Origin: Alphaproteobacteria bacterium
Lineage (GTDB): Bacteria; Pseudomonadota; Alphaproteobacteria; Rs-D84
Reading direction: 5' to 3'
DNA length: 64,000 nt
Assembly (NCBI GenBank): GCA_017511715.1
Contig: JAFWJF010000006.1
Coordinates: 1 to 64,000 of the forward strand
The notes beneath the pieces are model-generated. The model ran no database searches. It was not told the origin of the DNA and was given only the letters and a program-made list of their open reading frames with translations. Positions 1 to 64,000 of the stretch are shown one piece after another. The first letter of the stretch is position 1, and each line of letters begins with the position of its first letter. The position numbers and the translations under genes were made by a program.

Positions 1-456
1 AATTGTCCAGTAAATACATACTTGGTTGATGTTGGAGACAGCGAAAGCGAGCCTGAGTGCAGACCATGTCCGACTAATTCAGTATCTGCGGGCGGTCAGG
101 CAACAACATGCACATGTTCAGAAGGCTATACCGCTTCTTATTTGACCAACGCCGAACATAATGCGGATAATTTGATGTGTTGCCCCATGGCAGAGGTTGG
201 AACTGATAGAAATAACAGTAGCTTTACAGCGGGTAATACTTCTGTACAAACAATAGTGGTAAGAGATGGGAGTAGCTTGAAATGTGCCTGTCCGAGTGGT
301 TATGCTTCTAGATATTACAACAGTAACAATTCTTATGCTGGTACTAGTTTTGTCCTTGGTTCGACACTGAAGTGTGTTGTGCAAATACAAGCAAACAATA
401 CTTTCCCCCAGAACATCAACCCCAATGATTTATCAGCAAACACTCAAATACCGTAA
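1..456 (+). CDS. Cys-rich secreted-type protein, 3' part only
   Basis: The frame is open from the first base, so the true start lies upstream of the window and only about 151 C-terminal residues are seen. They carry repeated CxC and CC spacings (for example CRPCP, CTCSEGYTA, CACPSGY) resembling the small disulfide-knotted repeats of extracellular proteins. Similar CPxGxY-like motifs occur in the Cys-rich proteins at 40.7 and 50.9 kb. No catalytic motif is visible. A surface or secreted role is inferred from Cys content and family resemblance only. An intrinsic terminator follows directly. Confidence 0.6.
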   Translation, partial: NCPVNTYLVDVGDSESEPECRPCPTNSVSAGGQATTCTCSEGYTASYLTNAEHNADNLMCCPMAEVGTDRNNSSFTAGNTSVQTIVVRDGSSLKCACPSGYASRYYNSNNSYAGTSFVLGSTLKCVVQIQANNTFPQNINPNDLSANTQIP

Positions 457-491
457 ATTCTTTGGTGGCGCAGGTAGAGTCTGTTCTTAAA

Positions 492-516
492 AAAAACCGC
501 CAATGTGGCGGTTTTT
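492..516 (+). terminator. Intrinsic terminator after the Cys-rich gene
   Basis: AAAACCGCC and GGCGGTTTT form a 9-bp stem with a 5-nt loop, followed by a T run. The stem is symmetric enough to serve grpE, which ends convergently at 544. Confidence 0.85.
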
Positions 517-543
517 CAATATAATAATTATCGCTTGTTTTCG

Positions 544-1068
544 TTATTTCGATACCACAACCATTGCCGGTCTTAATACTGTATCGCCAAACATGTATCC
601 AGATTGTAATTCATCAACGATAGTATTTGTTGCGGTGTTTTCATCTGGTTTATCAACCATTTGAATTGCATTGTGAAATTGTGGGTTCAATATTTCACCA
701 ATGCTTTCAATTTTTACTATGCCAATTTGGCTAAAAGCATTTTCCAATGCGCGTTGCATTGATTTTATTCCCGCATCATCGGCGTTGACTTTCAATGCCG
801 CCGTTACGGCATCCATTACTGGCAATATTTTTTCAGCAACCGACATTGCACGATTGCGTGATACTGATTCAATATCTAAACTTGCGCGACGACGTGTGTT
901 TTCTAATTCTGCCGCGGTGCGCAAATATTTATCGTTTAATTCGGCTATTTTATTGTTTAATTGTTCAATAATTTCATTTCGTTTGTCGTTGGCGATTTCT
1001 GGTTTGTCGTCAACAGATACGGTTTCTATTTTTACTTCTTTTTTGTCTTCGTTTTCCATGTCGCTCAC
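544..1068 (-). CDS. grpE: Nucleotide exchange factor GrpE
   Basis: GrpE is the cytoplasmic dimeric exchange factor that releases ADP from DnaK. The protein (174 aa from the GTG at 1068) has the expected layout: an acidic N-terminus, a long coiled coil with the LRTAAELENTRRR signature near residues 49-61, and the C-terminal beta domain ending GYMFGDTVLRPAMVVVSK. An ATG three codons further in (1059) is an equally good start; no strong Shine-Dalgarno distinguishes the two. It lies 19 bp downstream of tpiA on the same strand, so co-transcription is likely. Confidence 0.95.
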   Translation of the reverse strand: MSDMENEDKKEVKIETVSVDDKPEIANDKRNEIIEQLNNKIAELNDKYLRTAAELENTRRRASLDIESVSRNRAMSVAEKILPVMDAVTAALKVNADDAGIKSMQRALENAFSQIGIVKIESIGEILNPQFHNAIQMVDKPDENTATNTIVDELQSGYMFGDTVLRPAMVVVSK

Positions 1069-1087
1069 TTTTTTTCTTATTATACTT

Positions 1088-1786
1088 TTATTCGATTGAT
1101 TTTATTATAGGTAAAAATGTATCACTTTTCAAGGATGCGCCACCAACCAACAATCCATCGATGTTTTTTATTGATATTATTTGTTTTGCGTTATCTTGGT
1201 TAACACTGCCACCATAAAGCAGGGCGATGTTTTCGCGTTTTATACCAATCAATGCTTTGTGCAAGGTTTCCATAACTGATGCGATTTCTTCATATGTTGG
1301 TGTTTTGCCCGTTCCAATTGCCCACCGGGGTTCGTACGCAACGATGTATTCGCCTTTTTGTGGCACGCTTTCCAAAAGCATTTTTTTTACAACGCTCATT
1401 GTACGGCCGGCGTTTTTGTCGGTGGCCGTTTCGCCAACGCAGATAACAGGAATTATCCCGTTTTTGATGGCTGCGGTTGCTTTGGCGCGCGTTGTTTCGT
1501 TTGTTTCTTTGTGATAAAGGCGGCGTTCGCTGTGCCCGACAATAACATATTTTACATTAGCATCTTTCAGCATTTGTCCGGAAATGTCGCCTGTGTATGC
1601 GCCGTTCGGGTGTTCGCTGATATCTTGTGCACCCAGTGTGATTCCAAAATCGTTACCGTAAAGCAAAGTAAATGGCAGGCATACAACAACCTTGTTTTTT
1701 GTTCGGCTGTTTTTCAGCGACTTTAACAAAGCGTCTTTTTCGTCTGTATTCCCATTCATTTTCCAGTTGCCAATGATGAATTTCAT
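1088..1786 (-). CDS. tpiA: Triose-phosphate isomerase
   Basis: It interconverts dihydroxyacetone phosphate and glyceraldehyde 3-phosphate in glycolysis. Catalytic residues are all present: Lys9 in GNWKMNG, His85 in VGHSERR and Glu152 in AYEPRWAIGTG. The phosphate-binding GGSV and GGASL segments follow. At 232 aa it is slightly shorter than the usual 245-255, with no missing motif. It is the first gene of a probable tpiA-grpE unit and is divergent from the PpiD-like gene. Confidence 0.97.
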   Translation of the reverse strand: MKFIIGNWKMNGNTDEKDALLKSLKNSRTKNKVVVCLPFTLLYGNDFGITLGAQDISEHPNGAYTGDISGQMLKDANVKYVIVGHSERRLYHKETNETTRAKATAAIKNGIIPVICVGETATDKNAGRTMSVVKKMLLESVPQKGEYIVAYEPRWAIGTGKTPTYEEIASVMETLHKALIGIKRENIALLYGGSVNQDNAKQIISIKNIDGLLVGGASLKSDTFLPIIKSIE

Positions 1787-1850
1787 TTTTATTCCTTTTT
1801 TATTGATTTTTTATCATCTTTTTTGCTATGGTATCGCAAAAGGTGGAAAA

Positions 1851-3263
1851 ATGCTAGAATATTTACGTAATGCTGCTGATAGACCGGTGGCGAAAGTTTT
1901 AATGTTTATCTTGATTTTTAGTTTCGTCGGTTGGGGCGCAGCCGAATGGATATTTGGTGGCGCATCGCGCGATACAACACTGATTCGTGTCGGGGGCGAA
2001 GAAATATCTTTGCAACAATTTAATAATGAAAGATCTGCCCAGTTGGCATCTATGTCCAAAGAAGAACAACGTGCGTCATATACTGACCCAGCAAAAGCGG
2101 CCCAGTTAACTAATAATGTTGTGTCTAAATTAACAACGAATCAGTTGGCACTTAATCGCGCAAAAGATTTAAGGTTCGTTGTGTCTGATAAACGAATCGC
2201 TGAAGAAATTAAAAAACATCCTCAATTTCAGATAAACGGTCAATTCCAATCATGGATGTTTGATATGGTGTTGCAAAATTCTGGGTTAAGCGAACAAGAT
2301 ATCGCCAATTCTTTGCGGGGTGATATTTTGCGCGGAATGGCTTTGACACCTGTAAATGCTAAAATTTCTGTTCCTCAGTTTGCGGTTGATGCGGCTTATA
2401 ATGCGCGTTATGCAAAACGTGGCGTTAAGTATGCAACGGTTAATTTTTCTGACTATAAAGTGCCGGAACCAAGTGACGAACAATTAAAGAATTATTATGT
2501 GGCAAACCCAATAATCGTTCCGGAAAAACGTTCTGTTTCTTATGTCTTTGTTGCTTCGGATAACAGCAAACCCGATTCGTATGACGAAGGTTATAAAAAA
2601 ATGCAACAAATCGAAGATATGATAATTTCAGGCGAAACAATGAAAACTGCTGCGGACAAGGGTAAAGCTAAGTTTGTAAGTGTTCCAAATGTTGAACGTG
2701 GGACAAAACTGTCCGATAAGGTTTTGTCAGATGATTTAATTGCAAAACTGTTTTCCATGGAATCGGGCAGCGAAAGCGAACTGATTGAATTGAAAGATGG
2801 CTTTGTTATCTTGCGTGTTGATGCTGTTGTGGCAGAACATAATGCAGAATTTAATGATGTGAAAAAGTCTTTGATTTCAGGCTGGAAGAAAGCAGAACAA
2901 CGCAAACAGGCTTATGTCAAAGCAAATGAATATTTGATTGCTTTGAACAAAGGCGAAAGTGTTAAAAATATGAAAGAAGTTAATGTTTCCAGAACAGAAG
3001 GTGCTCCATTGGTCGTGTTAAATGCTGTGTTTGCAGGAAAAACAGGCGACAATTCAATCGCAGAAGGAACTGATGCATTTTTTGTGGTTAGTGTCGGTAA
3101 AAATACATTGCCCGCACCAGACAAAAACAAAAAAGATTCTTTGCGCAAGGAAATGGAAAAAATGTCAGAACACTTTGTGCAGGACGATTATACAAGATTC
3201 TTGAAGCAAGAATATCCTGTGAAGGTTAACGAAAGAAATTATGAGAAATTTGTTACTAAATAA
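1851..3263 (+). CDS. PpiD/SurA-like membrane-anchored periplasmic foldase
   Basis: The protein (470 aa) begins with one membrane segment (about residues 15-33), followed by a SurA_N-type helical region (IRVGGEEISLQQFN, then NQLALNRAKDL and SDKRIAEEIKKHPQFQ) and a divergent parvulin-like segment near VPEKRSVSYVFVAS. This order is that of PpiD, which assists folding of exported proteins at the inner membrane. It is shorter than E. coli PpiD (about 620 aa), and the parvulin core looks degenerate, so isomerase activity is uncertain. The open frame extends upstream into tpiA, but the ATG at 1851 has AGGTGG four bases before it and puts the anchor at the N-terminus. Confidence 0.8.
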   Translation: MLEYLRNAADRPVAKVLMFILIFSFVGWGAAEWIFGGASRDTTLIRVGGEEISLQQFNNERSAQLASMSKEEQRASYTDPAKAAQLTNNVVSKLTTNQLALNRAKDLRFVVSDKRIAEEIKKHPQFQINGQFQSWMFDMVLQNSGLSEQDIANSLRGDILRGMALTPVNAKISVPQFAVDAAYNARYAKRGVKYATVNFSDYKVPEPSDEQLKNYYVANPIIVPEKRSVSYVFVASDNSKPDSYDEGYKKMQQIEDMIISGETMKTAADKGKAKFVSVPNVERGTKLSDKVLSDDLIAKLFSMESGSESELIELKDGFVILRVDAVVAEHNAEFNDVKKSLISGWKKAEQRKQAYVKANEYLIALNKGESVKNMKEVNVSRTEGAPLVVLNAVFAGKTGDNSIAEGTDAFFVVSVGKNTLPAPDKNKKDSLRKEMEKMSEHFVQDDYTRFLKQEYPVKVNERNYEKFVTK

Positions 3264-3267
3264 TATT

Positions 3268-3292
3268 CGCCCGAAAGGGCGTTTTTTGTTTT
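3268..3292 (+). terminator. Intrinsic terminator of the PpiD-like gene
   Basis: CGCCC-GAAA-GGGCG tetraloop hairpin followed by six T. Confidence 0.9.
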
Positions 3293-3311
3293 GTAAAATA
3301 TCCCTTTTATA

Positions 3312-3317
3312 TATAAT
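3312..3317 (+). promoter_or_regulatory. -10 box of recO, leaderless type
   Basis: TATAAT ends six bases before the recO ATG and no Shine-Dalgarno lies between. A transcript starting 6-7 nt downstream of the -10 would begin at the start codon. Confidence 0.55.
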
Positions 3318-3323
3318 AAGTGT

Positions 3324-3971
3324 ATGCAAATCGAAACATCTGGAATTTTGTTAAATATGCGACCGTTTTCTGAACGCGATATGATTGCTCATGTTTTTAC
3401 TGCGGATAATGGTGTTTTGGTTGGCATGTTGCGTGGTGGTGCGGTTGCTAAAAAAAACAGACCGTTGGTGGGGCAATATGGTGCGGTATCGTGGAATGCA
3501 CGAATCGATTCTCAGTTAGGCGTTTTCCATTTCGAAAGTGAAAAAAATCTGGCGGCGCCGTTGATGATGAATAACGATTTGTTGAAATTTATGAATTCTG
3601 TATTTGCGTTAATTTATACGCTTATCCCAGAACGTGAACCTTACGCGAATTTGTATTGGCGAACAGTGAATTTGTTAAACGAATTGCCGGTGTCCGATTC
3701 GCCAGATGATTTATATCTGAAATGGGAAGTTGATTTGCTGGCCGATTTAGGATACGCACTTGATTTAACAAAATGTTCCGGGTGTGGATGCCTTGACAAT
3801 TTGGTTTATTTATCGCCCAAGACAGGACGTGCAGTTTGTGCCACATGTGGTGCGCCTTATATGGAAAAATTGTATAAATTACCAATGAGTCTAAATATAA
3901 CGAAACGTTTTATTTCTGGCATTTGTATCGCCCAAGGAACAGATGTCCCATTGGCCAGAAAAATATTTTAG
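3324..3971 (+). CDS. recO: DNA repair protein RecO
   Basis: RecO loads RecA with RecR in RecFOR gap repair. The 215-aa protein has the N-terminal OB-fold start (GILLNMRPFSERDMIAHVFT) and a C-terminal zinc-binding set, Cys151/Cys154 and Cys172/Cys175 (CSGCG...CATCG). The length fits compact alphaproteobacterial RecO proteins (about 215-250). The ATG at 3324 lies directly after a TATAAT box, so its mRNA is probably leaderless. Confidence 0.93.
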   Translation: MQIETSGILLNMRPFSERDMIAHVFTADNGVLVGMLRGGAVAKKNRPLVGQYGAVSWNARIDSQLGVFHFESEKNLAAPLMMNNDLLKFMNSVFALIYTLIPEREPYANLYWRTVNLLNELPVSDSPDDLYLKWEVDLLADLGYALDLTKCSGCGCLDNLVYLSPKTGRAVCATCGAPYMEKLYKLPMSLNITKRFISGICIAQGTDVPLARKIF

Positions 3972-4046
3972 TTTGTGTGTTTTTTTGTTGCATAGTTAAG
4001 TTTTTTTTTCTAATATTTTCTTGTTCAATAAACAAAGGAGAAAACT

Positions 4047-4868
4047 ATGATTTGGACACTTTTAATCCTGGTTTTGGCAATCGCGTTGTACGTCTTTGGT
4101 GGCTTGTTCATCAATGCTGGCAGCAAGAAAACTTCAACCTTAGGCATGGTAGTACACAAAGGTGTTAATGTTATCGCAATTATGTTGATTGCTGGTTGCG
4201 TATGCCGTTTGTGGACACCTGTATATTTGGTAAATACAAATCCTGCAATCTTGCAAGAAATGGTTCAGAATATGCAGGCTCAACAAGAAGAAGCAAAAAA
4301 TCAAGAAGTTCGTAAGTTTGTTAAAAGCCATATGAACGAAATGATTGGTGATGCACCAATCGCAGGTAATGTAGATGCCAAGAAAACTATTTTCTTGTGG
4401 TCTGATTATTCTTGCCCATATTGCCGTCGTGTTCACAGCGAATTGGCCCGTGTTTTGGCAGAACGTGACGATGTCCGCGTTGTGTTGAAAAACTTCTCTA
4501 TCCATGGCGCGTTGTCTGATGCCCCTGCAAAAGCAGTTATTGCGGCTAAAATTCAAGACAATGCAAAGGCTGCACAATTGGATAAGTTGTTGATGGACAA
4601 AGAATATTTCACACAAGATGATTTGAAAAACCAAGCAAAATTGCCAGAAACAATCAAAACAAATGTTATGAAATTGGCAAAAGAAGCTGGTTTGGATACC
4701 AAGAAATTGGAAGCCGATATGGAAGGCGAAGTTGTTGCAAGAGAATTGCAAAATGTTCGTGAATTGGCACAACGTTTCGAAATTTCTGGTACACCATACT
4801 TAATCATTGGTGAACAGGCTTTCCCAGGTGCGATTCCATATTCAAGAATCATCGAAGCCTTGAAATAA
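4047..4868 (+). CDS. DsbA-family thiol:disulfide oxidoreductase
   Basis: The protein (273 aa) starts with one or two N-terminal hydrophobic stretches (residues 1-25 and about 38-52). A charged linker leads to a thioredoxin fold with the CPYC active site at Cys123-Cys126 (SDYSCPYCRRVH) and the cis-Pro loop at Thr249-Pro250 (ISGTPYLIIG). This is the pattern of membrane-tethered DsbA/Com1-like proteins that introduce disulfides into exported proteins. Such an enzyme fits the many Cys-rich secreted proteins encoded here. A strong AAAGGAG precedes the ATG. It could act as an isomerase instead; the sequence does not decide. Confidence 0.88.
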   Translation: MIWTLLILVLAIALYVFGGLFINAGSKKTSTLGMVVHKGVNVIAIMLIAGCVCRLWTPVYLVNTNPAILQEMVQNMQAQQEEAKNQEVRKFVKSHMNEMIGDAPIAGNVDAKKTIFLWSDYSCPYCRRVHSELARVLAERDDVRVVLKNFSIHGALSDAPAKAVIAAKIQDNAKAAQLDKLLMDKEYFTQDDLKNQAKLPETIKTNVMKLAKEAGLDTKKLEADMEGEVVARELQNVRELAQRFEISGTPYLIIGEQAFPGAIPYSRIIEALK

Positions 4869-4888
4869 TACTTTGTGTATAAACAGAG

Positions 4889-4916
4889 ACACCCACGATA
4901 GTGGGTGTTTTTTTTG
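4889..4916 (+). terminator. Intrinsic terminator of the DsbA-like gene
   Basis: ACACCCAC-GATA-GTGGGTGT hairpin followed by a long T run. Confidence 0.9.
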
Positions 4917-4966
4917 TTGCGTGGAAGCCATAAAGGTTTTACGATTTTCATAAGGGTAAAAATAAA

Positions 4967-5332
4967 ATGAGAAAAATTTTAATATCGATTTTTGTTTCTA
5001 TTTTATCTGCATGTGGCATTTCACAAAAGGAAATGGCTATGCACGATGCGGACTTTACAGGGTGTGAAAGAATCGTTACATCTGCAAAGCATTTGATTTA
5101 CAAATGTCCGTCTGGCATGGAATGGGTTTGGGAAACGAAAAGACAAGATGCTGAAGTGATGTTAAAGGCAGTAAAAGATATAGATTGGGCCGTCGCAAAT
5201 GCCGATACAGAACATACCTTGGTAGAGGTTGTTTTAAGAAAATCTGAAAATTGTGCGGAAAAATTTTATTACAGAACAATGGTTAAACCAACCAGCGGTG
5301 AAAAAATGTATGCTGTTATTGGATGCAAATAA
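4967..5332 (+). CDS. Small predicted lipoprotein
   Basis: The 121-aa product opens with a short signal peptide ending in a lipobox (ILSAC, lipidated Cys16), so it should be membrane-anchored through a lipid. The mature part has four further Cys residues (in GCERI, YKCPS, ENCAEK and IGCK), which suggests two disulfides. No known domain was recognised. It stands alone between two terminators, so it is probably transcribed separately. Function unknown. Confidence 0.75.
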   Translation: MRKILISIFVSILSACGISQKEMAMHDADFTGCERIVTSAKHLIYKCPSGMEWVWETKRQDAEVMLKAVKDIDWAVANADTEHTLVEVVLRKSENCAEKFYYRTMVKPTSGEKMYAVIGCK

Positions 5333-5333
5333 A

Positions 5334-5362
5334 AAAACACCCACAATCGCGGGTGTTTTTTA
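5334..5362. terminator. Bidirectional terminator, lipoprotein gene / polA
   Basis: A(n)ACACCC...GGGTGTT(n) hairpin with A-run and T-run flanks works for both convergent genes and overlaps the polA stop. Confidence 0.85.
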
Positions 5363-8131
5363 TTTGTCCCAAACGGGTGAAATTACAGATTCTGCCAGTA
5401 ATGGTACAGATAGTTTTGTTACGCTTTCCATTTCTGTTTTAATTAAATCTGCAAAATGTTTTGCGTGTTCTGTATTGCATTCAAATATGATTTCATCGTG
5501 AACTTGTAAAATCATTTTTATTTTGTCTGTGTTTGGAACAACAATATTGTTGTAAACATTTACCATTGCGCGCCGGACAATGTCTGCTTCGAAGCCTTGA
5601 ATTGGTGCGTTTATTGCCGCGCGTGTCGCGTATCCGCGCATGCGTGGATTGGCGGCTTCTGGTATTTCTATCTTGCGGTGCCATGGGGTGTAAACATAAT
5701 GGTTTTTCAACACGAATTCGGTTATATAATCTATGTATTCTTTGATTTCTGGCAGCCCCGCCATATATGAATCGATAATTTTTTTTGCTTCTTCGCGACT
5801 TATATTCAACTGATTTGCCAAACCAAACGCCGATATCCCATAGATAATTGAAAAGTTTATCGTTTTTGCAGCGCGTCTTAAATCTTTTGGTACGGGTTTA
5901 TTTTGTGGAATATCGAAAATTTTGCGTGCGGTTTGTTCGTGAATATCTAAGCCCTGGTTAAATGTCGTTTTGAACATTTCAACATTTGCGACATCTGCCA
6001 AAAGTCTTAATTGAATTTGTGAATAATCAACCGATATCAAAGTTTTACCAGGTTCGGCGATGAAGCACTTACGTATCTCTTCGCCCAGTTCGGTTTTTAT
6101 AGGGATGTTCTGCAAATTAGGGTTGCGACTGGACAGGCGACCTGTATTGGTGCTGGTTTGTAGAAATGTAGTATGAATACGACCGTCCGCCGCAATCTGA
6201 TGAGGCAGTGCATCCGCATAAGTCCCCGCCAATTTTGCAACAGAACGCCATGTTAAAATCTTTTCAATAATTGGATGCGTTTCAATTAAATCGTTCAGTA
6301 TCGCCGCATCCGTTGAATGTTTCTTTTTGTCGGGCAGGCGCAGTTCGTCAAAAAGCACAACCCCAAGTTGTTTCGGGCTGGCAACATTAAATTCGTGCCC
6401 AGATAATTTATAAATTTCTTGTTCCAGTTGTTCCAATTGTTTGTGAAATACACCAGATAATTGATTCAACCTGTCTTTATTAACCGCGATTCCGTATTTT
6501 TCCATAAGACACAAAATAGGGCACAATGGCAAATCACAAGTTTCATATAATTCGCGCAGTTTTTTATTTGCATCTAATTGTGGACGGAATAAATTGTAAA
6601 GTGCCATGCAAACAACAGAATCTTCGCCGGAATATTTTGTCGCAACATCAACAGGTAATGTTTCAAAATGCCTGTCTGAATCTTTGATTTTTGCGTCAAA
6701 TAAATCGCCGAATTTTATATCTGTGTGTCCCAGGTATTTTTCTGCCAATTCGTCAAGACCGTGTCCATGTGTCGCGCCATTTAATGCATATGACAATAAC
6801 ATCGTATCATCAACAGATTTTATTTTGGTTATATCCCAGCCCTCGTTAGAAAGAATATGCAAATCGTATTTAAGATTGTGTGCAATTTTTACTATGTTCT
6901 GGTTTGTAAAAATCGGCCAAAGTTTTTTATAGACTATATCAATTGGCAACTGGTTTTCCACGGGTTTATTGTCACCAAATAAATCAGAAGATTTTGTTAT
7001 ATGACGTACAGGAATATATGCGCCGTGTTTGTCATCGTATGCCAATGAAAGCCCAACAAGTTTATCACTGATTTGATTCAATCCCGTTGTTTCGGTGTCA
7101 AAAGCAATCTTGTCGTGGACATTTGATAAAAAGGTGTCCAATTCTGATTCTGTTGAAATTGTGATGATTTCCATTTCGCCCAATTTAGATTCTGGTTTTG
7201 GAGATTCTGGAATATCAACCACAGGACAAATTGATTTTTCATATTCTGTTATTTGTGGTGTACAGGTTTGTTTGTCGCCGGGAAAAAGTTTTTCTATTTT
7301 TGCAACCAAAGTTTTGCTTTCTACTTTTTCTCGAATAAATGCCAGTGCAGATTGTTTGTTAAAACAGAATGGGGTTATTTTAAGACCTGCTAAATCAACA
7401 TCGCGTTTTAATGTTACGAGTTGTTTAGAAATAAACGCCATTTCACGATTGTCGCGAAGCAAATTGCGAATTCTTTCGTTTTTTACGGAATCAAGGTTGT
7501 CGTATAAATTATCCAGATTGCCAAATTCGTTTATCAATTCTGCGGCTTTCTTTGGCCCAATGCCGGGAACCCCTGGAACATTGTCAGACGAATCGCCCAT
7601 AAGTGATTGAACATCAATAACTTGATTTGGTTTTACGGCAAATTTTTCCAGAACCTCTGGTTCGTGAATTTCTTTTTCCTTCATCCCGTCATAAAGGAAT
7701 ACACAATCAGACACTAATTGCATTAAATCTTTGTCGCTGGTAATTATGCGGGTGCTATCAGATTTTTTACAATTTTGTGTTGCGATGGTTGCGATAACAT
7801 CGTCTGCTTCGACCCCGGGGATGCAAAGAACACTGACCCCCATAGCATGCAGACCCGCCCGGATAAGTTCGCTTTGTGTTATTAGGTCTGCCGGTGTTTC
7901 ACTGCGGTTGGCCTTATATTGCGGATAGATGTCTTGGCGAAAACTTATTCGTGATGCATCGAATACGCATACAAACGAATCGCTTGGTTTTGATGCCGCC
8001 AGGGTCGGCAAAACCATATTGAAAAAACCATAGACAGCACCAACTGGCATTCCGTCACTGCGTGTAAGATTACTATGAACACCATAGTAAGCACGAAATA
8101 CCAGTGAATTTCCGTCTATTAATGTTATCAT
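5360..8131 (-). CDS. polA: DNA polymerase I
   Basis: A full-length three-domain enzyme (923 aa) for Okazaki-fragment processing and repair. The 5' nuclease domain has GVEADDVIAT, TSDKDLMQLV and LMGDSSDNVPGVPGIGPKKA. The 3'-5' exonuclease is intact (FDTETTGL, KIAHNLKYDL, YSGEDSVV). In the polymerase domain, motif A reads DYSQIQLR, motif B RRAAKTINFSIIYG and motif C LQVHDEIIFE. Motif A is unusual: Gln707 stands where nearly all family A enzymes have Glu (E. coli Glu710, the ribose steric gate). The gene starts 11 bp after an OMP gene on the same strand with only a weak Shine-Dalgarno, so it may be read from the OMP promoter. Confidence 0.97.
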   Translation of the reverse strand: MITLIDGNSLVFRAYYGVHSNLTRSDGMPVGAVYGFFNMVLPTLAASKPSDSFVCVFDASRISFRQDIYPQYKANRSETPADLITQSELIRAGLHAMGVSVLCIPGVEADDVIATIATQNCKKSDSTRIITSDKDLMQLVSDCVFLYDGMKEKEIHEPEVLEKFAVKPNQVIDVQSLMGDSSDNVPGVPGIGPKKAAELINEFGNLDNLYDNLDSVKNERIRNLLRDNREMAFISKQLVTLKRDVDLAGLKITPFCFNKQSALAFIREKVESKTLVAKIEKLFPGDKQTCTPQITEYEKSICPVVDIPESPKPESKLGEMEIITISTESELDTFLSNVHDKIAFDTETTGLNQISDKLVGLSLAYDDKHGAYIPVRHITKSSDLFGDNKPVENQLPIDIVYKKLWPIFTNQNIVKIAHNLKYDLHILSNEGWDITKIKSVDDTMLLSYALNGATHGHGLDELAEKYLGHTDIKFGDLFDAKIKDSDRHFETLPVDVATKYSGEDSVVCMALYNLFRPQLDANKKLRELYETCDLPLCPILCLMEKYGIAVNKDRLNQLSGVFHKQLEQLEQEIYKLSGHEFNVASPKQLGVVLFDELRLPDKKKHSTDAAILNDLIETHPIIEKILTWRSVAKLAGTYADALPHQIAADGRIHTTFLQTSTNTGRLSSRNPNLQNIPIKTELGEEIRKCFIAEPGKTLISVDYSQIQLRLLADVANVEMFKTTFNQGLDIHEQTARKIFDIPQNKPVPKDLRRAAKTINFSIIYGISAFGLANQLNISREEAKKIIDSYMAGLPEIKEYIDYITEFVLKNHYVYTPWHRKIEIPEAANPRMRGYATRAAINAPIQGFEADIVRRAMVNVYNNIVVPNTDKIKMILQVHDEIIFECNTEHAKHFADLIKTEMESVTKLSVPLLAESVISPVWDK

Positions 8132-8142
8132 TTATTATGTTC

Positions 8143-8709
8143 TTAGAATATGAAGCGCGCCTTTGCACGGATGCCATATTCCAATAAATCTGGCGATGTG
8201 TTGGTCGCTTCTACTTTATAAATGTCTGGGGCGTACATGATACGGCCTTCGATATCAAACTTTAATGGCAATTTCAGAACATCTATTGTTGCACCTAACA
8301 TTGCCTGATAAGCCGCGGTTGAATCAATTTTATATTCTGTACTTACGCCAGCATCTGTGATTGTATGATCGCCACCAAACACCATACCGATACCACCACC
8401 AATATAAGGCAAAACAACAGTAGATGGTAATTTTGCATATAAATTAACCATGGCTGCATTTGTGTCCAAATCAGAAGAATGCAAATAATCGTATTCACCT
8501 TCGAACCTGAATATTGGCAGGTCCATACCAAGAACTGCGCCAAATACTTGTGATGGGTCTGTTTCGTTTTTGTGTTCTGCGAATAATGTTTGTCCGCCAA
8601 CGCCGACCATGCCACCAACATAGAAGTCTGCCACCACACCAGCGTTTGCAGCAGATGCACAAGTTAATACAGATACAATTGAAATTAAAGATAATGAATT
8701 TATTTTCAT
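8143..8709 (-). CDS. Small outer-membrane beta-barrel protein
   Basis: The 188-aa product has a signal peptide ending near ASAANA. The remainder alternates polar and hydrophobic residues in strand-sized blocks with Gly/aromatic turns and ends in Phe (RAKARFIF), as required for BAM-dependent insertion. Size suits an eight-stranded OmpA/OmpW/Opa-like barrel. AAAGGAGAA precedes the start. polA follows after 11 bp. Function unknown beyond outer-membrane location. Confidence 0.8.
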   Translation of the reverse strand: MKINSLSLISIVSVLTCASAANAGVVADFYVGGMVGVGGQTLFAEHKNETDPSQVFGAVLGMDLPIFRFEGEYDYLHSSDLDTNAAMVNLYAKLPSTVVLPYIGGGIGMVFGGDHTITDAGVSTEYKIDSTAAYQAMLGATIDVLKLPLKFDIEGRIMYAPDIYKVEATNTSPDLLEYGIRAKARFIF

Positions 8710-8756
8710 ATTTTTCTCCTTTATATGATATTATAGTATAAATCAAAGGATTCAAT

Positions 8757-9278
8757 ATGCAAGAAAATAAACCTGTTTTAGTTGTTGGTTTGGGCAACCC
8801 GGGTAATGAATATAATTTAACGCGTCATAACGTGGGTTTTATGGCGATTGATGCGCTTGCGCCAGAAGATGCTAAATGGAAAAGTGAAAAACGTGCATTG
8901 ACAACGCGCTTTGATTTTGATGGTGTAAAGATTATATTGGCAAAGCCACAGACGTTTATGAACAACAGTGGCGAATCGGTTGTGCAATTAATGCAGTTTT
9001 ATAAAATACCGCTGGAAAACCTGGTCGTGATTCATGATGATATGGACTTGAAAATTGGGACGGTTCGTGAAAAAACAGGGGGCAGCAGTGCCGGACATAA
9101 CGGAATAAAATCTATAGATGCATATTGTGGAAACGAATACCGCCGTATCCGAATCGGTATCGGTCATCCGCGTGATTTCAACAGCCCGATAAGTCCTGTT
9201 GATTGGGTATTGGGTAAATTTGATGACGAACAATTAAAGCAAATTCAATCAGCCATAGAATCAATTACGGTTGACTAG
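8757..9278 (+). CDS. pth: Peptidyl-tRNA hydrolase
   Basis: It recycles peptidyl-tRNAs released by stalled ribosomes. Diagnostic motifs are present: GLGNPGNEYNLTRHNVGF with catalytic His24, KPQTFMNNSGESV, VIHDDMDLKIGTVR, and GGSSAGHNGIKSI. At 173 aa it is at the short end of the family (about 185-200); the C-terminal helix is trimmed. AAAGGA precedes the ATG. It is divergent from the OMP gene, and its last 14 bases overlap the end of the convergent secreted-protein gene. Confidence 0.96.
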   Translation: MQENKPVLVVGLGNPGNEYNLTRHNVGFMAIDALAPEDAKWKSEKRALTTRFDFDGVKIILAKPQTFMNNSGESVVQLMQFYKIPLENLVVIHDDMDLKIGTVREKTGGSSAGHNGIKSIDAYCGNEYRRIRIGIGHPRDFNSPISPVDWVLGKFDDEQLKQIQSAIESITVD

Positions 9279-12141
9279 GGTATTTTATCAATAATTCATT
9301 ATCAGCACTTGGACGGCCGCCAATTAGATCGCAGCCACTTTCCCAAGTCCAATTACTATTACTGTAGGTGTATTGACATTCGGTAGTTGCGGTAGTCGTG
9401 GTAGTATCGGTGGGGCAACCCGTATCAGAATATTTATATGACATGATGACTTTGCTTGCGTTATTGTTGTCCGCATTATAATAATTTCCGTTATCGTCAA
9501 CAATTATCCACATTGCGTTTTGGTCATATAAGCCATTGCCCTGCAAGCCACAGGTATATTCTTGTGTGTCTTGGTCGTATGTGATTGGTGTTGCTGATGT
9601 AGATTTGGTTACGCAATACAATGACATGTTTCCTGCTGCTGGACACAAATAATCTTTGGCGCTTGTGCATTTCAGGTTGAATAAACGTGCTGCCTGCCAT
9701 GGTGTGTTATTGGTTGATTGTGGAACACATATACCACTGTCTTTCTTGCCAGATGTGCAACAGTTGCCATAGATATCCAAAATTCCAGATTCGCAATAGT
9801 TTGTGAAGTTATTTGCCACGGTAATAACATGGGCGGGGCTTTCTGCTATCTTGCAATCGGATGTTTGTGTTTGGGCTGTGTATAATTGTTGGCAAGACCC
9901 ATTAAGCATTGCATAATTTTTTGGACATCCGCTGGAACTGCAACTGTCATCCGCGTTGGTTGTTCCTGTATTTGCTGCGAACCAAGATAATAAAGTATAT
10001 CCTGTGTTTGGCACCAATATTTTGTTTGATTTTGCATATTTGTTTGAACCATCAGTAAGCGCAGTATTATTTGTGATTGTGTATTTATTAGGACTGTGTT
10101 CGCAATTTCCCCAAATCTGTTTCGCGATAAGGCAAGCGTTTTGGTTGGTGGCGTTTGCACATATATCGGTGGCAGGGTCGTCGTTCGGTTTTGCCCAATA
10201 GGCATCAGCTGATGTTGTTTTATAGATGTCGTTAACACTCATAGATTCAACATTATATGCACCGCTGACACAGTCAAGAACCTTGTTCCAGCAAACTGTT
10301 CTGTCCAAGATTGCGCGACGGTTTTCGTCAGTTGCCTTTTGACACAACGCAAAGTTCCCAGATGTTCCGTTGCATTGATTTATGATACAATCGCGTCCGA
10401 TGGTTGTGCAGGTTTCTATGATTTTGTTATAAGTTTCATCCTTTGCGATACCGGTCATGCCGTCGTTCCATTCATTCTGCATAAGGGCTGCACATGATTT
10501 TTGGACGTCTGCACATATTTCATTAGCGGTTTTATCTGCAGAGATGCTGAACGCGGAAAGGGCGCGCGCATCAAAATCGGCAAGATTTTGTAATGCTTCG
10601 GTTTTACATTCCGCAACCAGTGTTGTACAATTCATTCGTACTTCTTCTAATTTTGCATTTTGCGACAATTTAATTTGTGCAAGTGCATCATCAAGGAAAT
10701 CTTGCCATACCATGTCTGCGATATCTTGGCATTGTTCGGTGGCGGGTTCTAAGAATTTTTTCTTGGAATCAAGGTATTTAACAAAACTTTCATTTTTTTG
10801 TATTTTTGACCATCTTTCACCACTGCCTGGTTCTTGCAACAAAGATGTCAATTCAGAAAGATTTTCAGACAGGAACGCCTTGCCGGTTGAAGGGTCAACA
10901 TATTGTCCGGACATATCAAGGCATTTGTATAAATTTTCGCCACATACTGACGTGTTGTAAAGTTGATTAAGAATCTTTCGTTTGCAGGCAAGTGTGTCAT
11001 CGCTGTTATGTTGTTGATAAACATTTAATCGTGACATATCCAAAAGTGCGCCACTTTCGTGAACTTTTTCCATCGCGTTGCCATATTGTGCCTTGTAAGA
11101 TTTTGCGACCGTATCGCAATCTTGTTGAATGGTTAATTTGTACCCGTCTTGTGCGATTTTCAATTCGTCATCAGTACAAACTTCGCGTGCCATTTCAACA
11201 CAGAAAGGCGTTGCCGCGTTGTATAAATCTGTGCCAGATTTTGCAGAAGTTGCGACACCAGAAACCGAATCGATATTGTCCCATGCGGTATCCATATTAA
11301 GAGATAATGATATCGGTGCCAAATTGTTATCAAGTTTTGATTTTGTCGAACTGTTAAGTGAATCGGTAATTGTTTGCAGAATTTTTTCTGATGCAGATGT
11401 ATCTTGTTTTGCAAAACCTTTTTCGCCATCTGTTGCGACATTGATTGCCGCCGCATCTTCCTTTTCCAGTCCAACCGCCAACAGACGTTGATTGAAATCA
11501 AGCATCTTATCTTCGGCATTATCAAGTTGTTTTTTTATTTTGTCGAATTCATGAATCCGTGCAGAACACGCACAACGGCGTAAATTAGCATCTTTGTTTG
11601 CACAAAATTCATCCATGCAATCATAGTAAACTGTTTTACATTTGGAATAGTCCAATGATTTTATTGTCGTTATTTTTTCAGTGTTTAACTGTGTTGCCCT
11701 GGATACGCGTTTTATTCGTTGCGCAGAAGATGCGTTGCGCGCAGAACCCGTATTTGACGATGTCTTCTTCGATTCGTTTTGTTGTGAATTAACGGACCGT
11801 GAAGATGCTGTTCGTGGGGTTGTCGAAAGGCGTTTCTGCGTTTGCGTTGTTGTGCTGGCGGTTGTGCTGTTGCGTGGGATTACCGCCTGTTTAGTGGTCG
11901 TGCGCGAAACAGTTTTTTGTTGTGGTTGCGTTGCCGTTCTGGTGTTTCGAGCCGTGTTTTGGCTGTTGTCATTTCGTTTCGGTGTGGATGCCGTTGCACG
12001 GTTGGTTGTTTGGGTTGTTGTTGTGGTTGTTGCCTGGGGGCGTTTTGATGCCGCACGAACTGTTGTTGCATCATCGGCAAATGTCGTCTGGAATACAGAC
12101 AAACCAAGGCATACGGTAAAAAACAGTATTATCCTTTTCAT
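9265..12141 (-). CDS. Very large secreted protein: Thr/Arg-rich linker plus Cys-rich body
   Basis: The 958-aa product has a signal peptide (to about residue 22), then roughly 130 residues of low-complexity Thr/Arg/Gln/Asn/Ser, then a Cys-rich body. The body opens with a C-x6-C-x4-C-x9-C-x-C block (SKCKTVYYDCMDEFC...RRCACS). The same block, the following region (...LLAVGLEKEDA) and the overall layout recur in the 854-aa protein at 57.7-60.2 kb, so the two are paralogues. The C-terminal third adds further Cys clusters. AAGGA abuts the ATG with no spacer, which is unusual. A surface role is inferred; no catalytic motif was recognised. Confidence 0.8.
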   Translation of the reverse strand: MKRIILFFTVCLGLSVFQTTFADDATTVRAASKRPQATTTTTTQTTNRATASTPKRNDNSQNTARNTRTATQPQQKTVSRTTTKQAVIPRNSTTASTTTQTQKRLSTTPRTASSRSVNSQQNESKKTSSNTGSARNASSAQRIKRVSRATQLNTEKITTIKSLDYSKCKTVYYDCMDEFCANKDANLRRCACSARIHEFDKIKKQLDNAEDKMLDFNQRLLAVGLEKEDAAAINVATDGEKGFAKQDTSASEKILQTITDSLNSSTKSKLDNNLAPISLSLNMDTAWDNIDSVSGVATSAKSGTDLYNAATPFCVEMAREVCTDDELKIAQDGYKLTIQQDCDTVAKSYKAQYGNAMEKVHESGALLDMSRLNVYQQHNSDDTLACKRKILNQLYNTSVCGENLYKCLDMSGQYVDPSTGKAFLSENLSELTSLLQEPGSGERWSKIQKNESFVKYLDSKKKFLEPATEQCQDIADMVWQDFLDDALAQIKLSQNAKLEEVRMNCTTLVAECKTEALQNLADFDARALSAFSISADKTANEICADVQKSCAALMQNEWNDGMTGIAKDETYNKIIETCTTIGRDCIINQCNGTSGNFALCQKATDENRRAILDRTVCWNKVLDCVSGAYNVESMSVNDIYKTTSADAYWAKPNDDPATDICANATNQNACLIAKQIWGNCEHSPNKYTITNNTALTDGSNKYAKSNKILVPNTGYTLLSWFAANTGTTNADDSCSSSGCPKNYAMLNGSCQQLYTAQTQTSDCKIAESPAHVITVANNFTNYCESGILDIYGNCCTSGKKDSGICVPQSTNNTPWQAARLFNLKCTSAKDYLCPAAGNMSLYCVTKSTSATPITYDQDTQEYTCGLQGNGLYDQNAMWIIVDDNGNYYNADNNNASKVIMSYKYSDTGCPTDTTTTTATTECQYTYSNSNWTWESGCDLIGGRPSADNELLIKYPSQP

Positions 12142-12151
12142 TCCTTAGAAA

Positions 12152-12182
12152 AATGTTAGCAAATTTATGATTTTTTGGGCAA
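12152..12182 (-). promoter_or_regulatory. Promoter shared with the paralogous gene at 60.2 kb
   Basis: On the minus strand TTGCCC is followed after 18 bp by TAACAT within ATAAATTTGCTAACATT, ten bases before the start codon. The same arrangement (TTGCCC, 18 bp, TACCAT) precedes the paralogue at 60228-60258, with 16 of 17 bases identical around the -10. The TGCTAnCAT core also fits an extended -10. Confidence 0.6.
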
Positions 12183-12207
12183 GAAGAAAATTGAATATTT
12201 TATCAGG

Positions 12208-12426
12208 ATTTTTTGGTGCGACCGGGGGGAATTGTAATTCCCATCCATCCATGTTATCACATTGGTTGGATGGGCCCCTTTCGGACACGTAAGATTCGAA
12301 CTGCGCTGCGCTTGTTCTTATCAACTATCGTCCGAACCCCTTATGTTGCAGGCAACATGTTGTGTGTTCGTTGATGCCCCACCGTTCAGACCAAAAAATA
12401 AAACCGACAAAATCGGTTTAATTTTT
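12208..12426 (-). repeat. tRNA-3'-end element behind tRNA-Leu(AAG)
   Basis: Reading from the tRNA, a terminator hairpin (12392-12420) is followed by about 165 bp of non-coding sequence and then a displaced exact 23-bp copy of the tRNA 3' end plus flank (12208-12230 repeats 12421-12443). The interior contains GGTTCG...AGAACAAGC...AGCG...GTTCGAA...TACG, weakly matching the interiors behind tRNA-Arg and tRNA-Val. This is the most diverged of the three copies. It fits an att-like duplication by a tRNA-targeting element, but no integrase is present. Confidence 0.6.
12392..12420 (-). terminator. Terminator of tRNA-Leu(AAG)
   Basis: AAACCGA...TCGGTTT stem; on the minus strand it is followed by a T-rich run. 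Confidence 0.7.
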
Positions 12427-12511
12427 TGGTGCGACCGGGGGGACTTGAACCCCCAAGGATTGCTCCACAGCATCCTTAGTGCTGCGCGTATACCAATTCC
12501 GCCACGATCGC
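12427..12511 (-). tRNA. tRNA-Leu(AAG), A34 anticodon
   Basis: An 85-nt type II tRNA with encoded CCA. Seven-bp acceptor stem GCGATCG/CGGTCGC, discriminator A, D-arm GCG...CGC, anticodon stem CAGCA/TGCTG with loop CTAAGGA (anticodon AAG), long variable arm with GGA/TCC stem, T-arm GGGGG-TTCAAGT-CCCCC. The body resembles alphaproteobacterial tRNA-Leu(GAG), but position 34 is A rather than G. Reading CUU/CUC/CUA through inosine would need deamination of A34, for which TadA is the known bacterial enzyme. Confidence 0.93.
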
Positions 12512-12544
12512 ATTTCCATAAAAACATATTATAAAAGTATTTCC

Positions 12545-12573
12545 TTTTCAACCTTTTTATTTTATGTTATAAT
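12545..12573 (+). promoter_or_regulatory. Promoter of the three-gene OMP cluster
   Basis: TATAAT at 12568-12573 preceded by TGT (extended -10 TGTTATAAT) and a TTTTCA-like -35 at 12545-12550, 17 bp apart. Confidence 0.5.
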
Positions 12574-12610
12574 CATATTATTATTAATGAAACAAGAAAG
12601 GAATATTCTT

Positions 12611-14107
12611 ATGAAGAAATTGTCTTGGTCTGTATTAGGCGTAAGTATTTTTGCGATGATGCCAGTTATTGCGGGTGCTGCGGGAACCTATTATGATGGC
12701 AGTTCGTATCGAAGCTCTCAGGCATATAGCAATAATCGCGGCGGGTATTACAGCACTTATGGGGCAGGGCGTGGTTATGGGCAAAGTCAAACAACTGTGT
12801 CGCGTAACACAACAACGCGCGTGACAAAAAAAGCCAGTGCAACACAAAAATCTGGTCAGGTAAAATCAGCCAAGAAAGGTTTTCATTTGGGGGCCACATT
12901 ATCCCATGAATTTGCAGATTGGGATTTTGAGATGAAAAATGCAGGCTCTAAATTGAGTTATGACGGGTTGTCATGGAATGTTTTGGGACTGGACGGTGCG
13001 TATTATTTTGATACTTCTACGCCTGTGCAAATCAATTTTGGGGCAAAGTATGGTACTCAATTTGGTGATACATCTATGATTGATGATGACATTTCAACAG
13101 GTGGATATGGACAACAAGAATACACAGAAGGTGTTGTGACCGGATATGCAATGAGTGTTGGTACCGCCAAAGACGGAAACCAAATGGGCTTTAATGCGGG
13201 CTTTGGTTTAACAGATTTCTTTGCCGTTGGTCGTATGAAAATAACCCCGTCTGTTGGATATCGTTATTTTAGACATAAATTGGTTACCAAAGATAACAGC
13301 GGACTTACAACTGATGTGTTTGTTGGAAATTCTTCGCATCCATATGTGAATTGTATTTCTGTTGGGGGCGAAGTCCAATGCGACCCATTTGTATTGTTTG
13401 AATTTTTTGATGCCTCTGGCGTAAGCAAGGGAACGGCTGTTGCGGGCAGAACAGAAGACGTTGTTGGGTCTTTGTCTGATATATCGTTTGCTGGGGTGCC
13501 TGATGGAACAACAACTGTTGCGGTGAACCTGGGGGACAGTTATTATTACAGACAAAGAGGGACTTCCCATGAATACGAAACATCGTGGTATGGTCCTTAT
13601 CTTGCATTGGATATGGAATATGCCATAAATGCTAATAATAATTTTACTGCGGGAATCGAATTCGGTTTGCCGATGTATGATTCCAAAGGTAATCAGCCAT
13701 ATCGCGTGGATTGGGCGCATCCAACCAGTGTTGAAGACAAAGGTGGTTTCGGTGATGCGTATCATTTAGGATTAAATGCCGCATGGTCAACAGCGATAAC
13801 AAATAATGTTATGTTTTCATTGGGGCTGACCTATGATTACTATAATGCAAGCAAGGCAGACGCAACAACATATATAAGTCAATCTTATTATAACAAGATT
13901 GTTACTGACCTTGAAGATGCAATTGCGTATTTGACAAACACTGGTGCTTCTGCGGCAACTATCGCGGCATATCAGGAAAGTTTGGCCAACGCACAAGATC
14001 TTGTCAATTTTTACAATGGACAAGGATGGAAAATAGAAAGTCAAAACGAAATCAAATCGATTTATTCGTCAATGGGTATTCGTTTGGGATTAAATATTAA
14101 ATTCTAA
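12611..14107 (+). CDS. Outer-membrane beta-barrel protein with Tyr/Gly/Thr-rich N-terminal linker
   Basis: The product (498 aa) has a signal peptide ending near VIAGAA, a 70-residue linker rich in Tyr, Ser, Gly, Thr and Lys, then a long alternating-strand region ending in Phe (MGIRLGLNIKF), typical of an outer-membrane barrel. It is too long for the OmpA-like class; a 12-16 strand barrel is plausible. The open frame extends upstream through the tRNA, but the ATG at 12611 has AAAGGA upstream and starts the signal peptide. Its stop overlaps the Shine-Dalgarno of the next gene, so the two are probably coupled. Ligand or function unknown. Confidence 0.78.
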   Translation: MKKLSWSVLGVSIFAMMPVIAGAAGTYYDGSSYRSSQAYSNNRGGYYSTYGAGRGYGQSQTTVSRNTTTRVTKKASATQKSGQVKSAKKGFHLGATLSHEFADWDFEMKNAGSKLSYDGLSWNVLGLDGAYYFDTSTPVQINFGAKYGTQFGDTSMIDDDISTGGYGQQEYTEGVVTGYAMSVGTAKDGNQMGFNAGFGLTDFFAVGRMKITPSVGYRYFRHKLVTKDNSGLTTDVFVGNSSHPYVNCISVGGEVQCDPFVLFEFFDASGVSKGTAVAGRTEDVVGSLSDISFAGVPDGTTTVAVNLGDSYYYRQRGTSHEYETSWYGPYLALDMEYAINANNNFTAGIEFGLPMYDSKGNQPYRVDWAHPTSVEDKGGFGDAYHLGLNAAWSTAITNNVMFSLGLTYDYYNASKADATTYISQSYYNKIVTDLEDAIAYLTNTGASAATIAAYQESLANAQDLVNFYNGQGWKIESQNEIKSIYSSMGIRLGLNIKF

Positions 14108-14118
14108 GGGTATGTGTC

Positions 14119-14739
14119 GTGAAATTTTTTCCAAAGAAATTATGTCTGGTTGTTGTGTTGACGGTGGCGACTTTATCAGAAGTGTTGGGCGCAACGTTGT
14201 CTGGAACAATGTCTGTGAATCAAACCAGTGATACGGCAGTAAACGCAAAGATTAATGCGGTGAATTCTGCGCGCCGTCAGATTTTGATAAATGTTTTATC
14301 GCAATACGCGGACAGGGAAGCTTTGGTTAATTTGGTTAAAAATTCATCTAATGATGATTTGATGAATTTAATTTTGTCCAGCAGTGTGGCAAACGAACAG
14401 ATGTCTGCAAATACTTATTTGGCGAATATCACGATGAACATTGATAATGAGGCAGCTAAGAAATGGTTGAATCAAAACGATGTGCGAAATTGGGTGCCGT
14501 TGATTGATAGTGATGAAAAATTTATTGTTTCAATGGTTGTTCCAAATGGTATCCAAGATTGGGCAGAATTAAAACGTATCGCGCGCGAAAATAATATTGA
14601 AATAGAAACCCAAGTTATAAAAGGAAATCAGGTCGTTGCAAAATTACCGTTGTCTTATCGGACGGGGTTTACGGCGGCTGTTCGTGGAATGGGTTGGAAA
14701 TACGCTGATAATGGTGGCGTGTTGCACATTTGGAAATAA
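14119..14739 (+). CDS. Secreted protein of unknown function in OMP cluster
   Basis: It starts at GTG with TAAGGG eight bases upstream, part of which is the stop of the preceding gene. The 206-aa product has a signal peptide ending near SEVLGA, then an alpha/beta region with no Cys and no recognised motif. The central segment (NSARRQILINVLSQYADREALVNLV) is helical and amphipathic. It lies between two barrel genes with 11-bp and 21-bp gaps, so it probably acts in the periplasm with them. It could be a periplasmic partner or chaperone; the sequence does not say. Confidence 0.65.
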   Translation: MKFFPKKLCLVVVLTVATLSEVLGATLSGTMSVNQTSDTAVNAKINAVNSARRQILINVLSQYADREALVNLVKNSSNDDLMNLILSSSVANEQMSANTYLANITMNIDNEAAKKWLNQNDVRNWVPLIDSDEKFIVSMVVPNGIQDWAELKRIARENNIEIETQVIKGNQVVAKLPLSYRTGFTAAVRGMGWKYADNGGVLHIWK

Positions 14740-14760
14740 ACAAAGCGAAAAGGGAAAAAA

Positions 14761-15624
14761 ATGAGAAAATTATCATGCGTTTTGGCATTGTTGGTACCTA
14801 TGGTTGCGGTGGCTGAAGAATCACCAAATGAAACTAAATTTAATTTTAATGTTCGCAGAATCGGTCTTGATTGGACAAAAACAGATATGAAAAATTCTGC
14901 TGAATATCAGAATTCTTCTGTGGCGGCGTTGAAAGCATCAGATCAACAAAATTTGAAAGGGGTTTTTGATGCGGCACTTGAATATGGTTTTGACAGATTC
15001 AAATGGGATAATTCTCTTTTTATGGAATATGGTAAACAGAGTATTACTGATGTAAACGGCGAAAAGACTGTTGATGAAAGTGCTGATAAAATCTTGCTTT
15101 CATCAGATTTGGCATATGCGTGTTGGGATTTTGATTCTTTCAAGTTGGGACCTATTGTTCGTGGGCAATATGAAACAGAATTCCAAGGTGACCCGCGTCG
15201 TAATGTATTACGTCCAAATGCTGGTTTCGCTTTGTTCGATCATGATATTATAAAAAGCCTGTATATCGTTGGTGTGTACGAATATGATTTTACATATGCT
15301 GATGCAAAGGTTAACAAATCTGCTGTTGAAGCAGGTTGGCGTATTGATTATAAATTGCGCGAAGGGGTAAAGTTTACGTCTGATGGATATTACAGAAAAT
15401 ATTTGTCGTTTTCGAAATATGTTCCTGAAGATTTGGAATATGATTTTTTGGCAGTGGCGCGTTTGGATACAAATATCTGGGGTGATTTGACGATGGGGCC
15501 TTATGTAAAATATCGCCGCGCTCATTCACGTCAGGCAATTGATTACGGCGCAAATACTTCAATCGGTGTGTCGTTTAGTTATATACACAATTTCGATTTA
15601 TTGTATAAAAAATCTGCAGAATAA
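14761..15624 (+). CDS. Predicted outer-membrane beta-barrel protein
   Basis: The 287-aa product has a short signal peptide (cut near VAVAEE) followed by strand-like blocks with many aromatic residues and Asp/Asn turns, the pattern of a 10-14 strand barrel. Unlike the other barrels here, it does not end in Phe (DLLYKKSAE), so the last strand may lie a few residues earlier (GVSFSYIHNFDL). It is the third gene of the cluster starting at 12611, with AAAAGGGA before the ATG. Its stop TAA directly abuts the stop of the convergent protease gene. Confidence 0.65.
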   Translation: MRKLSCVLALLVPMVAVAEESPNETKFNFNVRRIGLDWTKTDMKNSAEYQNSSVAALKASDQQNLKGVFDAALEYGFDRFKWDNSLFMEYGKQSITDVNGEKTVDESADKILLSSDLAYACWDFDSFKLGPIVRGQYETEFQGDPRRNVLRPNAGFALFDHDIIKSLYIVGVYEYDFTYADAKVNKSAVEAGWRIDYKLREGVKFTSDGYYRKYLSFSKYVPEDLEYDFLAVARLDTNIWGDLTMGPYVKYRRAHSRQAIDYGANTSIGVSFSYIHNFDLLYKKSAE

Positions 15625-17583
15625 TTAAAACGCAAATTTGGTTTTTGCCATTATAAAAAATTCGTTTTGATAATCTGGGTTTTCAACAAAAGTCGCAGAT
15701 AATGCACCGTATTTTATGGTGTATTCAATGCTGGGGCGTGTCGTCAGGCTGATGTTTGCACGATTGTATGATATTTCACCATGATTGTTCATTGTGACTG
15801 GTATGTTAAGGTACATGTCGCCAGAAATAATTGTTTCGGGTATTGCGATTTCCAGTGCAAATTTATTAAATTGTGCGCCTGTTTTTAATGATGCAGTATA
15901 TATGTTGGAAAAACCAGATACAAGGGAGTTTTCGTCTGCGCTTGGGTTGCTTATGCCGAAACGGGCATTTTGATAGAAGCGTACTTTCTTCAGATTAAAT
16001 TCGTTTTTGTATCCAACAAAATTAGTCAAAGTGTTAGATTTTACAGAAATCAGCCCTGACGATTGCAACATATAATTTTGTTTGAACCCAAATTCAAATG
16101 TGTCAAACAAAGTGACAGAATTATTTCCATTTTCTGATAATTCTTGGAACCCACGACCATATGGGACAACGTTTATATTGTCTGAAAGATTTGTTGTAAA
16201 TGCGCGTCCAAAGTCATCAATAAAAGCAATTTTTACATTTGCGTTTTTTATTGCACCGGCGGCGACCCCAGATATGTTTGTAAGATTTAGCGGTTGAACC
16301 GTATCGTTCCCAAGGACGATTTTAGGCGTGCCGACAGGTCTGGTTGCTTTGTCCATGTCTAAAAGTCCCCATCCATAAACAGAATCAACACCGGTTTCGC
16401 CTAAATCTTGGGCGGTGACGAAAAGCAATCGTGTGATTTCTTCTGATTTCATATAAGGAAATGCTTCTTTGATTATTGCGATTGCACCAGATATAACAGG
16501 TGTCGCGAAACTGGTTCCACTGTTATAATCGTTGGCATCTGTGTCCCATGCGGAACCTGGGGCGGCGATGCAAAAGTTTTGTGTTATGCCACATTGGTTG
16601 CTGTACCATGCCAGGTTATTGTTGTTATCAACCGAAACAACATTTACAAAGTGTCCTTGTAATTCCGGAAATGCCAGTGGCAGTGCAGATAAAGCTCCGC
16701 TTTCTGTTGCCGATTCGTTGCCAGCCGCCCATACGAAAATCGAATCGTTGTCAACGGCAGAGTTTCTTAATTGGGTGATAAAATTATAACTGGTGATGTT
16801 ATACATATATTCTTGGGCGGCAGCGTATGTTTTGATTTCGCTTTGTGTGTTGTATATTGCGCGCGCTGCATTCATTGATTCTGAAGATGGTATCTGCCAA
16901 CTGGCATTATAAATATCAAATGCAGATGATTGGTTTATGCTGTTTGCAATATAATCATAAGATTGCAAAGAATCGTCAGGCGTTGCGATATTCGTTTTGA
17001 CAATGTCAGCATCACCGGCGATGTCATGCGCGATTTCATAGACACTGTGTCCATGATAAGTATTAAAATCATCTATGATATTGACGGTGGTGTTTTTACC
17101 GCTTAACCCACGTGCAGTGGCGATGTCAAAATGAATGTTGTCGTATTGTTTTTGGTTTCTTTGATATTGGTCATGTTTTTTTACTGTGTTTAATTTGTCT
17201 GTATCAACGGTGTACGAATTTGCGATATAATCAAAATAAGAAATTTTTTGATTTTGGACTTTGTCGTTTGGGGAATAGTTTGCGCTTATATTTGGGGTCA
17301 GTGTCAGTCGTGGAAATGAAGATTGGTTGGAAATTGTAGATGCAGACCCATTATCCCCAGATGATTGCGCCGCCAATGCAACGCCTGCGCCAACCAGTGC
17401 CGCACCACCAACCAGTACCAGAAATGTGTTGTTTGGGCTAGATTTTGATTTAATACAATTTTCAGGATATGCCGCGCGATAAATCGGGTCGTTGCAATCT
17501 GGGGCGGCAAAGGCACCTGTCGTTATGAACACGAGTGTAAAAATTATGGTAAAGATATTTTTTATCGTTTGCACTTTTGCCAC
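15625..17583 (-). CDS. Subtilisin-like serine protease with C-terminal barrel-like domain (autotransporter type)
   Basis: The 652-aa protein has a signal peptide (cut near GAFAAP), a Gly/Ala hydrophobic stretch (about 53-72), and an S8 peptidase domain. Catalytic residues visible are Asp171 (NIIDD), His179 (HGHSV), oxyanion Asn289 (WAAGNES) and Ser358 (GTSFATPV). Asp and His are only eight residues apart, far closer than in classical subtilisins. From about residue 450 the chain alternates like a beta-barrel and ends in Phe (AKTKFAF). It may therefore process surface proteins or itself. The start is GTG, about two bases downstream of the predicted transcription start. Confidence 0.82.
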   Translation of the reverse strand: MAKVQTIKNIFTIIFTLVFITTGAFAAPDCNDPIYRAAYPENCIKSKSSPNNTFLVLVGGAALVGAGVALAAQSSGDNGSASTISNQSSFPRLTLTPNISANYSPNDKVQNQKISYFDYIANSYTVDTDKLNTVKKHDQYQRNQKQYDNIHFDIATARGLSGKNTTVNIIDDFNTYHGHSVYEIAHDIAGDADIVKTNIATPDDSLQSYDYIANSINQSSAFDIYNASWQIPSSESMNAARAIYNTQSEIKTYAAAQEYMYNITSYNFITQLRNSAVDNDSIFVWAAGNESATESGALSALPLAFPELQGHFVNVVSVDNNNNLAWYSNQCGITQNFCIAAPGSAWDTDANDYNSGTSFATPVISGAIAIIKEAFPYMKSEEITRLLFVTAQDLGETGVDSVYGWGLLDMDKATRPVGTPKIVLGNDTVQPLNLTNISGVAAGAIKNANVKIAFIDDFGRAFTTNLSDNINVVPYGRGFQELSENGNNSVTLFDTFEFGFKQNYMLQSSGLISVKSNTLTNFVGYKNEFNLKKVRFYQNARFGISNPSADENSLVSGFSNIYTASLKTGAQFNKFALEIAIPETIISGDMYLNIPVTMNNHGEISYNRANISLTTRPSIEYTIKYGALSATFVENPDYQNEFFIMAKTKFAF

Positions 17584-17591
17584 TTTTTATA

Positions 17592-17619
17592 AATATAGAC
17601 CAAATATAAGATTTGTCAA
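17592..17619 (-). promoter_or_regulatory. Promoter of the subtilase gene
   Basis: On the minus strand TTGACA (17614-17619), 16-bp spacer, TATATT (17592-17597). The expected start point lies 0-3 bases before the GTG, so the mRNA is nearly leaderless. The promoter closely resembles that at 24149-24176. Confidence 0.65.
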
Positions 17620-17643
17620 TATTTTTGTGCCAATAAAAAACAT

Positions 17644-17673
17644 TTGCACTGGCGGTATAAAATTTGATATAAT
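17644..17673 (+). promoter_or_regulatory. Promoter of the adhesin-like gene leader
   Basis: TATAAT at 17668-17673 preceded by TGA (extended -10), with a TTGCAC -35-like hexamer 18 bp upstream. Transcription would start near 17680, ahead of the leader ORF and the terminator hairpin. Confidence 0.55.
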
Positions 17674-17705
17674 ATACGCATAAGGGAAAGGACAAAAAGG
17701 AAAAA

Positions 17706-17753
17706 ATGCTCAAATTTCGCAGAAATCTAGAGAGAGAGAGAGAGAGAGGATAA
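17706..17753 (+). CDS. Putative 15-aa leader peptide containing an (AG)10 tract
   Basis: ATG with AAAAGG upstream encodes MLKFRRNLERERERG and a stop. The Arg-Glu alternation comes from ten AG dinucleotides (17729-17748). The frame lies 20-30 nt after the predicted transcription start and is followed by two hairpins, the second a perfect intrinsic terminator. This leader-peptide/terminator layout resembles transcription attenuation. Translation is unproven. Confidence 0.4.
   Translation: MLKFRRNLERERERG
17729..17748 (+). repeat. (AG)10 dinucleotide microsatellite
   Basis: Ten perfect AG units inside a leader ORF upstream of a surface-protein gene. Slipped-strand mispairing would change the leader frame. 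Confidence 0.95.
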
Positions 17754-17798
17754 GTCCTGCTTGGTAAATTTTGCGCAAACGCATGTTTTGCGCACATG

Positions 17799-17847
17799 AA
17801 AAATCGACAAATAACGCGATGCGTTATTTGTCGATTTTTTTATTTAT
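17799..17847 (+). terminator. Strong terminator hairpin immediately upstream of the adhesin-like gene
   Basis: Perfect 19-bp stem (17799-17817 with 17821-17839), loop GAT, then a seven-T run. It lies between the only visible promoter and the Shine-Dalgarno at about 17851, so readthrough is required. AACGCAT at 17778-17784 can pair with ATGCGTT at 17819-17825, a possible antiterminator. Confidence 0.75.
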
Positions 17848-17866
17848 AAACAAAGGAAGGAAAAAA

Positions 17867-18496
17867 ATGAAAAAATTACTTGGTATATCTTTGGTCGGTA
17901 TATTGACAGCGTTGCCAACGCTTGCAGTGGCAGAAGTGGTTGCTGGTGACCCTGGTGCAACAACAACTTCGGCGGCGGTGGCAAGTGCCACGCCAAAATA
18001 CGCATTGAAAAATGCTGCGGGTACCGATGGTAATGTTGCAACTGCGGGCTATGTAAAGGGTGCATATAATGCCGCGATTAAGGGTGTAAATGCACTTCAG
18101 GGGGAAATTGACCAGATTAATTCTGATTTGGAAGATTTGAGCGGTGATTTGTCTGATGTCCAAACTTCATTGACTAATGATTATGCGACCAAGACAGGTG
18201 TTGCCGCAACGGTTAACAGCGCAACAACATCTGGTTCTTTCACTGGCGCAACAGTATCGGGTAATTTTTCCAACGCGGCGATAAGTGGCACTGTAACGGG
18301 TAATGCAAGTGGAACAATACCAGCCATGACCACATGGGGTTCGGACACACCGGGGACGGCGGATGCAACGGCGACATTGTCCAATGCGACGGTTTCTGGA
18401 AATGCTTCTGGCAGTGTGACCGGTACGGCATCTGGTACTACAACTGGTAATGTATCTGTTGATGGGTATCATGCAACAGCCCAGGCACAGTCATAA
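17867..18496 (+). CDS. Secreted Ala/Thr/Gly/Ser-rich adhesin-like protein, copy 1
   Basis: The 209-aa product has a signal peptide (cut near TLAVAE), a conserved N-terminal block (VVAGDPGATT then ATPKYALKN), a short coiled coil (ALQGEIDQINSDLEDLSGDL) and a C-terminal half of repeated G/T/S/A/N strands (SGSFTGATVSGNFSN, GNASGSVTGTASG). The next gene encodes a paralogue with a near-identical first 80 residues. The frame is open back to 17771, but the ATG at 17867 with AAAGGAAGG starts the signal peptide. A surface filament or adhesin role is inferred from composition only. Confidence 0.75.
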   Translation: MKKLLGISLVGILTALPTLAVAEVVAGDPGATTTSAAVASATPKYALKNAAGTDGNVATAGYVKGAYNAAIKGVNALQGEIDQINSDLEDLSGDLSDVQTSLTNDYATKTGVAATVNSATTSGSFTGATVSGNFSNAAISGTVTGNASGTIPAMTTWGSDTPGTADATATLSNATVSGNASGSVTGTASGTTTGNVSVDGYHATAQAQS

Positions 18497-18504
18497 TGAA
18501 ATAA

Positions 18505-18586
18505 AATTCCCCCTTTGGCAGGGGGTGACCTCCCTCCCGTCCTGACGGACGTACTCCCCCCAAGGGGAGAATTTAGGGGCGGAATT
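18505..18586. repeat. Dispersed GC-rich palindromic repeat, copy between adhesin-like genes
   Basis: Two units back to back: a TTCCCC...GGGGG hairpin and the CCTCCCTCCC-(variable hairpin)-ACTCCCCCCAAGGGGAGAAT form. The same family occurs at 19.7, 20.3, 40.4, 40.6 and 42.3 kb. Far more GC-rich than its surroundings. Confidence 0.85.
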
Positions 18587-18610
18587 AAAAAAAAGAAAGA
18601 AGGATAACAA

Positions 18611-19660
18611 ATGAAAAAAATATTTGGGATATCGTTGTTTGCTCTGTTGGCAATATCACCAATAATGGCGGGGGCAGAGGTAGTTGCTGGTGACCCGGGG
18701 GCAACAACATCTTCGGCGGCGGCGGCAAGTGCCACACCAAAATATGCATTGAAAAATTCGGCGGATACCGATGGTAATGCGGCAACTGCGGGCTATGTAA
18801 AGGGCGCGTATAATGCCATAATCAAGGGTATTAATGCAACCCAGGGCGAAATCGATACCATAAACACAAATATTGGCACATATGAAAATACGGTAAGTCA
18901 TTTATTGGATAATACAGCAACCCAAGACGGCACCGTTGCAACGATAAAGGCGGCAACATCGACAGAACAAATCGCAAGTTCGTCTGTAAATATTACTGGT
19001 GTGACAACATCTTCGATAAGTGCGACTGCATCAGGCGATGTAAATCTTGCCGTGCCGGTGATGGACAATTGGGCAAATGATTCAGAAGCAACCACCCCAG
19101 TGGCAACAACGACCAGTTTTTCCGGACTTAATGTAAGTGGATTATCGATGTCTGCGCCGGGGACATCAAACACTGCGACATTAACAAAAAGTGGTATTTC
19201 TGGCACGGTAAGCGTAACGGAATATCTGTCGGGGGTGGTGGCAGCCCCAACATACAATTATACGCCACTTATTAGTACCGACCCAAACAGCTATGGATAT
19301 AACGATGGCAGATACTCTGAAAATGCCGATGGATTGGCAAATGGTGAATGGAAGGCAACATGGACCAGTTACGGCACGGCAAAGGGAACAACAAAATGTT
19401 CCGTCATAGGCGAAGACGGCAGTGTTGAGGATTTTGCAACATCGGCTAACATATCTGACACCGCGGGTGGTGGTTGTTGGTGTAAACTGACCGGTTTTAC
19501 GGATAATAATAACACAACATATAATCAATCTTCGCTTTGGGTGTTCAACGGCACGTACCCTTCGGCTTCCGATTGTGCGTACGACTGTGCGCACAACTGC
19601 GCTGACAGCGTCAGCTTCATCTCCGATTTCCGTTCGGTCTTGTTCGGGTCTGTACAGTAA
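18611..19660 (+). CDS. Secreted adhesin-like protein, copy 2, with Cys-rich C-terminal module
   Basis: The 349-aa product shares signal peptide, VVAGDPGATT and ATPKYALKN blocks, and coiled-coil start with the preceding gene, so it is a tandem paralogue. It continues with an S/T/A-rich strand region, then gains about 100 residues that the first copy lacks. These contain Cys residues (TKCSV, GGCWCKLTGF, SDCAYDCAHNCADS) and end in FRSVLFGSVQ. That module could cap or attach the protein at the surface. AAGGAT precedes the ATG. No enzyme motif was recognised. Confidence 0.75.
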   Translation: MKKIFGISLFALLAISPIMAGAEVVAGDPGATTSSAAAASATPKYALKNSADTDGNAATAGYVKGAYNAIIKGINATQGEIDTINTNIGTYENTVSHLLDNTATQDGTVATIKAATSTEQIASSSVNITGVTTSSISATASGDVNLAVPVMDNWANDSEATTPVATTTSFSGLNVSGLSMSAPGTSNTATLTKSGISGTVSVTEYLSGVVAAPTYNYTPLISTDPNSYGYNDGRYSENADGLANGEWKATWTSYGTAKGTTKCSVIGEDGSVEDFATSANISDTAGGGCWCKLTGFTDNNNTTYNQSSLWVFNGTYPSASDCAYDCAHNCADSVSFISDFRSVLFGSVQ

Positions 19661-19676
19661 AGATGTATGTTAATAC

Positions 19677-19716
19677 GAAAAAAATCTCACCAATTCCTTT
19701 CGGTGGGATTTTTTTA
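19677..19716 (+). terminator. Intrinsic terminator of adhesin-like copy 2
   Basis: AAAAATCTCACC and GGTGGGATTTTT pair across a short loop and are followed by T7. Confidence 0.85.
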
Positions 19717-19721
19717 CCAAT

Positions 19722-19947
19722 AATTCCCCCTTTGGAGGGGGTGCCACGAAGTGGCAGGGGAGGGTTGACCTCCCTCCCGTCGCTATCGCGCCACCCCTCC
19801 ACCGGATGGGGAATTAAAGATTCTCCCCTTGGGGGGAGTACCGGCGAAGCCGGGGAGGGAGGTTATTCCCATCCGTTCGTTATTATGAATTTAGCAGACA
19901 AACCTCCCCCGTCACCTTTGGTGACACCCCCTCCAAAGGGGGAATAT
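19722..19947. repeat. Cluster of four palindromic repeat units upstream of the DUF559 gene
   Basis: Four units at about 19722-19767, 19767-19815, 19820-19866 and 19899-19947, in alternating orientation. Each has conserved outer arms (AATTCCCC / AGGGGAG, or AACCTCCC / GGGAGGTT) and a variable inner hairpin (for example GCCACGAAGTGGC, CCGGCGAAGCCGG, GTCACCTTTGGTGAC). The inner stems differ in sequence while still pairing, so pairing appears to be conserved. Confidence 0.9.
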
Positions 19948-20000
19948 TAATTCGCAAGAAATTTATTGCTTTTTTTTGCCGCCTTTCCTATTTTTTATGT

Positions 20001-20348
20001 ATGCATGATTATAACAAACAACTTAAAAATTTCGCGCGTGCAAACAGAAAAGCAGGAAACCTTTCTGAAGCATTACTTTGGAACGAATTAAAACAACGAA
20101 AAATGGGTGTCCAGTTTAAACGACAACGCCCCATAGGAAATTATATCGCAGATTTTTATTGCCAAGAAAAAAATTTGGTTATCGAAATTGACGGTTGGTC
20201 ACATGACAATAAATATGAATACGACAACGCCCGTGATGAATATATGAAATCTCTGGGAATACAGGTGTTGCGAATATCTGATATAGATGTTAAACAAGAC
20301 ATGTCGAATGTGTTGATTTGGATAAAGCATAATATTGATAAGTTATAA
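20001..20348 (+). CDS. DUF559 / Vsr-like endonuclease-domain protein
   Basis: The 115-aa protein matches the DUF559 family: ARANRKAGNLSEALLWNEL, then VQFKRQRPIGNYIADFYC and LVIEIDGWSHD with the PD-(D/E)xK-like Asp and Glu, and a C-terminal VLRISDIDV. Relatives are Vsr-type nucleases that nick or cleave DNA; the substrate of DUF559 proteins is largely unknown. No good Shine-Dalgarno precedes the ATG. The gene is enclosed by four palindromic units upstream and one directly after its stop, belonging to the family dispersed through this window. That suggests a link between this nuclease and the repeats. Confidence 0.88.
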   Translation: MHDYNKQLKNFARANRKAGNLSEALLWNELKQRKMGVQFKRQRPIGNYIADFYCQEKNLVIEIDGWSHDNKYEYDNARDEYMKSLGIQVLRISDIDVKQDMSNVLIWIKHNIDKL

Positions 20349-20394
20349 ACCTCCCTCCCCAGCTTCGCTGGTACTCCCCCCAAGGGGAGAATTA
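20348..20394. repeat. Palindromic repeat unit directly after the DUF559 gene
   Basis: AACCTCCCTCCCC-(AGCTTCGCT hairpin)-GGTACTCCCCCCAAGGGG, starting at the last base of the DUF559 stop codon. Confidence 0.9.
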
Positions 20395-20445
20395 TAAAAA
20401 ATACTTGATTTTCGGCTGAATTTATTTTATTATGGCGACACGCGC

Positions 20446-20476
20446 TTGCGCGAAGAACACAGTTATCTGGTATAAT
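20446..20476 (+). promoter_or_regulatory. Promoter of rpsB-tsf
   Basis: TGGTATAAT extended -10 (TATAAT 20471-20476) with TTGCGC 19 bp upstream. It leaves a leader of about 65 nt before rpsB. Confidence 0.5.
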
Positions 20477-20547
20477 TTCTGTCCAAATAGTTTTGGTTTT
20501 TTACACTGGATAGCGAGGATAATAACAGAAAAATAAAGGATTTAATC

Positions 20548-21402
20548 ATGGCATTGCCTACATTTACTATGAAACAATTGATGGAAGCAGGCGTTCACTT
20601 TGGACACCACACGCGTCGTTGGAACCCGTTAATGACACCATATGTTTATGGCGTAAAAGATAAAATTCACATCATCAATTTGAATAAAACTGCACCGTTG
20701 TTGCATCGCTCCCTGGTCGCATTGGAAGCTATTGCTGCTGCCGGTGGAAAAATCTTGTTCGTTGCTACTAAACATCAGGCGAAAGATATTGTCAAAGATG
20801 CTGCGGAACGTTGCGGTCAATACTATGTTAACAATCGCTGGTTGGGTGGTATGTTGACAAACTGGACTACGGTTTCACAAAGCATTCGTCGCTTGAAAAA
20901 GATGGAAAACGATATTGCTAATGCTGACAAATTAGGTTTGACCAAGAAAGAAGTCGGTGTTATGACCAAAGAAGTTGCTAAATTGCGCGATATCTTTGGT
21001 GGTATTTTGGAAATGCATGGCGTTCCACAGGCAATGATTGTTATCGATGTGCCACGTGAATTAAATGCTGTTCACGAAGCAAAAAATTTGGATATCCCAA
21101 CAATCGCTATTTGTGATACAAACGCTAACCCAGAATTAGTTGATTACCCAGTCCCAGGAAACGATGATGCTTCACGTGCAACACAATTATATTGCGATTT
21201 GTTCGTTGATGCGATTTTGTCTGGTATCGAAAAAAGATTGGGTGGTGCGGCTGGTAAAAAAGAAGCATCCGATAATGCAATGGCTGCTGCTGAAGAATAC
21301 GAACATGATTTAAAGGTCAAAGAAGCAAAACAAAAATCTAAAACTTCTGAAGCCCGTGAAGTTCGCCGCAGCAAATTGGCAGACAAAGCCGAAGCAAAAT
21401 AA
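20548..21402 (+). CDS. rpsB: 30S ribosomal protein S2
   Basis: S2 binds the 30S head-body junction and recruits S1. The start MKQLMEAGVHFGHHTRRWNP and the central NNRWLGGMLTNW are diagnostic, and DVPRELNAVHEAKNLDIPTI plus the DTNANP segment follow. At 284 aa it carries a Lys/Glu/Ala-rich C-terminal extension beyond the E. coli protein (241 aa), as is common in Alphaproteobacteria. AAAGGA precedes the ATG. tsf follows after 25 bp, the usual arrangement. Confidence 0.98.
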   Translation: MALPTFTMKQLMEAGVHFGHHTRRWNPLMTPYVYGVKDKIHIINLNKTAPLLHRSLVALEAIAAAGGKILFVATKHQAKDIVKDAAERCGQYYVNNRWLGGMLTNWTTVSQSIRRLKKMENDIANADKLGLTKKEVGVMTKEVAKLRDIFGGILEMHGVPQAMIVIDVPRELNAVHEAKNLDIPTIAICDTNANPELVDYPVPGNDDASRATQLYCDLFVDAILSGIEKRLGGAAGKKEASDNAMAAAEEYEHDLKVKEAKQKSKTSEAREVRRSKLADKAEAK

Positions 21403-21427
21403 TCATAACAAAAGAAAGGAATAACAA

Positions 21428-22297
21428 ATGGCAGAAGTAACAGCAAAATTGATTCAAGAACTGCGTGAAAAAACTTCCGCAGGTATGATGGATTGTAAAA
21501 AAGCATTGGTTGAAAACAATGGCGATATCGAAGCCGCTGCAGATTGGTTGCGCCAAAAAGGTATTGTAAAAGCTGCCTCAAAGGCTGGTCGTGTTGCTGC
21601 ATCTGGTTTGGTTACTGTTGTTAAATGCGACAATATGGGCTGTGTCGTTGAATTGAACGCAGAAACAGATTTCGTTGCAAAAAACGATAAATTCCAAGCT
21701 TTGGTCGCAAATGTTGCAAAGAAAGCTGCTGAATTGCAGGGCGATTTCGATGCAACTATGAACGCTGTCAAAGACGATATTGCTGCGACTATTTCCACTA
21801 TCGGTGAAAATATGAGCCTGCGCCGTATCGCAAAAGTTGACGGTGACCATATCTATACTTATGTTCACAATGCTTTGGTTCCAGGTATGGGGCAAATCGG
21901 TGTGGTTGTTGCTATCAACGGAAGTGACCCGCGTATTGATGAAATCGGTGGTAAAATCGCAATGCATATTGCTGCGAATAAGCCTGAATTTATGACAATT
22001 GCTGATGTTGATCCAAAAGCAGTTGAACGCGAAAAGAAAGTCTTTATTGAATCTGGTGCTACAAAGGGCAAACCTGAAAACATCGTTGAAAAGATGGTTG
22101 ATGGTCGTATCCAGAAATGGTATGCAGAATCTGTTTTGGAAGAACAACCTTTCGTTATGGACCCTTCCAAGAAAGTCAAAGACGTTATTGCAGAACATGG
22201 CGGTAAATTGGCTGGCTATGCATACTATGTCTTGGGCGAAGGTATCCAAAAACGCGAAGACAATTTGGCTGACGAAGTTGCAAAAATGTTAGGCTAA
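21428..22297 (+). CDS. tsf: Elongation factor Ts
   Basis: EF-Ts recycles EF-Tu-GDP. The N-terminal UBA-like segment (LIQELREKTSAGMMDCKKAL) and the core signature (ELNAETDFVAKNDKF) are intact, followed by the two core subdomains and the C-terminal module (QPFVMDPSKKVKDVI). 289 aa is typical. Translated from AAAGGAAT and followed by a strong terminator, closing the rpsB-tsf unit. Confidence 0.98.
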   Translation: MAEVTAKLIQELREKTSAGMMDCKKALVENNGDIEAAADWLRQKGIVKAASKAGRVAASGLVTVVKCDNMGCVVELNAETDFVAKNDKFQALVANVAKKAAELQGDFDATMNAVKDDIAATISTIGENMSLRRIAKVDGDHIYTYVHNALVPGMGQIGVVVAINGSDPRIDEIGGKIAMHIAANKPEFMTIADVDPKAVEREKKVFIESGATKGKPENIVEKMVDGRIQKWYAESVLEEQPFVMDPSKKVKDVIAEHGGKLAGYAYYVLGEGIQKREDNLADEVAKMLG

Positions 22298-22316
22298 AAT
22301 CAAAGCGAAAAAAATA

Positions 22317-22348
22317 GACCGCGCTTTGAAAAAAAGCGCGGTTTTTGT
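22317..22348 (+). terminator. Intrinsic terminator of rpsB-tsf
   Basis: ACCGCGCTTT...AAAGCGCGGT stem followed by T5. Confidence 0.92.
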
Positions 22349-22370
22349 TTGGTACAAAAAAGGAGAATTT

Positions 22371-22547
22371 ATGAAATCTTATTCAAAAGTGTTAACTGTA
22401 TTTCCAAAGGCACGCTATGTTGCGTCTGGGCGTAGAGTTAAAATGATAGGAACAAATGGTATTATGCTGAATATTTCTGAAGAACAAGCGCGATATATTT
22501 TGTGGAATATCATCGCAAAATACGGTTTGGGCAAACAATACGTTTAA
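22371..22547 (+). CDS. Small conserved-looking protein of unknown function (58 aa)
   Basis: A strong AAAAGGAGA six to seven bases upstream supports the ATG at 22371. The basic 58-aa product (SKVLTVFPKARYVASGRRVK... ISEEQARYILWNIIAKYGLG) has a beta-rich first half and a C-terminal helix, but no known family was recognised. It lies just after the tsf terminator, too close for a full promoter of its own except one overlapping the hairpin, so it may depend on readthrough. Confidence 0.6.
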   Translation: MKSYSKVLTVFPKARYVASGRRVKMIGTNGIMLNISEEQARYILWNIIAKYGLGKQYV

Positions 22548-22549
22548 TA

Positions 22550-22579
22550 TTGTTAAATCTGAAAATATTGTGTTATAAT
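22550..22579 (+). promoter_or_regulatory. Promoter of tyrS
   Basis: Extended -10 TGTTATAAT (TATAAT 22574-22579) with TTGTTA 18 bp upstream. Confidence 0.5.
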
Positions 22580-22606
22580 ATCGGTGGTTATTAAAAAGGT
22601 TTGATT

Positions 22607-23821
22607 ATGCCAAATACTTTATTCGAAGAATTAACCGCGCGCGGTTTTATAAATCAAAGTTCTAATATGGACGCAGTTCGCGATTTGTTGAACAATGACA
22701 AGATTGTTGCATACTTGGGGTCTGATCCCACTGGCGATTCTTTGCATGTGGGGCATTTGGTTCCTGTTATGATGATGCGCTGGTTGCAAAAATATGGGCA
22801 TAAGCCTATTGCGTTGGTTGGTGGGGCAACTGGCAGAATAGGTGACCCGTCCGGGCGCGACACCGGTCGCCCAATTATGACCGAAGAGAGTTTGGCAAAA
22901 AATGTCGCAGGTCTGAAAAAATCTTTCTCTAAATTTTTAAGATTTGGAAATGACAAAGATGATGCCCTTATGGTCGATAATTATGATTGGATGAAAAATT
23001 ACAGCCATATGGATTTCTTGGCGCAATATGGTATGGATTTTACTGTGCCACGAATGCTGTCAATGGAAAGTGTCAAAAAACGTCTGGAAAATGGTATGAC
23101 ATTTTTGGAATTTAATTATATGACGCTTCAGGCGGTTGATTTCTTGACCCTTTATAAAGAACATAATTGCGTGTTGCAACTTTGTGGCGCAGACCAGTGG
23201 GGTAATGCGATTATGGGCGTTGAATTGGTGCGCAAAAAATGTGGCAAGGAAGTTTTTGTCTTGTCCACTGCGCTTATCACAGATTCTAATGGAAATAAAA
23301 TTGGAAAATCTGCGGGTAATGCAATCTGGGTTAACGAAGACAAAACCAGTCCTTATGAATATTATCAATATTTCCGTAATACGCCGGATGATTTGGTTGA
23401 AAAATTCCTTAAAATATTCACAGAAATTCCATTAAGTGAAATAAACGAATTGGTTAAAAAACAAGGCGCAGAGTTAAACAATGTCAAAAAGCGTTTGGCA
23501 TTTGCGGCAACTGAAATCGCACACGGAACAGATGCTGCACGTGCAGCAGAAGAAGCAGCAACGGCTTTGTTTGGTGGTGGCGCAGACACTGCTAATGTTC
23601 CAAGTGTTGATTTGAATATGAAAACACCAATGGGTATTGTCGATTTCTTGGTTGCAATAAAACTTTTTGATTCTAAATCAGAGGCGCGTCGCATGGTAGA
23701 ACAGGGCGGTATCCAAATCGATGGCGAAAAGATTACTGACAAAGAATATACGGTTGCACCAAAAGAATCAATAATGGTTCAACGGGGTAAAAAAGTGTTC
23801 TTGAAAGTAAATGTAAAATAA
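22607..23821 (+). CDS. tyrS: Tyrosyl-tRNA synthetase
   Basis: A class I synthetase (404 aa) charging tRNA-Tyr. The HIGH-type motif is HVGH (47-50) within SDPTGDSLHVGHLVP, the KMSKS-type loop is KIGKS (231-235), and the C-terminal S4-like RNA-binding domain begins near DSKSEARRMVEQGGIQID. A TTG two codons upstream (22601) is rejected because AAGGT directly abuts it, whereas the ATG at 22607 has correct spacing. tRNA-Arg follows after 40 bp. Confidence 0.97.
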   Translation: MPNTLFEELTARGFINQSSNMDAVRDLLNNDKIVAYLGSDPTGDSLHVGHLVPVMMMRWLQKYGHKPIALVGGATGRIGDPSGRDTGRPIMTEESLAKNVAGLKKSFSKFLRFGNDKDDALMVDNYDWMKNYSHMDFLAQYGMDFTVPRMLSMESVKKRLENGMTFLEFNYMTLQAVDFLTLYKEHNCVLQLCGADQWGNAIMGVELVRKKCGKEVFVLSTALITDSNGNKIGKSAGNAIWVNEDKTSPYEYYQYFRNTPDDLVEKFLKIFTEIPLSEINELVKKQGAELNNVKKRLAFAATEIAHGTDAARAAEEAATALFGGGADTANVPSVDLNMKTPMGIVDFLVAIKLFDSKSEARRMVEQGGIQIDGEKITDKEYTVAPKESIMVQRGKKVFLKVNVK

Positions 23822-23822
23822 T

Positions 23823-23849
23823 TTGCATTTGTGATGCTTTTAGTATAAA
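23823..23849 (+). promoter_or_regulatory. Promoter of tRNA-Arg(TCT)
   Basis: TTGCAT and TATAAA 15 bp apart, ending 12 bases before the tRNA. The spacer is short, so the assignment is tentative. Confidence 0.4.
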
Positions 23850-23861
23850 ATGCCTTTCGTT

Positions 23862-23938
23862 GCGCCCATGGCTCAATTGGATAGAGCAACAGATTTCTAA
23901 TCTGTGGGTTGCAGGTTCGAGTCCTGCTGGGCGCGCCA
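23862..23938 (+). tRNA. tRNA-Arg(TCT)
   Basis: 77 nt with encoded CCA. Acceptor GCGCCCA/TGGGCGC, discriminator G, anticodon stem ACAGA/TCTGT with loop TTTCTAA, T-arm GCAGG-TTCGAGT-CCTGC. It decodes AGA (and AGG by wobble). Confidence 0.95.
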
Positions 23939-24124
23939 GAAATTAAATCGGGCTTGTCCCGATTTTATTTATGTAGCAAGCCCCAGGGCGAGAACCTTCG
24001 ACAAGCAGTAGGTTTTGGCAGCGAAGCGCACCGAAACCGTTACGATTGCCCCGCAGGCAAGAATTGCCGAGGGAGTCCTGCTGGGCGCGCCAGAAATTAA
24101 ATCGGGTTTTGCCCGATTTTATTT
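23939..24124 (+). repeat. tRNA-3'-end element behind tRNA-Arg(TCT)
   Basis: The last 20 bases of the tRNA plus its terminator hairpin (23919-23970) recur almost exactly at 24073-24124, a period of 154 bp. Between them lie about 100 bp with the blocks TTCGACAA..AGTA, GCGAAG, and ACGATTGCCCC.CAG ending GCCGAGG just before the displaced GAGTCC. The same blocks in the same order lie behind tRNA-Val at 60.8 kb. No protein-coding frame is credible. Confidence 0.75.
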
Positions 24125-24148
24125 TTATATATTTTTTTGACAAAATGC

Positions 24149-24176
24149 TTGACAAATAAAAAATATTGTCTATATT
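24149..24176 (+). promoter_or_regulatory. Strong promoter of the 24.2-25.8 kb two-gene unit
   Basis: TTGACA (24149-24154), 16-bp spacer, TATATT (24171-24176). A second TTGACA lies 12 bp upstream. Confidence 0.75.
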
Positions 24177-24208
24177 TGTTTCAGATAAAACAAAAAAAGG
24201 AGTCTGTG

Positions 24209-25051
24209 ATGACAGATAAAAAAATTTTTCCAGGGGCGATGAATGCAGAGCAACGCGCGGCTTTTGCGCGTCAACAGGCAGAACAACAAAGGGCAGCGGA
24301 AAATGCTAAAAAGTTGGCGGCAGAAAAAGCAGAAGCAATTAGAATCGCAAAAAAAATGAGAAAAGAAGCGGAACAAAGACGCAAAGATTTGATAAACAAA
24401 TTTGCTTCGTCATCTATACGTGCATCTAATGTTTTTAAAATGTTGGGCGCATTGGTTGTTATTAATTTTGTTATTGGTGCAGCGGACGAAGAATTGTGGG
24501 ATTGGACGACGGATCGAGAAGGACACGAACTTTATGTTGGGCCGGGATACCGCAATTCTATTCGTGAAGCGTATGATCCGTATTTTCATGGGGTGCCCGA
24601 CTCTTTTGGCTCTAGCTATCATGATTCTACAATAAACGACCGTTTCAAAAGACATATGTGTGTTTTGGGTATAGAAGCGTTGGTTTTGGCCTGTGTCGTT
24701 ATTGGTGCATTGCGCGAAAGACGCGCGGTTGTTAAGGATGTGGATATCATGTTGAAAATCGAAAAAGTTAGCCAATCAAGCAAGGTTGGTGCTAAGTTGA
24801 TTAAAAAGATGATGACAGTTGCGCCAGAAATTGTTTCTCATATGTCATCTGAATCATCTGTTTATTTTGAATTGTTGATGGATGGTTCTTTTGATTGTGA
24901 TAAAAATCCGCAGGTTTTTGCTTTTGCTAAATCTGTATTGGCAGGGCATTTGCATAGTCATCCAGAAGATATGAAACGCGTTCTGGAAGTGTTTGATGAA
25001 GCGTCTTTGCCACAAAGCTTGGTTGCGAAATATAAACAAAACGTTCGATAA
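24209..25051 (+). CDS. Membrane protein of unknown function with basic coiled-coil N-terminus
   Basis: The 280-aa product begins with about 70 charged residues rich in Ala, Glu, Lys, Arg and Gln (a coiled-coil pattern). Two membrane segments follow (about 75-92, MLGALVVINFVIGA, and about 152-172, IEALVLACVVIGAL) separated by an acidic/aromatic loop, then a soluble C-terminal domain of about 110 residues. AAGGAG lies seven bases before the ATG. It is followed by the 25067 gene after 15 bp. No family was recognised; the frame is open further upstream, but the promoter lies inside that extension. Confidence 0.65.
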   Translation: MTDKKIFPGAMNAEQRAAFARQQAEQQRAAENAKKLAAEKAEAIRIAKKMRKEAEQRRKDLINKFASSSIRASNVFKMLGALVVINFVIGAADEELWDWTTDREGHELYVGPGYRNSIREAYDPYFHGVPDSFGSSYHDSTINDRFKRHMCVLGIEALVLACVVIGALRERRAVVKDVDIMLKIEKVSQSSKVGAKLIKKMMTVAPEIVSHMSSESSVYFELLMDGSFDCDKNPQVFAFAKSVLAGHLHSHPEDMKRVLEVFDEASLPQSLVAKYKQNVR

Positions 25052-25066
25052 AAAAAAGGATAAAAA

Positions 25067-25843
25067 ATGAATAACAAAACACAAACAATGAAAAAAGCAA
25101 CTCGTAAAGCACGCAAGAACACTTTTTGGCAATGGGTTAAAAAGATTGTCTTGTTCCCAATTCGTTTAATAGTTCGCGCAATCAAATGGTTGTGGCGTTT
25201 GATTTGCCGTATTTGTCGCGCAATTTGGAATTGGTTGAAATCTATTGATATTGTTGGGATGATTAACTTGACTTTATTAGTCGCAATAATCGTTTTATTT
25301 TTATCTTTGATTTCTAATTTCGTATGTTGCAAAAAATACAGTAATACTGCTGTTGCATCGAACAATAAATCTGATGTTACATTGACACAAAAGGCAAACG
25401 CTGAAAATCGTCGTGTTGTTAAACGCAAATATAACAATGCTTCTGTGTTGCCAGTCAGGGTCGAAGATGCGGATAAAAACATTGTTCGTCCACAGATAAG
25501 AACAATCGGTGTTGATAAACCAGAAATTGTTACTGAATTAGCAACGCCTGCAAGCGAATTACCACAACAAGTTTTGTCTGGCGATGTTATTGTTGAACGT
25601 GCGCCATACAGCCCAGTTTTGTCAAATGGTGTGAAAATCAACGGTAATTTGTTTATACAAAATATGCGTAAATATACAATGCCTTGTGATGCGAAAATAA
25701 ATGGACATTTGTTTATTCGTAATGTTCAGAAATTAAGTTTCTGTGGTAAATTCAAGGTCAATGGAAATGTGTATGTTAATCGTGAATCTGCATTTGGGCC
25801 TTTCCCAGAAGGGACAAAGATTAACGGTCAAATAGTTTTGTAA
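25067..25843 (+). CDS. Membrane-anchored protein with bactofilin-like C-terminal repeats
   Basis: The 258-aa product has a very basic Trp/Arg-rich amphipathic start (VKKIVLFPIRLIVRAIKWLW), one membrane segment (about 66-85), a linker, and a C-terminal run of four strand repeats: VKINGNLFI, AKINGHLFI, FKVNGNVYV, TKINGQIVL. The spacing of about 22 residues is that of a right-handed beta-helix, as in bactofilins and other polymer-forming proteins. It may form a membrane-tethered scaffold with the upstream gene product. AAGGAT precedes the start. Function unproven. Confidence 0.65.
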   Translation: MNNKTQTMKKATRKARKNTFWQWVKKIVLFPIRLIVRAIKWLWRLICRICRAIWNWLKSIDIVGMINLTLLVAIIVLFLSLISNFVCCKKYSNTAVASNNKSDVTLTQKANAENRRVVKRKYNNASVLPVRVEDADKNIVRPQIRTIGVDKPEIVTELATPASELPQQVLSGDVIVERAPYSPVLSNGVKINGNLFIQNMRKYTMPCDAKINGHLFIRNVQKLSFCGKFKVNGNVYVNRESAFGPFPEGTKINGQIVL

Positions 25844-25862
25844 AGTTTAGTTTTTGTTGTCC

Positions 25863-25898
25863 AAAAGTGTCGCAAATAATTTTTGCGACACTTTTTTT
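25863..25898 (+). terminator. Intrinsic terminator of the 24.2-25.8 kb unit
   Basis: 14-bp stem AAAAGTGTCGCAAA/TTTGCGACACTTTT followed by T7. Confidence 0.92.
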
Positions 25899-25918
25899 AT
25901 TTATTCATTGTTTTTTTT

Positions 25919-25928
25919 GTGATATAAT
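25919..25928 (+). promoter_or_regulatory. Extended -10 box TGTGATATAAT
   Basis: TATAAT 25923-25928 preceded by TGA. The same TGTGATATAAT string appears before ftsB, tkt and hisS. Confidence 0.5.
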
Positions 25929-25953
25929 GGACGCATAACCAAAGGGGAAAAAT

Positions 25954-26193
25954 ATGAATTTCTTTCAAAAATTAGGGAAAGTATTAAGTGCCAATATTGC
26001 ATATACTGTGATTTTGGTTTTCGGTTTAATCTTGTTTTTGTATTTTACAGAAGGCGACTTGATTGGTGGCGTATTAACCGCGTTGTCTGCGTTGGTGATA
26101 TATGTTTGTATCGCATTATTGTACGGTGAATACAAGAAAGTGCCAAACAATGCAAAGCCAGCAACAAAGAAACCCGCTAAACGCAAAAAATAA
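25954..26193 (+). CDS. Small two-helix membrane protein
   Basis: The 79-aa product has two membrane segments (about 13-31 and 37-58) and a highly basic Lys/Pro/Ala C-terminal tail (KPATKKPAKRKK). AAAGGGG precedes the ATG. Tail and size suggest an inner-membrane protein contacting nucleic acid, phospholipid or ribosome on the cytoplasmic side, but no family was recognised. It is monocistronic between two terminators. Confidence 0.65.
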   Translation: MNFFQKLGKVLSANIAYTVILVFGLILFLYFTEGDLIGGVLTALSALVIYVCIALLYGEYKKVPNNAKPATKKPAKRKK

Positions 26194-26212
26194 TAAATTA
26201 CATATGATAAAA

Positions 26213-26240
26213 AAACACCGCCGTTTCGGCGGTTGTTTTT
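26213..26240. terminator. Bidirectional terminator, small membrane protein / secG
   Basis: AACACCGCC-GTTTC-GGCGGTTGTT stem flanked by A and T runs. Confidence 0.88.
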
Positions 26241-26617
26241 TATTTTTTATCAACACTGACGGGTTCAGATTCTTTTTCTTGGGATACTACGGATAATACT
26301 TTTTTTGTCGCTTCGGCATCTGCAGCGGCGCGTTCTTCTGTGGTTAATTCGTCACGCAACGCAGATTGATGAGAGCCTGCGACATCTGTTTTTGCCACGA
26401 CCAGCGAAAGCAGTGCGCATAATACAAAAAATATAGTTGCCAAAATAGCCGTTGTCTTGGTAAGAAAGTTGCCAGCCGCAGAACCTGTTAATACGCCACC
26501 GAACATTGATGCCGCGGCAGAACCAGACATTCCAGACCCCTCTGATTTTTGTAATAAAATCAAACCAGTCATTAAAATTGCAACTATGACTAATAAAACC
26601 AGTAATATTGAAAACAT
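26240..26617 (-). CDS. secG: Protein-export membrane protein SecG
   Basis: SecG is the small SecYEG subunit that aids SecA cycling. The 125-aa product has the two family helices (residues about 2-22 and 52-72) joined by the conserved loop LLQKSEGSGMSGSAAASMFGG and GSAAGNFLTKTTAILA. A charged Glu/Lys/Ala C-terminal tail follows, as in other Alphaproteobacteria. It is the last gene of a lepB-rnc-secG run on this strand, 41 bp after rnc; all three serve export or RNA processing. Confidence 0.95.
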   Translation of the reverse strand: MFSILLVLLVIVAILMTGLILLQKSEGSGMSGSAAASMFGGVLTGSAAGNFLTKTTAILATIFFVLCALLSLVVAKTDVAGSHQSALRDELTTEERAAADAEATKKVLSVVSQEKESEPVSVDKK

Positions 26618-26658
26618 ATTTCATCCTTTTGTTTTTTGTGATTGTAGTAAGCGCACCC

Positions 26659-27288
26659 TTAAATTGCAAGAATTTTTAGCAATTTTTCTGCGGCTGACAG
26701 ACTTGCTAATTTTTTAGAAGCCCCAACGCCAGTTGCCGACTTGCCAAGCGCACTTACTGTTGCAGTGAATTCGGGGTTGTGTGATGCACCAGTCGGTTCC
26801 ATGTATTCATATACCGGTAAATCGCCGTGCCCGTTTTTTTGGACAAATTCTTGTAGTGCTGTTTTTGCATCCTTTGGTGCAACAATTTCAGCAGATGCCA
26901 AATCGTGCCAGATGTCAGTGACAATTTTGCTGGCTGTATCAAAACCAGAATCTAGGAATATTGCACCCAGTATTGCTTCCATTGCATTGGCAAGTACATG
27001 GTTGATTTTTCCCCCAGTCATATGGCCGTGACGTAAATGTGTTTCCAGTTCAATTTGTTTTGCGACATGCGCCAAGGTTTCCGTAGATACCAAAAACGCA
27101 TGACGGCGCGCAAGGTTGCCTTCGGGCTCATTTGGGTACATTTCGTAAAGCATTGCCGCAACGGAAAGCCCAAGGACACGGTCGCCGATAAATTCCAACC
27201 TTTCGTTGTTATGTTTAGAATCAATGCCACTTTGTGTAAGGGCAAGATTCAGTAAATCAGGATTCTTAAATTCATAATTTAGTTTCAT
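26659..27288 (-). CDS. rnc: Ribonuclease III
   Basis: It cleaves double-stranded RNA in rRNA and mRNA processing. The signature NERLEFIGDRVLGL gives Glu29, Glu32 and Asp36, and the C-terminal dsRNA-binding domain starts near KTALQEFVQKNGHG and ends GASKKLASLSAAEKLL. 209 aa. The start at 27288 is chosen because its ATG overlaps the lepB stop (TAATG), implying translational coupling; a longer open frame upstream lies within lepB. lepB-rnc adjacency is the common bacterial order. Confidence 0.96.
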   Translation of the reverse strand: MKLNYEFKNPDLLNLALTQSGIDSKHNNERLEFIGDRVLGLSVAAMLYEMYPNEPEGNLARRHAFLVSTETLAHVAKQIELETHLRHGHMTGGKINHVLANAMEAILGAIFLDSGFDTASKIVTDIWHDLASAEIVAPKDAKTALQEFVQKNGHGDLPVYEYMEPTGASHNPEFTATVSALGKSATGVGASKKLASLSAAEKLLKILAI

Positions 27289-28172
27289 TATTGTCTTTTC
27301 CCCATACCAATACGTTCCCAGCGGATTTTTTTGCCCCAATTCCATACGGCTAACATTGGGGAATAATAATTATGTGAATACCATATAAACCACACCGGTC
27401 CCAACACATTATCGCGTGAAACATATGATACCGCACTGGTGCGAGAATCAGCGCTGTTATCGCGGTTGTCGCCCATAAAGAACAAGTGTTTTTCAGGAAC
27501 GGTAAAAACTTCTGTATTATCCAATGGTGCGTTGTCTGCCATTTCAATTATGCTGTGTTCGACACCGTTCGGCAAAACTTCTGTATATTCTGTGGCATTA
27601 AATACACCGCATTCGTATGGCGATGCCTGACAAACACGGTCCGATTTGTATTCAATAGTGTAATTGAATGGCGCGGGTTTATTATCAATCCAGATTTTGT
27701 TCCCCTTAATCGCCATCGTTTCATGGTAGTATCCAACACTGCGTAATGATTTTGGTAAATTAGCGATTATATAAGGACGTGGGTTTTTGCGTTCCACCAT
27801 TTTGCCGTTTATGTATAAACGACCTTCCTTCATTTGAATTTTGTCGCCGGGAACGCCAATCAACCTTTTTACGTATTCAACATTGGCATCTGGTTTGCGA
27901 AAAACAACTATATCGCCAGCCGTTGGTTCATGTTTAGCAAAAAAACGTCCGTTCCATAGATTCCAAGAGCCAAATGGGAACGAATAACGTGAATAGCCAT
28001 AAGACCACTTGGTGATAAAAATATGGTCGCCAACGTGCAAGGATGGTATCATTGAACCAGACGGTATATTAAATGGTTCTAATAATAAACTGCGAAAAAC
28101 TATCGCGATAAGTCCACCGTAAAATATAGTGTCAAACCATTCGCGGGCGGCGTTTTTACTCTTTGTTGACAT
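27288..28172 (-). CDS. lepB: Signal peptidase I
   Basis: It removes signal peptides from exported proteins at the inner membrane. The 294-aa protein has one N-terminal membrane helix (about 15-32), the catalytic Ser40 in IPSGSMIPSL and general base Lys102 in YVKRLIGVPGDK, then the later box GDNRDNSADSR. The ATG at 28172 is preferred over upstream candidates since AAAAGGAT lies seven bases before it. It would serve the many secreted proteins encoded here. Confidence 0.96.
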   Translation of the reverse strand: MSTKSKNAAREWFDTIFYGGLIAIVFRSLLLEPFNIPSGSMIPSLHVGDHIFITKWSYGYSRYSFPFGSWNLWNGRFFAKHEPTAGDIVVFRKPDANVEYVKRLIGVPGDKIQMKEGRLYINGKMVERKNPRPYIIANLPKSLRSVGYYHETMAIKGNKIWIDNKPAPFNYTIEYKSDRVCQASPYECGVFNATEYTEVLPNGVEHSIIEMADNAPLDNTEVFTVPEKHLFFMGDNRDNSADSRTSAVSYVSRDNVLGPVWFIWYSHNYYSPMLAVWNWGKKIRWERIGMGKRQ

Positions 28173-28230
28173 CTTTTTATCCTTTTGTATTAAAGTCATT
28201 TTATACCTTGAAAAGCGCGCGTGCAAGTTT

Positions 28231-28236
28231 TAATAT
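28231..28236 (+). promoter_or_regulatory. -10 box of comM, leaderless type
   Basis: TAATAT ends six bases before the comM ATG and no Shine-Dalgarno is present. Confidence 0.4.
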
Positions 28237-28242
28237 GAACCT

Positions 28243-29766
28243 ATGATAAATTTAAGTTCAATTATTTTTAACGGTATGGACATCACCAAGATAGATGTCC
28301 AAATTCAATTAGCATCTGGATTTGCTAAACCAGAATTTAACATTATCGGATTAGCGGACAGGGCGGTTAAAGAATCTGCAGAAAGAATTCGGAATGCATT
28401 GTCTGCGTTGAATTTATCTTTGCCAGATAAGCGGTTGACTGTGAATCTGGCGCCGGCAGATATTGAAAAGAGCGGTTCTCATTTTGATTTGCCGATATTG
28501 TGTGGGATACTTTGTGCAATGGGTATTTTACCAGAAAACGAAATTTCTAAATATGTCATAGTTGGCGAAATAGGGCTTGATGGCGCTATCGTTCGTACAA
28601 ACGGTGTTTTGGCGGCAAGTGTTTGGGCAAATAATAATGGTTTGGGAATAATTTGTCCTGGCTGTCAGGGCAGTGAAGCCCGTTGGGCAGGGCATACTAA
28701 TATTTTAGCGCCAAATCATGTTCTTGATTTAATCAATCATTTCAAGGGCGTTCAGATATTACCTCTGCCCCAGGTTGAAAAACCAATGGTTGAATCTGAA
28801 AAAGTTGGTGATTTGTCTGAAGTGCATGGACAAGAAGCCGCTAAACGTGCGCTGGAAATTGCTGCGGCAGGCGGTCATGCGATGCTGATGGTTGGGCCGC
28901 CGGGGTCAGGAAAAACTATGTTGGCTTCGCGTCTTGCAACAATTATGCCTGAAATGACCCCAAACGAAATTTTGGAAACATCAATAATTTATTCAATTGC
29001 TGGTAAGTTGGGCAATCAGTCTTTGATATCAAATCGTCCGTTTCGGTCTGTACATCATACAGCCAGCGCAGTTGCCCTTGCCGGCGGTGGTGCAGATGCA
29101 AAACCTGGTGAAATATCTTTGGCGCATAATGGGGTTTTGTTCTTGGACGAATTGCCAGAGTTTAATCGGGCTACGCTTGAAATTTTGCGCCAACCAATGG
29201 AATCTGGTAAAATTGTTATATCACGTGCGAAACGGAATTCTACCTATCCGGCACATTTTCAATTGATTGCAGCAATGAATCCTTGTCCGTGTGGGCATTT
29301 GGGAAATGCTGCTTTGTCGTGTTCGCGTGCGCCGCGTTGTGCGGAAGCTTATCAAAATAAAATTTCAGGTCCATTGTTAGACCGAATCGATTTGCATGTG
29401 GATGTCGATGCAGTTAACCCGTGGGAAATGAATAATCACAATAATATTCCGGTTGAATCTAGTGCCCAAGTTCGCGAACGGGTTGTTGCGGCACGTAAAC
29501 GCCAGATTGCCCGGCAAGGTTATGTTAACGCACTTTTAGATGGTGCAGATATGGACAAATATGTTGTGTTAACCGATGAATTAACAACATTCCTTAATAC
29601 TGCCGCTTCAACTATGGGGATGTCTGCACGTGGGTATAACCGTATAAAACGAATTGCACGAACAATCGCAGATTTGCGTGATGATGATAATATAATAATG
29701 TCTGATTTAGCGGAAGCCCTGTCTTATCGACCAATAAATCGCGGAAAATATGGTGTGAAGCATTAA
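28243..29766 (+). CDS. comM: ComM/YifB-type Mg-chelatase-like AAA+ ATPase
   Basis: ComM is a hexameric helicase promoting branch migration during recombination of incoming DNA. The 507-aa protein has the N-terminal Lon-like domain (LASGFAKPEFNIIGLADRAVKES), Walker A GPPGSGKT starting at Gly218, Walker B LFLDELPEF, the Cys-rich NPCPCGHLG insert and the C-terminal Mg-chelatase domain (STMGMSARGYNRIKRIARTI). Divergent from lepB across 70 bp. The apparent -10 right before the ATG suggests a leaderless mRNA. Confidence 0.94.
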   Translation: MINLSSIIFNGMDITKIDVQIQLASGFAKPEFNIIGLADRAVKESAERIRNALSALNLSLPDKRLTVNLAPADIEKSGSHFDLPILCGILCAMGILPENEISKYVIVGEIGLDGAIVRTNGVLAASVWANNNGLGIICPGCQGSEARWAGHTNILAPNHVLDLINHFKGVQILPLPQVEKPMVESEKVGDLSEVHGQEAAKRALEIAAAGGHAMLMVGPPGSGKTMLASRLATIMPEMTPNEILETSIIYSIAGKLGNQSLISNRPFRSVHHTASAVALAGGGADAKPGEISLAHNGVLFLDELPEFNRATLEILRQPMESGKIVISRAKRNSTYPAHFQLIAAMNPCPCGHLGNAALSCSRAPRCAEAYQNKISGPLLDRIDLHVDVDAVNPWEMNNHNNIPVESSAQVRERVVAARKRQIARQGYVNALLDGADMDKYVVLTDELTTFLNTAASTMGMSARGYNRIKRIARTIADLRDDDNIIMSDLAEALSYRPINRGKYGVKH

Positions 29767-29767
29767 A

Positions 29768-29796
29768 AAAAACCGTCAAATGACGGTCTTTTTTTA
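29768..29796 (+). terminator. Intrinsic terminator of comM
   Basis: AACCGTCA...TGACGGT stem followed by T7. Confidence 0.88.
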
Positions 29797-29907
29797 GACA
29801 AGTGAAACAAAACCGCATGCCACGATTTTTTTCAACTTGGTATATATTATATCACAATTCTTATTGTTTTCCTAAGAATTCTTTCAAATAGGTTTATTTT
29901 TTAATGG

Positions 29908-29916
29908 TGTTATAAT
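29908..29916 (+). promoter_or_regulatory. Extended -10 box of tspO
   Basis: TGTTATAAT, 28 bases before the ATG. Confidence 0.5.
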
Positions 29917-29944
29917 TTTTACAAAATACCAAAGGAGGCACTAA

Positions 29945-30424
29945 ATGACTTTTTTCAAGTTTGTATTTGCGATATTTTTATCTTTTTTGCCGGGGCTGGT
30001 GGGGCTTTTTGTTGCGCCAATAAGTACCGGGCAAAATGCGTGGTATAATACCCTTAATCATTCCGCACTTACGCCGGCGGGGTGGGTGTTTTCGTTCGTG
30101 TGGAGTATATTGTATTTTCTAATTGGTATCGCGCTGTTTCTTGTGATGCAACAGCCAAATTCAAATGGGCGGTATAGTAAAACAAATGCATATATTTTAT
30201 TCGCAATTAACATTGTGTTTAATGCGCTTTGGACATTTGCGTTTTTTGGAGCAGGATTACCAGAAGTAGCTCTTATAATTTTGACCGCATTGATAGTGAC
30301 TGCGATATTTATGGCGCGTTCGTTCTTTAGAATCAGTCATGCGGCTTTTTGGTTGATTGTGCCGTATATAGTTTGGTTGATGTTTGCTTTCTATCTTAAT
30401 GGGATGATTTTGTATTTGAATTAA
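29945..30424 (+). CDS. tspO: TspO/MBR family tryptophan-rich sensory protein
   Basis: The 159-aa protein has five membrane helices and the family residues: WYNTLNHSALTPAGWVFSFVW, NALWTFAFFG, and the final PYIVWLMFAFYLNGMILYLN. TspO proteins bind porphyrins and related ligands and are linked to tetrapyrrole or stress responses; the exact role is debated. AAAGGAGG precedes the ATG. Its stop overlaps by four bases the end of the convergent ftsB. Confidence 0.93.
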   Translation: MTFFKFVFAIFLSFLPGLVGLFVAPISTGQNAWYNTLNHSALTPAGWVFSFVWSILYFLIGIALFLVMQQPNSNGRYSKTNAYILFAINIVFNALWTFAFFGAGLPEVALIILTALIVTAIFMARSFFRISHAAFWLIVPYIVWLMFAFYLNGMILYLN

Positions 30425-30753
30425 TATTTCAATTCCTTGAAATCGCCATCGCCCAAATTCAGAGTCTGCAATCCAAGTTCTTGGATATAATCAGATGATG
30501 AATTTGGGTGTTGCAATAAATATATATGATGTTGAATTTTTTGTAATTGTTTTTGTGCTTCTGCTAATTCGATTCGTTCGCGATTAAGATGCCATGCGTT
30601 TATGACAAAGCCTTGAATATTCTGAGCCCCATAAAAAAGACGCACAAAGAAAAACAAAGATAAAAACATAAACACAATGCCCCAGCGCCCACGAGGGCCG
30701 GCAACCCATGCGCTTTTCAGAAAGTCAAAGAAATTTTTGATTTTTTCCTTCAT
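30421..30753 (-). CDS. ftsB: FtsB/DivIC-type septum formation initiator
   Basis: The 110-aa protein has a cytoplasmic basic start, one membrane helix (about 25-42), then a periplasmic coiled coil (LNRERIELAEAQKQLQKIQHHIYLLQ) ending in a short tail. That is the layout of FtsB, which joins FtsL and FtsQ in the divisome. Assignment rests on layout and the YxxQ-type linker, so another small coiled-coil divisome protein remains possible. TGATATAAT lies seven bases before the ATG, so the transcript may be leaderless. Confidence 0.75.
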   Translation of the reverse strand: MKEKIKNFFDFLKSAWVAGPRGRWGIVFMFLSLFFFVRLFYGAQNIQGFVINAWHLNRERIELAEAQKQLQKIQHHIYLLQHPNSSSDYIQELGLQTLNLGDGDFKELKY

Positions 30754-30759
30754 GCCGTC

Positions 30760-30772
30760 TATTATATCACAA
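30760..30772. promoter_or_regulatory. Overlapping divergent -10 boxes, ftsB / dusB
   Basis: On the minus strand TTGTGATATAAT precedes ftsB. On the plus strand TATTAT (30760-30765) lies seven bases before the dusB ATG. The two promoters share the same 13 bases. Confidence 0.5.
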
Positions 30773-31687
30773 ATGTTTAAGAATAATCAAATTTTTACTG
30801 CGCCACTTGCCGGAATAACAGATAAGCCGTTCCGAAAGATTTTGCGCCGTTTTGCACCAGATGTTTCAATGGTGACCGAAATGATATCGTGCCATTCATT
30901 GGTTGGTATGCATAAAAATTGTGTTCGTAATTTTGATAATTATGACGATGAAGGAAATGTTGGTGCACAAATATTTGGGGCAGATGTTTCCTTGATGGGC
31001 GAAGCCGCCAAGATTTTACAAGATGCAGGCGCAAAATGGATTGATATAAATATGGGGTGTCCTGTGCCAAAGGTCGCAACGCGTGCTGGGGCGGGGGCTT
31101 TTTTAATGAAAAACCATGCATTGGCGGGCCGTATAATTGAAAGTTGTGTGAAGGCTGTTCAGATTCCTGTTTCAATAAAAACGCGTTTGGGTTGGGACGA
31201 AGCGCACAAAGATTGGCAAGATTTAGTGCGTATTGCTGCGCTTTCTGGGGCATCTTTTGCAACTGTGCATGGGCGAACCCGTGCCCAGGGATATACGGGC
31301 AATGCTGTTTTACCCCCAAAACCTAATTTACCAATACCAATAATAGCAAATGGCGATTTAAGAACTGTTGCAGATATAGAGCGCGTACAAAAAATGGGTT
31401 ATGACGGTGCGATGATAGGGCGTGCAATGTTGGGGCAACCGTGGGTTATCGGCGAATTTTGTGGCACGTGTCAAAAACCGGAAAATGTCGGACTTGTCGC
31501 ATTAGAACATTTAGAATTAATGTTGGAATATTATGGGGAAAGGGCGGCTGTCCCGATGTTTCGTAAACATGCGGCGTGGTATTCGGCGGGGATGCCTAAT
31601 TCTGCTCAATTTCGTATAAATGTAAATCAAATAACAGATGCAAATAAATTGAAACAAGCGATAAAAGATTTTTGGTCTGTTGATTGA
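30773..31687 (+). CDS. dusB: tRNA-dihydrouridine synthase, DusB type
   Basis: It reduces uridine to dihydrouridine in the tRNA D-loop using FMN. Motifs: APLAGITDKPFRKILRRF at the start, the catalytic-Cys segment DINMGCPVPKV, TRLGWDE, VHGRTRAQGYTG, and the FMN-phosphate segment IANGDLRT with GRAMLGQPW. The open frame extends 32 codons upstream into ftsB, but the conserved start begins at the ATG of 30773, giving 304 aa. There is no Shine-Dalgarno and a -10 lies right before the ATG, so it is probably leaderless. Confidence 0.93.
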   Translation: MFKNNQIFTAPLAGITDKPFRKILRRFAPDVSMVTEMISCHSLVGMHKNCVRNFDNYDDEGNVGAQIFGADVSLMGEAAKILQDAGAKWIDINMGCPVPKVATRAGAGAFLMKNHALAGRIIESCVKAVQIPVSIKTRLGWDEAHKDWQDLVRIAALSGASFATVHGRTRAQGYTGNAVLPPKPNLPIPIIANGDLRTVADIERVQKMGYDGAMIGRAMLGQPWVIGEFCGTCQKPENVGLVALEHLELMLEYYGERAAVPMFRKHAAWYSAGMPNSAQFRINVNQITDANKLKQAIKDFWSVD

Positions 31688-31734
31688 CATAAGGCAATTT
31701 CTATCATAACATAAGGGCATCAAAGGATTTTATC

Positions 31735-32607
31735 ATGAATGAAAACCAAGAATCGATTGAAACAACTTCTTATATGACCGCAGGTGAAATGTTGAAGAAT
31801 GCGCGCACTACCGGGCGCAGGAAACGTGAAATATCAACGATTGCCAAATTGCTTTGTATCAAAGAAGAATTTTTAACCGCTCTTGAAGAAGCCAATTATC
31901 GTGTTATTCCCGAAGATGTCTATATTTTGGGCTTTGCACGCAGTTATGCTGTGGAATTGGGATTGGAACCTGACGAAGTTATTGCAAAATTGAAAAAAGA
32001 ATTGGGTATCGCTAAAGAAGAAAAAGAAGAAGAACACGAACAACCATGTGTGCCACAAAAACAACAAAAACAGAAAATCACTATTAACAAAGAGCTTTTG
32101 TTAAAATGGTTGAAAACAGCAATTGATTATGTCAAAAAATACTGGGTATGGTTTGCATCTGGGTTTGGGGCGCTGTTGTTTATAATAGTTCTTTCTTTGT
32201 TGGTCTTTGGCGGGGAATCAAAACCAAAAGAAACAACAGAAGTTCCTGAAAATGTTGCGACAGTTGTTAGCCCGGAACCTGATTTCAGATACCCAGTACG
32301 TGAAAAATTTGATGCGAAAAATAAAAAAGATTGGGCAAATTCGCGTGTCGTATTACAGGCGGAAAAAGAATCTTGGGTGCGTATAGATGATGCACGTGGA
32401 AACAGTGTGTTTTCGCGCGTCTTGGTTCCGGGTGATGTGTATTATATGCCCGTGTCTGATAAATTAAAGGCGACATTTGGTAATGTTGGGGCGATTGATG
32501 TGTGGGTTGATGGTCAATTGTTAAAGAAACTTGGCCCGGCAAACACCAAAAAGACAGGTATTTCAATGGCACCAGATGCACTTAAATCTGTTGGATTTGC
32601 TGAATAA
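31735..32607 (+). CDS. rodZ: RodZ-like helix-turn-helix membrane protein
   Basis: The 290-aa protein has an N-terminal HTH_25 domain (MTAGEMLKNART...ISTIAKLLCIKEEFLTALEE... YILGFARSYAVELGL), an acidic/Gln linker, one membrane helix (about 136-160) and a periplasmic beta domain of DUF4115 type (ESWVRIDDARGNSVFSRVLVPGDVYYMP). This is the RodZ layout, linking MreB filaments to the wall-elongation machine. AAAGGA precedes the ATG. A few relatives act as regulators instead. Confidence 0.88.
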   Translation: MNENQESIETTSYMTAGEMLKNARTTGRRKREISTIAKLLCIKEEFLTALEEANYRVIPEDVYILGFARSYAVELGLEPDEVIAKLKKELGIAKEEKEEEHEQPCVPQKQQKQKITINKELLLKWLKTAIDYVKKYWVWFASGFGALLFIIVLSLLVFGGESKPKETTEVPENVATVVSPEPDFRYPVREKFDAKNKKDWANSRVVLQAEKESWVRIDDARGNSVFSRVLVPGDVYYMPVSDKLKATFGNVGAIDVWVDGQLLKKLGPANTKKTGISMAPDALKSVGFAE

Positions 32608-32652
32608 TTTTATTGTACGCCATCCATTGATTTTATTTAATAATTAACTATA

Positions 32653-32658
32653 TATAAT
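32653..32658 (+). promoter_or_regulatory. -10 box of uvrA, leaderless type
   Basis: TATAAT ends five bases before the uvrA ATG; no Shine-Dalgarno. Confidence 0.55.
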
Positions 32659-32663
32659 TCACT

Positions 32664-35531
32664 ATGAGCGGAAGTATAAAAATTCGCGGTGCACGCGAAA
32701 ATAATCTTAAGAATATTGATTTAGACCTGCCAAAAAATAAATTGGTGGTGTTAACTGGCGTGTCTGGGTCGGGAAAATCTTCGTTGGCATTTAATACTAT
32801 TTATGCCGAAGGACAACGCAGGTATGTCGAATCGTTGTCTTCGTATGCGCGCCAGTTTTTGGACATGCAGAAAAAACCAGATGTTGATTTAATTGAAGGC
32901 TTGTCGCCTGCCATTTCTATTGAACAAAAAACCACATCACGTAATCCGCGTTCTACAGTTGGAACGGTTACGGAAATTTACGATTATTTGCGTCTTCTTT
33001 GGGCGCGTATAGGTGTTCCTTATTCGCCTGTGACGGGGTTGCCAATTAAATCACAGTCTATCGCAGAAATGGTCGAATGGACATTAAAGATTCCGCGTGG
33101 GGTGAAATTTTACATAATGGCACCAATGGTTCGTGATCGCAAAGGTGAATACAAAAAGGAAATCGCTTTTTTGATAAAGCAGGGCTATCAACGTGCAATA
33201 GTTGATGGAACTTTGTACGATTTATCTTCTGTGCCACCATTGGATAAAAACAAAAAACATAATATTATGGTCATAATAGACCGTGTTGCAATGCCAACAG
33301 AAGAATTAGTTGGGGATGAAGCAGATGAATTTAGGTCGCGTCTTTATTCTTCGTTTGAAGCTTCGTTGCGCCTTGTGCCGGGGGCTGTCATAGTGCGCCG
33401 CCTTGATACAAATGAAGATTCGCTTTATTCACAAGAATATGCATGCCCGGTAAGTGGTTTTACTGTTCCTAAAATTGAACCAAGGTTGTTTTCTTTTAAT
33501 GCGCCAATTGGGGCGTGCAGTGCGTGTGATGGCCTTGGGATTCAATTAAATATATCGCCAGATTTGGTCGTGCCGGATCCATCAAAGTCTATCTTGGGCG
33601 GGGCAATCGCACCATGGTCGCGTGGCGGTATGTTAAGTCAATACGAAAATATTTTGGATGCTTTGCATAAAAAGTACAAGATACCTTTATCTAAACCATG
33701 GCATACATTATCAGATAAGGATAAAGAAATAATTTTGTATGGAACAGGTGACGAACCAATAAAGATAAATTGGAACGGATATATTTATGAAAAACCTTTT
33801 GAGGGCGTTATTCCAAATCTGGAACGCAGGTTGCGTGAATCTGATTCCGAAGCGACCCGAACAGAATTATCAAAATATCAATCTGAAAGACCGTGCCCAG
33901 TGTGCCATGGCAAACGATTGAATATTCAGGCTCTTTGTATAAAAATCAATGATTGCGACATTATGGATGTTTGCGAAATGTCGGTTGATGATTCTTTGCG
34001 CTGGTTTCAAGATTTGCCAAACCATTTAACTAAAAAAGAAAATGAAATTGCTTCGATGGTATTGCGTGAAATAACTTCGCGTTTGTATTTTTTGCGTAAT
34101 GTGGGGCTGGGATATTTAACTTTGTCGCGAATGGCGGGAACTTTGTCAGGGGGGGAAGCGCAACGTATAAGATTGGCTTCGCAAATTGGCAGTGGCTTAT
34201 CTGGGGTGTTGTATGTTTTGGATGAACCTTCGATTGGATTGCACCAAAGCGATAACGATAAATTGATAGACACATTAAAAATGTTGCGCGACAAAGATAA
34301 TTCTGTGATTGTGGTCGAACATGATGAAGACATGATGCGGGCGGCTGATTATTTAGTTGATATTGGTCGTGGCGCAGGAATAAATGGTGGTAATGTTATT
34401 GCGTGTGGAACACCAGATGAAGTTATAAAAAATCCTGATTCTTTGACGGGTGAATATTTGTCTGGCAAACGTAAAATAGAAGTGCCCAAAAAACGTCGTT
34501 CTGGTAATGGTAAGTTTATAAGGATAGAAGGCGCACGTGCAAATAACCTTAAAAATGTGACGGTTGATTTTCCGCTTGGTAAATTTATTGCATTGACTGG
34601 TGTTTCTGGGTCTGGAAAATCAACTTTGTTGTTAAATACTTTGTATCCGGCGATTATGCGCGCACTTTATAATTCTAAATTGGAAACCGGTGCGCACGAT
34701 ATAATTCGTGGTATGGAAAATATTGATAAAGTTGTTGATATAGACCAATCTCCAATCGGGCGCAGTCCGCGCAGTAATCCTGCAACTTATGTTGGGGTGT
34801 TTAATAACATTCGTGATTTTTATGCGAATTTACCAGAAGCCAAAACACGCGGATATGATGCCGGTCGCTTCTCTTTTAATGTCAAAGGTGGGCGTTGTGA
34901 AGCATGCCAGGGCGACGGTCAAATTAAAATAGAAATGAATTTCCTGGCTGATATTTATGTGGAATGCGATAAATGTCATGGGCAAAGATATAACGATGAA
35001 ACATTGGCGGTTAAATACAAGGGTAAATCGATTGCTGATGTGTTAAATATGACGGTTGAAGAAGCATATCGATTCTTTATAAATGTTCCACAAATTGCGC
35101 GTAAGTTAGAATTGTTAAAACGCGTTGGCCTTGATTATATCAAATTGGGACAAAGTTCACTTGATTTGTCGGGTGGCGAAGCGCAGCGAATAAAACTGTC
35201 CAAAGAATTGGCTGCGCGCAGCACTGGACAAACAATTTACATTTTGGATGAACCAACAACGGGTCTGCATTTTGAGGATATTAAATCATTGTTATCTGTA
35301 TTGCATGAATTAGTTAATCAAGGAAACACTGTTATTGTTATCGAACATAATTTGGAAGTTATTAAAACTGCCGATTGGGTTATAGATTTAGGCCCAAATG
35401 GTGGTGCCGGTGGTGGTCAGATTGTTGCAACAGGAACACCGGAAGATATTGTGAAAAACACAGAATCTTTGACAGGGCGGTATCTTAAAAAGTATCTGGA
35501 CAAACCCAAAAAAGTAAATAAAATTAAATAA
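32664..35531 (+). CDS. uvrA: Excinuclease ABC subunit A
   Basis: UvrA is the damage-sensing dimer of nucleotide excision repair. The 955-aa protein has two ABC ATPase halves: Walker [10 protein letters not shown] at residues 32-40 and GVSGSGKST near 646, with signatures [14 protein letters not shown] and [14 protein letters not shown]. Zinc-finger pairs are visible (CSACDGLG and CPVCHGKR in the first half; CEACQGDG and CDKCHGQR in the second). No truncation. The ATG is directly preceded by a -10 box, indicating a leaderless mRNA. Confidence 0.98.
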
Positions 35532-35555
35532 ACTAACATAAACAGGAGAAAACAA

Positions 35556-36059
35556 ATGTTCGGATTTGGAAAAAAGAAAAAAGTTGAAGAAAACAACGAA
35601 GCAATCGATTTGGAAAAAGAAGCCGCAAAAATGCCTTCCGGTATGAAGGAAACCGCGGAACGTATGATGTCTGGTCAATTTGATATGAACGATATGTTGG
35701 CTCAGTTAAAACAAATCAAAAAAATGAGCAATTTTAGTGGTTTGCTTAAAATGGTGCCGGGGATGTCGGGGGCGGTTGCCGCGATGAAAGAAAAAATCAA
35801 AGACGGTAGTGTTGATGCACAAATTAAAATTTTGGAAGCAATGACTGCCGAAGAACGTGCGGACCCTGAAAAAGTCTTTGCAAACGCAAAGGCGCGTATT
35901 GCTGAAACTGCGGGCTGCACTGTTCGTGAAGTGGAACACATCATCAAACAATACTTGAATATGAAACGACAAATGGCAATGATTCAACGCATGGGTGGAA
36001 TGGAAGCCGTTATGCAACGCATGCAACAAGCGGGCGGTTTCCCAGGCGGAAATAAATAA
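35556..36059 (+). CDS. Stand-alone SRP54/Ffh M-domain protein
   Basis: The 167-aa protein aligns only with the C-terminal M domain of Ffh: MMSGQFDMNDMLAQLKQIKK, GLLKMVPGMSG, ILEAMTAEERADPEKVF, then the RNA-binding helix-turn-helix and a Met-rich end with PGGNK. The NG GTPase domain (about 300 residues) is absent; uvrA ends 24 bp upstream. The SRP-RNA-binding signature is altered: where Ffh has SRKRRIAxGSG, this protein has NAKARIAETAG (about 110-120). It may be a paralogue of a full Ffh elsewhere. AGGAG precedes the ATG; rlmE follows three bases after the stop. Confidence 0.85.
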   Translation: MFGFGKKKKVEENNEAIDLEKEAAKMPSGMKETAERMMSGQFDMNDMLAQLKQIKKMSNFSGLLKMVPGMSGAVAAMKEKIKDGSVDAQIKILEAMTAEERADPEKVFANAKARIAETAGCTVREVEHIIKQYLNMKRQMAMIQRMGGMEAVMQRMQQAGGFPGGNK

Positions 36060-36062
36060 TAG

Positions 36063-36722
36063 ATGAAAATATTAAATAAAAAAATTGCACAGCATAAATC
36101 TTCGGTTGCGTGGTTGCAACGTCAGGCGCACGACCCATATGTTGCGCGTGCACAAAAAGAAGGCTATCGTGCGCGCGCAGCCTATAAAATTATAGAAATG
36201 AACGAAAAATATCATTTCTTTAAGAACGGTCAGGTTGTTGTTGATTTGGGGGCGGCTCCTGGTTCGTGGTCGCAATTTGTTGCGCGGGAATTTCCAAAAT
36301 CTAAGATATTCGCGATGGATTTGTTGGAAATCAAACCTATCAATAATGTTGAAACTTATCAGGGTGATTTTACCAGCGATGAAGCGTTAAAATGGCTGGA
36401 AGAAAAATTAAATCTGCCGCATGATGAAGCGGGACACGGAACTGTTGATGTTGTTATGTCTGATATGGCACCGAATACAGTTGGTCATAAAAAGACAGAC
36501 CATATTCGTCAGATGGTTTTGTTGGAATATGCTCTCGATTTTGCGTTGCGGGCATTAAAGGTTGGTGGAACTTTTGTTGCTAAATCTTTCACTGGTGGTA
36601 CGACTAACGATTTGGTTAAACAAATCAAAGAACATTTTAACAATGTGCATTATATAAAGCCTCCGTCTTCACGTAAGGACAGTGTTGAAATGTTTATTGT
36701 TGCAACTGGTTTCAGAGGATAA
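36063..36722 (+). CDS. rlmE: 23S rRNA 2'-O-methyltransferase RlmE
   Basis: It methylates U2552 of 23S rRNA during late 50S assembly. SAM motif VVVDLGAAPGSWSQFV at about 58-73 and the catalytic K-D-K-E set Lys42, Asp134 (SDMAPN), Lys174 (FVAKSF) and Glu209 are present. The 219-aa length is usual. It starts three bases after the SRP M-domain gene, so the two are translated from one message. Confidence 0.96.
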   Translation: MKILNKKIAQHKSSVAWLQRQAHDPYVARAQKEGYRARAAYKIIEMNEKYHFFKNGQVVVDLGAAPGSWSQFVAREFPKSKIFAMDLLEIKPINNVETYQGDFTSDEALKWLEEKLNLPHDEAGHGTVDVVMSDMAPNTVGHKKTDHIRQMVLLEYALDFALRALKVGGTFVAKSFTGGTTNDLVKQIKEHFNNVHYIKPPSSRKDSVEMFIVATGFRG

Positions 36723-36777
36723 TATAATAAACTCAGATTGTCAGGGAGAGAGGGCATGATAAAAAAGGAAACGAAAG

Positions 36778-37470
36778 ATGCCCAAAATAAACTTAAAAGC
36801 CAAATTTAGAAAAATTTTATTTTCATTAGCTGATTTTATTGCTCCTGCTGAGGCAAAAAAAGAATTAACCCGGGAATTGATGCAAAAAGAAGTAGATGCG
36901 TTTATAAAAGCATCTGGAATTAACGGCAAGTCCCCAGATTTTAACCCGGAAAAATTTCAATCTGATTTTACGAAATATCTTAAAAGCAAAAACTATTCTG
37001 TGGATGATTTAGATTTACAGGTTATGCGTGCAACCCCGGAAATGATGCCGCAGCCTGACAAGATGCCAGAACCCAAAAATATAAAAAAAGTCTCGCAAGA
37101 CTTGAATAAATATACCAAAGCAGTTAATGTTTTTGTAAACACAACTGAAATGATGCCTGGTTTGGTTTGTTATGTAATTGAAAAAATAGAACCGACAGAT
37201 AAAACGCCTTTTGTCAGATATAAACCGTCTCCGTGTGTAATAACTCAGATTCATGATAACGGTGTTAACGGTGGAACAATATTTTTTTCTTATGAACATA
37301 AATTGATTTCAGAAGCCAACTTTTCCAATAAACAGTCAAAGGTTGTTTCGGAATCAAAAGTAATTTATTCGCCGTTAACAAAAGAACATGCAATTTATAT
37401 CTGCAAATTATTGAATGCTCAATCAAGGCTTTTCTATCAAAAAGCGATAAAACAGCAAAAGACAAAATAA
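36778..37470 (+). CDS. Hypothetical protein, 230 aa
   Basis: AAAAAAGGAAA precedes the ATG, and a TATAAT at 36723-36728 may be its own -10. The product has a basic start with a hydrophobic patch (ILFSLADFIAPAEA), a Glu/Lys/Met/Pro middle and a mixed alpha/beta C-terminal half with two Cys residues. No signal peptide, membrane helix or known motif is convincing. A terminator follows, shared with rnhA. Function unknown. Confidence 0.55.
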   Translation: MPKINLKAKFRKILFSLADFIAPAEAKKELTRELMQKEVDAFIKASGINGKSPDFNPEKFQSDFTKYLKSKNYSVDDLDLQVMRATPEMMPQPDKMPEPKNIKKVSQDLNKYTKAVNVFVNTTEMMPGLVCYVIEKIEPTDKTPFVRYKPSPCVITQIHDNGVNGGTIFFSYEHKLISEANFSNKQSKVVSESKVIYSPLTKEHAIYICKLLNAQSRLFYQKAIKQQKTK

Positions 37471-37494
37471 AAAACACCTGGTCGGTGTTTTTTA
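37470..37494. terminator. Bidirectional terminator, hypothetical gene / rnhA
   Basis: AAAACACC-TGGTC-GGTGTTTT hairpin with A-run and T-run flanks. Confidence 0.88.
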
Positions 37495-37920
37495 TTTATA
37501 AGATTCTGCGGCGCCGCGTGCCAAATCATCAACGCGTTCGTTAAATTCTTCGCCGGCATGTCCTTTGACCCAGACCCAATGAATTTTCTTGCCCGATGCC
37601 AATTCATCCAGTTGCTGCCACAGTTCAACATTTTTAACAGGTTTTTTATCAGCGGTTCGCCAATTATTTTTCTTCCAATTTTTTATCCAAGATTGCATGC
37701 CGTTTTTGACATATTGACTGTCTGTATGAATTTCGATTTCATCATGTTTGCGTGCCGCAGTCAATGCTTTTATCACAGCGGTTAATTCCATTTGATTATT
37801 AGTCGTATTTTTTGCACCACCACAACGTTCTGCGGTTTGTGCCCCGTTTGTAGCAATAAAACCCCATCCACCGGGGCCTGGATTGCCCAAACAACTGCCA
37901 TCTGTCCATATTTTTAACAT
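37492..37920 (-). CDS. rnhA: Ribonuclease HI
   Basis: It degrades the RNA of RNA-DNA hybrids. The 142-aa protein starts MLKIWTDGSCLGNPGPGGWG with catalytic Asp7, followed by NNQMELTAVIKAL (Glu), IHTDSQYV (Asp) and NERVDDLAR (Asp), plus the basic handle around WIKNWKKNNWR. The ATG at 37920 has AAGGAT upstream; a longer open frame runs into tkt and is rejected. Divergent from tkt across a perfect palindrome. Confidence 0.95.
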   Translation of the reverse strand: MLKIWTDGSCLGNPGPGGWGFIATNGAQTAERCGGAKNTTNNQMELTAVIKALTAARKHDEIEIHTDSQYVKNGMQSWIKNWKKNNWRTADKKPVKNVELWQQLDELASGKKIHWVWVKGHAGEEFNERVDDLARGAAESYK

Positions 37921-37934
37921 TTTATTCGTATCCT

Positions 37935-37957
37935 TTTTGTGATATAATATCACAAAA
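37935..37957. promoter_or_regulatory. Perfect palindrome overlapping the tkt -10 box
   Basis: Two 11-bp arms (TTTTGTGATAT and its complement) around a central A, containing TATAAT at 37943-37948. The right arm runs to the first base of the tkt ATG. It would suit a dimeric repressor that blocks tkt transcription; in part it simply reflects the TGTGATATAAT extended -10 seen elsewhere. Confidence 0.5.
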
Positions 37958-39729
37958 TGAAGTTTAATGCCAAACAATTACAACAAATGTCAAATACAGT
38001 GCGAGCAAATGCGCTGGGGGCGGTGTTATCTGCGAAATCTGGACATGTTGGAATAATATTGGATGCAAGCGAGATAATAACTGCGATTTATGCTAACCAT
38101 TTGCGGCGCGGTATTGACAGGTTTGTTTTGTCGTCCGGCCATGGCAGTGCGATGTTGTATTCTGTATTAAAATTGGCGGGATACAAAACGGGCGATTTGA
38201 ACACTTTTCGGAAAATTGGTGGTCTGCCCGGACATCCAGAATATGGAATTGATGGTGTCGATGCAACAACTGGACCATTGGGGCAGGGTGTTGGAAATGC
38301 TGTCGGTTTAGCGTTAGCGCAAAAAATCCGTGGCATTCGTGCGCGCACATATTGTTTGTGCAGTGATGGTGATTTGATGGAAGGCGTTTCTTTCGAATCA
38401 TTATCTTTTGCGGGACGATATAATCTGAATAATTTGATAGTTGTTTGGGATGATAACAAAGTATCCATAGATGGCGTGGCACAAACAGATATTGATATAA
38501 ATGCGCGTATGCGGGCGATGGGATTTAATGTAATGTCGTTGCGTGGAAATGATATAGATGCATTAGAACACGCGTTGGAAAGGGCTGAAAAATCAAGCCG
38601 ACCGGTGTTTATTCAGTGTAAAAATATTTTAGGCCGCGGTTCAAGTTTGGCAAACAAAAGTGCGGCGCATGGTTTTGCATTGTCTGAAACAGAAATGTTG
38701 TCGTTGATTGCAAAGAATTCAAATGAAGAGGGCTTGCGTTTGTGGAACGTTGTGAAGCGTCGTCCGATTGGCGAATCTGTGCGTGCGACAGTTGCAATAA
38801 AACGTGTTCGTGTTCCAAAAGTTCCAGAACGTATTTCAACGCGTGAATTATCGGGAATATATCTTGATTTGCTAATGCAGGCTGGGGCAGATTTGATAAT
38901 CGGTTCTGCTGATTTATCAAATAACACAAATGTTAAAACAAGCAAAGCCAAAGAAATAAGTCCAGATAATTTTAATGGTAATTTTATAAACTATGGTGTG
39001 CGCGAACATGCAATGGCGGCGATAATGAACGGGCTTTGTGTTGACGGGCTGCGTGCTGTGGGTTCTACCTTTTTAGTATTCAGCGATTATATGCGACCAT
39101 CGATTCGCCTTGCTGCGATGTCGCATTTGCCGGCTATATATGTTTTTTCGCATGACAGTATTGCCGTTGGCGAAGACGGACCAACACATCAGCCGGTTGA
39201 ACAGTTGCCGTCATTGCGTTTAATACCAAACCTTAATGTATATCGCCCATGCAATATAACGGAAATAGCGCATGCGTGGAACAGTGCGATTGCGAATACA
39301 GATACGCCATCTGCGATAATATTGTCGCGCCAGAAATTCAGACAGATTTCAACACCAAACGATTCGCAATTATCGCGTGGTGCGTATGTGATATATCCTG
39401 CAAAATCTGGGCGCGTAAAATCTACATTGATTGCCACGGGCAGTGAAGTTCCGTTGGCGGTTGAAATCGCCACGCAATTCAAGAATGTTCAGGTTGTATC
39501 TATGTTGAATATCAATGATTTTCGCAAACAAGATGAAAAATACAAGTCTTCTATTTTGCGCGGATGTGTAATTGCGATTGAAGCTGCCGCCCCATCGCCA
39601 TGGTTTGAGTTTGCAGATGCTGTAATTGGACTTGATAAATTTGGCATGTCTGGTGATGGTGAATTGGTTTATCGTGAATATGGTTTTGATGTTGACAAGA
39701 TAATAAAAGAAGTTAAACATTATCTGTAA
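37957..39729 (+). CDS. tkt: Transketolase
   Basis: A thiamine-diphosphate enzyme of the non-oxidative pentose phosphate pathway. The 590-aa protein has SSGHGSAMLYSVLKLAG, GGLPGHPEYG, TGPLGQGVGNAVG, the ThDP/metal motif SDGDLMEG (136-143; Ser replaces the first Gly of GDG) ending NLNNLIVVWDDN, and the central GSADLSNNTNVKTS and GVREHAMAAIMNG. It is shorter than E. coli Tkt (about 663). The ATG begins eight bases after a TATAAT with no Shine-Dalgarno, so it is probably leaderless. Its stop overlaps the next start. Confidence 0.93.
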   Translation: MKFNAKQLQQMSNTVRANALGAVLSAKSGHVGIILDASEIITAIYANHLRRGIDRFVLSSGHGSAMLYSVLKLAGYKTGDLNTFRKIGGLPGHPEYGIDGVDATTGPLGQGVGNAVGLALAQKIRGIRARTYCLCSDGDLMEGVSFESLSFAGRYNLNNLIVVWDDNKVSIDGVAQTDIDINARMRAMGFNVMSLRGNDIDALEHALERAEKSSRPVFIQCKNILGRGSSLANKSAAHGFALSETEMLSLIAKNSNEEGLRLWNVVKRRPIGESVRATVAIKRVRVPKVPERISTRELSGIYLDLLMQAGADLIIGSADLSNNTNVKTSKAKEISPDNFNGNFINYGVREHAMAAIMNGLCVDGLRAVGSTFLVFSDYMRPSIRLAAMSHLPAIYVFSHDSIAVGEDGPTHQPVEQLPSLRLIPNLNVYRPCNITEIAHAWNSAIANTDTPSAIILSRQKFRQISTPNDSQLSRGAYVIYPAKSGRVKSTLIATGSEVPLAVEIATQFKNVQVVSMLNINDFRKQDEKYKSSILRGCVIAIEAAAPSPWFEFADAVIGLDKFGMSGDGELVYREYGFDVDKIIKEVKHYL

Positions 39730-40433
39730 TGACATCAGAAAATGTTTTCGTTTTATCAAGTGGTGAAACAATCCCGGTTGTAATAGAAAATCGGCGTGGG
39801 GTACGTAATGTCACATTGCGACCAAAGACAGCGCCCAAAAAGGAAATACATATTTCTAAGCCTTGGACAACATCAACCAAGTTTGTAATGAATTTTTTAG
39901 AATCTAAACGCAAATGGGTTGAGCATATTTTTAATGCCGCACCACGAAAAGAAAAAATTGAACCGGGTATGACAATTTCAATACTGGGACGCGAAGTAAA
40001 AATAATACATGATGATACAATGCGTTCTAATAAATATATGGACGAATATAAAACAACACTCTGTATTGGTGGCGGGGCAGATATGTTCGAACGGCGTGTT
40101 CGCGATTGTATCAAGGACGAATTGTTATCAGAAATTAAGGCAATAATAAAAACTACACCGCGCGAATATTGGCCACGACATATAACATTGCGTGATACAT
40201 CTTCGCGGTGGGGTTCATGTTCGTCAACTGGTAATATTTCTTTTTCGTGGCGATTGGTGTTCGCCCCATATGAAGTTATGCGCTATGTCGTTATGCACGA
40301 ATTGTCGCACCGGAAACACATGGACCATTCACCTGAATTTTGGGCGAATGTATCTGAACTTTATGGGTTTGGCGTGGAAAGGGCGAAACGGTGGCTTTCC
40401 AAAAACGGACAAAGTTTACATAGGTATTTTTGA
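39729..40433 (+). CDS. YgjP/SprT-like (DUF45) metallopeptidase-domain protein
   Basis: The 234-aa protein contains the zinc motif HELSH at His190-His194 followed by MDHSPEFW, preceded by the family block LRDTSSRWGSCSSTGNISFSWRL. These identify the YgjP-like metal-dependent hydrolase family (M48-related, substrate unknown). Its ATG overlaps the tkt stop (TAATG), so it is coupled to tkt. A palindromic repeat begins right at its stop codon. Confidence 0.9.
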   Translation: MTSENVFVLSSGETIPVVIENRRGVRNVTLRPKTAPKKEIHISKPWTTSTKFVMNFLESKRKWVEHIFNAAPRKEKIEPGMTISILGREVKIIHDDTMRSNKYMDEYKTTLCIGGGADMFERRVRDCIKDELLSEIKAIIKTTPREYWPRHITLRDTSSRWGSCSSTGNISFSWRLVFAPYEVMRYVVMHELSHRKHMDHSPEFWANVSELYGFGVERAKRWLSKNGQSLHRYF

Positions 40434-40530
40434 CCTCCCTCCCGTCCTGCGGACGTACTCCCCCCCAAGGGGAAAATTAAAATTCCCCCTTTGGCAGGGG
40501 GTGGCACCGAAGGTGCCGGGGGAGGGTTTT
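40432..40530. repeat. Dispersed palindromic repeat, two units
   Basis: Units 40432-40480 (GTCCTGCGGAC inner hairpin) and 40481-40530 (GGCACCGAAGGTGCC inner hairpin) in opposite orientation, starting at the stop codon of the metallopeptidase gene. Confidence 0.9.
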
Positions 40531-40559
40531 GTTCCCAGATTATTTGCTTTCTGGAATGT

Positions 40560-40647
40560 GACCTCCCTCCCGGTCTGGCGACCGTACTCCCCCCAAGGGG
40601 AGAATAACCCAACAGGGAGAATTAAAATTCCCCTTTGGCAGGGAGGC
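40560..40647. repeat. Dispersed palindromic repeat, one full and one partial unit
   Basis: Full unit 40560-40605 (CGGTCTGGCGACCG inner hairpin) and a shortened unit 40611-40647 that keeps only the CCCCTTTGGCAGGGAGG side. This stretch and the one before it hold nothing else. Confidence 0.85.
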
Positions 40648-40677
40648 AAAAAAACATTTGCAGGGGTATGCGAAATA

Positions 40678-40686
40678 TGATAAAAT
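40678..40686 (+). promoter_or_regulatory. Extended -10 box of the Cys-rich gene
   Basis: TGATAAAAT, 36 bases before the ATG. Confidence 0.4.
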
Positions 40687-40722
40687 AAGTACAGAAATAA
40701 TTCTAAAGGAAAGGAAGAGAAT

Positions 40723-42279
40723 ATGAAAAAAATCGCTTTGTTTTCGTTGATGTGTTGTTTATGTGGCGTGTACGCAGTGCCAGCGTTTGCAACTTGTGGC
40801 GCGTCTACACTTGGTTTTGATGGAAATCAAGATCCTGATGATGATGAATTTTTGTATCAGAATAAACAACAATTTGATTTGACGAAAGCTGGTTATGAAA
40901 ATACCAATCATCAGAATAGTGGGACAGGAATAGGAATAGAGTGTGATACAACGAAGTCTGCGGGTTGTGATAGCGGGCAAGTGATTGAGCTGCTTCCAGG
41001 TCATGTGTTTAAAGGAACTGTTGTAAAAGAAAAAAGAAAGTATCAATGCACTTCCAGGCTTTGGGGTGACGATATGTGGGAAGTTGTTGGGGGATTTTGT
41101 GAAACCCGCTGGGGAACCATACAGGTGGGACAATCGTTGACGGATAAAAAAACAACAACTGACTGTAGCGGCTTAAACAAGACAGAGAACAATACTGATG
41201 CCGTTAAACTTTGGCAAGTGATTTGTCGTGATGGTGGTATTGTCTGGTGCAAACCAACAGATTGTAACGCTGGTTATAAACTTGATAGAAAAAATGGCAA
41301 GTGCATAAAAGATTGTTCCGGGGATAAATGCAAAGAAAATTGTCCGACTGGTCAAACACGTGCAACGAAAGATATTATTGTGACAAAGGTTTGTTCTGGT
41401 GATAAGTGTGTCGCGATAGAAAAAGGTCAGTGTTATGATACTGATTTCTTGAAATGTATGGAAGCAGCAGATCGCGGAGAACCTGCAAATTGGAACGGGA
41501 AATCGTGTAATTGTGGTGATAGAATGGTTTGGGACAACAAGAGCTATAGATGTAAGGCAAAAAGTGGCGGTGGAAATGTTGCTCCACAAAAATCTTGTAA
41601 AGACTTACGTAAAACACCGACAGGAAAAGCGTGTTGTGATTTGCCAAAAACTCAGGCGGAATACAACGAAGAAACAGATACATGTAATTGCTTAGATAAA
41701 AACGCCGAATTCAGAATAGAAATAGAAAATGGTAAGGGGATGTGTGTCGCAAAAGAACCTGTACCCGAACAAAATTGTACATACTATTTCAGTGGCACCA
41801 TTGAATGTGGTGACAGAACGGTTGAAATCAGTGAAACGAAAAGCGTCACTGTTCCGTGTGTAGAAGGTGTTGTTGAGAATCTTACAGAAGAGATGTTTGA
41901 AAACGATACCGGAAAATTGCGACAAATCAGAGAAAAATTGTGTGCGGGGGTTGATGGGAATGGTTCAACACCTGGCACAACAGTTGTTAGCACGGCAACA
42001 GTTGATTATCGTTCTGCAGAAGCAATATTGGACAAATTTGTTTCGAACGCAGAAAGCGAACGCAGTGTTTGGAAAAACGCAGAAGGCAAATTTAACACAA
42101 CGCGTTTGGCATCTGATATTACCGCCGGTGTAGTGTTGGGAACTGTCGGTGGTGTGGTGACAGGCGTTGTTATCAAAAAGAATCAGGTAAAGAAAGGTTT
42201 TGAAGCACTGCATTGCGCTGTTGGTGGACAGAAAGTTGCCGAATGGGGTGATGAATTTAGTGTCGGCCTAAGAAGATAA
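40723..42279 (+). CDS. Cys-rich secreted protein with C-terminal hydrophobic segment
   Basis: The 518-aa product has a signal peptide (cut near PAFATC), about 30 Cys residues in short spacings (CNAGYKLDRKNGKCIKDC, CSGDKCKENCPTGQT, CNCGDRMVWDNKSYRCK), a Thr/Ser linker, and a Gly/Val membrane-like segment (TAGVVLGTVGGVVTGVVIKK, about 468-487) before a short tail. The C-terminal segment suggests membrane anchoring with the Cys-rich part outside. It resembles the partial protein at position 1 in its C..C repeats. AAAGGAAAGGA precedes the ATG. Function unknown. Confidence 0.75.
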   Translation: MKKIALFSLMCCLCGVYAVPAFATCGASTLGFDGNQDPDDDEFLYQNKQQFDLTKAGYENTNHQNSGTGIGIECDTTKSAGCDSGQVIELLPGHVFKGTVVKEKRKYQCTSRLWGDDMWEVVGGFCETRWGTIQVGQSLTDKKTTTDCSGLNKTENNTDAVKLWQVICRDGGIVWCKPTDCNAGYKLDRKNGKCIKDCSGDKCKENCPTGQTRATKDIIVTKVCSGDKCVAIEKGQCYDTDFLKCMEAADRGEPANWNGKSCNCGDRMVWDNKSYRCKAKSGGGNVAPQKSCKDLRKTPTGKACCDLPKTQAEYNEETDTCNCLDKNAEFRIEIENGKGMCVAKEPVPEQNCTYYFSGTIECGDRTVEISETKSVTVPCVEGVVENLTEEMFENDTGKLRQIREKLCAGVDGNGSTPGTTVVSTATVDYRSAEAILDKFVSNAESERSVWKNAEGKFNTTRLASDITAGVVLGTVGGVVTGVVIKKNQVKKGFEALHCAVGGQKVAEWGDEFSVGLRR

Positions 42280-42282
42280 AAG

Positions 42283-42308
42283 AACCGCCCGTTTGGGCGG
42301 TTTTTTTA
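42283..42308 (+). terminator. Intrinsic terminator of the Cys-rich gene
   Basis: AACCGCCC-GTTT-GGGCGGTT followed by T5; a palindromic repeat begins at its end. Confidence 0.9.
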
Positions 42309-42440
42309 ACCTCCCTCCCGTCCTGCGGACGTACTCCCCCCAAGGGGAGAATGCCTCCCTCCCGTCCTGCGGACGTACTCCCCAAGGGGAGAATAATAAG
42401 TTCTCCGCCTGTGGAGGAGTACCCGCAGGGGGAGGTGGTC
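42307..42440. repeat. Dispersed palindromic repeats, three units
   Basis: Units at 42307-42352, 42354-42395 and 42397-42440. The first two are near-identical, with a GTCCTGCGGAC inner hairpin. Confidence 0.9.
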
Positions 42441-42478
42441 TTTGAAAAAGATTCCAGATATTTCAAATTTTTGGAAAA

Positions 42479-42529
42479 AGACCACCCCGGCACTTCGTGC
42501 CACCCCTCCGCAGGAGGGGGAACTTTAAT
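42479..42529. repeat. Dispersed palindromic repeat, one unit
   Basis: Unit with a GGCACTTCGTGCC inner hairpin. With the previous array it forms a nested inverted repeat, GGTGGTCTTT (42434-42443) pairing with AAAGACCACC (42477-42486), around a 33-bp AT-rich loop. Confidence 0.85.
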
Positions 42530-42613
42530 AAAAATATTGCAAAATGCGAATCGGTGCTTTATAATCAAATCATGATGAATACAAAAACTGTATCTTTTTC
42601 ATTCTTTTTCCAT

Positions 42614-42631
42614 CACGCCACGCGTGGCGTG
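42614..42631. repeat. Perfect 18-bp palindrome
   Basis: CACGCCACG followed directly by CGTGGCGTG. It lies 30 bp upstream of the hisS -10, so it may be an operator or a remnant of a repeat core. The rest of 42530-42723 shows only the promoter. Confidence 0.6.
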
Positions 42632-42655
42632 TGTTTCTAGCATTTATATGTTTTC

Positions 42656-42666
42656 TGTGATATAAT
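42656..42666 (+). promoter_or_regulatory. Extended -10 box of hisS
   Basis: TGTGATATAAT (TATAAT 42661-42666), 57 bases before the ATG. Confidence 0.5.
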
Positions 42667-42723
42667 CGCTGTTGTAATGACAGTAAGTTCTCGTTTGGTT
42701 TTTATATAAAAAAGGAATAAAAG

Positions 42724-44022
42724 ATGGACTTGAAACCAACAAAACCTTTAAGCGGATTCATAGAATTGTTGCCGGTGCAACAACGCTGTTTTGACTATTG
42801 CGCGGCAAAAATGCAAAATGTGTTAAGGCTGGCAGGATTTTCAATGCTCGATTTGCCCGCCATTGAACGTGCAGAAGTTTTAACCGACAAAGATAATTGG
42901 AATGAAATTGAAACCCAAATGTTCTTGTTCCAAAAAGGCGATACGAAAATGGGGTTGCGCTATGATGGGACTGTCGGGCTGTCGCGTTATGTTGCCGGTC
43001 ATCTGAACGATTTAGTGTTCCCGTTTCGCGCATCTCAGTTTTCCAAACGTTATCGCGGGGAACGCGCCCAACGCGGTCGTTATCGTGAATTTTATCAGAT
43101 GGATTTAGATATTATGGGAATAAATTCGCTTTCCACCAATTACGATGCAGAAATTATTTCTGTGATAAATCGTGCATTGGAATCTGTTAGTGAATTTATT
43201 GGTCCTAATATTGTCTTGGTGGGCAGCCGCCCATTTTGGGATGCTTTGTTTGAATATCTGAATTTGGATGCCAGTCAGAAAAAATCAGTGTTCGTTTTGA
43301 TAGATAAAAAAGACAAAATGGGCGATGCTGATTTTACCGAAGGTTTACAAGATGCACTGAATGATTCGAATAAAGAAAAAGTTATTAAATCTGTGTTTGT
43401 GGATGGTTATGAAACATTTATGAACAAGTCTGAAAAATTAGACGCAGCGATTGCTGAATTAACAGATTTTATGAAACTTTTGGATGGTATGGGCGTAAAA
43501 AATGCAAAGATAGATTTGTCTATTGCGCGTGGGTTGGCTTATTATACAGGACTTGTATTCGAATTTAAGTTAATCAATCATCCAGAACTTGGAACGGCTG
43601 CCGGGGGCGGACGTTATGCTGATTTGGCAGGTAAGTTTTCCAAAACAAAAATTATCGGTGTCGGTGCGGCAATCGGCTTTTCAAGAATCTTTGCGTCTAT
43701 GTTGGAAAACAATCAAATAGATTTGTCGCAATTCGCAAATGATGTTGATGCGGCTGTTCTGATTATGGGCAATAACAATGTAGCATATGCCGCCGGTGTT
43801 GTAAATGCGTTGCGTGGTGCGGGGGTTGTTGCGGTGCCTTATCTTGATACAGATAAAAAATTTAAGAACCAGATTGAATATGCTGACAAAATCAATGCTC
43901 GATTCAGTGTGATTATTGGCGATGACGAAGTTGCTAAAAATGTGGTTGCGCTGAAAAATATGAAATCTGGAAGCCAAGAAACCTTGTCCGTTGTGGATGC
44001 AATAAAAGAGATGACAAAATGA
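42724..44022 (+). CDS. hisS: Histidyl-tRNA synthetase
   Basis: A class II synthetase (432 aa). Visible motifs: GLRYDGTVGLSRYV (motif 2 start), YRGERAQRGRYREFYQMDLDIMG (motif 2 loop), the histidine loop ARGLAYYTGLVFEFK, the motif 3 region GGGRYADLAGKF and AIGFSRI, then an anticodon-binding fold. The motif 2 Arg-Tyr-Asp replaces the usual Arg-Pro-Glu, as in divergent alphaproteobacterial forms. AAAGGAAT precedes the ATG. Its stop overlaps the ATG of a 43-aa gene (ATGA). Confidence 0.9.
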   Translation: MDLKPTKPLSGFIELLPVQQRCFDYCAAKMQNVLRLAGFSMLDLPAIERAEVLTDKDNWNEIETQMFLFQKGDTKMGLRYDGTVGLSRYVAGHLNDLVFPFRASQFSKRYRGERAQRGRYREFYQMDLDIMGINSLSTNYDAEIISVINRALESVSEFIGPNIVLVGSRPFWDALFEYLNLDASQKKSVFVLIDKKDKMGDADFTEGLQDALNDSNKEKVIKSVFVDGYETFMNKSEKLDAAIAELTDFMKLLDGMGVKNAKIDLSIARGLAYYTGLVFEFKLINHPELGTAAGGGRYADLAGKFSKTKIIGVGAAIGFSRIFASMLENNQIDLSQFANDVDAAVLIMGNNNVAYAAGVVNALRGAGVVAVPYLDTDKKFKNQIEYADKINARFSVIIGDDEVAKNVVALKNMKSGSQETLSVVDAIKEMTK

Positions 44023-44150
44023 TAACTGAAATAATTAAAGTAAACAATGAATATGAATTTGTAGTGGGTAAAACTAAATATAAATGCTCTGATTATGTTT
44101 CGCTTAGCGAGATTCGTGCTGAATTCTTGCAAAAGCAAAAACAAAGGTAA
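44019..44150 (+). CDS. Small protein, 43 aa, between hisS and prfA
   Basis: An ATGA overlap with the hisS stop starts a 43-codon frame that ends seven bases before the prfA ATG, filling the gap exactly. The product (start [20 protein letters not shown]) is charged with one Cys, strand-like first half and helical Lys/Gln-rich end. No family was recognised. Position and coupling favour a real gene, although length alone cannot prove it. Confidence 0.5.
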
Positions 44151-44157
44151 AATAAAT

Positions 44158-45222
44158 ATGATTATTGAACAAAAATTATTGGATATTCAAGCGCGTGCCA
44201 AAGATATAGAAGCCAAAATGAATTCTGGCGAAATATCTGGCGATGAATTGACGCGCCTTTCCAAAGAATATTCCCAGTTAAATGAAATTTTGCCGTTGAT
44301 AGATAGATATCTGAAAACACAAAGTGGTATCCAAGATGCCAAAGAAATGTTGAACGATGCAGAATTAAAATCTATTGCGGAAGAACAGTTGGAAGAATTA
44401 AATCATGCGCTGCCTGATATAGAACGTGATTTACAAATTGCGCTTTTGCCACGCGACGCCGCAGATGATAACAGTGTCATTATGGAAATTCGTGCCGGGG
44501 TGGGGGGCGAAGAATCTGCACTGTTCGCAGGTGATTTATTCAATCAATATAAATCTTATGCGCTGCGCAAGGGATGGAAGATTGAAATAATCGAAGAAAA
44601 TGCAACTTCTTTGCGCGGATATAAAGAAATCATTTTCAAGATAGATGGTGTTGGGGCTTATGCGCGTATGAAATTCGAATCGGGTATTCATCGTGTGCAA
44701 CGTGTGCCAGAAACAGAAGCCAGTGGGCGTATCCATACTTCTGCAGCGTCTGTTGCCGTTATGCCAGAGGCAAAAGATATCGACGTAGTCATCGATGAAA
44801 AAGATATTCGTATCGATATTTTCCGTGCGTCTGGGGCAGGCGGTCAGCATGTTAATAAAACAGATTCCGCAATTCGTATAACTCACTTTCCAACAGGTAT
44901 CGTTGTGACATGCCAAAACGAACGTTCGCAATTACAAAACAAGGCGACCGCTATGGCGGTGTTGCGTTCACGTTTGTATGAAAAACAGCGCAGTGAACAA
45001 ATGAACGCATCTAATGCTTCGCGTCGCAGTATGGTTGGTTCTGGTGATAGAAGTGAAAAAATTAGAACTTATAATTTTCCAGAACAACGTGTGACAGACC
45101 ATCGTATCAAATTGACTCTTTACAAACTAGACGATATTTTGGCAGGCGGGGAAGGGCTGGATGAAATGATTGATGCACTGATTAGTGCCGATCAATTGGA
45201 ACGCCTTAGCGCAATGGATTGA
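44158..45222 (+). CDS. prfA: Peptide chain release factor 1
   Basis: RF1 terminates translation at UAA and UAG. The 354-aa protein has the decoding PxT segment ([23 protein letters not shown]) and the catalytic GGQ in [21 protein letters not shown]. The GGQ is followed by the usual Gln/Asn-rich block. A longer frame upstream overlaps the 43-aa gene and is rejected; AAAGGT precedes the ATG at 44158. Unlike many genomes, prmC does not follow; a strong terminator does. Confidence 0.96.
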
Positions 45223-45244
45223 AATAATTTATGAGTGTTATAAA

Positions 45245-45271
45245 AAGAACCGACCAAACGGTCGGTTCTTC
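45245..45271. terminator. Bidirectional terminator, prfA / OMP
   Basis: AAGAACCGACC-AAAC-GGTCGGTTCTT, an 11-bp perfect stem between convergent genes. Confidence 0.85.
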
Positions 45272-45272
45272 C

Positions 45273-46280
45273 TTAAAATGCATATTTCACGTTTATGTTC
45301 GTTGACCACCCGTCCAAGCCACCAATTTGTTTGTGGATGTTTGCACCAAATACAAATTTTTGGAAATTGTATTCTGCATCAATACCAATGTCTGTGTGAT
45401 TATCCAGGTAAAGTCCGCGAATACTGGTGTCATCAATGTTTATATCATTTTTGCCACCAAAGTGCGCAACATACCTTGCGCTTAAACGGCCATACCAATT
45501 GGGTGATATTTCTTTGATAAACGCTGCCCCCGGGGCGATGTTAAAGAAATTAAAGTCTTTGGAATGAACGCGCGCGCCGTCAACATATAAATCGTCAGAT
45601 GATACATATGTGTATCCAATATACACATCTGGGCGGAATAAAAATGTTTCGTCTATCTTTAACACTGTGTTAATATCTGTCGCTATATTCGTCCAAGAAT
45701 TATTGAAGTTCGCATTAACCGCACCATTGTTTAATGAGCCTGTATTTAACAACAGTTTTGCACCAAATCTGCGATATTTATAATCAGAGAACAAACCAAT
45801 ATTTGTGCCACCACCATGAAAATCAGGCATTTTAGTATTGATGTAAGATATAAAGCCACCAAAAGATATATCCCCATATTTTAGTGTTATTTTTTGGGTC
45901 GTTGCCCCAACCGTCGCAAGATTAAATCGCCCATGTTGTGTGATATCTTGTCCATAGTGCATGTGTTCGTTTATGTGATTCGCATTAAACCAAACATTAT
46001 TAACAAGATATTTGCCAGAAGAAGCAACATTTTTTCCAGATATGGTTGAACCGTCATCGCCGTATTCATCAAAACGATCCATCGTGCCATATATGTCGCG
46101 TTTGGCAAATAAATCAGACATTTTATCGCCGTGGTTTGCATATGACATGAATACATCTGTTAACATGTTAATATTCAATGCAGATATATTGTTATCGTAT
46201 ATGCTGGTTGCGTGTGACGGTGCAAGTGTTAACAGCACTGCCGCACATGACAAGGCAAATATACTTGAATTTGGTTTCAT
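45273..46280 (-). CDS. Outer-membrane beta-barrel protein (autotransporter-barrel-like)
   Basis: The 335-aa product has a signal peptide (cut near APSHAT), a short helical/linker part (about 20-90) and then a long alternating-strand region ending in Phe (STNINVKYAF). The last 250 residues resemble the 12-strand barrel of autotransporters, but no large passenger is present. AGAGAGAG before the ATG at 46280 is a weak Shine-Dalgarno; an ATG nine codons upstream (46307) would add a charged segment before the signal peptide. Function unknown. Confidence 0.75.
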   Translation of the reverse strand: MKPNSSIFALSCAAVLLTLAPSHATSIYDNNISALNINMLTDVFMSYANHGDKMSDLFAKRDIYGTMDRFDEYGDDGSTISGKNVASSGKYLVNNVWFNANHINEHMHYGQDITQHGRFNLATVGATTQKITLKYGDISFGGFISYINTKMPDFHGGGTNIGLFSDYKYRRFGAKLLLNTGSLNNGAVNANFNNSWTNIATDINTVLKIDETFLFRPDVYIGYTYVSSDDLYVDGARVHSKDFNFFNIAPGAAFIKEISPNWYGRLSARYVAHFGGKNDINIDDTSIRGLYLDNHTDIGIDAEYNFQKFVFGANIHKQIGGLDGWSTNINVKYAF

Positions 46281-46366
46281 GATTTCTCTCTCTTTATGTT
46301 TGTGCATTTTGATTATAGCATAATTTTGTTATTTTTGGAAATTTTTATTGTCTTGTTCTTCGTTTT

Positions 46367-46374
46367 TATATAAA
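46367..46374 (+). promoter_or_regulatory. -10 box of aroK, leaderless type
   Basis: TATATAAA ends nine bases before the ATG at 46384; no Shine-Dalgarno is visible. Confidence 0.35.
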
Positions 46375-46383
46375 ATGTTTCGT

Positions 46384-46965
46384 ATGAGAAACAAAAAACA
46401 AATCACTTTGACCAAGCCAATTGTTATGGTTGGGCTTATGGGGGCGGGAAAAACCAGTGTGGGCAGGGCGCTGGCGCGAAATCTTGGAATACCGTTTGTT
46501 GATTCCGATAAAGAAATTGAAAAAGCCGCCGGTTGCAGCGTTGTTGATATCTTTGCAATGTATGGGGAAAAAGAATTCCGTCGTGTTGAAGAGAAAATTA
46601 TCGAACGCCTTATTGATACGCCACCACTTGTAAAAGTTATTTCTACTGGGGAAGGGGCGTTTATTACGCCAGCTGTCAGGAAAACCGTTTTGGACAAAGC
46701 GTTGTCAATTTGGTTAAAGGCAGATTTGGAATTATTAGTTAAAAGAACTAATTTTCGGCATACGCGTCCGCAATTATTAAATACTGATTCACGTAAAATA
46801 CTGGCGCAATTGATAAATGATCGCTATGATACATATGCGTTGGCGAACATAATGGTTGAAACGCGCGATGAAAATATTCACAAAACACTTAACAAGGTGT
46901 TAAATGCTATTGAACAACATAACAACAAAAAAACAAAAGGAAAACAAAATGAAAATAATATCTGA
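46384..46965 (+). CDS. aroK: Shikimate kinase
   Basis: It phosphorylates shikimate in the chorismate pathway. The 193-aa protein has Walker A GLMGAGKT (17-24) and the shikimate-binding Asp/Arg segments FVDSDKEIE and KEFRRVEE. The third substrate motif reads STGEGAF where the family has TGGGAF, so one Gly is replaced by Glu. The lid and C-terminal helices are present (RTNFRHTRPQLL). It overlaps mscL by 17 bp. An in-frame ATG at 46375 is possible but would start inside the likely -10. Confidence 0.9.
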   Translation: MRNKKQITLTKPIVMVGLMGAGKTSVGRALARNLGIPFVDSDKEIEKAAGCSVVDIFAMYGEKEFRRVEEKIIERLIDTPPLVKVISTGEGAFITPAVRKTVLDKALSIWLKADLELLVKRTNFRHTRPQLLNTDSRKILAQLINDRYDTYALANIMVETRDENIHKTLNKVLNAIEQHNNKKTKGKQNENNI

Positions 46966-47500
46966 ATTTAAATCTTTTATTAACAAAGGCAGTGCAATCG
47001 ATATGGCTGTTGGTATCATCGTTGGGTCCGTTATGACCAGCGTTGTTAATTCTTTGGTCAAAGATATCATTATGCCACCTGTCGGGATGCTGGTCGGCGG
47101 AATCGATTTTTCACAGTGGTTCTATGTAATCGGTGGTGGTGAAGCAGGTGCACACTATAACACAATGGCAGAAGCAACTGCAGCAGGGGCTACCACATTG
47201 AATTTAGGAACTTTCCTTAACACTGTAATCAGTTTCTTTATAACAATGTTCGCGGTATTTATCATTGTAAAAATCGCAAATTCTGCGCGCGCAAAGGGTC
47301 CGGTGACAACACGTGCATGCCCATATTGTCAACAATCTATCAGCAAATTGGCTACGAAATGCCCGCATTGTTGCAGTGCCGTTAAGCCAGAAGAAATAGG
47401 GACCGCGGAAGAAGCAGAATTAACAAAAGGTTTAAGATCTTTGAAGGAAAAGGTTGGTAAAGTGGCCAGTTCTGCTAAGAAAGCAGCGAAAATAAAATAA
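46949..47500 (+). CDS. mscL: Large-conductance mechanosensitive channel MscL with zinc-ribbon tail
   Basis: MscL relieves turgor on hypo-osmotic shock. The 183-aa protein has the N-terminal amphipathic helix (ISEFKSFINKGSAIDMAVGIIVG), TM1, the periplasmic loop and TM2 (about 86-108). In place of a short helical bundle alone, it has a CPYC/CPHC pair (Cys124, 127, 138, 141) and an Ala/Lys-rich tail. Zinc-ribbon tails occur in a subset of MscL proteins. AAAGG precedes the ATG, which lies inside the end of aroK. Confidence 0.92.
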   Translation: MKIISEFKSFINKGSAIDMAVGIIVGSVMTSVVNSLVKDIIMPPVGMLVGGIDFSQWFYVIGGGEAGAHYNTMAEATAAGATTLNLGTFLNTVISFFITMFAVFIIVKIANSARAKGPVTTRACPYCQQSISKLATKCPHCCSAVKPEEIGTAEEAELTKGLRSLKEKVGKVASSAKKAAKIK

Positions 47501-47525
47501 TCATTGTGTAAAATAACAGAAAATT

Positions 47526-47560
47526 AAATCGGACACGCATATTTGTGTGCCCGGTTTTTT
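47526..47560 (+). terminator. Intrinsic terminator of aroK-mscL
   Basis: CGGACACGCA and TGTGTGCCCG pair with one mismatch and are followed by T6. Confidence 0.8.
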
Positions 47561-47602
47561 ATAAACGGGGCGCTTTTTTTGGGGGGGACTAACGAAACCC
47601 AA

Positions 47603-47630
47603 AAGGCGCATAATGTATATTATGTATAGT
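47603..47630 (+). other. dif: dif site (XerC/XerD chromosome dimer resolution)
   Basis: XerC arm AAGGCGCATAA, central TGTATA, XerD arm TTATGTATAGT. Twenty consecutive bases match the E. coli dif core (GCGCATAATGTATATTATGT). The site lies in a gene-free stretch of over 900 bp, as expected for the replication terminus. Confidence 0.88.
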
Positions 47631-47675
47631 TTAATATGCGCTCGCATGGCTCGCTATTAAACTATACATAATATA
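47616..47675. repeat. 21-bp perfect inverted repeat overlapping dif
   Basis: Arms 47616-47636 and 47655-47675 pair perfectly around an 18-nt loop. The left arm contains most of the dif centre and XerD arm, so the right arm is an inverted half-dif. Confidence 0.92.
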
Positions 47676-48427
47676 ACTACATATAAAACATCGCTTATAT
47701 AGTTTGGTGTTTTGTGAACAAGCCCCAAAAAAACACAAACACCCGCCGGTGCTAAACCTTGCATATCTTGGTCGATTTTCAGCGTGATGATTTGTTTTTG
47801 TCGTATGGTTGTGTGTTTTGGTCGCTGAAAATCGATTTGGTAATTTTGCGCCCTGTTCCTTTCTCGTTGAGTAAAATTTCGATAAGCCCATATTTATACG
47901 TTCATCGCGCTGAAAATCGATTGTTGTTTTGGTTTATGAGATAAATATCGGTTTGGGTGTGTGTCGCAAAAGTGGCGAAAATCTGGGGATTGGGGCGTTT
48001 TTTGTTTCGTGCTAAATTACGTTTTTTCTTGGTTTTCTGCGGCTTTGAGGGACTGTGCGATTTAGTTTGCTGGATAAAAAATAAATTTTTTCATAAATTT
48101 ATAAAAAAGAATTTTTTCGTTTTTTATGAAAAATATGTGTGATTGGTGTTTATGCGCCGCAAAAACAGTCTGTTTGTTAAAAAGTCGAATTTTCGCGTTT
48201 TTTTGTGAATTTGACCAAAAAATGCGATTTTCGCCCTATTTTGACCCTAAAAATCGCAAAAAAGCCCGGTTTTCTGCGGGTTTGAGCGTGTTTTTAGTGC
48301 GTTTTTGCCCTATTTTTTGGTTTTTAATGCAAAAAATATATTTCATTAAGTTGTTTCGGGGTCACATTAACACTTGAATTATCGGGTTTTTACATATAGA
48401 ATTGTTCGTTGAATTGACTAATAAATT
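47676..48427. other. Gene-free terminus region with short repeats
   Basis: No credible gene. It holds three copies of a 13-mer (TCGATTTTCAGCG at 47772-47784; its complement at 47823-47835 and 47908-47920) and two same-strand copies of a 19-mer with one mismatch (48031-48049 and 48268-48286). The plus strand is T/G-rich. The open frames present have no Shine-Dalgarno and an extreme Phe/Lys/Leu content. Confidence 0.6.
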
Positions 48428-48439
48428 ATGGTGGTAAAA

Positions 48440-50842
48440 ATGGCTGACGATATCAAAAAAATCATTGAACGTGAATCAAAGTGGCAAAAGCGTTGGCGCG
48501 AAGCCAAGGCATTTGTTCCAAAAAACGATGGCAAAAAACAACGTTTTTATAATTTGGTGGAATTTCCGTTTTTGTCTGGTTCTGGATTGCATGCGGGTCA
48601 TTTGCTGATTTATACAGGTATGGATGTTATGTCGCGTTTCCGTCGTCATCAGGGTTATGATGTGTTGTTCCCTATGGGGTTTGATGCAATGGGTATTACC
48701 GCTGAACATTATGCAACCAAGATAGGAAGACACCCTGCCGAAATCGCAGAAGAATTGAAAAAATCTTATTCTGAAGTCATTGACCAGGCAGGTTGGTCTG
48801 TTGATCCAGAAACACGTGTTGCGACATCTGATCCAGAATATGTGAAATGGACACAATGGATGTTTATACAGTTCTTTAAGAACGGTTTAGCATATAAATC
48901 TGAATTACCAATGAATTGGTGTCCAAATTGCAAAACTACTTTGACGAATGAAGAATTGGAAGACGGTAAATGCAACCGCTGTCATGGTGATGTAGAAAAG
49001 AAATTGAAATTACAGTGGAATTTACGCTTGGGCGATTACGCTGAAAAATTGTTGGCCGGGTTGGAAGATGTAGATTTCGATGACCGTGTCAAAAAAGACG
49101 AAATAAACCTTATTGGAAAATCAACCGGCGCAGAAGTAGATTTCAAGGTTGGCGATGATGTTATGACGGTTTATACAACGCGTGTTGATACTATATTCGG
49201 TGTGACTTTCTGTGTGTTGGCACCGGAACACAAATTAGTTCGCAAATGGTTGAACGAAGGAAAGATTTCTAATAAAGATGACGTTGAAAAATATATAAAA
49301 GAATCTGCGGCAAAATCTGAAATCGAAAGAACAGATGCAACCAAGGAAAAAACAGGTGTAGAATTGAAAGGAATCAAGGCCTTGAATCCGTTTAATAACA
49401 CTGAAATTCCATTGTTTATATCTGATTATGTGTTGGCAGATTACGGGTTCGGGGCAATTATGGCGGTTCCTGCACACGATGGTCGCGATTACGCGTTTGC
49501 TAAAAAATTTGACTTGCCGATAATTCAAGTTCTGGCTGGCGGTGATATTTCACAGGAAGCCTGGGAACAGGACGGCGAACATATAAATTCTTCTTTCCTT
49601 GATGGTATGGGCAAAGAAGACGCTATCACGGCAGCAATCAAGTACGGGACAGAACATGGTTTTGCGCGCGCGGCAACACAATACAAATTGAAAGACTGGG
49701 GCTTTTCGCGTCAGATGTATTGGGGCGAACCTATTCCACTTGTTCATTGTGAAAAATGTAGGTGGCAACCTGTGCCAGAAGACGCCCTGCCCGTGATTCA
49801 ACCATATATGACAGACTATAAACCAACTGACGATGGAGAATCGCCGCTTGCACGCGCAACAGATTGGGTGAATACAACCTGCCCTGTATGTGGTGGCGCG
49901 GCAAAACGTGAAACAGACACCATGCCGGGATGGGCTGGATCTTCATGGTATTATTTGCGGTATTTAGATGCGCACAATGACAAAGAATTTTGTAGCAAAG
50001 AACAAATGGAAAAATGGATGCCTGTGACGCATTATAATGGTGGGCACGAACACAATACTCGTCATTTGATTTATTCGCGTTTTTGGCATCATGCTCTCTA
50101 TGATTTAGGTTTGGTAAATACTCCAGAACCATATCATAAACGCACAGCCCAAGGTCTTGTGTTAGGTAGTGATGGCTATAAAATGTCCAAATCACGTGGT
50201 AATGGTTTCCAAGTGACCGATTTGTTGAATTCTGCCGGTGCAGATGCTGCACGTGTTGCGATATTGTCTTTGGGGCCATGGAAGAATAACACAATTTGGA
50301 CCGAAGGTACGCTTGCTGGGGTGCAAAGATTCCTTAAACGCGTAGAAAGCTTTTCTGATAATCTGACCGATGAACCGTTGACGGCAAATCAAGAAAGATT
50401 GGTTAATAAACTGATTGCTGATAACACAGAAAGACTTGAAAATATGGGATTCAATACCGCTATCTCTGCGATGATGGAATTCATTAACGAATTTCCTGGT
50501 GGTAAAATGCCACGCAAAGCTTATGAAATTCTGATTCAATTATTGAATCCGTTTGCGCCGCATTTGACCGAAGAAATGTGGGAAAAATTAGGACACAAAG
50601 ACATGTTGGTGTTTGAACCATGGCCAACATTTGATGCGTCTAAATTAGTTGAAAACGAAATGACAATCGTTGTTTCTGTGAATGGTAAACGCGCAAATGA
50701 TTTTGTTGTGCCAGTTGATATTAGCGAAAGCGATTTGATTGAAACAGCAAAACAAAACGCAACAAAACAATTAGATGGTGCGACAATCATAAAAACTATT
50801 GTTGTGCCAAAGAAATTAGTTAATTTTGTTGTAAAGAAATAA
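48440..50842 (+). CDS. leuS: Leucyl-tRNA synthetase
   Basis: A class Ia synthetase (800 aa). HIGH motif is HAGH (51-54), KMSKS is at 581-585 (GYKMSKSRGN). The zinc site WCPNC...CNRCHG, the CP1 editing domain (TTRVDTIFGVTF, VPAHDGRDYAFA) and the late tail are all present. The ATG at 48440 has GGTGG eight bases upstream; the in-frame ATG at 48428 has none and is less likely. First gene after the dif region. Confidence 0.97.
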   Translation: MADDIKKIIERESKWQKRWREAKAFVPKNDGKKQRFYNLVEFPFLSGSGLHAGHLLIYTGMDVMSRFRRHQGYDVLFPMGFDAMGITAEHYATKIGRHPAEIAEELKKSYSEVIDQAGWSVDPETRVATSDPEYVKWTQWMFIQFFKNGLAYKSELPMNWCPNCKTTLTNEELEDGKCNRCHGDVEKKLKLQWNLRLGDYAEKLLAGLEDVDFDDRVKKDEINLIGKSTGAEVDFKVGDDVMTVYTTRVDTIFGVTFCVLAPEHKLVRKWLNEGKISNKDDVEKYIKESAAKSEIERTDATKEKTGVELKGIKALNPFNNTEIPLFISDYVLADYGFGAIMAVPAHDGRDYAFAKKFDLPIIQVLAGGDISQEAWEQDGEHINSSFLDGMGKEDAITAAIKYGTEHGFARAATQYKLKDWGFSRQMYWGEPIPLVHCEKCRWQPVPEDALPVIQPYMTDYKPTDDGESPLARATDWVNTTCPVCGGAAKRETDTMPGWAGSSWYYLRYLDAHNDKEFCSKEQMEKWMPVTHYNGGHEHNTRHLIYSRFWHHALYDLGLVNTPEPYHKRTAQGLVLGSDGYKMSKSRGNGFQVTDLLNSAGADAARVAILSLGPWKNNTIWTEGTLAGVQRFLKRVESFSDNLTDEPLTANQERLVNKLIADNTERLENMGFNTAISAMMEFINEFPGGKMPRKAYEILIQLLNPFAPHLTEEMWEKLGHKDMLVFEPWPTFDASKLVENEMTIVVSVNGKRANDFVVPVDISESDLIETAKQNATKQLDGATIIKTIVVPKKLVNFVVKK

Positions 50843-50868
50843 AAAACGCCCAAACGGGCGTTTTTTTT
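50841..50868. terminator. Bidirectional terminator, leuS / Cys-rich gene
   Basis: AAAACGCCC-AAAC-GGGCGTTTT with flanking A and T runs. Confidence 0.9.
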
Positions 50869-51481
50869 ATTCGTTTCCTTGTTGTGTTTGTTCTTGTGTG
50901 GCTTCTGATGGTTCGATACTGTCGTCATAGACATAGTATATCTGGTTGTTTTTGTTGATTTTCAGTTTTTTGTCTGTTTGGCTGTTCATTGTGACATCTG
51001 TTAATGTCATATTGCCAAAGAATTCTGCGATACCATCACTGTTCATATCAAAATTAAGTGATGGCGAAGTCTTTTGTGAACTGCGTAAATATAAAACATC
51101 ATTGCCCACATGCAGAATTCGTCCGCATTGTCCTATTTCCCACATACCTGTTCGTGTAAAAGTCCCATTTGGACATGCAAATATTCCGACATCGTTTTCA
51201 GAATAAAGATATCCGCCCCCAGGGCAATAGAAGTTTTCAGGGCATTTATCACATGCTTCGCTAAGTTGTGGCAGATAGTGTCCGCGTGGACAGTTGAATA
51301 TTGTATCTTGGTACACAGGAATCATATGGACTGTTGTTCCGCCATACGTATTGATGTTTTGGAACAGGCATGTGTTTGGGTTGTTTGTTCCAGGAAGTAA
51401 AATATTTTCTGCTGAAACATTATCAATGAAAACGACAGATAATGCTGACAATGATAACCAAAAAGCATATTTATTATTCAT
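50867..51481 (-). CDS. Cys-rich secreted protein with CPxG repeats
   Basis: The 204-aa product has a signal peptide (cut near VDNVSAEN, start at ATG 51481), three CP-type repeats (CPRGHYLPQ, CDKCPENFYCPGGGY, CPNGTFTRTG) like those in extracellular growth-factor-receptor-like domains, and a strand-rich C-terminal part with an acidic Gln/Glu tail. It belongs with the Cys-rich proteins at position 1 and at 40.7 kb. The start is uncertain: ATG 51511 and TTG 51535 (AAAAGGA just upstream) lie in frame. Function unknown. Confidence 0.65.
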   Translation of the reverse strand: MNNKYAFWLSLSALSVVFIDNVSAENILLPGTNNPNTCLFQNINTYGGTTVHMIPVYQDTIFNCPRGHYLPQLSEACDKCPENFYCPGGGYLYSENDVGIFACPNGTFTRTGMWEIGQCGRILHVGNDVLYLRSSQKTSPSLNFDMNSDGIAEFFGNMTLTDVTMNSQTDKKLKINKNNQIYYVYDDSIEPSEATQEQTQQGNE

Positions 51482-51818
51482 ATTTTTGCCGTTTAATAAA
51501 CGTGGTACCATCCAAATGGTGACGGGGTTTGACAATTCCTTTTGGTAGGGAGGTTTTTTGAAGGAAGTTTACCTCCCTAACAAAAAGAACGGTATTACAA
51601 AAAACCGCACGTGAAAAATTTCAAGAGCGGTTGGAGGTTAGAAACAATTTGAATCGAAAATTGCGCCGTTTATTCTTTGTATTCACAGCCCTCCAACCCG
51701 TTTGAGCAGTTGGAGTTTTTTTACGTCACACGGACGCGATTCAAAAGAGGTTTCTATGCCTCATCAGGAAAATACTTCCTGACATTTTTATTTTATCAAA
51801 AAATATTTGTTAATGAAA
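51482..51818. other. Gene-free stretch with several hairpins, possible structured RNA
   Basis: No protein frame is convincing. It contains GGTAGGGAGGT...ACCTCCCTAAC (51544-51581), CCGC...GCGG (about 51605-51630), CTCCAAC...GTTGGAG followed by T7 (51691-51723, a plus-strand terminator) and CAGGAA...TTCCTG (51764-51780). GGTTGGAGG (51629-51638) could pair instead with CCTCCAACC (51691-51699), giving mutually exclusive folds. No known RNA family was recognised. Confidence 0.45.
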
Positions 51819-51844
51819 GGAAAAAAACGCCCAACCGGGCGTTT
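51819..51844 (-). terminator. Terminator of the trmN6-like/M23/bactofilin/rpiB operon
   Basis: AAACGCCC-AACC-GGGCGTTT; the minus strand continues with a T run. Confidence 0.88.
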
Positions 51845-51847
51845 CTT

Positions 51848-52297
51848 TCAAGATATTTTTTGTATTCGACGTATGCGCTTTTCAACGTTATCAAATGGGC
51901 TTTCCAAAAAAGATTGGGTGCATAAAAATGCTTGTTCGATATCTATGTCATCTGCCGCCAAGGTTAATACATTTATGTCATCATGAAAACGGTCATCGCG
52001 TGCCTGTTCCGGGCGTTCGCAACGCGAAGCGCGAATGTGGTGATGCCGATTCGCGGCGATTTCCATACCTGCCCCGGTGCCACAAATTAAAATACCGCGT
52101 GATTCTGGGTCATCCAACATGGCTTCGGCAAGTTTATTTGCAATGTCTGGGAAATCAACGGGGGTGTTCAAATCGTCTGTACCAAGATTTACAACATTAT
52201 AGCCATCAGCCATCAACATTTCATAAAGGTATAGTTTAAGTCCTACCCCGCGATGGTCGCCGGCAATATAAACATGAGAAATATCATTTTTGTTCAT
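51848..52297 (-). CDS. rpiB: Ribose-5-phosphate isomerase B
   Basis: It interconverts ribose 5-phosphate and ribulose 5-phosphate, next to transketolase in the pentose phosphate pathway. The 149-aa protein has the RpiB/LacA layout: AGDHRGVGLKLYL, catalytic Cys72 in ICGTGAGMEIAANRH, and RFHDDINVLTL with His105. The start overlaps the bactofilin stop (ATGA), so it is translated from the envelope-shape operon even though the product is metabolic. Confidence 0.94.
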   Translation of the reverse strand: MNKNDISHVYIAGDHRGVGLKLYLYEMLMADGYNVVNLGTDDLNTPVDFPDIANKLAEAMLDDPESRGILICGTGAGMEIAANRHHHIRASRCERPEQARDDRFHDDINVLTLAADDIDIEQAFLCTQSFLESPFDNVEKRIRRIQKIS

Positions 52298-52644
52298 TTT
52301 TTAGATTCCTTTCGTTTTTCCAATTTGCATTCCAATCCTGTATTTGCAGTAATATTTAATGTTTTATAATAAAGGGTGCCTGTCATTGCGGCATTGGAAA
52401 AAACATTTGCGACTTTCACATTGGCATCGCCATTTAGGGCACCATGTAAAAATAAAGTATTCGCGTTGATATCACCGATAACTTTACCACCACGACCAAT
52501 GATAAGGGTTTCTGCGTTTATATTTCCGTGTACAACACCATGAATCTGGACTGTGTGGTCTGTATCAATATTTCCTTTCAATTTGCAGCCTGCCCCGATT
52601 ATAGTGGGCGATTTTTTTTCATCTGCGTTTGTAAATGCTAGCAT
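52294..52644 (-). CDS. Bactofilin (polymer-forming cytoskeletal protein)
   Basis: The 116-aa protein has a short disordered start and a right-handed beta-helix of repeats (IIGAGCKLKGNIDTDHTVQIHG, then IIGRGGKVIGDINANTLFLHG), ending in a basic tail. Bactofilins self-assemble into filaments at the membrane and direct local peptidoglycan synthesis. An M23 peptidase gene lies immediately upstream, the pairing known from several Gram-negatives where both shape the cell. The gene overlaps rpiB by four bases. Confidence 0.93.
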   Translation of the reverse strand: MLAFTNADEKKSPTIIGAGCKLKGNIDTDHTVQIHGVVHGNINAETLIIGRGGKVIGDINANTLFLHGALNGDANVKVANVFSNAAMTGTLYYKTLNITANTGLECKLEKRKESKK

Positions 52645-52656
52645 TTTTTCCTTCCT

Positions 52657-53934
52657 CTATTCTTTTATAAAATTAATCGGATTAAATGGTGTTCCTTTGT
52701 ATCTTATTTCATAATGTAAATGTGGTCCCGTAGAACGTCCCGAAGAACCACCAAGTCCAACAATTGTTCCGGGACGAACCCAATCGCCACGTGAAACCAT
52801 TATTTTGGATAAATGCGCATACAAAGTTGTAAAGCCTAAACCGTGGTCAATTTCAACAGTATTGCCGTACCCTGACCTTTCCCCCGCCGAAATTACGCGT
52901 CCAGGCGCGGTTGTGTATAATTCTGTACCAATTTTGCCGGCAAAATCAATACCCTTGTGTTGTTTGTTCTTTTTTGTAAACGGGTCTTGGCGTAAACCAT
53001 AATGAGATGTGATGGTTTTTTGTACAACAGGTGCCCCCAAAGGCAAAATAGTTGTCAATTTGTTTAAGCCATGCCATTGTTCTAAATCTTGTGCGATTTT
53101 TTTGTATTTATCATCTGCGTTTTTATTCAGGTTTATTGATATAAATTTGCCACCGGCGAATTGATTAGAATAATTGTTGGCTTCTTGTATCAATTTTGTT
53201 TCAGATAAACCGAGTTTCGTCATAGTTGCAGTAATTTTTTTCAGGTTGTTGCGCAATTCATCAATATTATCTTGGGTTAATTTTGATACAGATTCTATGA
53301 TTTTGTGGTCTGCGTCTGATATTTCATTGGCTGATTCAATAATTTTTTGATGTTTTTGTTTCAGAACATCGTTTTCGTTCCTTAGCAATTCAAATTCGAT
53401 TGCCAATTCGGAAGTTTTATCAAATTCCGGAGAATAATTTTCATCCCCCATCATTTCTACTATACGAGTGTGCAAAAAGTCTAATTCGCCGATAATTTTT
53501 GATTTCGTGTTTACCAAGGCTTCTTTTTCATCAGCCGAAAGTTTGTCTGCCTTTAATATTTTATCATCAGTAATATTTAATTCTCGGGTCAAATTATTGA
53601 ACTTTTTCAGATAAACCTTCAGGTCTGTCATTTGGCGTTCATGTTGGTTGCGCGCTTGTTCAAGTTGTTGTGTGCGCTTTTGTAATAACGGGCGATGATA
53701 TATGTACACATAGGTTGACCACGCCGCCCAAATTGTCATGGATACAATTGCACAAAATTTAGTAAAACGCCAAAAACTGCTTTGTTGATATGTGTGGACT
53801 TCGCCGTCTGTGGTGTCCATAACAGTACAGTCGCGTGGCGGAAAAAGCCTTGAGATGCCGCGCCACATTAAACGAAAAGGCGCAGTCAGCAATTCCCAAA
53901 GGGAAGAAAAATATCGTGCGATAAAACTTATCAT
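52657..53934 (-). CDS. M23 (LytM-type) peptidase, membrane-anchored
   Basis: The 425-aa protein has a cytoplasmic start, one membrane helix (about 58-78), a long periplasmic coiled coil (about 85-290) and a C-terminal LytM domain. Zinc-ligand motifs are complete: HKGIDFAG, then TLYAHLSKI and GPHLHYEIRY. It should cut peptidoglycan cross-links, probably guided by the adjacent bactofilin. Its ATG overlaps the stop of the methyltransferase gene (ATGA), and bactofilin follows after 12 bp. Confidence 0.94.
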   Translation of the reverse strand: MISFIARYFSSLWELLTAPFRLMWRGISRLFPPRDCTVMDTTDGEVHTYQQSSFWRFTKFCAIVSMTIWAAWSTYVYIYHRPLLQKRTQQLEQARNQHERQMTDLKVYLKKFNNLTRELNITDDKILKADKLSADEKEALVNTKSKIIGELDFLHTRIVEMMGDENYSPEFDKTSELAIEFELLRNENDVLKQKHQKIIESANEISDADHKIIESVSKLTQDNIDELRNNLKKITATMTKLGLSETKLIQEANNYSNQFAGGKFISINLNKNADDKYKKIAQDLEQWHGLNKLTTILPLGAPVVQKTITSHYGLRQDPFTKKNKQHKGIDFAGKIGTELYTTAPGRVISAGERSGYGNTVEIDHGLGFTTLYAHLSKIMVSRGDWVRPGTIVGLGGSSGRSTGPHLHYEIRYKGTPFNPINFIKE

Positions 53935-54623
53935 TTTATGTCCAGTGTAGACAATAAAGCGTCAATAGTCAAGCCATCACGCAAAATCGCTTCGTTATTC
54001 ATGTCTGTGCCACGATGAAATGTTGCCCCCGTATGACAGCCATTGTGCGCGCGAATCAGAACACGTTCGGCAGTGGGTTTGTTGCTGAATAGTGGCAGTA
54101 TCTGAATTTCGCCAAAACCCTTGTCGTGTAGGCAACTTGCCACCAAATCAAAGCAATTTGCATCAACAATCGTGCAAAAATAACCGTTAGATGTCACGCG
54201 CGCGCCCGATCTTTTTATCCAATTCCGCAGGTCTATGTTATGATGGGCGTTGTGTTTTGCGGGCGTTCCCCAAAAATAAGGTGGGTTAGTGACAACCAAA
54301 TCAAAGCGTTCAGGGGTGGACCATTTCAGAATATCTTGGTTCATCAATTTTATTTTTCGGTTGTTTAATTCCGCGTTTTTTTGACAAATTTCCAACATTT
54401 CATCAGATATATCAATGCCGGTCACTTCGATATCTGGTAAATGAGTCATAAGGCACAACGCCACACCGCCCGTTCCGATGCCGACATCTAAAACAGTTTT
54501 TATTTTCTTGTTAGTATGAACAAATGCCGCCAGCCATACTGCATCACTGGTTGGGTTGTATATGCTGCGTGTCATTGTGACACGTCCGTTTAATAGTGTA
54601 AAATTTCCTTGTTTTTCTGACAT
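53931..54623 (-). CDS. TrmN6-like N6-adenine methyltransferase
   Basis: The 230-aa Rossmann methyltransferase has GRVTMTRSIYNPTSDAVWLA (TrmN6/YfiC-type start), SAM motif VLDVGIGTGG (44-53) and the NPPY catalytic motif at 113-116. TrmN6 modifies A37 of tRNA1(Val). A broader 'small methyltransferase' reading stays possible. It heads the overlapping four-gene operon to rpiB. A TATATA-type -10 lies within six bases of the ATG, so it may also be leaderless. Confidence 0.85.
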   Translation of the reverse strand: MSEKQGNFTLLNGRVTMTRSIYNPTSDAVWLAAFVHTNKKIKTVLDVGIGTGGVALCLMTHLPDIEVTGIDISDEMLEICQKNAELNNRKIKLMNQDILKWSTPERFDLVVTNPPYFWGTPAKHNAHHNIDLRNWIKRSGARVTSNGYFCTIVDANCFDLVASCLHDKGFGEIQILPLFSNKPTAERVLIRAHNGCHTGATFHRGTDMNNEAILRDGLTIDALLSTLDIK

Positions 54624-54661
54624 GCCTATATAATAATCTATAAAAATGAAAAGGCAAGAAT

Positions 54662-55654
54662 ATGTTTGATGATTTTTCGGTTGTGTCCACCGCTATAAGT
54701 TCTTTTAATAACGCAGCATTGATGGGGCCGTGTTTTTTTGCGGTCGGTTTGTTAAGTCTGCCTTTGTTTTATTTCGTTTTCTTGTATGGACGCGATATTT
54801 TAAGTCAATTAAAGTGGACGGGTAAAACTGAAACAAAAATTAGTTTTTGGGCGGTGTTTTGTTTGGTGCTTTGGTTGTTGCTTTTTGGTGGAAATTATGC
54901 GGTAATACGTGACGGTATGTCTGCGTTGCCAGTGGCAATATCGTTTGTTTTGTTCGTGTCAATGATATACATAACAAATCAGGCAATTAAATTGAATTAT
55001 TTGACCGTATTCCAAGATAGAAAAGTTAAATGGGTGTCTGGGGCGATGTTGTTGGTTTTAGCGTTCTTTTCTGCAAAACCAGATTTGTGGGGTGTGTTGA
55101 TGCAATTAAGCGCGGTTGTTTGTGGAATAATTGTTGGATCAAGATTGCATAAAAATATTTCAGATATATCAATGTCTACTTTTATTTTTGGGATAATGAC
55201 AACCTTGATTTTAATGCAACCAGAATATTTCAGATTTGGACAACTGGGGAATTTAACATTGGTGCATCTGGGCGCGTTGTTGATAACAGGATTTTTCGCT
55301 ATGTCTGTTTTAGTCCTGAAATACACTAATGCGCGGGCAAAAATTCATGAAAGCGCGTATATAAAACTGAAATGGTTATTCAGAATTATTGCGCTTCTTG
55401 CACTGATTTTGTTTGTGTTGACGGAATCTGTGCCTGTGTTCATTGGACTTTTGGGGGCGATAGGTATTTCCGAAATGTTGACAATTTATCATTCAAGAAA
55501 AACATCTGAAAATCTGGCAAAACAGTCATGGGTGTTGCTTTTGATGTGTTTTGGTGTGTTGATAATGTGCCCTGTTATAACCTGTTTGGGAATTATTTAT
55601 TTGTGTCAAAATACAGAAAAACCAAAGGCTAAAGATTTTCAGGCTTTGTTATAA
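54662..55654 (+). CDS. Polytopic inner-membrane protein of unknown function
   Basis: The 330-aa product has about nine to ten hydrophobic helices (for example GPCFFAVGLLSLPLFYFVFLY, WAVFCLVLWLLLFG, WVLLLMCFGVLIMCPVITC) with short loops and few conserved polar residues. No transporter or enzyme motif was recognised. It is divergent from the trmN6-like gene across 38 bp. AAGGCAAG precedes the ATG and a TATAAT lies near 54629. Function unknown. Confidence 0.65.
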   Translation: MFDDFSVVSTAISSFNNAALMGPCFFAVGLLSLPLFYFVFLYGRDILSQLKWTGKTETKISFWAVFCLVLWLLLFGGNYAVIRDGMSALPVAISFVLFVSMIYITNQAIKLNYLTVFQDRKVKWVSGAMLLVLAFFSAKPDLWGVLMQLSAVVCGIIVGSRLHKNISDISMSTFIFGIMTTLILMQPEYFRFGQLGNLTLVHLGALLITGFFAMSVLVLKYTNARAKIHESAYIKLKWLFRIIALLALILFVLTESVPVFIGLLGAIGISEMLTIYHSRKTSENLAKQSWVLLLMCFGVLIMCPVITCLGIIYLCQNTEKPKAKDFQALL

Positions 55655-55742
55655 TTGGTTATATTTATTGAATACACTATATTCTTTGATTGATATAAAA
55701 TAAACTGCATCAAAGTAAATTTATTAAAAATGGGATAAAAAT

Positions 55743-56549
55743 ATGGCGACGATTATCGATCCAAGTGCAGTTATTAAACCAGGTGCAGTTATTGGAAATG
55801 ATTGTAAAATAGGACCTTTTTGTATTATTGGTCCTGATGTAGTTTTGGGGGACCGTGTTGAATTGGTATCCAATGTTGTGATTGATGGAAAGACATCAAT
55901 TGGTGATGATTCTATTGTTTACCCTTTCGCTGTTTTGGGTGTAATGAGCCAAGATTTGAAATGGCAAGATGAATCAACAATGACGGGCTTGCGTATCGGT
56001 AAACGTTGCAAGATTCGTGAATATGTGACGATTCATTCTGGAACACCTGCGTCAGATGGAACTGAAATTGGTGATGATTGTCAGATTATGGTTAATGCGC
56101 ATGTCGGGCATGATTGTAAAATTGGCAACAGCGTTGTTATGTCTAATTTGGTTCAGGTTGCTGGTCATGTGGAAGTGGAAGATTTTGCTATTTTATCTGG
56201 TGGTGTGATGGTATTGCAATTTGCGCGCATTGGTCGCAATGCCTTTATTGGTGGAATGAGCGGGGTTGGTAACGATGTTTTGCCTTATGCCATTTATGAG
56301 GGACAACGCGCTGTATATCGTACGATAAACCGTGTTGGTTTGATGCGACATGGTTTTACAAATGAAGATTTGCATGCCATTCATTCCGTGTATTCTGCCG
56401 TGTTTGGTGGCGATGAAGGAACTGTTGCAGACAGACTTAATAAGATTCGTAAAGAAGTTAAAAATAATAAATATGCCATGGACGCCATAGATTTTATCGA
56501 AAATCGTTCAAAACGTGGTATCGGAACGGCAAAAAATGAAAACCGCTAA
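55743..56549 (+). CDS. lpxA: UDP-N-acetylglucosamine acyltransferase
   Basis: LpxA catalyses the first step of lipid A synthesis, adding a hydroxyacyl chain to UDP-GlcNAc. The 268-aa protein is a left-handed beta-helix of hexapeptide repeats (IDPSAVIKPGAVIGNDCKIG), with catalytic His in NAHVGHDCKIG and the C-terminal helical domain (NRVGLMRHGFTNEDLHAIHSVY). lpxB overlaps its end by 14 bp. Presence of lpxA/lpxB shows that the organism makes lipid A. GGGAT precedes the ATG. Confidence 0.97.
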   Translation: MATIIDPSAVIKPGAVIGNDCKIGPFCIIGPDVVLGDRVELVSNVVIDGKTSIGDDSIVYPFAVLGVMSQDLKWQDESTMTGLRIGKRCKIREYVTIHSGTPASDGTEIGDDCQIMVNAHVGHDCKIGNSVVMSNLVQVAGHVEVEDFAILSGGVMVLQFARIGRNAFIGGMSGVGNDVLPYAIYEGQRAVYRTINRVGLMRHGFTNEDLHAIHSVYSAVFGGDEGTVADRLNKIRKEVKNNKYAMDAIDFIENRSKRGIGTAKNENR

Positions 56550-57657
56550 AAAGAAGATTTTTATTATCGCAGGCGAAGTTTCTGGTGATGTTTTGGGGGC
56601 GAAAATAATGCATGAAATGCCCGGGGTTGAATTTGTCGGAATTGGCGGGCAACATATGCAAGAATGTGGGCTAGATTCTCTTTTCCCGATGTCCGATTTG
56701 GCGGTTATGGGAATAACAGAAGTTGTTGCGCGCGCGGGAACATTATTCAGTCGAATCAAACAAACGGTTAATGCAATTATATCTGAAAAGCCAGATGTTG
56801 TTTTGACAATTGATTCACCGGGGTTCGCAAAAGCGGTTGTCGGCAAAGTTAGAAAATCACAAAAATTGAAACATACTAAATTTTATCATGTCGTTGCGCC
56901 ACAGGTTTGGGCATGGCGACCGGGGCGTGCAAAAAAGTATGCGAAAATATTTGATAAACTTTATGCCTTTTTTGATTTCGAGATACCGTATTTTACGAAA
57001 TATGGACTTGATACGGTTGCGGTGGGGCACCCTATTTCAGATGGTTTGGACAAATATAAACCACAGGACGCAAAGGGAAAAATAATAACTCTTGTCCCAG
57101 GCAGCCGTATGAGTGAAGTAAAAAAACTTTTGCCAGTATTTAATAAGACTGTTGATATGTTGGTAAATTGTGGATATCGCGATTATAAATTTGTTATTCC
57201 AACAGTAGAAACCACAGAAAAATATGTTTGCGAACATATAAAAACTTGGAAAACAAAACCCGAATTGGTTGGTTCTGATGAACGTTATCAATTATATGCA
57301 AATACTTATATCGCAATTGTTGCCAGTGGTACTGTTTCTGCAGAATTGGCAATAATGCATATCCCGACATTGGTTGTTTATAAAATGAATCCTCTGACTG
57401 TTTTGTTGGCGCGTATGATTTTGCGTGTAAAATGGGCATCTTTGGTTAATATTCTGATGAACAAAGCGGTGTTCCCTGAATTGTTGGGTCGGGATGCAAA
57501 TGCGCCTGCAATAACAGACGCATTCCAACAATTAACGTTGCCACATGTTCGTAAAAGTATGTTGCAAGAATTAAATTTGGCAGATAAAAAATGGAATCCG
57601 TGCAAACAAAAACCAGCCGCTGTTATTGCAAAAGATATATTGTCATCAATAAATTAA
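56536..57657 (+). CDS. lpxB: Lipid-A-disaccharide synthase
   Basis: It joins UDP-diacyl-GlcN and lipid X. The 373-aa GT-B-type protein has IIAGEVSGDVLGAKIM, GIGGQHM, DSPGFAKAV, HVVAPQVWAWRPGRAKK and the C-terminal SGTVSAELAIMHIPTLVVYK. The start at 56536 lies within the end of lpxA; the earlier in-frame candidates lack support. It overlaps by four bases the end of the convergent large secreted-protein gene. Confidence 0.96.
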   Translation: MKTAKKKIFIIAGEVSGDVLGAKIMHEMPGVEFVGIGGQHMQECGLDSLFPMSDLAVMGITEVVARAGTLFSRIKQTVNAIISEKPDVVLTIDSPGFAKAVVGKVRKSQKLKHTKFYHVVAPQVWAWRPGRAKKYAKIFDKLYAFFDFEIPYFTKYGLDTVAVGHPISDGLDKYKPQDAKGKIITLVPGSRMSEVKKLLPVFNKTVDMLVNCGYRDYKFVIPTVETTEKYVCEHIKTWKTKPELVGSDERYQLYANTYIAIVASGTVSAELAIMHIPTLVVYKMNPLTVLLARMILRVKWASLVNILMNKAVFPELLGRDANAPAITDAFQQLTLPHVRKSMLQELNLADKKWNPCKQKPAAVIAKDILSSIN

Positions 57658-60218
57658 TTGCCTTCTGACCGGTTGTGCTTTGGAACTTTTTCTTCCACTA
57701 TTTTTATTTCATCTGTTTCTGTTGTGTTGTCATTTTTTACTTTTTTTTGCGCACAGAGATATATATTTGTTTCATCCTTTTGTATTAATTGCATGGTCGG
57801 ACACAGTTTGCCTGATGAAGATACAACGGTTTGTTGACACCAATATGACGAATCGTTTGCATAAGGTTGTTTACACATTGTCGGCAGTTGTGTGTTTTCA
57901 GATGTGTTGTCGGTTGTTGGGCAAAACATATCTTCGGAACACATGCTGTCTTCGGTGTTCGCAGAAGATTGAATCGTCGGAATTATTGGACGACAAGTTG
58001 GGCTTGCCCCGTTTTTGCTGCGATAACCGCCGTTTTCCCAGCAAGAACAAATACCCCAAGATTGTGTGTCTACTTCTGCGCTGTAATTAGATGGGCACAT
58101 GTTTTCTTCTGGATAAAAATGGTACCAATATACCAACGAATTTTTGGAATTGAAATCTGGATTGATATAAAATACGCTGTCTTCGTTGTTGGAATCTATT
58201 TTGCATAAATCGTCAGGTTTATATCCGTATTGTGCAGCATATTTATATTCAACAAAATAGCCACCAACACCATTGCAACGTTCAGACAATGAATCTAAGA
58301 TTTTATAATAAACTTCTGTGGCAACACCGGTTGGACGAATTAGACGTGTTGTATCGTTTTTTTGTAAAGAATAATATGTATTGCTGTTTTCGGGTGTGTA
58401 TTTATTAAATCCACCAAAGACGGTTTCCAGTAAATCTTCACATCCTGCGGTTTCTTTAACTTGCTGGGCGCATGGTGAAACGATGTTTTTTCCGGTATCA
58501 TCATAAAGCGAAAACCAATCAAGTGCTTCGCCACGGGCAAAAAGACCGTTCTGCAGGGAATAGAAATTCGCATACCCAACCCCGCCGAATTTATCAAAGC
58601 ACTGTTGTGCAACCGCACGACAAGAACTTGTTGCATCATTTTTATCTTTGGCGGCGATATATTCTTTAATTATGTCGCCTTGACTTTGGAACATATGATT
58701 GCAAGATTCTATGTAATTGTCGCACATTTGCGTTGTCAAAGAAATGGCAGACGGTTTCAACAGCACACTTGAATCGCCCGTCAAATTCGCCATCGCGTTT
58801 GCAACAGATGTTCCTTGGTTGTCATAGCATTGTGCAACCAATGTCAAACAACTTTGTTTGATTTCTTTCACTTTTGATTGTTGGGCATAGTATATATCTA
58901 ATAACGCCATATCCACATATTGTTGCCATACATAATCAGCATCTTCGGTGCATTTATCAAGAGCATCTTGTGCAAATTTTTTTGTTTTATTTTCGAAAAA
59001 TGTGACAAACGGACGATTGTTTTGGATAGCTGATAATTTTTGATCTTTTATGTCTGTATTTGTTCTGAAAGTTAACAGTTCGCCCAATTTATAAAAATCA
59101 ACAACACCAGTTAACGGTGCACCGGTTGATACATCAATAAATTGTCCATTGTCAAGGCATTTATGATAACCATATCCACAAACTTCTTCGCTTTTTATGG
59201 CGTTTTCTACATTTGCGATACATGTGGCAATGTCGTATGAATTATGATTTCTGCGGTTTTCGATGCGTGCTAAATCAAGCATAGCACTGCTTTGATGGGT
59301 TGATGCCTTTAATGATTTTTGCTGTGTCGCCAATGCGGTTTCTACCGTATTGCAATCTTGTTCTATCGCCATTAAGTATGCATTGACCGCGCGTTGTAAT
59401 GATGCGTTATTACAATCATCTTTGACAGCGTTTCGGCACTTTGGATATACTGCGGCGTATAAAGCCGTGCCGTTATATGTAGCAATTATTTGTCCAGAAT
59501 CATCCAGACCGAATGCATTAGACATATCGGCAGATATAGTTATGCTGTTCAAATCTTTGTATTTTCCGCCGACTTTGGTATCGCCCCCATTAAGAGAGTT
59601 CATGATGGCCTGTAATAATTGTTTTGATGCAGATTTATCCGACATCAAAGCGTCTTCGCCTTCGGATGCAGTTTTAATCGCCAATGCTTGTTCATACGTC
59701 ATACCAACGGCATCAAGGTTTTCAGAAAATTCAACCAGTTGATTATTCACCTGTTGATAGTTGTCAGAAATATCTTGTAAATCAAAAATACGGTCATTAC
59801 ACGAACATCTTTTGAAAGTGTCGTTTTTCAGTTGGCAAAATTGATCCATGCATGTAAAGAATGCCGATTTACAACGTTCGTATTCTGCGCCAATGCGGCT
59901 TTCCGGTTTTTCGGTGGTTGTTGTGGCGCGAGCAACCGTTGTCCTTGGTTGTGTGGTTGCAGAACGAGATACAGGTGTTCGTGTTGCGACTGATTGTGTG
60001 GTTGCGCGTGGGGTTAATATACTTATTGGTTTTGCGTTGCGTGGCGCGGCTGTCGTTTTTATGGCGTTGCGCGAAGTTGTGACGCGAGCGTTTTGTGTGG
60101 TTGTTGATGTGGTGGTGCTGCCTTTGTCGCGCGATGTTGCGTTTTTTGTACGCGATGCAGCGTCCGCACCAAATATGCAGACCGCAGAAATCAGAATAAA
60201 AGACAGAATTTTCTTCAT
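57654..60218 (-). CDS. Very large secreted protein, paralogue of the 9.3-12.1 kb gene
   Basis: The 854-aa product has a signal peptide (cut near FGADAA), about 80 residues of Thr/Arg/Ala/Ser low complexity, then the same C-x6-C-x4-C-x9-C-x-C block (ERCKSAFFTCMDQFC...KRCSCN) and the following helical region (LDAVGMTYEQALAI), as in the 958-aa protein. The remainder is Cys-rich with Asn/Tyr/Asp loops. The two genes share a promoter motif. A helical/knotted surface layer or adhesin role is plausible but unproven. No enzyme motif was recognised. Confidence 0.8.
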   Translation of the reverse strand: MKKILSFILISAVCIFGADAASRTKNATSRDKGSTTTSTTTQNARVTTSRNAIKTTAAPRNAKPISILTPRATTQSVATRTPVSRSATTQPRTTVARATTTTEKPESRIGAEYERCKSAFFTCMDQFCQLKNDTFKRCSCNDRIFDLQDISDNYQQVNNQLVEFSENLDAVGMTYEQALAIKTASEGEDALMSDKSASKQLLQAIMNSLNGGDTKVGGKYKDLNSITISADMSNAFGLDDSGQIIATYNGTALYAAVYPKCRNAVKDDCNNASLQRAVNAYLMAIEQDCNTVETALATQQKSLKASTHQSSAMLDLARIENRRNHNSYDIATCIANVENAIKSEEVCGYGYHKCLDNGQFIDVSTGAPLTGVVDFYKLGELLTFRTNTDIKDQKLSAIQNNRPFVTFFENKTKKFAQDALDKCTEDADYVWQQYVDMALLDIYYAQQSKVKEIKQSCLTLVAQCYDNQGTSVANAMANLTGDSSVLLKPSAISLTTQMCDNYIESCNHMFQSQGDIIKEYIAAKDKNDATSSCRAVAQQCFDKFGGVGYANFYSLQNGLFARGEALDWFSLYDDTGKNIVSPCAQQVKETAGCEDLLETVFGGFNKYTPENSNTYYSLQKNDTTRLIRPTGVATEVYYKILDSLSERCNGVGGYFVEYKYAAQYGYKPDDLCKIDSNNEDSVFYINPDFNSKNSLVYWYHFYPEENMCPSNYSAEVDTQSWGICSCWENGGYRSKNGASPTCRPIIPTIQSSANTEDSMCSEDMFCPTTDNTSENTQLPTMCKQPYANDSSYWCQQTVVSSSGKLCPTMQLIQKDETNIYLCAQKKVKNDNTTETDEIKIVEEKVPKHNRSEGN

Positions 60219-60227
60219 CTCTGATTC

Positions 60228-60258
60228 AATGGTAGCAAATTTATAAAACTCAGGGCAA
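60228..60258 (-). promoter_or_regulatory. Promoter shared with the paralogous gene at 12.1 kb
   Basis: TTGCCC, 18 bp, TACCAT within ATAAATTTGCTACCATT on the minus strand, nine bases before the ATG. It matches 12152-12182. Confidence 0.6.
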
Positions 60259-60357
60259 GCAAAATCATAAAAATATATAAGCAGAATCCAATATTTTTTT
60301 ACATTTTTCTTGTTGCAAAATTTTATAATATGGGTTATTATCTATCGTGCTTTGACC

Positions 60358-60444
60358 GGGCATATGGCGGAATTGGTAGACGCGCTAGTTTCAGGTACTA
60401 GTGGTAGCAATACCTTGGAAGTTCGAGTCTTCTTATGCCCACCA
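60358..60444 (+). tRNA. tRNA-Leu(CAG)
   Basis: 87 nt with CCA. Acceptor GGGCATA/TATGCCC, discriminator A, anticodon stem CTAGT/ACTAG with loop TTCAGGT, long variable arm. A TATAAT lies at 60324-60329. Confidence 0.94.
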
Positions 60445-60459
60445 TATGTAAAAGCAACC

Positions 60460-60535
60460 GGGGTTGTAGCTCAGTTGATAGAGCGCTACGTTCGCATCGT
60501 AGAGGTCGTGGGTTTGAGTCCCATCAGCTCCACCA
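60460..60535 (+). tRNA. tRNA-Ala(CGC)
   Basis: 76 nt with CCA. Acceptor GGGGTTG/CAGCTCC with a G-U pair, anticodon stem CTACG/CGTAG with loop TTCGCAT, discriminator A. Confidence 0.93.
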
Positions 60536-60578
60536 TCTGTTTTTGTGTTGTGCAAAATCAGACGGAAAACAAGTCCTT

Positions 60579-60665
60579 GGGGATATGGCGGAATGGTAGA
60601 CGCTGAGGACTTAAAATCCTTTGATCATTGCGATCGTGTGGGTTCAAGTCCCACTATCCCCACCA
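60579..60665 (+). tRNA. tRNA-Leu(TAA)
   Basis: 87 nt with CCA. Acceptor GGGGATA/TATCCCC, anticodon loop CTTAAAA, long variable arm with GATCATTGCGATC stem. Confidence 0.94.
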
Positions 60666-60678
60666 AAAAACTTGATTT

Positions 60679-60698
60679 TCCGCGTTGGCGGATTTTTT
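60679..60698 (+). terminator. Weak hairpin between tRNA-Leu(TAA) and tRNA-Val
   Basis: TCCGC-GTTG-GCGGA followed by T6. It may act as a partial terminator or processing site within the cluster. Confidence 0.5.
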
Positions 60699-60708
60699 GT
60701 TGGGTTTT

Positions 60709-60785
60709 GGATGTGTGGCTCAGTTGGTTAGAGCACTACGTTCACATCGTAGGGGTCGGCGGTTCGAGTCCGCCCACATCCACCA
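60709..60785 (+). tRNA. tRNA-Val(CAC)
   Basis: 77 nt with CCA. Acceptor GGATGTG/CACATCC, anticodon stem CTACG/CGTAG with loop TTCACAT, T-arm GGCGG-TTCGAGT-CCGCC. Last tRNA of the cluster. Confidence 0.94.
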
Positions 60786-60954
60786 AAAATAAAAATGGGG
60801 CGAATGCCCTATTTTTATTTTTGTCGGGCGGACGAAGAACCGGCGGTTCGACAATGAGTAAACGAAAACAAGCAAGAGCGAAGTTTGAGCGCTAACGAAT
60901 GCCCCACAGACATTTATGGCGAGGGAGTCCGCCCACATCCACCAAAAATAAAAA
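60786..60954 (+). repeat. tRNA-3'-end element behind tRNA-Val(CAC)
   Basis: The last 20 bases of the tRNA plus 10 flanking bases (60766-60795) recur at 60925-60954, a period of 159 bp. The interior holds a terminator hairpin and the blocks GGCGGTTCGACAA..AGTA, GCGAAG and ACGAATGCCCC.CAG, ending GGCGAGG just before the displaced GAGTCC. They match, in order, those behind tRNA-Arg. The interior also begins with a copy of the tRNA T-arm half GGCGGTTCGA. Confidence 0.75.
60792..60822 (+). terminator. Terminator of the tRNA cluster
   Basis: AAAATGGGGC-GAAT-GCCCTATTTT, a ten-bp stem, followed by a T-rich run. Confidence 0.8.
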
Positions 60955-60977
60955 CGACCACTTGGTCGTTTTTTTAT
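60951..60977. terminator. Terminator after the displaced tRNA-Val end
   Basis: ACGACC-ACTT-GGTCGT followed by T7; it overlaps the end of the convergent 105-aa gene. Confidence 0.8.
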
Positions 60978-61291
60978 CTTAAGCCTTTTTTCTTGCAACA
61001 AGCACTGGCGGCAGATTTCCAATCAAGATATGCTTTTGATGGGTCGCGTAAATCGCGCCATGGTTGCCACGATGTGCAAAGCGATTTCTTATCATTGCCA
61101 AGGCATTTTACATACCGCCGCAAAGAACAGGTTTCTGACGATTCTTTGCCTGTATCGGTTGTGCATTTTACAATAATATTTTGGTTTTTTGCATCGTCTT
61201 TACCGAATTCTTTGGTGCTTAATAACTGATAAGCAAATGCGTTTGTGACAACTGAAGAGATGACGATAAAAAAAAGAAATATTTTTTTCAT
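60974..61291 (-). CDS. Small secreted Cys-containing protein
   Basis: The 105-aa product has a signal peptide (cut near TNAFAY) and a basic mature part with six Cys residues (VKCTTDT, ETCSLRR, VKCLG, SLCTSW, ACCKKKG), enough for three disulfides. AAAAGGAGA gives a strong Shine-Dalgarno, and TATAAT lies upstream near 61310. No family was recognised. Together with the DsbA-like enzyme it fits the disulfide-rich secretome of this region. Confidence 0.68.
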   Translation of the reverse strand: MKKIFLFFIVISSVVTNAFAYQLLSTKEFGKDDAKNQNIIVKCTTDTGKESSETCSLRRYVKCLGNDKKSLCTSWQPWRDLRDPSKAYLDWKSAASACCKKKGLR

Positions 61292-61426
61292 ATTTTTCTC
61301 CTTTTACACATTTTCATTATAAATATTTTTTAGAAAAAATACAACAAGGTTTTTATTCAGAGATATATGCTTTGTTTCGTGTGCGGCAATTCGTTCTGGT
61401 TGGTGTAAGGTTTGCGTGTTGTCAAA

Positions 61427-63202
61427 TTATTCTGCCGTTGACCAAGGAATTTCATTCATAAACAAATAGAACATTTCGCCCTTTGGGTCGTTTGGGTTAG
61501 TTTCGTCAAGGCGAATTATTGGGCGAACGACATAAATATCGACATTGCAATTTGCGCCATGTTCATCTTGGTATTCATCAAGTTGATAAAAGAATTTAGA
61601 TGCAAAATCCATCGCCTGCAGATATGCAGCATCATCGTCTGCCGAATCAACAGAATTACCAACCCACATTAACCACATGCCATAATTTACTACATTTTCT
61701 TGTCCGGCTAAATCATCGGCGGACAAAAGACATAATGGTTTGAATTCTATACCGTTAGAAAATTCTTTTGATGTGGTTGATGTATGGTCGTACATATCGC
61801 CAAGGAAACTTATTGCGCCATAAAGCATTCCTGTATCACGTTCGAAGCGTGCCAGGCGCGCCCCATGTTTTAATGTGGCATCTTTCAACCAGTCCCCTAT
61901 TTTCGCGGAACGCGAAGACATGCCTGCGCGCGCAAGTTTTCCGGATTTGGTCATGGTTTTTGCGCCAGTGTTTGATGCGTGCAGTGTTCGCAGTGCGCGT
62001 ACAATAACGTTCCCTGTTTGTGGGCGTTTGAATGCGAGTAAATTTCTTCTGTATTTCATCAATTCAGAAAAAGTTTCGGTTGATTCTTTGTATTGTTTGA
62101 CGTTTTTGCTGTTTTTTACCATTGTTTCTGCTTGTTTTTCCAAGTCTTTTACTGCTTTTTCTAATTCTTTGATTTGTTTGCGCCTGTCTGCAATAGCATC
62201 AGCGTTTTTCAATGTTTTTATTTCTTTTTCTAATTTTGCAATATCATCGCTGTGTTGAGAAATTTTTGATATTACATGCATATAATCTTTTACATCATCC
62301 AGATTGGTTAAACCCTTTATCGTTTTTATTAAGCCTTTGGCATTTTTTGCAGCGCGAATACCTTTGAGTTTAAGCATCGCGATTTCGCCCGCCCCCATTG
62401 TTGCAACGGTTATAATAACATCTGCAGCAATTTCAGCATACATTATCCATTCAAGGTTGACATCGCCCGCAACATAGTAATCGTTGGTGTCGTCTTCGAT
62501 ATTTACGACTTCTTTGACTACTTGGTTAATGGTGTATGTGTCGTTGGCGAGTATTGATTTACTGGTGCAAGTACGACCCTGGGGATAAATGTCGTCGATA
62601 TGGTCGTTTATGTATTTTATTGATAAAGTATTATTTTTACCCTCTCCTACAAAGTCTTTTAATGCATCGTGTTGAACAACCATAATCGCATACCATGCCG
62701 GTTCGGTGTTAAGATATTTAGAACCGTCAGTATTATCCATTATGTTCGGTGACGCGTTGCCGTCAGGCAGACTGCGTTTTTTGCTTAACAATAATTTTTG
62801 TTTCAATACTTTGGGTTGCGTGCTGTAATTAATGGCGAGTGTGCGACCGCCCGGAAATCTGTATTCTATGGGGGAAAAAATTATAGTTGTTTCGTCAGCG
62901 GTATTTTTTATTTCGGGACAATCAAGCAGTGCTGTTAAGACATCTGCATTGCCGGTCATTGTTTCGTGCGCCCATGCACGAACTTTGTATTCGGGTTCGC
63001 TTTCATCTATTTCGTTGCTATGTGTGCGCAGAGCATCAGAAAAAACTTTTGATGCACAATCGGTCGGTTTTTCTTCATGAATTTGGTTCAAGACTTCTTC
63101 TGTTGTGTGAAAATCAGGTATATTTTGCAAATCATCAATTGTTGCAGCCGTGGCCGGAAAAATAAAAAGCATACAAAGGAAAAAAGATAATTTTTTCAAC
63201 AC
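61427..63202 (-). CDS. Secreted protein of unknown function, 591 aa
   Basis: It starts at GTG with AAAGGA six bases upstream. The product has a signal peptide (cut near PATAAT), an alpha/beta region to about 240, a Gly/Ala hydrophobic stretch (YAEIAADVIITVATMGAGEIA, about 247-267), a long coiled coil (about 300-370, rich in Lys/Glu), then a mixed C-terminal domain. The layout recalls exported pore-forming or scaffold proteins, but no family was recognised. It follows the partial gene upstream by 21 bp, so the two are probably co-transcribed. Confidence 0.65.
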   Translation of the reverse strand: MLKKLSFFLCMLFIFPATAATIDDLQNIPDFHTTEEVLNQIHEEKPTDCASKVFSDALRTHSNEIDESEPEYKVRAWAHETMTGNADVLTALLDCPEIKNTADETTIIFSPIEYRFPGGRTLAINYSTQPKVLKQKLLLSKKRSLPDGNASPNIMDNTDGSKYLNTEPAWYAIMVVQHDALKDFVGEGKNNTLSIKYINDHIDDIYPQGRTCTSKSILANDTYTINQVVKEVVNIEDDTNDYYVAGDVNLEWIMYAEIAADVIITVATMGAGEIAMLKLKGIRAAKNAKGLIKTIKGLTNLDDVKDYMHVISKISQHSDDIAKLEKEIKTLKNADAIADRRKQIKELEKAVKDLEKQAETMVKNSKNVKQYKESTETFSELMKYRRNLLAFKRPQTGNVIVRALRTLHASNTGAKTMTKSGKLARAGMSSRSAKIGDWLKDATLKHGARLARFERDTGMLYGAISFLGDMYDHTSTTSKEFSNGIEFKPLCLLSADDLAGQENVVNYGMWLMWVGNSVDSADDDAAYLQAMDFASKFFYQLDEYQDEHGANCNVDIYVVRPIIRLDETNPNDPKGEMFYLFMNEIPWSTAE

Positions 63203-63223
63203 AAAATATCCTTTGTGCTTGTA

Positions 63224-64000
63224 TCATAAATGATATGGCCCGTCTAAAATCATAACCTGTTGTATTTTTTCTATTTCAAATGGGTATAAAGAAATTGCGG
63301 TTGCGCCTGCAACAAGAACTCCTGCAACAACCCACCCTGCAACAGGAACTCCACTTGATACAGCTGCCGTTGAAAGCATGGCATTTCCTACAACTGTTGG
63401 AAGCCACGCCGTTGCGGCAAGAGGTGTTGCCACTGCTGCGGCAGAAAGACCAATCCATGCGAAAGCCCCGCCACCTATTCCTGCGGCAACTACCCAACCG
63501 TTTTTTCCGGAACTGGTATCGCGTTTTACATCCAAAGCTACAAGGTATACGGCTAAGTTCTGGTTGGAACATACGCCACCTTTTAATTTTGTGGCAAATT
63601 GGCGAGCTTTTTCTATGCCTGTATTTATATTGCGGTAAGACACGATTTGTTCTTTAGTTGAAAAGGTTTTGTCCATCAATACTAAGCCTGGAAATGCACG
63701 ACGATTGTCTCCTTCTGCAAAATCAAGAAAATATTCATTGCTGGAACCACCAAATTCATTGAATACAGCCTGGCCTGCGACGTTAACAGCTGCATCATCA
63801 TCCAAATTGTCCCAAATTGTCCAATCAGAACATTCATCAGAAAAGAATTTTTTATCTTTTTGTATGGAAGACAATTCCAGCACTTCCCCAGGAACCAAAT
63901 TTCTTTTATTTATAACCAATATTCCGGTGCGCATATCGATATAACTGAACGCTGTTTCTGTGCTAAAATCGAAAGCATATTTGTTTTTATCATGGACGAA
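63224..64000 (-). CDS. Secreted or membrane protein, C-terminal part (runs off the window)
   Basis: The frame stays open to the last base (FVHDKNKYAFDFSTET...), so the start is beyond the window and 258 C-terminal residues are seen. The visible part is alpha/beta with one or two Cys residues, then a long Gly/Ala/Val hydrophobic hairpin (NGWVVAAGIGGGAFAWIGLS and VAGWVVAGVLVAGATAISLY) and a short tail. This could be a membrane hairpin or a translocating segment. It is followed by the 591-aa gene after 21 bp. No family was recognised. Confidence 0.65.
   Translation of the reverse strand, partial: FVHDKNKYAFDFSTETAFSYIDMRTGILVINKRNLVPGEVLELSSIQKDKKFFSDECSDWTIWDNLDDDAAVNVAGQAVFNEFGGSSNEYFLDFAEGDNRRAFPGLVLMDKTFSTKEQIVSYRNINTGIEKARQFATKLKGGVCSNQNLAVYLVALDVKRDTSSGKNGWVVAAGIGGGAFAWIGLSAAAVATPLAATAWLPTVVGNAMLSTAAVSSGVPVAGWVVAGVLVAGATAISLYPFEIEKIQQVMILDGPYHL

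Follow-up and report, generated by a model that had tools for sequence, protein, structure and literature searches.

BoxC-type repeats were reported in Escherichia coli in the 1990s, and we know of no account of their origin or of the means by which they spread; the DUF559 domain is very common, and its function is not known. The intrastrand-triplex repeats called BoxC, PIT and TMECO are reported from more than 260 bacterial genomes, with ties to local instability and no mobility genes noted near them, and PIT/BoxC showed neither terminator nor promoter activity (Holder et al., 2015; PMC4666352). The repeat class is already known; no paper was found that links any enzyme to BoxC, or that joins ycjD, BoxC, DUF559 and the intrastrand triplex, in a search that covered few subscription papers and may have overlooked a report. 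A first-pass annotation of a 64,000-nt stretch of alphaproteobacterial DNA (hereafter the window) had described a DUF559 nuclease gene enclosed by dispersed palindromes. We have followed up this locus, and sequence comparison now makes DUF559 the foremost candidate for an enzyme by which BoxC-like hairpin repeats are moved. A link between the two would, if true, give both a function.

The gene at 20001–20348 on the forward strand of the window encodes a protein of 115 aa with conserved residues E23, D51, E62, D64 and H68, and belongs to DUF559 (PF04480, E 3e-28), in keeping with its earlier description as Vsr-like. At its stop codon begins a palindromic element of subfamily F1 (20348–20392, reverse strand), the third arm of which faces the gene and which forms, with a second F1 element at 19820–19864 (forward strand), a 45-nt inverted pair that is 96 % complementary and has the DUF559 gene in between. 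An F3 element closest to the gene on its upstream side (19902–19945, reverse), an F1/F5-like hybrid (19768–19815, reverse) and an outermost F3 element (19723–19766, forward) bring the cluster to five palindromic units, four of them 5' of the gene and one 3', at the places where the first-pass annotation had put them. Inspection of the window sequence revealed no T-run after the palindromic units adjoining the DUF559 gene, and an Rfam scan of the window returned tRNAs only. Directly upstream of the cluster lie tandem paralogous secreted-protein genes (17771–18496 and 18611–19660; 80 % identical over 264 nt), and the DUF559 unit of another locus (L063) is also adjoined by small secreted-protein genes. 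Elsewhere in the window, beside a tRNA gene, two 57-nt direct repeats lying 154 nt apart (23919–24129; 91 %; GAGTCCTGCTGGGCGCGCC...) are probably a duplicated tRNA 3' end with its terminator.

The same palindrome family recurs at a distance from the gene. Just 3' of an ORF, a truncated F3 element (forward) is joined to an F1 element (reverse) at 18505–18572, and further F1 elements on the reverse strand occupy 40433–40477, adjoining the stop of the ORF at 39729–40433, 40561–40605, and 42309–42352, about 30 nt 3' of the ORF at 40723–42279. Dispersal to 18.5, 40.4, 40.6 and 42.3 kb had been recorded at first pass; to these places can be added an F3 element at 40482–40528 (forward), a short F1 element at 42356–42395 (reverse) and an element of the cross-phylum type GTTCCCCCTCC..GGGGTGGT at 42479–42524 (reverse). 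When up to three mismatches are allowed, the arm TACTCCCCCCAAGGGGAGAAT has 12 copies in the 0.85-Mb genome and its reversed pattern has none, and single elements fold at z of about −2.7 to −3.5, from which it follows that the palindromes are not due to chance. The element plan consists of a first hairpin (C-rich then G-rich), a variable second hairpin and then an unpaired G-rich third arm (for example GGGGAGGGTT and GGGAGGGAGGTT), the last being a feature absent from the earlier description. In a MAFFT alignment of 19 elements the outer arms are conserved and pairing of hairpin 2 is kept in most copies, with double changes at 4/4 inner pairs, the alignment being imperfect for one subfamily so that some cells score as broken pairs; the claim that the inner hairpin varies and still pairs between conserved outer arms is therefore upheld.

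At least four palindrome sequence subfamilies exist side by side in the window's genome. Its second DUF559 gene (C2:10380–10694; there are no further ones) is bracketed by a different subfamily, again beginning beside the stop codon, and the DUF559 genes of congeners are bracketed by still other palindromes. The window arm was found in no other genome among 59 sampled, and is present in RUG12675, a sister genome with a DUF559 gene. The CCTGCCCCC..GGGGCGGG type has nine copies in one genome with a DUF559 gene (G003), and outside it gave two-mismatch matches only, close to the reversed-pattern background. Arm-specific patterns appear, on these comparisons, to be lineage specific.

In an AlphaFold2 model (mean pLDDT 81.5) the window protein was most similar to NGO0050 (3hrl; Z 16.2), and it also matched the homing endonuclease I-Bth0305I (3r3p; Z 14.2, rmsd 1.9 over 92 residues) and Vsr (Z 11.4). 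It is predicted to be a single nuclease domain of the EDxHD/Vsr type, a fold as different from that of RAYT as had been expected, and with its 115 aa comprises the catalytic domain only, no extended DNA-binding region being present. Among 42 sequences from many phyla, residues R16, E23, D51 and E62 never vary, and D64 and H68 hardly do; such conservation argues for selection on nuclease activity. PADLOC returned marginal matches only.

The association between DUF559 genes and palindromes is general and very strong. As each lineage has its own stem and loop, simple fixed patterns gave few matches across genera, and hairpin statistics were used instead. At 80 named loci from roughly twenty phyla, obtained in a scan with the window protein and representing best matches rather than a random sample, GC-rich hairpins numbered 4.7 per kb beside DUF559 compared with 0.17 per kb beyond 600 bp. 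In alphaproteobacterial and Flavobacteriaceae sets, chosen by Pfam family and not by likeness to the window protein, the corresponding values were 5.1 and 3.6 per kb beside the gene, as against 0.32 and 0.06 per kb farther off. Hairpins flanked the gene at 70/80 named, 45/48 alphaproteobacterial and 24/30 Flavobacteriaceae loci and at 13/17 loci of a further set, so that DUF559 genes are flanked as a rule, the opposite of what would have refuted the first-pass reading. Of the matches to a grammar drawn from the elements of the window's genome, 99 lay within 400 bp of DUF559 genes and 23 in the remaining 903 kb, while shuffled and reversed control sequence gave none, and an inverted repeat spanned 19 of 76 DUF559 genes compared with 5 of 517 neighbouring control ORFs. 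The elements are also oriented, the closest one turning its third arm towards the DUF559 gene in 196 of 229 cases (p 2e-29); the Flavobacteriaceae alone displayed no such bias (16/31), because many of the sampled copies sit inside leuS, metH or hemD with the order of the arms reversed. The more alike two DUF559 proteins are, the more 8-mers their 210-bp flanks have in common (174 loci; Mantel r 0.60, 0/300 permutations), and pairs from different phyla only, with phylum labels set by hand from record titles, gave a partial r of 0.58 given the flanks 500–1000 bp away. Similarity of the palindromes thus tracks similarity of the DUF559 protein, between phyla too.

Gene and repeat also occur together at the level of whole genomes. 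A strong DUF559 match was present in 57 of 240 alphaproteobacterial genomes, and the palindrome CCCTCTCCC-N2-8-GGGAGAGGG was counted in all 240. Palindrome-rich genomes, with at least five copies, numbered 36, and 31 of these had DUF559 compared with 26 of the 204 others (odds ratio 42, p 2e-18, kinship and genome size being ignored); 759 of the 836 copies fell in genomes with DUF559. The case that the first-pass annotation had named as refuting, genomes rich in the palindrome with no DUF559 gene, is represented by a minority: five of the 36 are without a strong match, two of these having a weak or fragmentary one. Repeat-rich genomes that lack the gene include G273, G464 and G493. CGTC-tagged REPs, which are said to be without a transposase (PMC3733652) and were tested here for that reason, were rejected as a partner of DUF559: at five or more copies in the same 240 genomes DUF559 was present in 9/27 compared with 48/213 (p 0.23), other palindromes flank DUF559 in CGTC-rich genomes, and CGTC-REPs themselves (CGTC tag, 8–9 bp stem, CCA tail) were not found at DUF559 genes. 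With these unrelated repeats as a control, it is unlikely that the co-occurrence merely reflects large genome size or richness in repeats, kinship again being ignored.

Signs of movement were found in several genomes. The window unit is present with both ends in RUG12675, 83 % identical over 423 bp and at a non-syntenic place; at the RUG12675 site the window's genome has no unit, but a 2.9-kb region with three other genes also differs. Four units of about 690 bp, 94–98 % identical, occupy different places in genome G005, and further copies there all have one common 193-bp internal deletion, an amplified form such as is expected of non-autonomous derivatives. In one G005 copy the inner hairpin alone differs, the rest of the sequence being identical, which indicates that this part of the element is open to exchange. 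The queA gene has in-frame insertions of DUF559 and its two ends at two loops, both of which are occupied in locus L168; the loops are short (empty) in most congeners and in the window's genome, they differ in length, and two distinct DUF559/palindrome subfamilies use both sites. In-frame DUF559 insertions also occur in leuS, metH, hsdR, type ISP and mod genes, hemD and ispG have DUF559 as a fusion at their start, and the same sites in queA and leuS are occupied in different species. No target-site duplication was seen at the queA, G005 and RUG12675 sites, no clean empty site being among them, and a clean empty site with such a duplication was likewise not found in S. meliloti and Azospirillum plasmids or at E. 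coli zntA-tusA, tldD-aaeR and nrdA-nrdB.

Several DUF559 genes lie in or beside restriction-modification or BREX genes. In loci L070, L071, L074, L079, L097, L099 and L101 the neighbours of DUF559 are hsdS-like sequence and the restriction-modification gene that follows; the palindrome of L074, L079, L099 and L101 starts exactly at the LMQQLFP-like end of hsdS. A DUF559 gene with a GAGAGGG palindrome lies inside the BREX pglX gene region of a Synechocystis plasmid (L312). The HsdR genes of L126 (6483–10889) and L128 contain, in frame, both a GIY-YIG domain and a DUF559 domain accompanied by palindromes, so that a single restriction gene houses homing-type nucleases of two unrelated kinds.

The E. 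coli gene ycjD is a DUF559 gene, and the element between ycjD and fabI, CCCTCGCCCCTCTGGGGAGAGGGTTAGGGTGAGGGG, is letter for letter TMECO no. 9 (1,351,204–1,351,239) as tabulated by Holder et al. (2015; PMC4666352), and is thus a published BoxC/triplex repeat. A 66-bp query with this element found a median of 17 places per E. coli genome. Further BoxC places, in 59 E. coli genomes taken evenly down the match ranking with kinship and genome size ignored, had a median of 23 where ycjD is present and 7.5 where it is not (p 1e-8). In O157 strains ycjD is absent and about 20 copies are kept, which indicates that BoxC copies outlive the gene; several copies are fixed in nearly all E. coli strains, which indicates that movement is rare at present. 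The nrdA-nrdB spacer contains BoxC in strain E30 (L319 875–985) and REP/BIME arrays in other strains (L321–L323): two repeat families replace each other there, and BoxC is polymorphic at this place with an alternative that is not an empty site. As ycjD adjoins a BoxC copy, the link to DUF559 is testable in E. coli.

We consider it fairly probable that the window locus is a composite mobile element in which the DUF559 nuclease gene lies between two inverted cognate ends and is mobilized by the nuclease that it encodes. We infer that mobilization of the palindromes is nuclease-driven, DUF559 binding and cutting the ends, repair completing the move and the third arm, possibly in a triplex, acting as recognition signal. 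The autonomous unit would comprise the gene and two inverted ends, each of BoxC type and, in the window's genome, made up of the C-rich/G-rich hairpin, the second variable hairpin and the G-rich third arm facing the gene. Recognition would depend on the conserved parts of the folded end, namely hairpin 1 and the third arm, with the variable inner hairpin as a spacer. DUF559 would most likely cut at or beside the folded end, acting in cis on the composite unit and in trans on solo ends; as the break is repaired, the element would be copied or re-inserted. Solo elements would stand to the composite unit as REPs do to RAYT REPtrons, being non-autonomous copies or remnants with one end, and elements without stop codons in one frame would be tolerable inside genes. 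The third arm mirrors the purine strand of the hairpin better than it matches it directly in three wide sets (p 5e-8, 8e-7 and 2e-10), which is what a triplex would require; in the window's genus the same comparison was not significant (p 0.10). On a broader reading, which seems to us evenly poised between right and wrong, DUF559 would be the missing mobilizer of BoxC/intrastrand-triplex repeats, a minimal pan-bacterial element in which one Vsr/EDxHD nuclease reads folded ends without an HUH or DDE transposase and plants its own gene in frame in essential genes. If true, this would explain the recurrent in-frame nuclease-domain insertions in queA, leuS, metH and hsdR.

The palindromes could instead be spread by slippage, template switching or a host enzyme, with the DUF559 gene hitch-hiking between two of them, as might be supposed from the genomes that have palindromes without the gene (O157, G273, G464 and G493) and from the local instability, with no mobility genes nearby, to which Holder et al. 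(2015; PMC4666352) tie the repeats. A passenger, however, need not be one and the same gene in about 20 phyla, and we regard this explanation as unlikely given that the ends covary with the DUF559 protein across phyla, that the gene is present in nearly all repeat-rich genomes and that catalytic residues are kept in all aligned copies. It is more doubtful still that DUF559 processes palindromes or serves in defence, cutting hairpin or triplex for fork protection or control of foreign DNA, staying near and moving nothing. The gene lies between oriented inverted ends and moves together with them, many insertions are in housekeeping genes without a defence role, and PADLOC scores are marginal; against this must be set a fold common to Vsr and Holliday resolvases, the many copies in restriction-modification loci (hsdS/hsdR, type ISP and mod) and the DNA damage caused in methylase-less Caulobacter by VsrA, a Vsr-like DUF559 protein (PMC12907096).

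A close rival of the composite mobile element, and one that overlaps with it, follows the logic of homing: DUF559 would cut empty host-gene alleles and homologous repair would copy the element in, the palindromes being by-products or linkers. I-Bth0305I is the closest solved nuclease with known biology, the queA and leuS sites are reused in different species, and a GIY-YIG domain is likewise in frame in HsdR. Nevertheless, the use of both queA sites by two distinct subfamilies suggests permissive loops and not one target, most copies are free-standing and intergenic at non-homologous places, and DUF559 has no DNA-binding extension, so that we give the homing variant little credence. Finally, the hairpins might be no more than terminators or attenuators that surround a gene gained by horizontal transfer: they do lie at gene ends, and some units are 0–30 nt past stops. 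The units beside the DUF559 gene have no T-run, however, PIT/BoxC showed neither terminator nor promoter activity (PMC4666352), and such pairs are essentially absent from ordinary genes of the same loci (5/517), which makes this explanation scarcely believable.

The composite mobile element that we favour has features of several known systems. With BoxC/PIT/TMECO the window elements share a C-rich/G-rich hairpin, a G-rich third arm and tens of dispersed intergenic copies. They differ from BoxC in their short stems and in a second hairpin, variable in sequence, that separates the first from the third arm, the linker being a hairpin of 10–20 nt where the published triplex-repeat search rule has loops of 1–6 nt; the window element thus has the BoxC plan and one hairpin more. 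CGTC-tagged REPs (Di Nocera, 2013; PMC3733652) are likewise alphaproteobacterial palindromes without a known transposase, and the CGTC..CCA junction around some inner hairpins resembles them. Rickettsia palindromic elements, compared by description only, are also palindromic and lie in frame in alphaproteobacterial ORFs (PMC10969869), but are about 150 bp long and have no nuclease gene. DUF559 has the fold and the conserved acidic and His residues of I-Bth0305I and Vsr, whereas it consists of the catalytic domain only, lies outside introns and inteins and has palindromes on either side; the terminal inverted repeats around its gene are like those of an insertion sequence. As in REP/REPIN–RAYT systems, one small nuclease gene is bracketed by dispersed palindromes, with inverted pairs, lineage-specific subfamilies and non-autonomous copies. 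The enzyme, in contrast, is EDxHD/Vsr-like and not an HUH Y1 tyrosine transposase, and the GTAG tetranucleotide that marks the foot of the REP hairpin is absent from the 19 aligned elements of the window's genome; because of these two differences the system is not a member of REP/RAYT. Flanking, co-occurrence and fold agree in supporting what the first-pass annotation had proposed, a REP/RAYT-like arrangement with a different enzyme, mobilization being the part that we infer. By analogy, the DUF559/palindrome system likely works as REP/RAYT does with an unrelated enzyme, and would, if this is true, amount to a second solution, built on another enzyme, to the same way of life.
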